Shown here in pieces: positions 1 through 32,787 of a DNA stretch of 32,787 nucleotides. This DNA comes from an uncultured Alphaproteobacteria bacterium (GTDB lineage Bacteria; Pseudomonadota; Alphaproteobacteria; Rhizobiales; Beijerinckiaceae). The notes under the pieces are model-generated. The model searched no databases. It was not told the origin of the DNA and saw only the letters and a list, made by a program, of their open reading frames with translations. The position numbers and the translations under genes are program-made. Numbering within the stretch: position 1 is the first letter of the stretch; every line of letters begins with the position of its first letter. The stretch spans positions 1-32,787 of the forward strand of contig CALMOK010000095.1 in assembly GCA_937871825.1 (NCBI GenBank). The letters are read 5' to 3'.

Positions 1-872
1 GAGCAATCATCGGCGTAATCGGCGGGTCCGGCGTTTACGATCTACCGGGCCTGCAGGACCTGCGCGAGGAGCGCGTCGCCACGCCATGGGGCGAGCCGTC
101 CGACGCGCTTCGCTTCGGCCGTATCGGCAACCGCGAGGTGGTTTTCCTGCCGCGCCACGGGCGCGGGCACCGGCTTTCGCCTTCCACGATCAACTACCGG
201 GCCAACATCGACGCCATGAAGCGGGCCGGGGTCACCGACCTCGTCTCCGTGTCGGCCTGCGGCTCCTACAAGGCCGAGCTTTATCCGGGCTTGTTCGTGC
301 TGGTCGACCAGTTCGTCGACCGCACCCACGGGCGGGCGTCCTCCTTTTTCGGGGACGGCTGCGTGGCGCATGTGCCGATGGGCCACCCGATCTCGCCCCT
401 GCTCCAGGCCCGCCTCGCCGACGCGGCCAGCGCGGAAGCGATCCCCTTCAAGAAAGGCGGCACCTACCTCTGCATGGAGGGGCCGCAGTTTTCCACGCTC
501 GCCGAATCCCTCACCTACCGGTCGCTCGGCTACGACGTCGTCGGGATGACGGCGATGCCGGAAGCCAAGCTCGCCCGCGAAGCCGAGATTTGCTACGCCA
601 CCGTCGCCATGGTGACGGATTTCGATTGCTGGCATTCCGACCACGGCCACGTGGACGTCACATCCGTGATCAAGGTCGTGCGGGAGAACGCCGACGCAGC
701 CGCCAAGCTCCTGGCGCGGCTGATCCAGGATTTCCCCGAAGGGCACGAGCCCTGCCCGGAAGGCTCCGACCGTGTGCTCGACAACGCTATGATCACCGCC
801 CCCGAACACCGCGATCCGGCGCTGCTGGGCAAGCTCGACGCGGTCGCCGGCCGCGTTCTCGGTGGAACCTGA
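1..872 (+). CDS. mtnP: S-methyl-5'-thioadenosine phosphorylase, 5'-truncated
   Basis: Cytoplasmic enzyme that splits 5'-methylthioadenosine (a by-product of polyamine and S-adenosylmethionine metabolism) with phosphate into adenine and methylthioribose-1-phosphate. The frame is open from base 3, and the start codon lies off the left edge. Visible hallmarks are the N-terminal phosphate loop IGGSGVYD, the RHGRGH segment, ACGSY, the substrate-binding segment [13 protein letters not shown], and [18 protein letters not shown] typical of the PNP/MTAP family. Very few residues appear to be missing, since family members start just before IGGSG. The next gene, apt, consumes the adenine released here, so the pair forms a short salvage route. 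The alternative within the family is a purine nucleoside phosphorylase, but the motif set and the apt neighbour favour MTAP. Confidence 0.95.
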
Positions 873-954
873 ACGGCGGGCGAGGAAGGCGACCGGCCCC
901 CGCCGGTGCCGACATCCAACCATTCCGTCCCGCCCCGTTGTTCGCGAGCTCCGC

Positions 955-1491
955 ATGACCCCAGACGACCTCAAGGCCGCGATCCGCACGATCCCCGATT
1001 ATCCCAAGCCAGGGATCCTGTTTCGCGACATCACTACGCTGTTGGGCAACGCCCGCGCGTTTCGCCGGGCCATCGACGAACTGGTGCAGCCCTGGGCGGG
1101 CAGCAAGATCGACAAGGTCGCCGGCATGGAGGCGCGCGGCTTCATCCTGGGCGGGGCGGTCGCTCACCAATTGAGTGCCGGCTTCGTGCCGATCCGTAAA
1201 AAGGGCAGGCTGCCCCACGCTGTGGTCAGCATCGCCTATTCGTTGGAATACGGGCTCGACGAGATGGAAATGCACCAGGACGCGGTCTTGCCGGGGGAGC
1301 GCGTCATCCTGGTCGACGACCTTATCGCGACCGGCGGCACCGCCGAGGGCGCCGTGAAACTATTGAAGAAGCTGGGCGCCGAAGTGACGGCGGCCTGTTT
1401 CGTGATCGATCTTCCCGACCTTGGCGGGGCGCAGAAGATAAGGGACCTGGGCGTCCCCGTGCGGACGTTGATGGAGTTCGAAGGGCACTGA
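955..1491 (+). CDS. apt: Adenine phosphoribosyltransferase
   Basis: Converts adenine and PRPP to AMP and pyrophosphate in the cytoplasm (purine salvage). The 178-residue length is usual for the family. The PRPP-binding motif [13 protein letters not shown] lies at about residues 117-129. The N-terminal segment [15 protein letters not shown] and the central MEARGFILG are typical of bacterial Apt. The frame is open upstream to about 862, but ATG at 955 gives the standard N-terminus [17 protein letters not shown], so I chose it. The gene follows the MTA phosphorylase on the same strand after 82 bases, which fits recycling of the adenine made there. A strong hairpin spans its stop codon. Confidence 0.96.
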
Positions 1492-1504
1492 CCGGTGCCC
1501 TTCG
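1479..1504. terminator. Hairpin between convergent apt and AI-2E transporter genes
   Basis: Perfect 10-bp inverted repeat CGAAGGGCAC / GTGCCCTTCG with a 6-base loop that contains the apt stop codon. It lies between two convergent genes and could end transcription from both sides. There is no clear T-run, so rho-independent function is an inference. Confidence 0.6.
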
Positions 1505-1513
1505 CGGGGGCGA

Positions 1514-3517
1514 TCAGGCTGGACTGGTCGCCACCTCGGAGCCTTGCGCGGGTACCTTGCCGGGTTGTGACGCGGCCAGTTTGGGATGCGCCGACGCGAC
1601 GGCGTTTGAAACAGACGGTTGCGACAGGAAAAAGCGGACCGCGTCCACGAAGCCCGTGACCTTCGGCTCCCTCACGGCTTCGTCGATCTCCTGGTCCATT
1701 GGTCCGTACCCGTTATGGCGCCACCACGCCCCGACGAGGATCTCGGCATGCGGCGCCCGACGCTTCAAGCGCCGGAGGACGAAGCGAAGGAAGGCAGGGC
1801 TTCCCCCATCCAACGCCGACAGGCAGATCAGCGAAACCCCGTCGATGTCGAGCTGCTCGATTTCCGCTTTCGACAGGGACGTGAAACTCGCCGCCCGCGC
1901 GCCGATTTCATTTCCGGTCAGGATCTGGGCCAGCATCAAGGCGGCCGCGTCGTCGAGCGGCCCCCTCGCGCCAACGCAAAGGATGCTTCCAGGCAGGCGG
2001 AATTGCTCGGGCACCTGGTCGGGCAGCAGGTCGTCCGGCTTGGTGGGTTCCTTGTGGTCGCCCGCCTTGTGCTTCCGCAACGTCCAGAAGTGCCGCCGGG
2101 TCGCTTGGTCATCGCCACCCGATTGAGGCTGGAGATCCTCGACGACCTCAATCGCCGCCGTCTTGATCTGGCTCTGCCGGCCGAGATCCAGGCGGTTTTG
2201 AGCCACGTCGTCCTGGGCGAGGAGCAGGCCGGGCAGGGCGACCGAGTCATAGTATTCGGCGATCGACATCTCGTGCAGGCATTTCTGGGCCTGGTCGGAG
2301 ACCTCGATCGGGTCGTTGGCCAGCATGCGCTGGTAGAAGGTTTCCATGGGCGAAAGGGCGGGCTCGTCCCCCAGAAGCACATTCAGAAAGCCGAGTTGCT
2401 CGACATGACGACCGAGCACGACGAGACAGACGGTCAGGGGCGTCGACAGGAAGAGACCGACTGGACCCCAAAGAACCGTCCAGAACGTCGCCGCGATCAC
2501 GATGGCGATGGGCGACAAACCGGTGTTGTGGCCGTAGGCGAAGGGCTCCACCACTTGGCCGATGACCGTTTCCACGATTAGCAGCGTGACAACGGTCCAC
2601 ACCACCATCGACCAGCCTGGATCGACGGCCGCCGCCAGCACGATGGGAAGCAAGGCGCCAATGACCGGGCCGACATAGGGGATGAACCGCAGGCAGGCGA
2701 AGGTGATGCCGAGCAGGACGGGGCTCGGCACGCCGATCAGCCATAGGCTCACCCCAACGATGAGCCCCGCCACGGCATTGACCGCGCATTGCGTGAGCAG
2801 GTAGCGGCTGAGACGCTTCGCACCATCGTCCATCGCCGCCGTTGTGCGCTGCAGATCGGCCGCGCCGAACAGGCGGATGGCCCGGTTCCTGAGATCTTCC
2901 CGCTGCAACAGGATGAAGATCACGAAAATCAGAACGATGCCGGCCGTGCCCAGCGGGTGAAGCAGCGGTGCGGCGAGGCGCATCATTGTGGCGAGCGGGC
3001 CAGGCGTCGGTTCGACGACCTGCACCGGCATAGGGGGGGATGTGGGTTCCGCCTTCGATGTGTTCGGGCCCGGCGCGTTGTTCGGGTCGGCGTTGACCAC
3101 GCCCGCCGTTCGGCGATCGATCGCCGTGTTGACCTTGGCGATGGCATCCTCGAGCCGCTGGATGACCCCGCCGCTCGACATGCCTTTCACGTACTGGATC
3201 TTGCGAACCATCGTGGTTTCGTAGCGCGGGAGATCTACCGCCAGATCCTTCATTTGGCTGGCGATAACCAATCCGAGACTAGCGATGACGATGAAGGCCA
3301 GCAGGACCGTGATGCCGACTGGAGCGAGTCGGCCAAGACCGAGCTTGTGAAGGGCGCGAACCGCTGGCGCGAGGACGAAGCTGAGCAGGATGGCCAGCGC
3401 AATCGGGACCAGGATCTCGCTGCCGAAGTATAGCGCCGCGATAATGGCGGCGAAGGTCACGATATCGCGCGTACCGTCGCGAGGATTGGTTTCGAGCGAA
3501 GCGGTGACCTGAGCCAT
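1514..3517 (-). CDS. AI-2E family (PerM-like) transporter with long cytosolic C-terminal extension
   Basis: Inner-membrane protein of 667 residues. Residues ~20-355 form the AI-2E/PerM domain, with several hydrophobic helices and the typical late segment LRFIPYVGPVIGALLP. Family members are usually about 350-400 residues, so about 300 extra residues follow. Residues ~380-500 are hydrophilic. Residues ~512-632 alternate beta-like and helical stretches (ILCVGARGPLDD... ICLSALDGG... EILVGAWW), suggesting a Rossmann-like sensor or binding domain. The name AI-2E reflects one characterised family member; the substrate here is unknown. ATG at 3517 follows a modest GGAT-type ribosome site. The neighbour upstream on the same strand is a membrane protein ending in a hairpin, so this gene may have its own promoter. 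Confidence 0.85.
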   Translation of the reverse strand: MAQVTASLETNPRDGTRDIVTFAAIIAALYFGSEILVPIALAILLSFVLAPAVRALHKLGLGRLAPVGITVLLAFIVIASLGLVIASQMKDLAVDLPRYETTMVRKIQYVKGMSSGGVIQRLEDAIAKVNTAIDRRTAGVVNADPNNAPGPNTSKAEPTSPPMPVQVVEPTPGPLATMMRLAAPLLHPLGTAGIVLIFVIFILLQREDLRNRAIRLFGAADLQRTTAAMDDGAKRLSRYLLTQCAVNAVAGLIVGVSLWLIGVPSPVLLGITFACLRFIPYVGPVIGALLPIVLAAAVDPGWSMVVWTVVTLLIVETVIGQVVEPFAYGHNTGLSPIAIVIAATFWTVLWGPVGLFLSTPLTVCLVVLGRHVEQLGFLNVLLGDEPALSPMETFYQRMLANDPIEVSDQAQKCLHEMSIAEYYDSVALPGLLLAQDDVAQNRLDLGRQSQIKTAAIEVVEDLQPQSGGDDQATRRHFWTLRKHKAGDHKEPTKPDDLLPDQVPEQFRLPGSILCVGARGPLDDAAALMLAQILTGNEIGARAASFTSLSKAEIEQLDIDGVSLICLSALDGGSPAFLRFVLRRLKRRAPHAEILVGAWWRHNGYGPMDQEIDEAVREPKVTGFVDAVRFFLSQPSVSNAVASAHPKLAASQPGKVPAQGSEVATSPA

Positions 3518-3565
3518 CGATCATCCTCAGGAGGCCGGCCACGACGGCGTGAGCGGCCAATGAAA

Positions 3566-3592
3566 ATGCGGCTCGTCGACGACGAGCCGCAT
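3566..3592 (-). terminator. Perfect palindromic terminator
   Basis: Inverted repeat with 13-bp arms (ATGCGGCTCGTCG / CGACGAGCCGCAT) around one central base, so the real loop is 3-5 bases. Read on the minus strand it is followed by TTTT. It lies 23 bases after the stop of the membrane protein gene at 3615-4532 and before the AI-2E gene, so it probably separates their transcription. Confidence 0.75.
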
Positions 3593-3614
3593 CGGTTCTA
3601 GCTGCAACGGTGAC

Positions 3615-4532
3615 TTAGCGTGCCAGGACCGCCGCATCCCGGCGGCGTCCACCCCAGGTGGCGGCGATGCTGGACGAGAAGGCGCCGATCAGCATGGAAG
3701 CAAAAAGCCAAAGCGACAGGTAGGAGGCAGCCTTGCGGGCCGTGTCGGCCGCGTCCCGCGCGGTCTGCTCTGCCTTGGCGGCAGCGGCCTTGGCCTGGCC
3801 GACCGTATCATCGACGCGCTTTTCGGCATCTGGCTGGCTAAGGCCGGTGCGGGCCGCGATCAATTGGGCCACATAGGTCTTGTCGGCTGGGGCGATTTCG
3901 CCCGACGCCAAGCTACGCGACATAATGCGACCGACTTCGGCGACGCTTTGCTGATTGTTCGGGTCATTCACCGCCTTGTCGCTGCGGAACAGCATATCGG
4001 TGAAATAGGCCTGGACGCCCGGGTTGCTGGCCGCCTGCGTATTGGCGGCGCTTCCCGCCGCACCGGCTGCCGACGACAGCGTGCTACCGAGGCCGGAAAC
4101 GAGCCCGCCGGCTGCTTGCGCGCCGGTTCCAACCAGCGAGGAGGCTGCCGAAGCCAGAAGGCTGGCGCTCACGATAGCGCCAACCGACCAGGCCATAAAG
4201 CCGTGCGCGGTGTCGCGAAAATAAACCTCGTCGGTGTGCAAGCCCGCCCAACGCGTCCGCAGGCGACCCGCCAGATAGCCGCCGAGCCCGGCCGAAATGA
4301 CCTGGACGATGATGAGCCAGATGGCCGTCGTGACCGTGAACGTCGAACTCGACGCGCCGGAATTGGCGTAAGGCGAGATTGACGAGAGGCCGATGCCGGT
4401 TCCCAAGGACAGAAGGATCAGGGACATCGCCGACGACACGACCGCGCCTCCGATGATGGCGGCCCAGGATACGGCCGATTGGGCCCCATCCGATGTTGTC
4501 GTGTTGACGGATACGTTCGGCGCAACGGCCAT
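3615..4532 (-). CDS. Conserved four-helix membrane protein with Ala-rich coiled middle
   Basis: 305 residues. Predicted membrane segments lie at about 23-50, 66-90, 111-134 and 271-292. Between helices 3 and 4 is an Ala/Gly/Ser-rich loop followed by a charged helical stretch (~235-268, AKAAAAKAEQTARDAADTARKAA) that looks amphipathic or coiled. The short basic tail GGRRRD is probably cytosolic. Similar proteins in Methylobacterium and Bradyrhizobium are often labelled 'PhnA-like', but nothing here supports a phosphonate role. A GAGGAAGAG sequence precedes ATG at 4532. It lies 67 bases downstream of the 25-residue microprotein gene and is probably co-transcribed from the EcfG-type promoter at 4710-4734, which suggests an envelope stress role. 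That role is inference. Confidence 0.8.
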   Translation of the reverse strand: MAVAPNVSVNTTTSDGAQSAVSWAAIIGGAVVSSAMSLILLSLGTGIGLSSISPYANSGASSSTFTVTTAIWLIIVQVISAGLGGYLAGRLRTRWAGLHTDEVYFRDTAHGFMAWSVGAIVSASLLASAASSLVGTGAQAAGGLVSGLGSTLSSAAGAAGSAANTQAASNPGVQAYFTDMLFRSDKAVNDPNNQQSVAEVGRIMSRSLASGEIAPADKTYVAQLIAARTGLSQPDAEKRVDDTVGQAKAAAAKAEQTARDAADTARKAASYLSLWLFASMLIGAFSSSIAATWGGRRRDAAVLAR

Positions 4533-4599
4533 GGCGAAACTCTTCCTCAGGGATGTCGAAGCGAAACCGGCGCGAGCCTGGCCGATCGGTTCGGATGGG

Positions 4600-4677
4600 C
4601 TAGTGGGCGAAAAGCGCGATCAGGATGATGATCGGGATCGGAATGCCGAGAAACCAAAGCAAAATCGAACGGCCCAT
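4600..4677 (-). CDS. 25-residue single-helix membrane microprotein
   Basis: A complete small gene: ATG at 4677, stop TAG at 4600-4602. The product begins MGRSILLWFLGIPIPIIIL and ends in ALFAH, one hydrophobic helix with a central G-I-P-I-P kink. An excellent ribosome site, AAGGAGGA, sits 6-7 bases before the ATG, which is the main evidence for translation. A perfect EcfG-type promoter lies 33 bases upstream of the start. Short proteins of this IPIPIIIL type occur in other alphaproteobacteria to my knowledge, but I know of no assigned function. The downstream gene encodes a membrane protein that may be its partner. Gene finders that skip ORFs below 30 codons would miss it. Confidence 0.75.
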   Translation of the reverse strand: MGRSILLWFLGIPIPIIILIALFAH

Positions 4678-4709
4678 GGGCGTTCCTCCTTCTTGTGGAC
4701 AAAGGACCA

Positions 4710-4734
4710 AACGCCAAGGCTCAGCTTCTGTTCC
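4710..4734 (-). promoter_or_regulatory. EcfG (general stress sigma factor) type promoter
   Basis: On the minus strand GGAAC (4734-4730) is followed by 16 bases and CGTT (4713-4710). This matches the alphaproteobacterial EcfG consensus GGAAC-N16/17-CGTT exactly. It points at the microprotein gene, leaving an untranslated leader of about 20-25 bases. Confidence 0.75.
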
Positions 4735-4849
4735 CGGTCCGAACCGGTGAAGGCGGCATTCCGACACGAAAAAGCCCGCGATCCGCCGCGATGCGCTGTC
4801 GCGTCTTACCCAAAGCCTTGATGGCCGCGCTCGTTCGCCCGAGGCTTAT

Positions 4850-6436
4850 TCAGAATGGGTGGTACTGGAATGCCCAGATCTCGGTCAGGACTTCGTTGTC
4901 ATTTTTGAGGTGGCAGCGAAGCTCGACGGGATCGGTGCCCTCGACCACAAGGTCGAACTGGGCGCGCCAGTGCCCGGCCAACCCGTCCGGAACGGCTTCG
5001 GTGTAAAGGTAGGGCGTGAAATGGCCGCGCGAGGTGGACAGCACCGCTTCGGGTTTCACCCCGAAGGGCAGGGTGGCGAGAGGGCCGCCGAGAAACTCGA
5101 CCATGAACTTCCGCACGCCGGCCGGCCGTGGCAGGCCGGGCTGCCCGCCCCGGCCCATACGGGTCGCCACGCAACGCGCCAAGGATGTGGGGAAGGGCTC
5201 GTCGGCCTGCCAGTAGAGCTTGTACGTGAAGGCGAACGCCTTGCCGGCCGTCGCGGGCTCGGCTGGCACCCAGGTGGCCACCACGTTGTCGTGGATCTCG
5301 TCGTCGGTGGGGATCTCGATAAGCTGGACGGCGCCCTGGCCCCAGTCCCCGCCCGGCTCCACCCACAGGCTCGGGCGCTTGTCGTAGAAGACGCCGTCCT
5401 GATAGTGGTCGAACACGCGGTCGCGCTGGTCGGTGCCAAATCCGCGGGGGGAGCGGTCGGCGAAGGCCGAGGCCGTCGTCCGTTCGGGGTTGTTGAGCGG
5501 GCGCCAGATGCGTTCCCCCGTCCCGGTCCACAACGACAGGCCATCCGAGTCGTGCACTTCCGGACGCCAATCGATGCCGGTCTGCTTCACGGTTTCGGAA
5601 AACCAGTACATGGTGGTGATGGGGGCGATGCCGAGCCGCGCGATGTCCTTGCGGATGTTCAGCGTGTGGTCGATCGCCATGGTGACGCCCTTGGCGCGGG
5701 TCATGGTGAACCGGTAGGCGCCGGTGAGGGACGGGCCTTCGAGGAGCGCGTTGATCACGATGGTGTCGTTCGTGGTCGGCGCCTCGATGTAGAACCGGGT
5801 GAAATCGGGAAATTCCTCGTCGCGGTCGGCGACGGCCGTGTTCACCGCCACGCCGCGCGCCGACAGCCCGTATTGGAAGAGTTCGCCGATGGCGCGGAAA
5901 TAGGCCGCGCCAAGAAAGGCCGCCCAGTCGTTCTTGCGCCAGTCGAGCGAGCCGTCGCGCGGCTCCTGGATGCGGAAGCCCGCGAACCCGATGCCCTGCT
6001 CAAGCTGTTTGGCGGGCGAATCGGCCGGCATGTCGAACATGGCTTGGCTGTAAACGATCGGGCGCGCCTGCCCCTTCTCGACGGCGTACATTTCGACCGA
6101 CTTGGGAAAGAACTTGCCGATATGGAAGAACGTCACCGGGAATTGCCCGGGCCCGTTGGCGAACAGCGACGAATCCGTGTTGAAGGTGATCTTGCCCCAG
6201 TTCTCGTAATCGATCTTGGACACTACGGCGGGGTCGGGCTGGCGCGGGGCCGTGTAGGGCTGGGCGGACAATTGCGCCGCCGTCGCCTTCAGGCCTTCGA
6301 ACGAGAAGGTCTCGGGCGCGCCAAGCGTCAGGCTACCGGCCGCCTCCGCCGGTGAAAAGCCAGCCGGCAGAAGGCCGGACGCTCCGGCCACCGCCAAAGC
6401 TTGAAGAAGGCGGCGTCGGTCGAAAAGGTCGGTCAC
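4850..6436 (-). CDS. opgD: Periplasmic glucan protein, OpgG/OpgD family with Tat signal
   Basis: 528 residues, close to E. coli OpgD (551) and OpgG (511). The N-terminus DRRRLLQALAVAGASGL is a twin-arginine signal, with likely cleavage after AEA (~32), so the folded protein is exported by Tat as OpgD is. The body carries family hallmarks: KIDYENWGKITFN, GLSARGVAVNTA, EEFPDFTRFYIE, WRPEVHDSDGLSLWTG, ERIWRPLNNP, and the C-terminal ETWSY-like EIWAFQY. The family acts in the periplasm on osmoregulated beta-glucans; some members are beta-1,2-glucan hydrolases. The Tat signal and the ITTMYWFSETVK segment favour OpgD over OpgG. The start is GTG, three bases after the stop of the small membrane protein gene upstream, so the two are probably one unit. 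No opgH synthase is in view. Confidence 0.85.
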   Translation of the reverse strand: MTDLFDRRRLLQALAVAGASGLLPAGFSPAEAAGSLTLGAPETFSFEGLKATAAQLSAQPYTAPRQPDPAVVSKIDYENWGKITFNTDSSLFANGPGQFPVTFFHIGKFFPKSVEMYAVEKGQARPIVYSQAMFDMPADSPAKQLEQGIGFAGFRIQEPRDGSLDWRKNDWAAFLGAAYFRAIGELFQYGLSARGVAVNTAVADRDEEFPDFTRFYIEAPTTNDTIVINALLEGPSLTGAYRFTMTRAKGVTMAIDHTLNIRKDIARLGIAPITTMYWFSETVKQTGIDWRPEVHDSDGLSLWTGTGERIWRPLNNPERTTASAFADRSPRGFGTDQRDRVFDHYQDGVFYDKRPSLWVEPGGDWGQGAVQLIEIPTDDEIHDNVVATWVPAEPATAGKAFAFTYKLYWQADEPFPTSLARCVATRMGRGGQPGLPRPAGVRKFMVEFLGGPLATLPFGVKPEAVLSTSRGHFTPYLYTEAVPDGLAGHWRAQFDLVVEGTDPVELRCHLKNDNEVLTEIWAFQYHPF

Positions 6437-6439
6437 TGG

Positions 6440-6703
6440 TCAGCCCCTGATCGGTTCGACCTTGACGGCCGCGCGCATGAAATAGAACAAGGCGACGAAG
6501 CCCAGCAAACCGAAGCCGACTTCCACCCCGCGCGCCACCATGGGGGGTAGCTGGAAAATGCCGCCGAGCGCCCATCCGGCGGCCCAGGACATGCCGACGA
6601 GCTCCGTCCCGACCAGGATGGCCACGCAGGTGATGGTCGTGAAATTGGCCCAGTGAATGGGCTTGGCGGACGACAAGGCAAACTCCGGCGCAAAGAGGTG
6701 CAA
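6440..6703 (-). CDS. Small two-helix membrane protein upstream of opgD
   Basis: 87 residues from a TTG start at 6703. A stop lies four codons upstream in frame, and no earlier ATG or GTG exists. Hydrophobic segments at ~22-42 and ~54-78 suggest two membrane helices with a short basic tail. I do not recognise the family. Base composition and the open frame fit coding, and its stop lies three bases before the GTG of opgD, a typical coupled arrangement. A shorter version from the internal ATG (residue 38) is possible. A role with the periplasmic glucan protein is inferred from position only. Confidence 0.6.
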   Translation of the reverse strand: MHLFAPEFALSSAKPIHWANFTTITCVAILVGTELVGMSWAAGWALGGIFQLPPMVARGVEVGFGLLGFVALFYFMRAAVKVEPIRG

Positions 6704-6801
6704 AGGTGCCTTGACCGAGGGTCATGAGCGCCCGGACCTAGCCCATCACCCCGATCGAGGCAAGCGGGCGACCCCGCCCGACCCTGCGGATGGCGCGTCG
6801 A

Positions 6802-6826
6802 GGAACCTTCGATCAATCGCCGCATT
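6802..6826 (+). promoter_or_regulatory. Near-consensus EcfG-type promoter upstream of topoisomerase IB
   Basis: GGAAC (6802-6806), 16 bases, then CATT (6823-6826). This differs at one position from the GGAAC-N16-CGTT consensus. It lies 23 bases before the GTG start of the topoisomerase gene, a suitable distance. Confidence 0.35.
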
Positions 6827-6849
6827 GAGCCTCACTGCGTGGAGTCTGG

Positions 6850-7968
6850 GTGAACATGGCCGACGAGGAGAATGAAGCCGAGGCGCTTGACGTCGTCGAT
6901 CCGCGCGACGCAGCCGAATCGGCTGGCCTGACCTATGTGACGGGCGAGGAGCCTGGCATCACCCGGGCCAAGGTGGGCGACGAGGTCACCTATCGTGGGC
7001 CAAATGGAAAGCCGATCACGGCACAAAAAACGCTCGACCGCATCCGCATGCTCGCCATCCCCCCGGCCTACACCGACATCTGGATCTGCGCCCGGGCCGA
7101 CGGGCACATCCAGGCGACGGGGCGCGACGCCAAGGGGCGCAAGCAGTACCGCTACCACCCTGGCTTCCGCGAGGTTCGCGAAAGCGCCAAGTTCGAGCAT
7201 GTCACCGCTTTCGCGGCCGCCCTGCCGAAAATCCGGGAAACGGTGCGCCACCACATGGCGATGCGGGGATTGCCCCGAGAAAAGGTGCTGGCCACCGTCG
7301 TCTACCTGCTCGAGAACACGCTGATCCGCGTCGGAAACGAGGACTACGCCAAGCACAATCAATCCTACGGCCTGACGACGCTGCTGCACGACCATGTCGA
7401 CGTCGGAGGAGCGGCGCTCCATTTCGAGTTCAAGGGCAAGAGCAACAAGATGTGGCGGCTCGACGTGCGCAACAAGCGCGTCGCCTCCATCGTCAAGGCC
7501 TGCCACGACCTGCCGGGGCAGCACCTGTTCCAGTATCTCGACCATGACGGCCAGCGTCACAGCATCGAATCGTCCGACGTCAACGCCTACCTGCGCGAGA
7601 TCACCGGCCGCGAGGTCACCGCCAAGGATTTCCGCACCTGGGCCGGGACCGTCCTGGCGGCGCTCGCCTTGCATGAGATCGGCGCCATCGACACGGAAGC
7701 CAAGGCCAAGAAGAACATCCGCGCCGCGATCGAGCGGGTTTCCTCGCGCCTCGGCAACACGCCGACCATCTGCCGCAAATGCTACGTGCATCCGGAGATC
7801 GTCAATTCGTACATGTCGGGCGAACTGCTCCTGGAGATCAAGGACGACATCGAGACGGAGTTGCGCGACAACCTCCCCCAACTCCGACCCGAGGAAGCCG
7901 CAGTGCTGGCGCTTCTCGAAAAGCGCATCAAGCACGATCTCGCGGCTTCGCACGCCGAGGCGGCCTGA
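6850..7968 (+). CDS. DNA topoisomerase IB (poxvirus-like)
   Basis: Relaxes supercoiled DNA by single-strand nicking through a 3'-phosphotyrosine. 372 residues. Catalytic pieces visible: Arg160 in LIRVGNEDYAKHN, Lys197 in FKGKSNK, Arg262 in DFRTWAGT, and the nucleophile Tyr312 in RKCYVHPEIVNSYM. The N-terminal domain has the typical TYRGPNGKPI and YRYHPGFREVRE segments. The GTG at 6850 has GGAG five bases before it, while the in-frame ATG at 6856 is 11 bases away, so I keep GTG. The gene stands alone on its strand, with no ku or ligD beside it. The near-EcfG promoter would make it a stress gene. Confidence 0.94.
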   Translation: MNMADEENEAEALDVVDPRDAAESAGLTYVTGEEPGITRAKVGDEVTYRGPNGKPITAQKTLDRIRMLAIPPAYTDIWICARADGHIQATGRDAKGRKQYRYHPGFREVRESAKFEHVTAFAAALPKIRETVRHHMAMRGLPREKVLATVVYLLENTLIRVGNEDYAKHNQSYGLTTLLHDHVDVGGAALHFEFKGKSNKMWRLDVRNKRVASIVKACHDLPGQHLFQYLDHDGQRHSIESSDVNAYLREITGREVTAKDFRTWAGTVLAALALHEIGAIDTEAKAKKNIRAAIERVSSRLGNTPTICRKCYVHPEIVNSYMSGELLLEIKDDIETELRDNLPQLRPEEAAVLALLEKRIKHDLAASHAEAA

Positions 7969-7975
7969 CCGCCGG

Positions 7976-7991
7976 GGGAATGTCGATTCCC
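7976..7991 (+). terminator. Small hairpin after topoisomerase IB
   Basis: Inverted repeat GGGAAT-GTCG-ATTCCC seven bases after the topoisomerase stop codon. The arms are short and the T-rich tract is poor, so termination is only suggested. Confidence 0.35.
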
Positions 7992-8046
7992 TCACCGCTG
8001 ATCTTGCTTTAGCGTTCGGCTTCCTCCGGCCGCAGGCATTCCCGAC

Positions 8047-9651
8047 GTGATCGAAACGCCCGTCTTCTCGCGTGCGGCCACCGCCGCGCCCCACCAACTG
8101 GCCGCCGACGCGGGCCGTGACATCCTGATCGAGGGCGGCAACGCCATCGAGGCGACCGTGGCCATGGCGGCCGTGATCGCCGTCGTCTACCCGCACATGA
8201 ACGGCATCGGCGGCGACGGGTTCTGGCTGATCGGCGAGCCGCGCCGGGCCACGGCCACCGAGTCCAACATGCGCTACATCGAGGCCTGCGGCTTCGCGGG
8301 AACGAAGGCGACCCTCCGGTCCTACCATGACAAGGGCTACGACCGCATGCCGTCGCGCGGGCCGGACGCGGCCTGCACGGTGCCGGGCGCCGTTGACGGT
8401 TGGCGCGCCGCGCTTGAACTCTCGGCCGCGCGCGGCGGCAAGGTCCCGCTCGGGCGCCTCCTCGAGCCGGCGGTCCGCTTCGCCCGCGATGGCTACCCGG
8501 TGTCGCGCTCAGAGGCCTTGTACGAGCCGATGGAACTCGCCGGCCTGCGCGCCGCCCCAGGCTTCCTCGACGCCTACACGGCCGACGGCAAGGTTCCGGC
8601 AGCGGGCGACACGCGGCGGGCCGGCGCCTTGTCGGCGACCCTGGAACGGCTCGCCCACGTGGGCTTGCAGGACTTCTACCGGGGGGACGTGGCGCGCGAA
8701 CTCGCGACCGATCTCGAACGGATCGACGCGCCCGTGACCCGCGAGGACTTCCGGCGCTACGAGGCCAAATGGCGCAAGCCGTTGAGCCTGCGCCTGCCGG
8801 GCTGCACGGTGTTCAACGCGCCGCCGCCGACGCAAGGCCTGGCGGCCCTGGTGATCCTCGGCGTTTTCGCGCGCCTCGGCGTCAAGCGCGGCGAAAGCTT
8901 CGAGCATATCCACGCTCTCATCGAGGCGTCCAAGCGCGCCCTCGCCATCCGGGACCGCGTTTGCACCGACTTCGACCACCTGTTGGAGGATCCGGCGGAT
9001 TACCTTTCGCCCGGCTACCTCGACGCGCTCGCGGCGGGGATCGACATGCGCCGCGCCAGCGCGCCGACCTTGCCGCCCTCGGACGGTGGCACGGTCTGGA
9101 TGGGTGCGATCGACGGCGACGGTCTTGCGGTCTCCTACATCCAGTCGATCTACTGGGATTACGGCTCGGGTTGCGTGCTGCCGCGCACCGGCGTCCTGAT
9201 GCAGAACCGCGGCCTGTCGTTTTCCCTCGACCCGCAGGCCCTCAACGCCCTGCGGCCGGGACGGCGCCCGTTCCACACCCTGAACCCGCCGCTGGCGCTC
9301 CATGACGATGGGCGCGTGATGCCGTACGGCGCGATGGGCGGGGATGGGCAGCCGCAGTTCCAGGCCCAGGTCTTCTCGCGGCTCGGCTTCGGCATGGGAC
9401 TGGCGGACGCCATCGACGCGCCCCGCTTCATCGTCGGCCGGACCTGGGGGGACACCACGCAACGTCTCCGGCTGGAAAGCCGGTTCGATCCCGACGTGAT
9501 CGCGGCGCTGGAGCGCGCGGGCCATGAAATCGTGGTCGACGCGCCCTACTCGGACCGGCTGGGCCACGCGGGCGCGCTGATCCGCTATCCCAAAGGACGA
9601 ATCGAGGCCGCCCACGACCCACGGTCCGACGGTGGATCATCCGGCTTCTGA
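8047..9651 (+). CDS. Gamma-glutamyltransferase-family N-terminal nucleophile hydrolase
   Basis: 534 residues. Family features: APHQLAADAGRDILIEGGNAIEA near the N-terminus, GIGGDGFW, the autocleavage/nucleophile site GGTVWMGAIDGDG with Thr349 aligned to the catalytic Thr of E. coli Ggt (TTHYSVVDKDG), and GYGSG/NRG-like segments (YGSGCVLPRTGVLMQNRG). The enzyme should self-cleave before Thr349 into two subunits. Classical Ggt is periplasmic, but no signal peptide is visible after the GTG start, so this protein may be cytoplasmic. That, and the YWDYGSGCVLP segment, resemble the HpxW (oxamate amidohydrolase) branch, so glutathione breakdown should not be assumed. The MFS gene follows on the same strand after 162 bases. 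Confidence 0.85.
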   Translation: MIETPVFSRAATAAPHQLAADAGRDILIEGGNAIEATVAMAAVIAVVYPHMNGIGGDGFWLIGEPRRATATESNMRYIEACGFAGTKATLRSYHDKGYDRMPSRGPDAACTVPGAVDGWRAALELSAARGGKVPLGRLLEPAVRFARDGYPVSRSEALYEPMELAGLRAAPGFLDAYTADGKVPAAGDTRRAGALSATLERLAHVGLQDFYRGDVARELATDLERIDAPVTREDFRRYEAKWRKPLSLRLPGCTVFNAPPPTQGLAALVILGVFARLGVKRGESFEHIHALIEASKRALAIRDRVCTDFDHLLEDPADYLSPGYLDALAAGIDMRRASAPTLPPSDGGTVWMGAIDGDGLAVSYIQSIYWDYGSGCVLPRTGVLMQNRGLSFSLDPQALNALRPGRRPFHTLNPPLALHDDGRVMPYGAMGGDGQPQFQAQVFSRLGFGMGLADAIDAPRFIVGRTWGDTTQRLRLESRFDPDVIAALERAGHEIVVDAPYSDRLGHAGALIRYPKGRIEAAHDPRSDGGSSGF

Positions 9652-9813
9652 TCGACGGACGGCACCCCATCTCGCCGGGCGGCGGACGGCAGGTCGACGA
9701 ACCGGTGGCCTTCCGTCCTGTTTCCGAATACCGCGATGGCACGGCCGATCCGAGCCGTCCTCGCCGTGCAGGGTGGGCGGCAGCGACCCTCACGGTCGAT
9801 CGAGACATTGCTG

Positions 9814-10974
9814 ATGTTCACGCTGACCCAAGCCGGACGGGATGCCATCTGGAAGGAACGCGCCGCCACGATCGCCATCTTCCTGTCGCTTGGCTTGGTG
9901 GTCGGCGCCTGGGCTGCCGACCTGCCGCGCTTCAAGGCCGAGCTTGACCTTTCGGATCGTGACCTGAGCCTGGCGTTGCTGGCCCTTGCGATCGGCTCCG
10001 TCGCCGCCACGATCGCGACGGGCGTGCTCGCCCCCCGCTACGGAACAGGGCGATCGACCGGCATCGCCGCCCTCGCCATGGTGGCGGCTTTCATTCTGCC
10101 GGGCTTGGCTGCCACCTTCACGCAATTCATGATCTGCGCCGCCCTGCTGGGAGTGACCTTCGGGGCCATCGACATCGCGGTGAACGGTCATGCCAGCGAC
10201 ATCGAGCGACGCTGGACCTCGCCCCTCATGTCGTCCTTCCACGCGGCTTTCAGCCTTGGCGGCCTTTTCGGGTCGGCCTTGGGCGGGGTGCTGGCGGCCG
10301 CCGGCTGGAGCGTCGCCGGCCAGCTTTGGGGGTCGGTCGCCATCGCCGCCCTGGCGGTGGGCTGCGCGCTGCCCTTCCTGGGTTCGGGCGCGCGGACCGG
10401 CCACGGCGCCGGCTTCGCCCTGCCGGAGCGGTCGGCGCTCGGCCTGTGCGCCATCGCCCTGTTTTGTTTCCTGATCGAAGGCGCCATGGCCGATTGGAGC
10501 GGGGTTTACCTCGCCACCGTGGCCCACGCTTCGCCGCCGGTTGCCGCATCGGGCTACGCGGCCTTCTCGATCGCCATGACGGGCGGGCGCCTGGTGGGTG
10601 ATTCCATCGTGGCGGCGCTCGGGGCGAGGCGGGTGGTGCTGCTCGGCGGCTCGGTCGTGGCAGCCGGGCTGGCGCTGGCCATCGCCGACCCCGAGCCCGT
10701 GCCGGCCGCCCTGGGGTTTGCGCTCGTCGGTTTGGGGGCGGCCAACATCGTTCCGGTGATGTTCAGCGCGGCTGGCCGCTTCGGCTCCTCGCCTTCGGCG
10801 GGCGTCGCCATGGTGGCGACCTTCGGCTACGCGGGCTTCATCGGGGGGCCCCCGCTGATCGGCATGGTGGCGACCTGGGCGGGGCTCCAGGCGGGGCTCG
10901 TCGTCCTGCTCGCCGCCGCCGCCAGCATGGCCCTTGCCGGCCTGGGGCTCGACCGGGCGGGCAAGCCGGCCTGA
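9814..10974 (+). CDS. MFS transporter, YbjJ-like
   Basis: About 386 residues with 12 hydrophobic segments, an inner-membrane secondary transporter. The motif region NGHASDIERRWTSPLMSSFHAAFSLGG and the loop APRYGTGRSTG resemble the YbjJ subgroup of major facilitator proteins. Substrate unknown. The frame is open from ATG at 9736, but ATG at 9814 removes an arginine-rich, non-hydrophobic leader and gives a more usual short N-terminus (MFTLTQAGRD), so I prefer it. It is convergent with smr, with only 19 bases between the stops. Confidence 0.85.
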   Translation: MFTLTQAGRDAIWKERAATIAIFLSLGLVVGAWAADLPRFKAELDLSDRDLSLALLALAIGSVAATIATGVLAPRYGTGRSTGIAALAMVAAFILPGLAATFTQFMICAALLGVTFGAIDIAVNGHASDIERRWTSPLMSSFHAAFSLGGLFGSALGGVLAAAGWSVAGQLWGSVAIAALAVGCALPFLGSGARTGHGAGFALPERSALGLCAIALFCFLIEGAMADWSGVYLATVAHASPPVAASGYAAFSIAMTGGRLVGDSIVAALGARRVVLLGGSVVAAGLALAIADPEPVPAALGFALVGLGAANIVPVMFSAAGRFGSSPSAGVAMVATFGYAGFIGGPPLIGMVATWAGLQAGLVVLLAAAASMALAGLGLDRAGKPA

Positions 10975-10993
10975 GACTCATGGTTTCGCCGTG

Positions 10994-11587
10994 TCAGCGC
11001 TCGGCGCGTCGCAGCCGCACGTAAAGCGCGCCGAGGCCGCCGTGGGAAAGACCCGCCGGCTCGAACCCCACCACCACCGGGCGCAATCCCGGCTCCCGCA
11101 GCCACAACGGCACGGCCCGGCGCAGCACGCCCACCTCGCCGCCCGGCACCGGGCCGACGTCGACGCGCAAGCGGCCCTTGCCGGTGACCACCAGCACCAG
11201 CTTGGCCCCACTTTGCTGCGCGCCGCGCAAGAAGCCGTGCAGGGCGCCATGCGCCTGCGCCTGGGTGAGGCCGTGCAGGTCGATCGCGGCCTCGATCTCG
11301 ACGCGGCCGTGCGTCACCTTCTGGCGATACCGCTTCTCGAACGGGGCCAGGGGCGGGGCGGCTGGCCTGGGCTGCGATATCGGCGGCGTGTAGCTCGGCG
11401 GGGGAAGCGAACGGCCCTTGCCGGGCGCGGGGGCAGGAGGCACGGCCGGCGCGGGTTTCGGCTCGGGCGGCGGGGTTCGCCGCGCCGGCAGCACCGCCCC
11501 GGTGCGGGGCGTGACGCTGCGGGCCACATGCAGCCATGTTTCGATGTCGGCGTCCGACAGCAGGCGTCGTCCGAACGGCCGGCTCAC
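10994..11587 (-). CDS. Smr-domain protein
   Basis: 197 residues. The C-terminal half is an Smr domain with DLHG at ~103-106, TGKG at ~135-138 and HGGLGALYVRL near 182-192. Stand-alone Smr proteins are nucleases or nucleic-acid binding proteins in known cases. The N-terminal ~85 residues are proline-rich and probably disordered. The GTG start overlaps the mltA stop by four bases (GTGA), so translation is likely coupled. The tim44-like, mltA, smr order next to secB recurs in Hyphomicrobiales. Confidence 0.88.
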   Translation of the reverse strand: MSRPFGRRLLSDADIETWLHVARSVTPRTGAVLPARRTPPPEPKPAPAVPPAPAPGKGRSLPPPSYTPPISQPRPAAPPLAPFEKRYRQKVTHGRVEIEAAIDLHGLTQAQAHGALHGFLRGAQQSGAKLVLVVTGKGRLRVDVGPVPGGEVGVLRRAVPLWLREPGLRPVVVGFEPAGLSHGGLGALYVRLRRAER

Positions 11588-12708
11588 GGGCAGCCTCCGG
11601 CGGGGTTCGGCCTCAGCAACACGAGGCGCCCGTGATGGCGGATGCCGCCCGCCAACCTGCCGGCCTCCTCGCCCGAGCCGACATAGATGTCGACGCGCGC
11701 CGGCCCGGTGATCGCCGAGCCGGTGTCCTGCGCCACCATCAGGCGATTGAAGCGCGCCGGGGTGGGCAAACCCGGGGGCAGGGCGACCTCCACCCAGAAG
11801 GGCAGGCCGTAGGACCAGCGCGTCCGGTCGACCGCGATCGAGCGCAGCGGCGTCAGCGGCACGCCCTCGCCGCCGATCGGCCCCTCCACCGAATCGATCC
11901 GGTTGGCGTCGAAGAAGATGTAGGAGGCGTTCGCCTGCATGACGGCGCGTCCGGCCTCGCCGGGTTCCTGCCCGGCCTGCCGCAACCAGGCTTTCAGGCT
12001 TTCAAGCGCCATGGCGTCGAGCGCGATGGCGCCCCGCTCCACCAGGATCCGGCCGATCGACGTGTAGGGATGGCCGTTGCGCCCCGCATAGGTCAATCGC
12101 AGGATCGTTCCGTCCGGCAGGCGAACGCGCGCCGACCCCTGCACCTGGATGAGGAAGACCTCGACCCAGTCGCGAAGCCAGACGATCGATCGCAGCCAAC
12201 CCTCGATGGCCGCCGCCTCGATGGTGGCCCGGACCGGATAAGGTTCAAGCCCGCCAGCGGGGGTGACGCGGGCGGAAGACAGGCCTTGGAGCGAAGCCGG
12301 CCTGGGCTCGTCGGCCGCAAAAGTCCTGAGGTCGTCCGGGCGGGCGAGGATGGGCGCCGCAAAATCCGGCGATCGCGTGAGCGACCCCTCGACGACGGGC
12401 TCGTAATAACCCGTGTAGAAGGCGCGCCCGTCATCCCCCACGCCGACGGGGTGGAAGTTCTCGATGAAAAATCGCTTGGCGGCTTCGGCCGAGGGTTCGC
12501 CCATCGATTGCGCCGATCGAAAGACGGCTTGGAGGTCGGTGTTGGCCTGAACGGCCGGCCGCAGCGGGGGAGCCTGCGCCAGGGCCGCCTGGGCAGAGCG
12601 CTTGAAGCAGGCGAAAGCGGCCGCGTGATCGTCGCCGTCGAACCCTTCCAGCGCCGCGAAGGGCAGCGGAGGAAATGCGTCCGTGCCGGGCGAAAGGTCC
12701 AGCGCCAT
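11584..12708 (-). CDS. mltA: Lytic murein transglycosylase A (MltA/3D domain)
   Basis: 374 residues. Cleaves peptidoglycan glycan strands to anhydromuramyl products. The MltA domain runs from about residue 100 (FYTGYYEPVVEGS) through YAGRNGHPYTSIGRILVE, and the 3D domain near the C-terminus carries AQDTGSAITGPARVDIYVG. The conserved aspartates are at about 328 and 340, the latter at or near the catalytic position. MltA of E. coli is a lipoprotein, but no signal peptide or lipobox is visible from ATG 12708, and I found no better in-frame start upstream. Either export is unusual or the 5' end needs checking. It lies between the tim44-like gene (34 bases upstream) and smr (4-base overlap). Confidence 0.9.
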   Translation of the reverse strand: MALDLSPGTDAFPPLPFAALEGFDGDDHAAAFACFKRSAQAALAQAPPLRPAVQANTDLQAVFRSAQSMGEPSAEAAKRFFIENFHPVGVGDDGRAFYTGYYEPVVEGSLTRSPDFAAPILARPDDLRTFAADEPRPASLQGLSSARVTPAGGLEPYPVRATIEAAAIEGWLRSIVWLRDWVEVFLIQVQGSARVRLPDGTILRLTYAGRNGHPYTSIGRILVERGAIALDAMALESLKAWLRQAGQEPGEAGRAVMQANASYIFFDANRIDSVEGPIGGEGVPLTPLRSIAVDRTRWSYGLPFWVEVALPPGLPTPARFNRLMVAQDTGSAITGPARVDIYVGSGEEAGRLAGGIRHHGRLVLLRPNPAGGCP

Positions 12709-12742
12709 GGCGGCCGCCTTCAGGCCCGACCCGAAGCCATCA

Positions 12743-13474
12743 TCACCGTCCGGTTTCCGTCGCCACCAGCTTCCAGTTCGGATCGCGCGCCGTCACGTCG
12801 CGGGCAAAGGTCCAAAGGTCGAGCATGTCGGACACCGCGTCCGGACTGCCGTCAACCACGCTGCCGTCCTTGGAACGCGTGAGCGTAATCAGCTTCGTGT
12901 CGAACCGCACGACGATCTGGGCGACCTTGTCACGCAACTGGGCGTCCTCGATCACGCCGTCGCTGACCGAAACGAAGGTGGTCTCCACTGTTTCGCCGCG
13001 CGTTTCCCGCTCGGAAACGACCTTGTCGAAGCCATCGAACACGTCCTTTGCCAGCAGCGGCTGCAACGTCGCCCGGTCACCCCGCGCGAACGCCTGGATG
13101 ATCGCCTCGTAGGCGAGCTTGGCGCCGTCCAGGAACGGTTTGGGGGCGAAATCCGGGCTGGCTTTCTGGATCTGATCGAGGCCGGTGGCCGCCGTCGAAC
13201 CGGAAGCCGCGAAACCTTTCCAACGGTCTGGATCCGTGGCCGACCACGCGGAACGCGTCGTCGGCCGATCGCCCGCGCCAGGCAGCGTGACGACATTATC
13301 CCGCTCGCCGGACGATGGGGCGCCCTTCGTATCGGCGGTGTTTCGTCGAGCGAACGGATCAAAGGGAGGGCGCTCGGTTCCCGTTCGGGTTCCCAGCACG
13401 GACCGCAGCTTCCACACGACGAAGACCGCCAGGATGGCGAACACGATTGTCGATACGTCGAAGGACCCGTTCAT
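12743..13474 (-). CDS. Tim44/TimA-like inner-membrane-associated protein
   Basis: 243 residues: one N-terminal membrane helix (~9-22, STIVFAILAVFVVW), a basic, proline-containing linker, then a Tim44-like domain (~100-243) with FLDGAKLAYEAIIQAFARGD, VSVSDGVIEDAQL and WTFARDV. Mitochondrial Tim44 links the import motor to the channel; bacterial relatives sit at the inner membrane and their job is less clear. It heads the mltA-smr unit and is divergent from fxsA and the export chaperone gene secB, a context that fits envelope or export functions. Confidence 0.88.
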   Translation of the reverse strand: MNGSFDVSTIVFAILAVFVVWKLRSVLGTRTGTERPPFDPFARRNTADTKGAPSSGERDNVVTLPGAGDRPTTRSAWSATDPDRWKGFAASGSTAATGLDQIQKASPDFAPKPFLDGAKLAYEAIIQAFARGDRATLQPLLAKDVFDGFDKVVSERETRGETVETTFVSVSDGVIEDAQLRDKVAQIVVRFDTKLITLTRSKDGSVVDGSPDAVSDMLDLWTFARDVTARDPNWKLVATETGR

Positions 13475-13667
13475 CGCCCGTCCAATGATCTGCGCTTAAC
13501 GCCGCGCGATTGAAAATTTGCCGCCTCGCCCACATCTCTTTATCGTGTCCCGAGGCATCCCGGAAACATATGTAGTGAACGCCGCGGACATCCAATGGCG
13601 CGGACGGTTCATCCACGTTTTTCCATGCCGCGGCCCGCCATGCCAGGCCATGGTTTCGAGGTGATCC

Positions 13668-14132
13668 GTGATCAACGCGCGACCGTTCGCAGTCCGATTT
13701 CCCGGAGGGCTGAAGGGGATGTTCCTGGCCTGGGTGGTCGGGGAGATCCTGGCCTTTGCCGCCGTGGTGCATGCGTTCGGCCTAGGGGGCACCATCATGC
13801 TCGCCCTGGTGACCAGCGTGGTCGGCGCCTCGATGCTGCGGCGCCTCGGCACGGGGGCGGCCCGCAACCTCGGCCGCGCCGTGGCGGGTGGCGAAGCACC
13901 GGGCGGGGCTCTGCTTGACGGGATGCTGAACGCGCTGGGCGCGGTTCTCTTGATCGTGCCTGGCTTCCTGACGAGCCTGATCGGGTGTGTTCTCGCCTCG
14001 CCCTCCGCGCGTGAATGGGCGATCCGCCGGCTCGACGGCAGGCCGGACCCGGCCATGCCCCGGCCGTCCCGGCGAGCCAACGACGTGATCGATCTGTCTC
14101 CCGACGATTGGCGTCCCGTCAACCCGCACTGA
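13668..14132 (+). CDS. fxsA: FxsA family membrane protein
   Basis: 154 residues with three to four hydrophobic segments and a polar C-terminal tail. The segments GEILAFAAVVHAFG, LGTGAARNLGRAVAGGEAPGGALLDGMLNALGAVLLIVPGFLTSLIG match FxsA (suppressor of F exclusion of phage T7), in which GxLLLIPGFLTD-type sequences are typical. GTG at 13668 is preceded by GAGGTGATC, complementary to the 16S rRNA 3' end, which supports this start over ATG 13719. It lies just upstream of secB in the same direction and shares a 193-base divergent promoter region with the tim44-like gene. Confidence 0.9.
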   Translation: MINARPFAVRFPGGLKGMFLAWVVGEILAFAAVVHAFGLGGTIMLALVTSVVGASMLRRLGTGAARNLGRAVAGGEAPGGALLDGMLNALGAVLLIVPGFLTSLIGCVLASPSAREWAIRRLDGRPDPAMPRPSRRANDVIDLSPDDWRPVNPH

Positions 14133-14228
14133 CCGGCAGCCTTGTCGGTGAAAACCATCCATGCTACGCGCCGCAACGTCGCCGACCCGGGTAGAGGGTC
14201 GCCGCGCGTGCCGCATGAGGAGGGCAGG

Positions 14229-14714
14229 ATGGCCGAAGCCAACGGGAATGGAAACGGCGTCGCGGCGGACGACCAGCCGCAGTTGAACGCCATGGTGCAA
14301 TACACCAAGGACTTCTCGTTCGAGAATCCGAACGCGCCCCGTTCGCTCGGACCTCAGGACAAGGGCCCAAACATCTCCATTCAGGTCAACGTCAACGCCA
14401 AGCAGTTGAGCGAAACCGATTTCGAGGTCGACCTCAACCTCGAAGGGTCGGCGGGCGAAGGCGCCGACACCCTGTTCAAGTTCGAACTGGCCTATGCGGG
14501 CGTGTTCCGGGTCCGCAACATCCCGCCCGATCAGGTGCACCCGGTCGTGATGATCGAATGCCCCCGCCTGTTGTTCCCCTTCGCCCGGCAGATCGTCGCC
14601 GACGCGGTCCGCAACGGCGGGTTCCCGCCGCTCTACATCGACCCGATCGATTTCGCCGGGCTTTACCGGCAGAAGCTCGGGGACGCCCCGCAGCCCGGCG
14701 TGCCGGTCGGCTGA
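14229..14714 (+). CDS. secB: Protein-export chaperone SecB
   Basis: 161 residues. Tetrameric cytosolic chaperone that keeps preproteins unfolded and hands them to SecA. Typical segments are [22 protein letters not shown]-like [59 protein letters not shown]. The frame is open from 14142, but ATG 14229 has GAGGAGG five bases upstream and gives the normal N-terminus, so I chose it. It ends 21 bases before the stop of the convergent universal stress protein gene. Confidence 0.97.
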
Positions 14715-14735
14715 CGTCGCGGGGGCGAAACTCCC

Positions 14736-15563
14736 CTAGTGGGCCATGAACACGGGCAGGTTCGAATGGGCCAGGATGTGGCTCGTGGCCCCGCCGAAGA
14801 TCATCTGGCGGAGGCGGCTCTGGGTGTAGCCGCCCTTGATGATGAGGTCGGCGTTGATCGCGGCGGCCTTGTCGAGGATGGCTGGCCCTTCGTTGGCGGA
14901 GCGTCGTTCCACGGTCGAATGCTCCGCCTCAATGCCGTTGCGCTCGAGCGACGTCGCCAACAGCGAGCCCGATGGACCGGGCACGGTGCTCACCTCGATG
15001 GTCAGGATCACGACCCGCTTGGCGCGATGCAGCAGCGGCATCGCCAGCGCCACCGTGCGGGCGGTTTCCGAACTCCTGTTCCAGGCGATCAGGATCGTTT
15101 CTCCAAGTTTCGAGGGTGGTGTCGGCGGCGCGATCAGGATCGGGCGTCCCGTTTCGAACAGCGCCGCCTCGAAGCTCGCCTGCCGTGGGTCGTGCGCGCC
15201 GGAGCCGGGCTTGCCCAGCACGATCAGGTCGTACACGCGTCCGGCGCCGCCGATCGCGCCGTCGCTGGTCATCTTGCTTGACCAGAGGGCGACGGGTTCG
15301 CCCCGTTCAGCGTCGCACGGGTAGCCGGCGGCCTCCATGCCGGCCGCGAAATGCCGTGACGCCCGATCGGTGAGGACCTGCCGCGTCCGCGCGTCGAACA
15401 CGGTCGCGCCAATCGAGATATCGGCGACGACGATGTCCGAAATGTCCGGAACGATCGGCACGCCCTCGATCGTGCTGCCGAACGTCCGCCCAACCAGCGC
15501 GGCGGCCTGCACAGTCGAGCCGATGCAGGAATGATCTTCAACAAGCACGAGGATGCTTTTCAT
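14736..15563 (-). CDS. Universal stress protein (UspA family, long form)
   Basis: 275 residues. The N-terminal half (MKSILVLVEDHSC...) and the C-terminal half (from ~GETILIAWNRSSETAR) both have Usp-like fold patterns, but only the second keeps the ATP-binding signature G-2x-G-9x-G(S/T), seen here in KGGYTQSRLRQMIFGGATS. The N-terminal half is probably a degenerate repeat. ATG 15563 is preceded by GGGGAGGGG about 10 bases upstream and gives the classic MKSILVLV start; the longer open frame to 15950 is not needed. Cytoplasmic stress role is assumed from the family. Confidence 0.9.
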   Translation of the reverse strand: MKSILVLVEDHSCIGSTVQAAALVGRTFGSTIEGVPIVPDISDIVVADISIGATVFDARTRQVLTDRASRHFAAGMEAAGYPCDAERGEPVALWSSKMTSDGAIGGAGRVYDLIVLGKPGSGAHDPRQASFEAALFETGRPILIAPPTPPSKLGETILIAWNRSSETARTVALAMPLLHRAKRVVILTIEVSTVPGPSGSLLATSLERNGIEAEHSTVERRSANEGPAILDKAAAINADLIIKGGYTQSRLRQMIFGGATSHILAHSNLPVFMAH

Positions 15564-15655
15564 CGCGGCTAACCCCTCCCCCAACGGGCAGCATCTCACG
15601 CCGGACGCGGCCGAAACACAAGCCGCCTCGGAACCCGGGTGGCCGAACGGGGGTC

Positions 15656-15677
15656 GGTCACCCGAGTCCGGGTGATC
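15656..15677 (-). terminator. Hairpin between the disrupted gene and usp
   Basis: Inverted repeat GGTCACCCG-AGTC-CGGGTGATC with one G-T pair, 41 bases after the stop of the gene at 15718-16219 on the minus strand. No clear T-run. It lies in the 154-base usp leader region and could instead be regulatory. Confidence 0.4.
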
Positions 15678-15717
15678 CGCCGATCGTTGGAAAGCATGGC
15701 CGCACGTCGGCAAAGCC

Positions 15718-16219
15718 CTAGTCCGCAAGGGTCCTACGGCGCCGTCGCGATCGTAGCCGCCGGTGTTGACGGCCGAGAATGGTCTGCTCTTCGCGGGCGT
15801 GATCCGATCGCACCGTGGATGCGTCGTCCCGGATCGGCTTGAACCAGCGACGGAGCGCTTGCTCCAACCCGTCCGTGCTGCCTTGCCGATCCGACCAGGC
15901 AACGCAGGCATCGGAACGGATGAGCATCGAAGGCCCATCGTCCACGGCAACGCAACGCACCTTGGTGGGTGGTGGCCGCGACAAGCTTGGTGGCCTGCTT
16001 CCCGGTCGAGGCGTCGGGAAGGACGCCCATGCCGTCCTGCATGAGTTCGTAGAGCGAAACCTCCGCGTCGCCGTCTTTGATGGGCCTGTCGCCGATCAGC
16101 CGTCCGACATCGTCCACCTCCGAGCCGAGATCGTGACGCGTGGAAAGTCCGCTCATCATCTCGCCGATGAACCGGTTGACGTCATCGAATCGCATGAGGT
16201 TGGCGACGAGGTCCCGCAC
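15718..16219 (-). pseudogene. Unrecognised gene with apparent frameshift
   Basis: From GTG 16219 a frame with strong coding base usage encodes about 87 residues (RDLVANLMRFDDVNRFIGEM, then ...ELMQDGMGVLPDASTGK and LVAATTHQG). Around 15950-15965 the GC-rich third-position pattern leaves this frame and moves to another, which continues VRCVAVDDGPSMLIRSDA... to a TAG at 15718-15720. In the original frame the tail has poor third-position GC (about half), while in the shifted frame it is about three quarters. The joined product would be about 166 residues. A one-base insertion (or two-base loss) explains it. I do not recognise the family. It lies 34 bases after the YpeA-like gene on the same strand. 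Sequencing error is an alternative to a true pseudogene. Confidence 0.5.
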
Positions 16220-16253
16220 AAGACGAATGCCCGGCGCCTCGCCCGAGGTCGGG

Positions 16254-16670
16254 CTAAAGCCACTTGCCCATCACGACGCGAGGCGCTGTTTCGAACCCCA
16301 GGCGCTCGTAGAACGTGACAACCTTCACGTTGGTCTCGCGGACGAGGAGTTGCACTTTGCTCACGCCGCGTTGCCAAAGCCATGCCTCCCCGGCCTGCAC
16401 GATTTGTTGTCCAAACCCGCGACCTCGGGCCGTTGGCGACGACGCGACGTAGTACAACCATCCGCGATGGCCATCGTGACCGACCATCACGGTGGCCTGC
16501 AAGGCGCCGACCTCGTCCAGCCCAACCAGCACGTCGGAACAAGCGCCGGCCATGGCGAAGTGGAAGTCGAGGTCCGGGTCGTTGTAGGTCGTCACCAGAT
16601 CGCAGGCACGCCAAAGACCAATGACCGTCGCTTGGTCGTCGGCGGTGGCGCTCCTGGTCAACAGCGGCAT
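16254..16670 (-). CDS. GNAT acetyltransferase, YpeA-like
   Basis: 138 residues. The acetyl-CoA binding loop is SSPTARGRGFGQQIV (R/Q-x-x-G-x-G). The order LWRACDLV, NDPDLDF, VMVGHDGHRGWLYY, and FYERLGFE follows E. coli YpeA, whose matching pieces are LWERCDLL, NDPEMDI, GGYDGHRGSAYY and MYERLGYE. The substrate is unknown. ATG 16670 has GAGGA eight bases upstream and gives the family N-terminus; the longer frame to 16922 overlaps the aldehyde dehydrogenase gene and is not needed. Confidence 0.87.
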   Translation of the reverse strand: MPLLTRSATADDQATVIGLWRACDLVTTYNDPDLDFHFAMAGACSDVLVGLDEVGALQATVMVGHDGHRGWLYYVASSPTARGRGFGQQIVQAGEAWLWQRGVSKVQLLVRETNVKVVTFYERLGFETAPRVVMGKWL

Positions 16671-16758
16671 GGTGGTATCCTCGTTCAACGCCACCCGCGC
16701 TTCACGGCGGGGCGGGCGATCCCAGATCCTGTCGGGCGTGCGTCGTTCAACAGCGGTT

Positions 16759-18153
16759 TCACCGCAGCAGGAAGCCGATGATCCTGTCGGCCCGCGCGCC
16801 GTAGGGCGGCTGCAGCAGGCGCGTGACGCTGCGGGGGCTTTGCAGGAAGATGGGCCGGCGGTGGCTGAAGGTGTCGAACCCCGTCCGTCCATGGTAGGCC
16901 CCGATGCCCGAAGCACCGACACCGCCGAAAGGAAGGCCGTCGATCGCCGCGTGCAGCACCGTCTCGTTGACCGCGACGGTTCCCGACATCGTCCGCTCCA
17001 GCACGGCGGCGAGGCGCGCGTTGTCGGCGCCGAACCAGTAGAGCGCCAGGGCGCGGGGCAGGTTGTTCACCTGGGCGATGGCCTCGTCGAGCGTGTCATA
17101 GGCCAGCACGGGGAGCAGGGGGCCGAAGATTTCGTCCCGCATGATCGGGCTGGTCGGGGCGGGGTCGATGACGAGGGCGGGCGTCACCTTGGGGGGCGCG
17201 AGCGGCCTGTCGAACAGGGGCACCACCGCCTGGCCCTCCTGCAGGGCCGCCAACCGATGCCGCGCCCCCTCGTCCCGCACCGCCGTGTAGCCGGGACCTT
17301 CGGGATCGGGGTAGAGCGCCTGAGCGGCGCGCTTCGCCGCCGTCACGAACGCGTCCCGCAGGGGTCGCGGCACCAGCACGTAGTCGGGCGCCACGCAGGT
17401 CTGCCCGCCGTTCATCAGCTTGCCGGCGACGACGGAGCGGGCCGCCGCTTCGATGTCCGCCGTCTCGTCGATGAGCACGGGCGATTTGCCGCCAAGTTCC
17501 AGGGTCACCGGCGTGAGGTGTTCCGCAGCCGCCGCCATCACCTTGCGGCCGTTGCCCGTCGACCCGGTGAACAGGAGGTGGTCGAGCGGCAAGCGGGTCA
17601 TCGCCGCCGCGACGGCGGCATCCCCTGCGACGGGCGAAACCTCATCTGCCGCGAAGGCTTCCCGAAGGCAGGCGCCGATCAGGTCGGCGGTGGCGGGCGT
17701 CAGTTCGGAGGGTTTGACCAGCGCGCGACAGCCGGCCGCGATCGCCCCGACAAGCGGCAGGAGGCAGAGTTGCACCGGGAAATTCGCCGGTCCGAGGATG
17801 CCGACGACACCCAGCGGCTGCTTGATGATGCGCGCCCGGGCCGGCCAGAAGCGCGGGCCCACGGCGGCGCGCTCGGGCGCGGCCCAGCGAGCGATGCGGG
17901 GCAGGGCGTGGTCGATCGAGCCCAGCACCGTCATGATCTCGGCGACAAGCGTTTCATGGCGCGAGCGCCCGCCGAAATCGGCGTCCAGCGCGACCGCGAA
18001 GGCCTCGGCCCGCGCCTTGATGGCGGATCGCAATCGCCGGAGCGAGGCCTGGCGAGCCGCCAACGAGAGGCCACCTTGCTCGTCCCAGGCGCCGCGCAGC
18101 ACGCCATAGGCGTCCCGCAGCGGGTCCGCTCCTTGACCGGCAGCCCCGCTCAC
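16759..18153 (-). CDS. Aldehyde dehydrogenase of the carotenoid operon
   Basis: 464 residues. NAD(P)-dependent aldehyde dehydrogenase: FTGSTGNGR (~195-203) in the cofactor site, general base Glu219 in VTLELGGKSP, catalytic Cys253 in MNGGQTCVAPD. Overall it resembles the coniferyl-aldehyde dehydrogenase branch. GTG 18153 overlaps the stop of the glycosyltransferase gene (GTGA), so I chose it over the longer frame, which runs inside that gene. As the last gene of the C30 carotenoid operon it most likely oxidises a terminal 4,4'-diapocarotenal to the carboxylic acid, the job of AldH in staphyloxanthin synthesis; this role is inferred from context. Confidence 0.9.
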   Translation of the reverse strand: MSGAAGQGADPLRDAYGVLRGAWDEQGGLSLAARQASLRRLRSAIKARAEAFAVALDADFGGRSRHETLVAEIMTVLGSIDHALPRIARWAAPERAAVGPRFWPARARIIKQPLGVVGILGPANFPVQLCLLPLVGAIAAGCRALVKPSELTPATADLIGACLREAFAADEVSPVAGDAAVAAAMTRLPLDHLLFTGSTGNGRKVMAAAAEHLTPVTLELGGKSPVLIDETADIEAAARSVVAGKLMNGGQTCVAPDYVLVPRPLRDAFVTAAKRAAQALYPDPEGPGYTAVRDEGARHRLAALQEGQAVVPLFDRPLAPPKVTPALVIDPAPTSPIMRDEIFGPLLPVLAYDTLDEAIAQVNNLPRALALYWFGADNARLAAVLERTMSGTVAVNETVLHAAIDGLPFGGVGASGIGAYHGRTGFDTFSHRRPIFLQSPRSVTRLLQPPYGARADRIIGFLLR

Positions 18154-19265
18154 CGTTCTGCCGCGTAGCTGCGGCCGCGCCACGCCGTTTGCCAGCCCAG
18201 CCAGGCCCGTACCAGCGCGGTCCACTGGATGGCCAGCGTGGCCAGAACCGCCAGCGGGTGAAGCGGCACCGCCCCGGCGGGTTCCCGGGCGGCGGCGGCC
18301 TGCAGGAGGCGGGCGCTGAGCGACAGCAGGCAGGCGCTCGCGGCAATCGCCTCGTCGCGCCCCGACGCGTCGGTGGCGAGCGCCACAACAAGCACCAGCC
18401 AGGGCAGCACATGGCCGCCGAGCAGCAGCGCCGTCCAGACCGGCAGGGCGAGCGGCTTGGCCATCCCTTCCGTCGCGTTTTTCAAGAAGCCGTTCCACAC
18501 GGCGGGCGCCGAGTCATACATCCGGCACGTCGCCAGTGCGGTGCCGTCGACAAGATCGGTCCGGTAGCCGGCGGCCCTGAAGGCGCGCGGCAGCTTCAAG
18601 CCGTCATGCAGGCTCGCCCGGATAGCGCCGTGGCCGCCCATCGCCCGGTAGCTGCTCGCCCGCGCCATCATCATCTGCCCGCATCCCGCCCCGAGCCCGA
18701 CACGGCCGTTCCGCCGCATCATGCGGACCGGGAGGTAGCCGAGGATCAGCGTGTTGATCATCGGCACTGTCAGCCGCTCGGCCAGGCTCGGCATGAGCTG
18801 CCGCGGCACGCCGCTTTGAAGGTCGACACCGTGCGGCAGGGCGAGCCGCGCGGCGGCCTCGGGCTGCAGCACCACGTCGGCATCCAGGAACAGGAGGTTC
18901 GGCCGTTGCGTCAGCCCGGCCAGCACCGCGCAGGCGTTCTGCTTGCCGTTCCAGCCGGGGGGAAGGGGCGGAGCGTGGGCGAGGCGCAGGCGCGGATCGT
19001 TGCGGGCAAGCCTCGTCACGATGGCGGCCGTCCCGTCGATCGACCCGTCGTCGAGCACGACGACCTCGACTTCGGCGCCGGTGCTCCGCAACGCGGCCTC
19101 GACGCAAGCGCCGATCGAGGCTTCCTCGTTGCGGGCCGGGATCAGGATGGCGACGGAGGGTGGCGTCGCCGGCAAGGGGGGTGTGCGGAGCGCCCCGAGG
19201 TTCACCGCCGTCATGGCGAAGGGCAGCGCGGCGAGCGCGAGGCAGAGGAGGGCGAGACCCGTCAC
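18150..19265 (-). CDS. crtQ: Family 2 glycosyltransferase, CrtQ-like
   Basis: 371 residues, the same size as S. aureus CrtQ (375). An N-terminal membrane helix is followed by a GT2 domain: IPARNEEASIGACVEAAL (~42-59), VLDDGS (~70-75), LPPGWNGKQNAC (~101-112, the CrtQ-type loop), and the metal-binding LDAD (~127-130). Several hydrophobic segments near the C-terminus anchor it in the membrane. Predicted to transfer a sugar (glucose in the known pathway) to the carotenoid carboxylate, forming an ester. GTG 19265 overlaps the acyltransferase stop by four bases, and its own stop overlaps the aldehyde dehydrogenase start by four. Confidence 0.87.
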   Translation of the reverse strand: MTGLALLCLALAALPFAMTAVNLGALRTPPLPATPPSVAILIPARNEEASIGACVEAALRSTGAEVEVVVLDDGSIDGTAAIVTRLARNDPRLRLAHAPPLPPGWNGKQNACAVLAGLTQRPNLLFLDADVVLQPEAAARLALPHGVDLQSGVPRQLMPSLAERLTVPMINTLILGYLPVRMMRRNGRVGLGAGCGQMMMARASSYRAMGGHGAIRASLHDGLKLPRAFRAAGYRTDLVDGTALATCRMYDSAPAVWNGFLKNATEGMAKPLALPVWTALLLGGHVLPWLVLVVALATDASGRDEAIAASACLLSLSARLLQAAAAREPAGAVPLHPLAVLATLAIQWTALVRAWLGWQTAWRGRSYAAER

Positions 19266-20089
19266 GGCTGCCCGCCATGGGCGGCAACGAACGGTTTCCC
19301 ACCCGCCGCCGCACGGGCGCGGCGCCAAAGGTCGTAGATCCCGCCCACCCCGGCGCTGCCACCCACCAGAACCTGAAAGGCGGCCGCGTCGCGCGCGATG
19401 GCTTCGGCCGCCAATTCATCCTGGGTGGCTTCGAGGTGCCGCGCCAGCAGGTCGTGCCGTGCCGTCCGGGACAGGTCGGCGAGCGCCCGCGCCGGTACGG
19501 ATTCGCCAAAGCGGAGGAGAAGCTCGGGCTTGCGTTCGTCCCAGAACGGGTAATCGAGGGCGAGCGGCACCAGGGTGGCTTCGGGAACGCGGTCGACGAG
19601 GTGGACGAGGCCGGGCGCGAGGCGGACGGGGCGCTCGCGCGGGTCGGCGAACCGGCCTTGCGCGGTGACGAACAGCATCCCCCGCGGTTCGCTAAGGATG
19701 TGGGCCGACGTCGCCAGGAAAGCCGCAGCCCCCGCCATGCTATTCTGCGCGACGCCAAAGGCACCGATACGGCCCATGAACCCATATCGGCTCATCATCA
19801 CGTCGTCGATCGGCGCGTGCCCGGCCCGGCCCGGGAAGAGCCTTGCCATCAGCACGGCATAGATCGCCGCGTCCCACCACGACGGATGGTTCGAGTAGAC
19901 CAGGAGCGCGGGCGTGTTGGGAGCCGGCGGCGGCCCGCCGTTGGACAGCCGCACGGCATGGAAGTCACGCTTCAGCGCCCGGGTGAAGATGCCGGCGAAC
20001 CCGGCGAACCACAGGGCGGAGCGCCGAGCGACGGCTCGCCGCGCATCGGCGGCCAGCTTGGCTTCGCGCTCGATCGCGCCGCCGCTCAT
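19262..20089 (-). CDS. crtO: PlsC-like acyltransferase, CrtO-type
   Basis: 275 residues. Lysophospholipid-type acyltransferase fold with the HX4D catalytic motif in SNHPSWWDAAIY (His68, Asp73) and a downstream VTAQGRFADPRERP segment. Predicted to esterify the sugar of the carotenoid glycoside with a fatty acid, as CrtO does in staphyloxanthin, though CrtO of Staphylococcus is not closely similar in sequence and the symbol rests on context. The open frame extends to 20125, but ATG 20089 lies one base after the crtP stop and fits coupled translation. Its stop overlaps the glycosyltransferase start. Confidence 0.8.
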   Translation of the reverse strand: MSGGAIEREAKLAADARRAVARRSALWFAGFAGIFTRALKRDFHAVRLSNGGPPPAPNTPALLVYSNHPSWWDAAIYAVLMARLFPGRAGHAPIDDVMMSRYGFMGRIGAFGVAQNSMAGAAAFLATSAHILSEPRGMLFVTAQGRFADPRERPVRLAPGLVHLVDRVPEATLVPLALDYPFWDERKPELLLRFGESVPARALADLSRTARHDLLARHLEATQDELAAEAIARDAAAFQVLVGGSAGVGGIYDLWRRARAAAGGKPFVAAHGGQP

Positions 20090-20090
20090 T

Positions 20091-21614
20091 TCAGGAGGCG
20101 CGCCGGAGCGACGTCCTGTCCCCATCGAGCGCGTCGGCCGCGATCCAGCCGGACATCATCACCATCGGCATGCCGGGGCCGGGATGGGCCGCCCCGCCGG
20201 CGAGATAGAGCCCCTTGACCTGACGCGAGCGATTGCCGGGCTTGAACGCACCAAGGTATTTGCCGTGGCTCGCCAGACCATAGATGGCACCGTTTAGCAC
20301 CTTGTAGCGGTCGTGGATGTCTTGCGGGGTGAGCGCCCGCTCGACCACGATGCGGCTTTCGATGTCGGCCATGCCGGCGGTGCGCTTCAGCTTGTCGAGG
20401 ATCACCTTGCGGTAGGCGGGGAACATCGTCTTCCAGTCGTGGTGCGGTCGCAGGTAGGGCGTGTGGACCAGCACGTAAAGCGCCTCGCCCCCCGCCGGGG
20501 CGACGCCCGGATCGGTGCGGGCCGGCGCCGCGATGTAGCAGGTGGGGTCCGGCGCGGGTTCGCCCTTGTTGTAGATCCAGTCGAACTCCTCGTGGGCGCT
20601 GCGCGAAAACACGAAATCATGGTGCAGGAGGTGCTCGTAACCACGCGACAGCCCGAGGTACAGGACCACGCCTGAGCAGGCCGGCTTGAACTTGTCCTTG
20701 TAGACCTCGCCCGTGGGGCCGCCCACCAATTCTGTGTAGGTGCGGATGGCGTCCATGTTGGAGACCACGGCGGACACGGGGTAGCGCTCCCCTTTGGCGG
20801 TCTTGACGGCCTCGACGGCGCCATTCTGGACGTCAAGACCCGTCACGTCCGTTTCGGGCCTCAACGTCACGCCGAGCCGGCCACACAGGCCCAGCAAGGC
20901 TTCGGCAACAGCCCGCGTGCCACCGACCGGATACCACACGCCGCCACTCGCCTGCATGTGGGCGATGGCGCAGAGCACGGCCGGCGAGGCATAGGGCGAG
21001 GAGCCGACGTATTGGGTGAAATGGTCCAGCATCTGGGCCACGCGCTCGTCCGGCACATGGCCGCGCACGCTTGACGCCACCGAGCGGCCCATGCGGAGCG
21101 ACAACACGTCCCGCAGGGTGCTGGGGCTCATGTTGCGCTTGAAATCCATCGTGTCGCGCAGGTCCTCGACGGATTTCCAGAAAAAGAACCGCTCCGACAC
21201 CCCATGCAGGTTCTCAGCGAATTTCTGAAACGCCGCATAGCCCTTGCCGATGTCCTTGCCGGGCGCGAACCCGTCGAGGGTCGACGCCATGGCGCCGACA
21301 TCTTCCTGCAAGTCGAGCGTCGCCCCGTCGTCGAAGAAGCAGCGCCATTGCGGATCGAGGCGGATCATCGGAAGGTGGTCTTCGAGCTTTTCGCCGGCTT
21401 CGGCGAAGATGCGCCGCAGCACGGCCGGCACCGTCAGGATGGTCGGCCCCATGTCGAAGCGGAAGCCGCCTTCCTCGAAGACCGCCGCCTTGCCGCCGAA
21501 CCAGGGGTTCTTGTCGAACAGCGTCACGCGATGGCCGCGCGCGCCCAGGACGGCAGCCGCCGCGAGGCCGCCGAGACCGCTGCCGATCACCGCAACGGGA
21601 GAAGTGGTTGTCAT
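20091..21614 (-). CDS. crtP: Diapocarotenoid oxidase, CrtP-like (phytoene desaturase superfamily)
   Basis: 507 residues. FAD-binding GSGLGG at 11-16, then GFRFDMGPTILTVP. Long stretches follow S. aureus CrtP more closely than CrtN: PQWRCFFDDGATLDL, FTQYVGSSPYASPAVL, HMQASGGVWYPVGG, NGAIYG, and the C-terminal GGAAHPGPGMPMVMMSGW. CrtP oxidises terminal methyl groups of the C30 polyene to the aldehyde; the aldehyde dehydrogenase of the same operon would finish to the acid. Lies 12 bases after crtN and one base before the acyltransferase gene. Assignment of CrtP versus CrtN is by recalled sequence comparison and needs a tree. Confidence 0.88.
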   Translation of the reverse strand: MTTTSPVAVIGSGLGGLAAAAVLGARGHRVTLFDKNPWFGGKAAVFEEGGFRFDMGPTILTVPAVLRRIFAEAGEKLEDHLPMIRLDPQWRCFFDDGATLDLQEDVGAMASTLDGFAPGKDIGKGYAAFQKFAENLHGVSERFFFWKSVEDLRDTMDFKRNMSPSTLRDVLSLRMGRSVASSVRGHVPDERVAQMLDHFTQYVGSSPYASPAVLCAIAHMQASGGVWYPVGGTRAVAEALLGLCGRLGVTLRPETDVTGLDVQNGAVEAVKTAKGERYPVSAVVSNMDAIRTYTELVGGPTGEVYKDKFKPACSGVVLYLGLSRGYEHLLHHDFVFSRSAHEEFDWIYNKGEPAPDPTCYIAAPARTDPGVAPAGGEALYVLVHTPYLRPHHDWKTMFPAYRKVILDKLKRTAGMADIESRIVVERALTPQDIHDRYKVLNGAIYGLASHGKYLGAFKPGNRSRQVKGLYLAGGAAHPGPGMPMVMMSGWIAADALDGDRTSLRRAS

Positions 21615-21626
21615 GGCACGCCTTGC

Positions 21627-23183
21627 TTAAACCGGGGTGGTGGATGCCAGGGGCATCTCATCCTTGTAGGAAGGGATCGTGTGGCCGAGCCCGAGGTCTT
21701 CGAGCACGAGGTCGCTTGTGATGCGCGCGCCCTCGTAGATGACCGGCAGGCCCGACCCTGGATGCGTGCCGCCGCCCACGAGGTAGACGCCGTCCACCCC
21801 TTCAAACTTGTTGCGTGGGCGAAACAGCAGCATCTGGTCGAGAGAATGGGCGAGGTTGAACGTCGCCCCCCGGTAGATCGCCATATCGTCCCGCCAATCG
21901 TCCGGCGTCACGACTTTCTCGTAGCGGATGCGCTTCCGCAGGTCCGTGAAGCCGAACTTTTCCAGCCGGTCGATCACGATGTCGCGGAACTTCGTCTTTT
22001 CGATTGCCCAGTCGATCTTGCCGCAATGGCCGACCGGCACCAGGACGTAGATCGACGAGCCGCCCGGCCCATCGAAAGCGGGATCAGAACGCGACGGGTT
22101 CTGCACGTAGATCGACGGATCGATTGGTGGGTGCTCGGCCGCCTCGATCTCGGCGACGTTGCGGCGATATTCCTTGCTGAGTACGATGGTATGGTGATCG
22201 AGGTGCTCGTAGCGGCCCTCGATGCCGAGGTAGAGCATGAAGGTCGAGCAGGAATAATTGGACTTCTCGATCTTCTTGTCGGACCAGCGGCGGCGCAGCC
22301 GCGCCGGGATCAGGCGGGGAATGGCATGGGCGAAGTCGCCGTTGACCACCACGGCGTCGGCCGCGAACAAACCTTCGCTCGTCCGCACCCCGGTGGCGGT
22401 CCGGCCGTCGAACTCGATGGCCTCGACATCCTCGTTCATCCTGAACGTGACGCCGAGTTGCCGGGCCGCCTCGGCCATCCCATCACTGAGAGCACCGCAC
22501 CCGCCCATCGGATGCCACACCCCGAACTCGTATTCGAGGAAGGACAAGATGGTGAACAGGCTCGGGCAGCGGAACGGCGACATGCCGAGGTATTTTGTCT
22601 GAAACGAGAAGGCCAGCCGGATACGCGGGTCACGGAACAACTGGCCGAGGTCGCCATCCACCGAGGACATCGGCGAAAGATAACGCAACGACTTCAGAAC
22701 ATCTGGTGAAAGCAGGTCAAGCGGCCCGAGGAAAGGCTTCTGCAGCACGGGCCTGAACGCCGCCAGCTTGCTGCGTCCCCGCTCGATGAACCGCCTGATG
22801 TTCTTGGCGTCGGCAGGGTCGATCTTGGCGATCTCGACCTCGAGCTGGTCGAGATCGCTGGTTGTCACGAGTTCCGGGCCGTCCTCGAAGATCAGGCGAT
22901 AATGCGGATCGAGGCGCTTCAGGGTGACAAAATCGTCGAGGTCGAGTCCACAGCGATGGAAAAGGCTTTGCAGGATTTGCGGGTACAAGAAGAAGGTCGG
23001 CCCGATGTCGAAACGGTAACCCTCCGCTTCCACCACCCGGGTCCGGCCCCCCACCGCACCGAGGCGCTCGAACACCGTGACGTCCACGCCTGCGGCTGCC
23101 AGCAAAAGCGCCGAAGCAAGCCCTCCAGGGCCCGCGCCGACGATCGCAGTCTTCTTTCGGCGCTCGATCTTTCCAAAGTTCAT
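21627..23183 (-). CDS. crtN: Diapophytoene/squalene desaturase, CrtN-like
   Basis: 518 residues. FAD-binding GAGPGG at 16-21, GYRFDIGPTFFLYP, and a C-terminal GGGTHPGSGLPVIYEG. Segments FQTKYLGMSPFRCPSLFTIL, FGVWHPMGG, SNYSCSTFMLYLGIEG, HTIVLSKEYRRN and DPSIYVQNPSRSDPAF follow S. aureus CrtN (FQTLYIGIDP..., LDYSCSAFLMYIGI, DPSIYVYVP). It would introduce the conjugated double bonds into a C30 precursor, probably in association with the membrane. First gene of the operon, with a 185-base leader region. The ribosome site before ATG 23183 is weak. Confidence 0.9.
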   Translation of the reverse strand: MNFGKIERRKKTAIVGAGPGGLASALLLAAAGVDVTVFERLGAVGGRTRVVEAEGYRFDIGPTFFLYPQILQSLFHRCGLDLDDFVTLKRLDPHYRLIFEDGPELVTTSDLDQLEVEIAKIDPADAKNIRRFIERGRSKLAAFRPVLQKPFLGPLDLLSPDVLKSLRYLSPMSSVDGDLGQLFRDPRIRLAFSFQTKYLGMSPFRCPSLFTILSFLEYEFGVWHPMGGCGALSDGMAEAARQLGVTFRMNEDVEAIEFDGRTATGVRTSEGLFAADAVVVNGDFAHAIPRLIPARLRRRWSDKKIEKSNYSCSTFMLYLGIEGRYEHLDHHTIVLSKEYRRNVAEIEAAEHPPIDPSIYVQNPSRSDPAFDGPGGSSIYVLVPVGHCGKIDWAIEKTKFRDIVIDRLEKFGFTDLRKRIRYEKVVTPDDWRDDMAIYRGATFNLAHSLDQMLLFRPRNKFEGVDGVYLVGGGTHPGSGLPVIYEGARITSDLVLEDLGLGHTIPSYKDEMPLASTTPV

Positions 23184-23214
23184 TCTGAGTGTGTACTTCG
23201 CACGTCCTAGGCCT

Positions 23215-23233
23215 CGCTACCGGCTATGTAGCG
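23215..23233. promoter_or_regulatory. Inverted repeat in the crtN leader
   Basis: CGCTAC-N7-GTAGCG, centred about 40 bases upstream of the crtN ATG. The position suits an operator or leader hairpin for the carotenoid operon. No known regulator consensus is matched. Confidence 0.35.
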
Positions 23234-23360
23234 CGAAGACGAAATGCCGCTATCCCCCTGAAACGGAATTTTGCCGGTTCCACATTTTTATCCGCGATGG
23301 GGACGAGGTCGGCCGGTTTATCGGTCGACCACGCCCAGGACGTGACGATGGGGGCCACAA

Positions 23361-23383
23361 GGGCTGGCCTACTGGGTCAGCCC
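23361..23383 (-). terminator. Imperfect hairpin at the end of the ABC importer operon
   Basis: GGGCTG...CAGCCC arms with inner CC/GG pairs and one mismatch around the loop, spanning the stop codon of the binding-protein gene. The T-run is poor. It lies between the importer operon and the crtN promoter region. Confidence 0.35.
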
Positions 23384-24361
23384 CGCCTTCTCGGACACCG
23401 CGTGGGTCCAGGCGCCCTGCGGTTCCTTTGTGATCACCGGATCGGAGCCGGCCGACAACAGGATTTTGACGGTCCGCTCGTAATCGGCGGGATCCAGCGC
23501 GCCGCCGGTGCCCTGCGTCAACAAGTTGACCTCGTCGATCATGTGCTTTTGGTGCACCTCGGTCTGTGCCCCGGATGGATCGTTGTCGAGAACGATCTTG
23601 ACCGTCTCGTCCGGGTGCTGGCGGGCATAGTCCCACCCTTTCATCGAGGCTTTCACGAAGCGGGCCATCTTGTCCACGAAAGCCGGGTCCTTCAGCTTGC
23701 CCTCAAGCGCGTAAAGCCCGTCCTCCACCGTGGCGACGCCCTGGTCGGTGTAGTTGAAGACCACCAGCTGCTCGGGCTTCATCCCGGATTCAAGCACCTG
23801 CCAATATTCGTTGTAGGTCATGGTGGAAATGCAGGCCGCCTGCTTTTGCAGCAACGGGTCGACGTTGAACCCCTGCTTCAGCACCGTCACGCCGCTGGGC
23901 GAGCCGTCCGTCTTCACCCCGAGCTTCGCCATCCAGGCCAGGAACGGGTATTCGTTGCCGGCGAACCAGACGCCGAGCGTGTGGCCGGGGAAGTTTTCGG
24001 GCGTCTTGATGCCGGAATCAGCCCGGCAGGTGAGCTGGAGGCCGGACCGCTTGAACGGCTGGGCGATGTTGACGACGGGCGAGCCCTTTTCGCGCGTGGC
24101 AAGGGCCGAGGGCATCCAATCCACCACCACGTCGGCGCCCCCGCCCGCCAGAACCTGCTGAGGGTTGATGTCCGGGCCGCCCGGCTTGATGGTCACGTCA
24201 AGGCCGGCGTCCTTGTAGAAGCCCTTGTCCTTGGCGACGTAGTAGCCGCCGAACTGAGCGTCGGCGACCCACTTCAACTGCAGCGAGACGGCATCCGCCG
24301 CCTGCGCGGCGCCGGCCGCCCCCGATGCCACCAGGGCCAAACCGCAAAGCCAATGTTTCAT
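23369..24361 (-). CDS. ABC importer substrate-binding protein (NMT1/THI5-like)
   Basis: 330 residues. Signal peptide of about 21 residues (MKHWLCGLALVASGAAGAAQA). The mature start VSLQLKWVADAQFGGYYVAKDKGFYKDAGLDV and IKPGGPDINPQQVLAGGGADV are typical of the NMT1/THI5-like family that includes binders of thiamine-precursor pyrimidine (ThiY) and riboflavin (RibY). The KPGGPDI and QFGGYYVA pieces resemble RibY, but I cannot fix the ligand, and no TPP or FMN riboswitch is evident upstream. ATG 24361 has AAGGAA seven bases before it. Last gene of the operon, 23 bases after the second permease. Confidence 0.85.
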   Translation of the reverse strand: MKHWLCGLALVASGAAGAAQAADAVSLQLKWVADAQFGGYYVAKDKGFYKDAGLDVTIKPGGPDINPQQVLAGGGADVVVDWMPSALATREKGSPVVNIAQPFKRSGLQLTCRADSGIKTPENFPGHTLGVWFAGNEYPFLAWMAKLGVKTDGSPSGVTVLKQGFNVDPLLQKQAACISTMTYNEYWQVLESGMKPEQLVVFNYTDQGVATVEDGLYALEGKLKDPAFVDKMARFVKASMKGWDYARQHPDETVKIVLDNDPSGAQTEVHQKHMIDEVNLLTQGTGGALDPADYERTVKILLSAGSDPVITKEPQGAWTHAVSEKAGLTQ

Positions 24362-24384
24362 GCTAGTTCCTTCTTGCAATCGGT

Positions 24385-25271
24385 TTATCGGGCCCGGCGC
24401 CGAAACGACGGATGCCAGAACGTGACGCGGCGTTCAGCCAGAACGATGCCGCCGTAAAGCACGGAGCCGGTGAGCGCCGCGACCGCGATGGTGGCCCACA
24501 CCATGTCGATGTTCATGCGGCCCACCTCGGCGTTGATGCGGAAGCCCATTCCGACGATGGGCGTGCCGAAGAATTCGGCGACGATCGCGCCGACCAGGGC
24601 CAGCGTGGTGTTGATTTTCAAGCCGTTGAAGATGAAGGGAAGGGCCGCCGGAACGCGCAGCTTGCGCAGGGTCGTTCCGTAGGAGGCCGCGTAGGTGCTC
24701 ATCAAGTCGCGGTCGATCTGGCTGCTCGACGCCAGCCCGGCGTTACAGTTCACCAGCATGGGAAAGAACGTCATGACGGTGACGACGGCGGCCTTGGACG
24801 GCCAGTCGAAGCCGAACCACATGACCATGATGGGTGCGATTCCGACGATCGGCAGGGCGGAGATCAGGGTGCCGAGGGGCAGCAGGCCGCGCTGCAGGAA
24901 GGGCACGCGGTCGATCAGGATCGCCACAAGCAGCCCGACGTCGAGCCGACGAGATAGCCGACCGCCAAGCCCTTGCCGGTCTGCAGGAGGTCGGCCGCCA
25001 GGATCCCCGGCGATGTCAGGATGCGGGCGGCGATGGCCGAGGGTGGCGGCAGGATCACGCCCGGCAGATGCAACCCGCGCACCGCCATCTCCCACCAGAA
25101 CAGGAGCGTGGCGCCGAAGACGAGGGGGATGGCGAGGGCGCAGGCCCGGCCGGCAACGCCGCTGCGCGGCGCCTTGGCGACGAGAAGTTCGACGGCCGCC
25201 CAGGCCAGCAACCAGACGAGCACGCAGCCCATCCAGTAGGACACGCCGGCAATGGGCGGCCCCTCGCTCAT
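24385..25271 (-). pseudogene. ABC importer permease 2, frame-disrupted
   Basis: Inner-membrane permease (BPD_transp_1 family). The true start is ATG 25271, overlapping the permease 1 stop (ATGA) and preceded by GAGGAGGTGG. It reads SEGPPIAGVSYWMGCVLVWL through GKGLAVGYLVGSTSG, then hits a stop soon after. The rest (LLVAILIDRVPFLQRGLLPLG, then the EAA-type cytoplasmic loop and C-terminal helices) continues in another frame to 24385. The break is at about 24934-24936, in a short G run on the minus strand, and one added G would restore SG-LLVAILIDRV and a ~295-residue protein. The whole interval is 887 bases, one short of a multiple of three. It could be a real mutation or a sequencing error. 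Confidence 0.75.
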
Positions 25272-26215
25272 CGCCCACCTCCTCGCGCGCTCAAGCCGCG
25301 CTCGACCGCGCCCACCAGGCCGACCAGGACGGCCCCGCAAACCGCCGCAACCAGAAGCGCCGCCCAGATCTGGATCGTTTGCCCGTAATAGGAACCGGCC
25401 AGCAGCCGCGCCCCCAGGCCACCATCCTCGCTCTTCGTTACTTCCGCCACGATGGTGCCCACGAGGCTGGCGGCGACGCCGACCTTGAGGCTGGCGAAGA
25501 GCATGGGGCGGCTCGCCGGCAGGCGCAGCTTGACCAGGGTCTGCGCCGTCGAGGCCGAGTAGGTCCTCAGAAGGTCGTGCTGGAGCGGCTCGGCCGACCG
25601 AAGGCCCTTGACCATGCCGACCGTGACGGGAAAGAACGACAGGTAGGCGGCAATGATGGCTTTGGGCAGCAGGCCGGTGACGGCGACCTGATTGAGCAGC
25701 ACCACGATCATCGGCGCGAGGGCGACGACCGGCACCGTCTGCGAGGCGACGATCCAGGGCATCATGCCCCGGTCGAGGCTCGGCACGTGGACAACCAGCA
25801 AGCTGAGGACGAAGCCGAACAAGGAGCCCAGCACGAAGCCGAACAGCGTCGCCTCGAGCGTCACGCGCGCGTGGAACAGCAGGCTGCGCTTGGAGGTCGC
25901 CGGCAGGCCGAAAACCGTCTTGCCGATCTCGGCGGCGATCTGATGCGGTGCCGGCAACCTTGGGCGTTCCTGCGACCAAGTGCCGAGCATGAAGTCCCTC
26001 GCCGTATAGCGCGTTCCGGCGTTGCTGAAGGCGTCGCGCTGCAGGTCCGCGTTCATGCCGACAGCCGCCGCGTACCACAGCGCGAGGATGCATCCGACGA
26101 CGACAAGCACCGGTATCGCGTGCCCGCCCACCAAGCGGGCGACGGTAAGGGACGGCACCGGTGAGCGCCGTCCGCCCCGCCCGGCTGTTTGGAGCGGCTG
26201 GGCCTCAGTCGACAT
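25268..26215 (-). CDS. ABC importer permease 1
   Basis: 315 residues, BPD_transp_1 family inner-membrane permease. One N-terminal helix (~30-50), a periplasmic stretch of about 60 residues, then about five helices. The cytoplasmic coupling loop DLLRTYSASTAQTLVKLRLPASRP corresponds to the EAA motif that docks on the ATPase. It overlaps the ATPase gene by 11 bases at its 5' end and permease 2 by 4 bases at its 3' end. Two different permeases in one operon suggest a heterodimeric channel. Confidence 0.9.
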   Translation of the reverse strand: MSTEAQPLQTAGRGGRRSPVPSLTVARLVGGHAIPVLVVVGCILALWYAAAVGMNADLQRDAFSNAGTRYTARDFMLGTWSQERPRLPAPHQIAAEIGKTVFGLPATSKRSLLFHARVTLEATLFGFVLGSLFGFVLSLLVVHVPSLDRGMMPWIVASQTVPVVALAPMIVVLLNQVAVTGLLPKAIIAAYLSFFPVTVGMVKGLRSAEPLQHDLLRTYSASTAQTLVKLRLPASRPMLFASLKVGVAASLVGTIVAEVTKSEDGGLGARLLAGSYYGQTIQIWAALLVAAVCGAVLVGLVGAVERGLSARGGGR

Positions 26216-27035
26216 AGGAGTGCCCCGCCCGCAAACCTTCCCGCACCCGGTGGGCGACCGCCAGGAAGGCCGGCGTTTCCCGGATATCGAGCGTCCTGCC
26301 GCGATCGAGGTCGCAATCCACGATATCGTGCACGCGTCCGGGGCGGGGCGACATGACGACGATACGGGTCGACAGGAACACCGCCTCGGGGATGGAGTGG
26401 GTGACGAACACCACCGTTTTGCCGGTGCGGCGCCATAGGTCGAGCAGTTGCGCGTTGAGCTTGTCGCGCACGATCTCGTCGAGCGCCCCGAACGGCTCGT
26501 CCATCAGCAGGAGGTCCGGGTCGAACGACAAGGCCCGGGCGATCGAAGCGCGCTGCTGCATGCCGCCCGACAGCTGCCAGGGGAACTTGTTCTCGAAACC
26601 ATCGAGGTTGACGAGGCCGAGGCCCGCCTTGACGCGCGCCGCCCGTTCACCTTTCGCAACACCCATGATTTCCAGCGGCAGGGCGATGTTGCGGCCGACC
26701 GTGCGCCAGGGGTAAAGGGCGGGCGCCTGGAAAACATAGCCGTAGTGGCGGGATCGGCGGGCCTGTTCCGGGCTGACGCCGTTCACGGCGACGTGGCCGT
26801 CCGTGGCGGTCTCAAGGTCGGCGATGACCCGCAGCAGGGTCGTCTTCCCGCAGCCCGATGGCCCGATCAGAGAAACGAACTCCCCCTGCCGGATCGACAA
26901 GGACACATGCGACAAAGCCTGAACAACGCCGTCCGCCGTTTCAAACGCCAACGAAACATCATCGATTTCAACAACCGGCGACTGTCCGTCCCGCGTCGAA
27001 GCGGAGCCCGTGGCCAAAGGCGTTGTCAGGCCCAT
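26205..27035 (-). CDS. ABC importer ATP-binding protein
   Basis: About 276 residues of the nitrate/sulfonate/taurine-type (SsuB/TauB) branch. Walker A GPSGCGKTT (~58-66), Q-loop Gln in YVFQAP (~103), signature LSGGMQQR (~155-162), Walker B LLLMDEPFGALD (~175-186), switch His in VTHS (~213). Energises the two permeases that follow. ATG 27035 (MGLTTPLATG) is the chosen start, but no good ribosome site precedes it and the frame is open to TTG 27110, so the 5' end is uncertain. First gene of the operon. Confidence 0.9.
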   Translation of the reverse strand: MGLTTPLATGSASTRDGQSPVVEIDDVSLAFETADGVVQALSHVSLSIRQGEFVSLIGPSGCGKTTLLRVIADLETATDGHVAVNGVSPEQARRSRHYGYVFQAPALYPWRTVGRNIALPLEIMGVAKGERAARVKAGLGLVNLDGFENKFPWQLSGGMQQRASIARALSFDPDLLLMDEPFGALDEIVRDKLNAQLLDLWRRTGKTVVFVTHSIPEAVFLSTRIVVMSPRPGRVHDIVDCDLDRGRTLDIRETPAFLAVAHRVREGLRAGHSYVD

Positions 27036-27275
27036 GCCGGCGCGAACGGAAAGCGAGTCGGTCGGTCGCTGGGCCACAATCGCCAGCGTCTCTGAAAACC
27101 GGCACGACAATCGAGCATTTCACCCCCGGCGGGCCGCGAACCAGCCCATTGAGCGAGCCTGTTCGATACCTCGAAATTTTCACCTCCGTTGACGGCTGAA
27201 CAGTTCAAGCCGACAAGATCGGTATCCGACTCATGAGCATCCGATCACCCCTGGCGGGATCCCCGTCGACGGCCA

Positions 27276-27302
27276 CCGGCGTGCGCGGGATTGTCACGCC
27301 GG
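27276..27302 (-). terminator. Hairpin after the small coiled-coil gene at 27317
   Basis: Inverted repeat CCGGCGTG / CACGCCGG with an 11-base loop, 14 bases past the stop codon on the minus strand. No T-run. The rest of the 27036-27316 gap, which also leads into the ABC operon, shows no gene, riboswitch or clear promoter to me. Confidence 0.4.
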
Positions 27303-27316
27303 CAACCGACCAAGCG

Positions 27317-27745
27317 TCACTTCGTGATGAACGTCCGCTGAAAACCATCCACGATGGTGTCGTGGAACTTGGCCAGCCAGCCCTCGGCTTCCTTGGCGCG
27401 CCCTTCGGCTGCCTCGGCCCGTCGTTCCGTCGCCATCAGGCGGGCTTCTAGGCCCCGCATCTGCTCGCCATGGTGAACAACCAGTTGCTGATGATACTCC
27501 TCGGCGGCGGCTGCCCGTTCCTCGGCGATTCGGATGGCCTCGAAAGCCTCGTTGACGAGGTCAAGCGCGGACGACCAATCGCGCTTGGGCGAGTTCCGGT
27601 CACCGGTCAGCGCCGTCAAGGGCGCCACTCGCTCCTTGAACGACGGCGAGAACTTCAGCACGCGCTCCGGATTTTCCGGCCCGTCCACGAATTCCTGCAG
27701 ATCGCCGGCGGCTTTGACATCCGGCTTGAGTGTCGATGCTTCCAT
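27317..27745 (-). CDS. Small coiled-coil protein, cluster member A
   Basis: 142 residues, no signal peptide or membrane helix, so cytoplasmic. A low-complexity N-terminal third (residues ~1-60) is followed by KRDWSSALDLVNEAFEAI and a heptad-like Ala/Glu/Arg-rich helix, ending in LAKFHDTIVDGFQRTFITK. The entry motif (D-W-x-x-A-x-D-L-V) and exit motif (FHDTIVDGF) recur in diverged form in the proteins at 29486, 30326 and 30853. ATG 27745 has GGAG seven bases upstream, preferred over GTG 27778. Last gene of a possible minus-strand unit with 29486 and 27886. Function unknown. Confidence 0.75.
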   Translation of the reverse strand: MEASTLKPDVKAAGDLQEFVDGPENPERVLKFSPSFKERVAPLTALTGDRNSPKRDWSSALDLVNEAFEAIRIAEERAAAAEEYHQQLVVHHGEQMRGLEARLMATERRAEAAEGRAKEAEGWLAKFHDTIVDGFQRTFITK

Positions 27746-27885
27746 GGCCCCACTCCCAAAACTTACCAAGTTGTACACCCATTCTGTGATTCGGCGTCAG
27801 TAAGAATCGCCTAAATCATCAGTTCCGGCATCCCGCTTGTGGATCATGGCGGACAACGGCCATGACGACCCGTGGTCGCGCCAGC

Positions 27886-29355
27886 TCACTCCGACCGGTC
27901 CGTTCCCTTGAAGACGTGGACATTGTCGGGCGGCTCCGCTTGGCCGAAAATATCCTCCTCCGGCACGCCATCGGCGGCCTTGGCTCCCGATGCGGCATAT
28001 TGGCGCTTAAAGGCGGTGTATTGTGAGAGCAGCTTGGTCCGACTGCTCCGGGCGATGTCCAGCGCGCCTTGGGCGAGGGACCGCTCGGCCCTTTCGCTCT
28101 GCAGTTCTTCGATCAGGCGACGGTTGGTCAACTCGAACGATGTGCGTTCCTGCTGGAAGCGCTCGTTCATCTGGTCGATCCGCTCGGCGAGGTTGACGGC
28201 CTTGCGGTTGCCGCTTTCGAGTGCCGAATCCTTGGCGCTCAAGGCCTTGGCGAGCATTTCGCAACGCTCTTTCAGTTCGGTCACCAAGCGCTGACCGTCG
28301 CTGATCTGGATCGCCTGGCGCCCGAAAGCCTCCTGGGCGGTTTCGGCGCGGCGTTCCGCGGCGACCTTCTCGGCGAGGATGTCCTTGAGGGTCCGCTCGG
28401 AAATCCGCAGCGCCTCCGACCGGTCCCGCAACTGGTCCCGCAAGTTGGCCAGCATCTTGTCATTCGTCGTCACGTGGGCGTTGAGGCCCTCGATCTTCAT
28501 CGCCAGCGACTGGATCTCGGCGTCCTGCGCGGTTCGTTCGACTTCGCGGTTGGTTTCGAACTTCTGCCGGGCGGCCTGTTCGGCGGCGAGCTTGATCTGG
28601 AGGATCGACACTTCCTGCCGGCCCGCCTGGATCTGCGGTTCGAGCTCGATGATCTGGCCCTTGAAGGCGGCGACCCGCTGCGAATAGCTTTCGGCCAACT
28701 GCTGCAACCGGGCGTTCTCGGTACTGGCGGTTGCGTTCAATTGACGGGTTTCAGCAAGGTCCGCTTCCGCCCGGGACTTGAACTGTTCCAGGCCATCGAT
28801 GTCGGCTCGCAACGCCTGGTTGTCGTCCGACACGGCCCGGGCGCGTTCCGTTTCGGAGGCGAGCTGCCGTTCCAGGTTGTCGATCGAGGCGTGTTGGTCG
28901 TCCAGCCGGAGGCGCTGTTGCGTCAGGTCGGCGTCCTGCTCGCGAAGCAGCTCGTCGCGGGAGCGAAGTTCCGCCAGGGCGGCGGAAAGGTCGCCGGACA
29001 TTTTTGAAGCGCTTGCCTGGAGTTCGTTCAGCTCGGAACGTGCCGCGAATGAGAGTTCGCGCTCGCGGGACAGCAGGGCTTCCATCTCCAGGAGCTTGGA
29101 CTTGCTTTGGGTGTGCTGAACGATGAATTCGTTCAACGGCTCGATCACCGCACCGAAATCGTCCGCCAGACTTTTCAGATCATCCAGCCGGCCCGATAGG
29201 TGGACGACACGTTCTCGGACGTGCTCGCTTTGCTGGCCGACCTCGTTGAGAGGACCACGTTCAAGGGCATGGCGAGGTTGCGGCGGCCGGACCTCTTTGG
29301 CCGGCAATGCGAGAACCGGCGGGGCAGGCTTGCCGCCTAGCAGTTTGGTGAACAT
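27886..29355 (-). CDS. Long filament-like coiled-coil protein, cluster member B
   Basis: 489 residues. After a ~30-residue Pro-containing head (MFTKLLGGKPAPPVLALPAK), nearly the whole protein (about residues 45-460) is one continuous coiled coil with regular leucine/hydrophobic heptads, ending in a short acidic tail (PEEDIFGQ... HVFKGTD). No catalytic domain, signal peptide or membrane helix is seen. The layout of short basic head, very long rod and short tail is like crescentin or other bacterial intermediate-filament-like proteins, but coiled coils look alike and homology is not shown. The start could be ATG 29373; no good ribosome site marks either. It lies between two small coiled-coil genes on the same strand, with gaps of 107-130 bases. 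Confidence 0.82.
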   Translation of the reverse strand: MFTKLLGGKPAPPVLALPAKEVRPPQPRHALERGPLNEVGQQSEHVRERVVHLSGRLDDLKSLADDFGAVIEPLNEFIVQHTQSKSKLLEMEALLSRERELSFAARSELNELQASASKMSGDLSAALAELRSRDELLREQDADLTQQRLRLDDQHASIDNLERQLASETERARAVSDDNQALRADIDGLEQFKSRAEADLAETRQLNATASTENARLQQLAESYSQRVAAFKGQIIELEPQIQAGRQEVSILQIKLAAEQAARQKFETNREVERTAQDAEIQSLAMKIEGLNAHVTTNDKMLANLRDQLRDRSEALRISERTLKDILAEKVAAERRAETAQEAFGRQAIQISDGQRLVTELKERCEMLAKALSAKDSALESGNRKAVNLAERIDQMNERFQQERTSFELTNRRLIEELQSERAERSLAQGALDIARSSRTKLLSQYTAFKRQYAASGAKAADGVPEEDIFGQAEPPDNVHVFKGTDRSE

Positions 29356-29485
29356 GGCCCAGGGCGGCTGCATCGTCAGTTCTGCTTCACTTGGAGGCGG
29401 GATCGAATGGCACGGGGGTTCGACCCGTCAGATCCGCGTCGGGGCCGAGGCGCCGAGCCAAAGGCCGAGAGTGCCACCGGACGCG

Positions 29486-30058
29486 TCAACCTTGTAATTC
29501 GTCCGCGCCCGGCTTGGCCACGAAGGCCAAGGCGGCATGGGCCTTCGATCCGGCTCCGAAAGCCGCCACGATCTTGTCGTGGAACAAGGTCGTCAGGTCG
29601 ATCGCCGCACTTGCGTGCTGTTCCGCCGCCATCACGAGTTCCTGCCCGGCCGCAAGCCGCGATTCCGCGACTTTGACGCGCTGCGTCATGTCGGCCAACC
29701 GCCGCTCGCCGTCCTCAAGATGGCTTTTCAAGGTCGACGCCAGGTGCTGCCAGCGCTTCGTTTCGTCTTCGGCGGCATTGACCGAATCCGATGCTTGCCG
29801 TTGCACGGTCCGGATCTCCTCTTCCAACGTCTGGCATCGTTCGCCCATCAGTTGGAACGCATCCGCCACGCGCGCCAAAAGGTCGAAGGCGGCCTCATAA
29901 TCCCGACGCTCCAGCACGGCTTTCGTCGGCATCGCCGATCCGTTGAGTTCCGGAAAGACCTGAAGCATGAAGCCTCCGATATCCGGGACCTTGGCGGGCG
30001 CGAACGCGGCATCCGCGTCCTGAGGATCGATAACGAAAACCTCGTCTCCCTGCGTCAT
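29486..30058 (-). CDS. Small coiled-coil protein, cluster member C
   Basis: About 190 residues from ATG 30058 (GTG 30097 is possible; neither has a strong ribosome site). The N-terminal ~60 residues include VFVIDPQDAD and GGFMLQVFPELNG. RRDYEAAFDLLARVADAF then opens a coiled coil with a conserved Trp (ETKRWQHLAS) and ends in TTLFHDKIVAAFG plus a 25-residue tail. These landmarks match those of members A, D and E in the same order, indicating one family. First gene of the minus-strand arm, divergent from member D. Function unknown. Confidence 0.77.
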   Translation of the reverse strand: MTQGDEVFVIDPQDADAAFAPAKVPDIGGFMLQVFPELNGSAMPTKAVLERRDYEAAFDLLARVADAFQLMGERCQTLEEEIRTVQRQASDSVNAAEDETKRWQHLASTLKSHLEDGERRLADMTQRVKVAESRLAAGQELVMAAEQHASAAIDLTTLFHDKIVAAFGAGSKAHAALAFVAKPGADELQG

Positions 30059-30170
30059 GTGCTCGGCCGCCAACGTCGTTCCCACCCTTTTGGGCACGCT
30101 ACGGAGACTTCGTCACTCCGACAAGGGCCGGACGATGAACTTCGGCGATTCTCCAGAACTCGTTCAGGGT

Positions 30171-30275
30171 TTGGTTACCATCCGGCCGGTCAGCCTCCCG
30201 AATCGTGGGAGGAACCAAGTGAAGGGGATGGAACCAGCTCCGGGCGAGCGACGAGCCGGTAACCAAGTCTTAACC
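30171..30275. promoter_or_regulatory. Divergent control region with inverted and direct repeats
   Basis: The interval between the two arms of the coiled-coil cluster holds a 9-bp inverted pair TTGGTTACC (30171-30179) / GGTAACCAA (30258-30266), a tight hairpin CCTCCC-N7-GGGAGG (30194-30212), a direct repeat GGAACCA (30211-30217 and 30230-30236), and TTAACC (30270-30275), like a CtrA half-site. Such density suggests operators for both arms. No regulator is identified. Confidence 0.45.
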
Positions 30276-30325
30276 ATAAACCATCAATTGTGGACCGATC
30301 AGATCGCGATGTCTTGCGGGGCTTC

Positions 30326-30757
30326 ATGTCCGTTGTCCACCCGGCCCAACCGGTTGCCTTTCCAATTCTCGCGGGCGTCGACCAAGGCCGCGACGCGTCG
30401 GCTCAACCCGAGACGCCGCCGGACCCGAAAACCGTTCTGGACCTGCTGCATCACGCGTCCGATGCCCTGGATCGCATGCAGGCCCGCTGCGCCGAGGTGG
30501 AGGCCGCCGCCCGGGATGTGGCGCTTCGTGGCCAACAGCATATCAACAGCGCCCGTGCCATGAAGGCCGAGTGGCAGGCTCGCGTGGCATCCCAGCAGGC
30601 CCATGTCGACGATCTCGAATGCAGGCTCGCGCTCGCGGACGAGACCGCGATGGAGCTACGAACCCGTCTCATCAGCCTTTACGGCAAGCTGGCCGCCTCG
30701 GTTCTCAACGTCCGCACGCAGCCCCGGCCACCGGCGGTCGCTTCGAAAAACACCTGA
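30326..30757 (+). CDS. Small coiled-coil protein, cluster member D
   Basis: 143 residues from ATG 30326; GTG 30290 in the same frame is an alternative. A ~35-residue variable head is followed by DPKTVLDLLHHASDALDRMQ, a coiled coil with the conserved Trp in MKAEWQARVASQQ and DDLECRLALAD, then RLISLYGKLAASV and a polar tail. The same landmarks in the same order occur in A, C and E. No signal peptide or membrane helix. First gene of the plus-strand arm, followed by member E after 95 bases. Function unknown. Confidence 0.77.
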   Translation: MSVVHPAQPVAFPILAGVDQGRDASAQPETPPDPKTVLDLLHHASDALDRMQARCAEVEAAARDVALRGQQHINSARAMKAEWQARVASQQAHVDDLECRLALADETAMELRTRLISLYGKLAASVLNVRTQPRPPAVASKNT

Positions 30758-30852
30758 AAACCGAGAAGGCCTGCCGCCCCGAAGCGGGCGAAGAACGACA
30801 TGGCCGGTTTGGGCAGCCATCACGATGGTCGCCATCATAACGGGAGAGCACG

Positions 30853-31305
30853 ATGGCCCTTGCGCAGCATTCCTCCAACGCACGGGCGGACGAGCTCTCC
30901 GTCAGGCCGTCGCCGCGTCCCGCAGCACCAAGGATCCGCGACGCCGACCCGGCGACCATCCTCCTTGAAAAGGCCAGCGCCGCGATCAATGGCTTGCGGC
31001 AGCAGCGCATTCGTCTCGACCATGAGGCCCTGGAGCGGCAGAAGCAGTTCGGCGCCCAACTCGCCGCCGCCAACGAGACCTCGACCTTGTGGCAAAGGCG
31101 CGCCGCCATCGTGTCTGAACAGTTTGACGAATCACGGGCCCGATTGGCCGACCTCGAACACATCATCGAATCCGCGACGCGTCGCATCGATCAGGCCGAA
31201 GCCAGCCTGACCCGCTTCGAGCAGACGAGTTATAATGGTAACGCCGCCGTCCACCTCTACCACCACCGCATCTTGACGGTGTTCGGGACACTGGACCTCG
31301 ACTGA
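30853..31305 (+). CDS. Small coiled-coil protein, cluster member E
   Basis: 150 residues. ATG 30853 has GGAGAG just upstream. A short Pro/Arg-rich head is followed by DPATILLEKASAAINGLRQQR, a coiled coil with Trp in TSTLWQRRAAI and SRARLADLEHII, and the C-terminal VHLYHHRILTVFGTLDLD. This closely parallels member D in length and landmark spacing. It ends 175 bases before the stop of the convergent sugar transferase gene. Function unknown. Confidence 0.8.
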   Translation: MALAQHSSNARADELSVRPSPRPAAPRIRDADPATILLEKASAAINGLRQQRIRLDHEALERQKQFGAQLAAANETSTLWQRRAAIVSEQFDESRARLADLEHIIESATRRIDQAEASLTRFEQTSYNGNAAVHLYHHRILTVFGTLDLD

Positions 31306-31400
31306 CGAAACGGGCTGTATCGATCGCCACCGCTCGGGCTCGTCAAAACCCACGGTCGCCACTCCTCTATGCTGGCCCCATTCGCCTTCGGCAACCCTCG

Positions 31401-31428
31401 CGTGACCCGAGCCAAGACCCGGGTCACG
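31401..31428. terminator. Hairpin between convergent cluster member E and sugar transferase
   Basis: Perfect 9-bp inverted repeat CGTGACCCG / CGGGTCACG with a 10-base loop in a 175-base convergent gap. It could stop transcription from either side; no strong T-run. Confidence 0.5.
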
Positions 31429-31480
31429 TCGATTGGTCGGAGCGGGATCGCCGTGAGGACGTCCCGCCCAGCGCAACGTC

Positions 31481-32787
31481 TCAGTAGACGTTCCTCGGCC
31501 TGAAAATCTGCACCACCGTCAACACGATGGCCAGAAGGTCGAGCTTGAGGCTCCAATTCTCGATGTACCACAGGTCGAGCTTGACCCGCTCTTCCATCAT
31601 GGCCAGCGTCGAGGTTTCGCCCCGATAGCCGTTGACCTGGGCCCAACCTGTGATGCCGGGCTTCGCATGGTGGCGCATCGCGTAGGTGGCGATCAGCTTG
31701 TCGTATTCGCTGTCGTGCGAAAGCGCGTGCGGGCGGGGGCCGACAAGTGACATCTCGCCCCTGAGCACGTTGAGCAATTGCGGAAGCTCATCGAGACTGG
31801 TTTTCCGCAGATAGCGTCCCACACGCGTAACCCGGTCGTCGTTCCGCGTGGCTTGTTTGACGGTGTTGCCGTCGTCCAGCGTCGTCATCGACCGGAATTT
31901 GAAGATGCGGAACATGCGGCCGCTGAAACCGGCCCGACGCTGCCTGAACAAGGTCGGGCCAGGGCTGTCGAGCTTGATGGCAAGCGCGATCATGGCGAAG
32001 AAGGGCGCGAGGATGAACAGTCCCGCAAGGCTGAGTGCCACGTCAAGGCTGCGTTTTGTCACCTGCTGCGATGGAGTCAGCGGACCGCATTGCAACTCCA
32101 CCGTCCGTCCCGGCCCGATTCCGGTGATCGGCTTTGACAAGAGCGAACTGACGGCCCGGTCAAGCAAAAGGTGAACGGGAATCGGCACGGTGCGCAGTCC
32201 ACCCGCCACCGCCTTGACCAGGGCTTGCTGGCCGAAGTCGAACGTCAGCAGGATCTCGTCGACCTTGTGCTCCCGGGCGAACTGCCTGGTCTGCTCGACA
32301 AGGGTCGCGATCTCGTCTCTTGGCTCGGCCTCGACCTCGAATTGCGCGACCACATCGTAGCCATGCCGGCCAAGGTGCCCGCCGCCGGTCGATCGGGCCA
32401 AGTGCTGCCGATCCCCGATCAGCACGACGCGACGTCGTCCAGCGAGGCGATTGTTGGCGATCAGTCCCCGGAATGTCCGGTGAGCCAATTCCCTGAGCAG
32501 CGGCAACGCCACCGCGCCGCCCGCAACAAACATCGTGGCGGTTCCACGCGAGATGTTGGGCGACAGGCGGGTCAGGATCGCGACCAGGACGATCGAAGTC
32601 GCGACCGCCAGCCACGTGAAGAAAGCGGCCCGCCTTTGGGACCGCCCCTCGATGATACGCGTCGGCGCGTAAAGGTGCTGCGACTGCATCGCCAGAACGA
32701 AGAGCGAGCCGAACGACAGGCCGATCCCAGCCGCCAAGCCGACGTCACCAATCGGATTGGACGTCGCCAACTGGCACACGACCTCGG
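31481..32787 (-). CDS. Polysaccharide-priming sugar transferase (WcaJ/ExoY type), 5'-truncated
   Basis: About 435 residues, open to the right edge. The C-terminal bacterial sugar-transferase domain is complete: KRSLDVALSLAGLFILAPFF (membrane re-entrant helix), DSPGPTLFRQRRAGFSG, FRIFKFRSM, LRKTSLDELPQLLNVLRGEMSLVGPRP and PGITGWAQVNGYRG. Upstream are a nucleotide-binding-like CoA-fold region (RRRVVLIGDRQHL) and part of the N-terminal membrane block; one or more helices are cut off. The enzyme moves a sugar-1-phosphate (often glucose or galactose) from the nucleotide sugar to undecaprenyl phosphate, the first step of exopolysaccharide or capsule repeat assembly. It probably marks the edge of a polysaccharide locus. 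Confidence 0.93.
   Translation of the reverse strand, partial: EVVCQLATSNPIGDVGLAAGIGLSFGSLFVLAMQSQHLYAPTRIIEGRSQRRAAFFTWLAVATSIVLVAILTRLSPNISRGTATMFVAGGAVALPLLRELAHRTFRGLIANNRLAGRRRVVLIGDRQHLARSTGGGHLGRHGYDVVAQFEVEAEPRDEIATLVEQTRQFAREHKVDEILLTFDFGQQALVKAVAGGLRTVPIPVHLLLDRAVSSLLSKPITGIGPGRTVELQCGPLTPSQQVTKRSLDVALSLAGLFILAPFFAMIALAIKLDSPGPTLFRQRRAGFSGRMFRIFKFRSMTTLDDGNTVKQATRNDDRVTRVGRYLRKTSLDELPQLLNVLRGEMSLVGPRPHALSHDSEYDKLIATYAMRHHAKPGITGWAQVNGYRGETSTLAMMEERVKLDLWYIENWSLKLDLLAIVLTVVQIFRPRNVY

Follow-up and report, generated by a model that had tools for sequence, protein, structure and literature searches.

The gene cluster analyzed here lies in a window of 32,787 nucleotides (the whole stretch of DNA that was analyzed) and is read, with a probability of roughly 60%, as a crescentin-type cytoskeleton module that includes accessory proteins of its own, namely the small coiled-coil protein A and, in this genus, its relative C. 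Crescentin bends some bacteria and is a leading model of bacterial intermediate-filament-like proteins. Computation establishes the crescentin identity of the rod protein, the family of small proteins, one long predicted helix in A and C, and a constant order of the rod and A genes in one clade; this constant position of A 3' of a crescentin-like gene is new. Since A adjoins the rod in many related bacteria, the crescentin-like cytoskeleton may have in it a dedicated partner that was overlooked.

Gene frames and identity of the rod

All five open frames (A, the rod, C, D and E) are confirmed in the window (Table 1), as are the motifs quoted for A, C, D and E in an initial annotation made from the sequence alone. 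Some starts had to be revised. The rod frame stands, the 489 residues given earlier corresponding to a start at the next Met of the longer reading. The D start at 30326 is an in-frame ATG, but it is internal to the longer frame listed here. The GTG start of A is probably an over-extension, and the likely true start is the ATG at 27745 (Met-12), giving a protein of ~142 aa; 40 of the 42 A proteins in the alignment keep Met-12. Gene lists were made with a simple frame picker (codon-position G+C) and no trained gene finder, and gene names without a profile match were given by eye. The genome to which the window belongs falls in the genus of Lichenibacterium.

Table 1. Genes and short motifs of the locus, in window coordinates
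Feature	Position	Strand	Description
Small protein A	27317..27778	-	ORF; variable head, entry motif, coil, exit motif
Motif ERVLKF in A head	27650..27667	-	pattern [DEST][KNR][VI]xx[FL]
Crescentin-like (CreS) rod protein	27886..29373	-	495 aa from ATG 29373; PF19220
Tail motif DNVHVF of crescentin-like protein	27910..27927	-	N, V invariant in 11/11 aligned
Small protein C	29486..30097	-	ORF; directly 5' of rod, same strand
Small protein D	30290..30757	+	ORF; divergently oriented; held-out profile, shuffles, spacing
Small protein E	30853..31305	+	ORF; divergently oriented; held-out profile, shuffles, spacing

The rod matches the Pfam family PF19220 (Rod_CreS) with 269.4 bits (6.2e-80; curated cut-off 100 bits), and in the genome search (270.6 bits) it is the sole match to this family in its own genome at 1e-3; its sequence continues beyond the Rod_CreS domain at both ends. 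Its likeness to crescentin (CreS) of Caulobacter crescentus lies in this rod domain and in an alignment of residues 27-449 to residues 22-442 of the solved crescentin chain (PDB 8afl), including the C-terminal part (LAQGALDIARSSR vs LAEGALEAARRDR), whereas the sequence similarity itself is weak (42.9 bits, 3.8e-10). On these matches the rod is a crescentin-like protein and would therefore form a filament of a described kind. The rod family is also present over its cut-off in Caulobacter vibrioides, used as a named control. Searches with the rod recovered one of 347 genomes in a class-wide sample at 1e-20, the window's own, and five of 297 in an order sample at 1e-15.

Crescentin-like proteins of Hyphomicrobiales, of the same Pfam family and order as the window rod, were published in 2025; in that work, a homologue from Chelatococcus reniformis restored curvature in a creS mutant of C. 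crescentus (PMC12700997). Its main text does not contain 'neighborhood', 'Methylobacteri' or 'Lichen', and among its 14 passages on operons, gene clusters and downstream genes, the 12 covered here name no creS partner gene. Likewise, the accessible parts of the crescentin literature mention no accessory gene, and we found no gene dedicated to such a role in the open-access literature, as far as its available text extends. A further putative parallel is with other self-assembling coiled-coil cytoskeletal rods, such as FilP among the intermediate-filament-like or coiled-coil-rich proteins of bacteria, which are known from other phyla.

The small coiled-coil proteins

The initial annotation had proposed that A, C, D and E are one diverged family, and this is borne out. 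When A, D and E were held out and a profile was made from 16 C-type proteins, it recovered E with 74.0 bits (4.6e-21), D with 51.8 bits (3.2e-14) and A with 35.6 bits (3.1e-9), all above the best of 93 crescentin-like rods taken as coiled-coil controls (18.7 bits, 4.7e-4). For A, D and E, none of 1000 residue shuffles and none of 1000 heptad-phase shuffles matched the real score, so the likeness exceeds generic coiled-coil similarity as had been claimed; it also persists in the entry and exit motifs alone, since with the coiled coil masked the count was again 0/1000 for each of the three. The reverse test with an A profile is weaker. It found C (0/1000 shuffles) and D (0/1000, but at only 14.3 bits), and was marginal on E, where 2/1000 shuffles and 11/1000 heptad shuffles reached the real score; with the coil masked, the shuffles doing so numbered 0, 3, 45 and 10 of 1000 for C, D, E and F, a lone copy beside hflK/hflC-like genes (named by eye) on a different contig of this genome. 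The kinship of A and E therefore runs through C and is not direct. Judged by these profiles, A, C, D and E are one real protein family with a variable and probably disordered head, a conserved entry motif, a coiled coil and an exit motif that is likewise conserved.

None of the four proteins has a match over the curated cut-offs of Pfam and NCBIfam, and the A profile retrieved nothing from solved structures but a GCN4-tropomyosin match at 0.0083. At 1e-6, a search with A found one of 347 genomes in the class-wide sample, the window's own; in such samples weak members can be missed, because scoring was limited to a few top candidates of each genome (no more than 5 and 11 in the rows listed). 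A scan of the named genomes with protein C alone gave 51 stretches fitting a pattern and no confirmed member. The broader profile A2, made from the C/D/E/F alignment, reaches 1e-4 or better on 18 of the 93 rods (down to 2.7e-6), so that its weak matches are meaningless and those near 1e-5 were dropped. At 1e-4 it hit four of 297 genomes in the order sample, namely that of the window and, weakly, three more. Two of the order-sample matches fall inside 697-residue proteins, chemoreceptor-like by eye, and were not counted, nor was the match in genome G021 (7e-6), whose frame of 158 residues could represent a distant member. A match in the window's own genome (C158:7498, 2e-5), where the frame picker gives no small gene, was also set aside.

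The anchors of the entry and exit motifs lie 70 residues apart in A, 77 in D and 105 in both C and E, D and E being anchored by hand on alignment A2 in place of automatic anchors that had given 88 and 91. Among confidently anchored members, 51 of 53 spacings are multiples of 7 and the other two are 88, with the reservation that these members are not independent of one another and also served to train the matrices; less confident anchors give values between 56 and 127, some not in multiples of 7. With the same hand-set anchors for D and E, a mid-coil Trp stands 49 residues past the entry anchor in C, D and E. The A-type proteins have a clean 3-4 heptad, and conservation is concentrated at the two motifs (mean entropy 0.94 bits at the entry and 0.98 at the exit, versus 2.42 in the head, 1.72 in mid coil and 2.80 in the tail). 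AlphaFold2 predicts A as a low-confidence segment (1-66) followed by one helix (68-152), and C as one long helix (64-180) with a mostly low-confidence head that contains a short helix (40-47).

In a quick tree of 51 small proteins (SH-aLRT support only, several long branches), A belongs to a line common to other genera, and E and D both have F as their nearest row, although the placement of D and E is unsure because both are long branches. The repeated duplication within 4 kb proposed earlier is thus true only in part. Within the genus, one to seven small-family matches per genome occur in five of six genomes (weak matches included), and C lies directly 5' of the rod in all four genomes found with a rod (the window's, G001, G002 and G003).

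Distribution of the rod and A gene pair

In all 41 named loci outside Microvirga, the gene immediately 3' of the crescentin-like one is of A type and shares its strand, with a median gap of 39 nt by first possible starts; the 9 of 11 rows of rod alignment A6 that come from A-bearing loci favour the A-bearing clade in this count, and the named loci are the best 80 of 85. At 1e-4 the A profile picks 62 frames in these 41 loci, which reach up to 5 kb on each side, and none of them is more than 3 kb from the rod. By the same profile and threshold, 15 of the 41 have at least two small members around the rod, and the small genes near it vary in number and type from A alone to about five. What stays constant is the pair of rod and A, and not the whole set of five; relatives are clustered around the rod in other lineages too, and occur elsewhere as single copies. 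Of the two outcomes that the initial annotation had named as refuting, no relation under a coiled-coil control and homologues never clustered, neither occurred.

In Microvirga, A is beside the rod in none of 39 loci, one of which (L131) ends ~290 nt past the rod. Among further rod loci of the same GTDB family, 32 lack a small gene near the rod, some of them on short contigs. In the family sample, a rod match (1e-8) is present in 85 of 298 genomes and an A match (1e-4) in 35, and the two are side by side in only 16 (17 counting a truncated copy). A is therefore not needed for every crescentin-like protein. Conversely, A-type genes without an adjoining rod exist, for example beside an ettA-like gene. 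Gene order by itself is no proof of contact.

On a tree of 55 crescentin-like proteins chosen for spread (again a quick tree with SH-aLRT support only and several long branches), the presence of A changes 3 times against a shuffled mean of 18.5, and none of 500 shuffles is as low. Starred branches force two of these changes; one of the three is at L207, where the contig end truncates A and what is left of it falls below threshold. The A-bearing rods form one clade with those of Microvirga and its unnamed genus mates (SH-aLRT 100). Aureimonas, of the Aurantimonadaceae, is placed beside the Methylobacterium group and one Bosea strain inside it, so that rod and A may move together.

Putative mechanism and competing explanations

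The rod would be expected to form a stable, membrane-associated filament, with A and, in this genus, C as helical accessories whose genes stand in one string with that of the rod and are perhaps co-transcribed with it. Their design would be a flexible head followed by one long coiled-coil helix with a conserved docking motif at each end, the motifs being held in register by heptad-sized length changes. Such a helix may contact the crescentin-like filament by lying along it, capping it or crosslinking it, and the head of A may bind a further partner, so that A would tune filament assembly or placement and possibly affect cell shape. C, D, E and the scattered copies would be paralogues that keep this design but differ in length and head, and perhaps in address; D and E, whose role is conjectural, are the weakest part of this accessory reading. 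A wider and more tentative proposal, which we hold somewhat less probable than its opposite, is an unnamed family of dedicated crescentin accessory proteins, with A as a core member travelling with the crescentin-like gene, and lineage-specific paralogues, their coils differing in length by whole heptads, serving as length-graded adaptors.

The small proteins might instead polymerise together with the rod, as structural subunits of one mixed filament, as the initial annotation had envisaged. The clean heptad of the A-type proteins, their grouping in one cluster and the loci with at least two small members around the rod would suit such a polymer, but we consider it quite unlikely: the solved Caulobacter filament is described, in the accessible part of its report, as made of crescentin dimers (PMC10873595), in Microvirga and other clades no small genes adjoin the rod, and the number and type of these genes is variable. 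It is also unlikely that rod and small genes merely share a gene string, the latter being an independent coiled-coil family (e.g. polar or membrane scaffolds) with no direct rod contact. Stand-alone relatives such as F, the copies by the ettA-like gene and the multiple matches within the genus would fit this, whereas the 41/41 constancy beside the rod outside Microvirga, which extends to Aureimonas of another family, argues against it.

An origin from phage, or a role as granule-associated (phasin-like) helical proteins unrelated to shape, appears very improbable. A possible phage tape-measure origin of crescentin is raised in the available portions of PMC12700997 and C has one weak tape-measure match (0.0036), but A, D, E and the rod have no PHROGs match at 0.01, and no phasin family is among the Pfam matches listed up to E 1. 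That there is no family at all, only generic coiled-coil similarity, is hardly credible: the reach of profile A2 into the rods would speak for it, and it is contradicted by the held-out profile, the shuffles, the masked test and the relatives with fixed gene order.

The neighbour gene kept in Methylobacterium, Methylorubrum and Aureimonas opens filament regulation or anchoring to direct test, as well as the question of why so many species of the order carry a crescentin-like gene, and Microvirga, with a rod and no A, is a natural comparison.

Short motifs at the ends of these proteins look alike, a comparison formed post hoc that is no test in itself. The head pattern of Table 1, picked after looking, matches 27 of 51 A heads, compared with 16 of 736 N-termini used as controls. 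It also matches 3 of 9 heads of other small proteins and 72 of 868 rod windows; it is absent from the window heads of C and D and, by eye, from that of E. The tail pattern of the crescentin-like proteins, also picked after looking, matches 83 of 116 tails, compared with 7 of 704 C-termini used as controls. This tail ([ST]NVxPF/L) resembles short motifs in roughly half of the A heads (DKVISF, EKVLRF, ERVLKF), and F has DNILRL; filament and adaptors may therefore dock on one shared cellular target.

The rod gene and its setting

The cluster consists of five open frames. On the minus strand, the gene for a 495-residue rod protein lies between those for two small proteins, in the order C, rod, A, while D and E are on the plus strand, divergent from and upstream of C. 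The rod matches the Pfam family Rod_CreS with 269 bits (cut-off 100), as that family's sole match at 1e-3 across the 338 contigs of the genome, and its residues 27-449 align with the solved crescentin 8afl (3.8e-10); by sequence, it is a crescentin-like protein. The genome is congeneric with Lichenibacterium minor and L. ramalinae, a genus that NCBI places in the family Lichenihabitantaceae, order Hyphomicrobiales. 

In Caulobacter, CTP synthase interacts with crescentin. Published work describes crescentin as needed for the crescent shape of Caulobacter and reports its filament structure (PMC10873595), assigns membrane association to its N-terminal residues and controlled assembly to other domains (PMC3087291), and states that a Hyphomicrobiales homologue brought curvature back to a creS mutant (PMC12700997). 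Within the open-access literature searched, no publication turned up that describes a gene partnering the crescentin-like genes of Hyphomicrobiales.

A family of small coiled-coil proteins

The initial annotation held that A, C, D and E form one family beyond generic coiled-coil similarity, and the comparison bears this out. A profile of 16 C-type proteins, built without A, D and E, scored E at 74.0 bits, D at 51.8 and A at 35.6, against 18.7 for the best of 93 crescentin-like rods used as controls. For each of the three, the real score was reached by none of 1000 residue shuffles, none of 1000 shuffles within heptad phase, and none of 1000 shuffles with the coil masked; the entry and exit motifs match outside the coil as well. 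The reverse test was weaker for D and E: an A-type profile (A5) found C (7e-10) but, at 1e-4, not one of the 93 rods, with D a weak match and E marginal. Under masking, the real score was reached by 0 of 1000 shuffles for C, 3 for D, 45 for E and 10 for F, a related protein encoded elsewhere in the genome. The held-out scores, shuffles and masking show that the family is real, with A tied to E via C. None of the four matches a curated Pfam or NCBIfam family above cut-off.

AlphaFold2 predicts for A a low-confidence region (residues 1-66) followed by a single unbroken helix (68-152; mean pLDDT 92-98 by block from residue 71 to 150), and for C a long single helix (64-180) behind a mostly low-confidence head. 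Across 42 A proteins, entry and exit are the most conserved blocks (0.94 and 0.98 bits of entropy), followed by mid coil (1.72), head (2.42) and tail (2.80). Bulky hydrophobic residues occupy heptad phases 0 and 4, making a regular coiled coil. The distance from entry to exit is 70 residues in A, 105 in C and, with anchors placed by hand from an alignment of the C/D/E/F type (A2) because automatic anchors gave 88 and 91, 77 in D and 105 in E. Among confidently anchored members, which are related and also trained the scoring matrices, so that the counts describe the family and are no independent test, the spacing is a multiple of seven in 51 of 53 (70, 77, 91, 98, 105) and 88 in the other two; weaker anchors, some visibly misplaced, give 56 to 127, including 101 and 108. 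Heptad-multiple spacing is consistent with a single uninterrupted coiled coil in which both ends have to stay in register.

The pattern [DEST][KNR][VI]xx[FL] occurs in 83 of 116 rod tails, compared with 7 of 704 control C-termini. Among heads it occurs in 27 of 51 from A proteins, compared with 16 of 736 control N-termini, and in 3 of 9 from other small proteins. Since it was composed after the sequences were seen, the rows are related and 72 of the 868 windows taken along the rod match it too, the likeness of rod tails and A heads is taken only as a hint. Several heads of C-type paralogues (loci L111, L112, L115, L118, L119 and L120) carry a short motif, xFMxRVF or TLMRRFF; a similar one in C, GFMLQVF, coincides with a short AlphaFold2 helix at 40-47.

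Gene order and a proposed accessory role

Loci were retrieved by the rod alone; of the 11 rows in the alignment used (A6), 9 belong to A-bearing loci, which tilts the sample towards that clade. Among the best 80 of 85 named loci of this biased scan, A lies directly 3' of the rod on the same strand in 41/41 non-Microvirga loci (one A frame, in L199, being cut by the contig end) and in 0/39 Microvirga loci (one of which, L131, stops ~290 nt past the rod). Record titles name Lichenibacterium, Methylobacterium, Methylorubrum, Aureimonas and Bosea, plus bins titled merely Beijerinckiaceae, Methylobacteriaceae or Hyphomicrobiales. At least two small members are found near the rod in 15 of the 41 loci (A profile, 1e-4). 

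Within the same GTDB family, an A-type profile (A3) matches 35 of 298 genomes at 1e-4 and the rod 85 at 1e-8; combining both match lists, the two are adjacent on one strand in 16, or 17 counting a truncated copy in G342. G342 resembles the window in layout: the rod is preceded on its 5' side by a small gene on the same strand and, at a greater distance, by another in divergent orientation, and A lies where the contig ends. No small gene was found near the rod in 32 further rod loci of this family, some on short contigs. Each of the four rod-bearing genomes of the genus (ours and G001-G003) has C immediately 5' of the rod; the remaining two, G004 and G005, gave no rod match.

From the constant gene order, the conserved helix ends and the occurrence of the rod-A pair in more than one family, we propose a crescentin-like filament that would have A as an accessory protein, joined in this genus by C, both contact and effect being part of the proposal. 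Against it, Microvirga and other clades hold a rod without an adjoining A, and A-type genes also occur without an adjoining rod, for example beside an ettA-like gene.

Coordinates of neighbouring and related features
Region	Strand	Feature	Setting
Window 20091-23183	minus	Two neighbouring phytoene desaturase-like frames (by eye)	Beyond them acyltransferase-, glycosyltransferase- and aldehyde dehydrogenase-like frames: carotenoid-type cluster (by eye)
Window 23369-27110	minus	ABC transporter string: ATPase (profile match), two membrane proteins, substrate-binding protein of NMT1/THI5-like appearance (by eye)	Directly 3' of A
Window 31481-32779	minus	Undecaprenyl-phosphate glucose phosphotransferase, WcaJ type (NCBIfam TIGR03023, above cut-off)	Adjoins E at window edge
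L027:6989-7525		F, 178 aa, lone family member	Contig C304, same genome; neighbours resemble hflK/hflC and DNA-3-methyladenine glycosylase (by eye)
L206:5704-6168		A-type gene (genus g158)	Beside ettA-like ABC-F gene (by eye), no rod nearby
L242:4411-4875		A-type gene (genus g158)	As L206
L204:2418-3227 and L205:2317-3120		Frames of 267-269 aa matching the rod profile (5e-8 and 1.5e-15), possibly a shortened crescentin-like protein	Two genomes of genus g12; just ahead of an A-type frame, another coiled-coil frame downstream
L208:2551-6715		Tandem crescentin-like frames, 846 and 514 aa	Genome G384; no small gene nearby

History of the rod and the small proteins

A quick tree built from 51 small proteins places A among the A genes of other genera, and C, D, E and F among further small proteins from the genus; F is the nearest row to both E and D, whose long branches leave their exact placement unsure. 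For the presence of A, a quick tree covering 55 rods requires three changes, one of them traceable to locus L207, where the contig ends within A, and the starred branches force two; shuffled labels averaged 18.5 changes, with 0/500 as low. A-bearing rods fall into a single clade with those of Microvirga and its genus mates (SH-aLRT 100), consistent with either a single gain of A followed by loss in Microvirga or two gains. The rod of Aureimonas (Aurantimonadaceae) branches next to the Methylobacterium group. Within that group falls the rod of Bosea sp. TND4EK4, which is identical to the rod of G550, a genome of genus g12.
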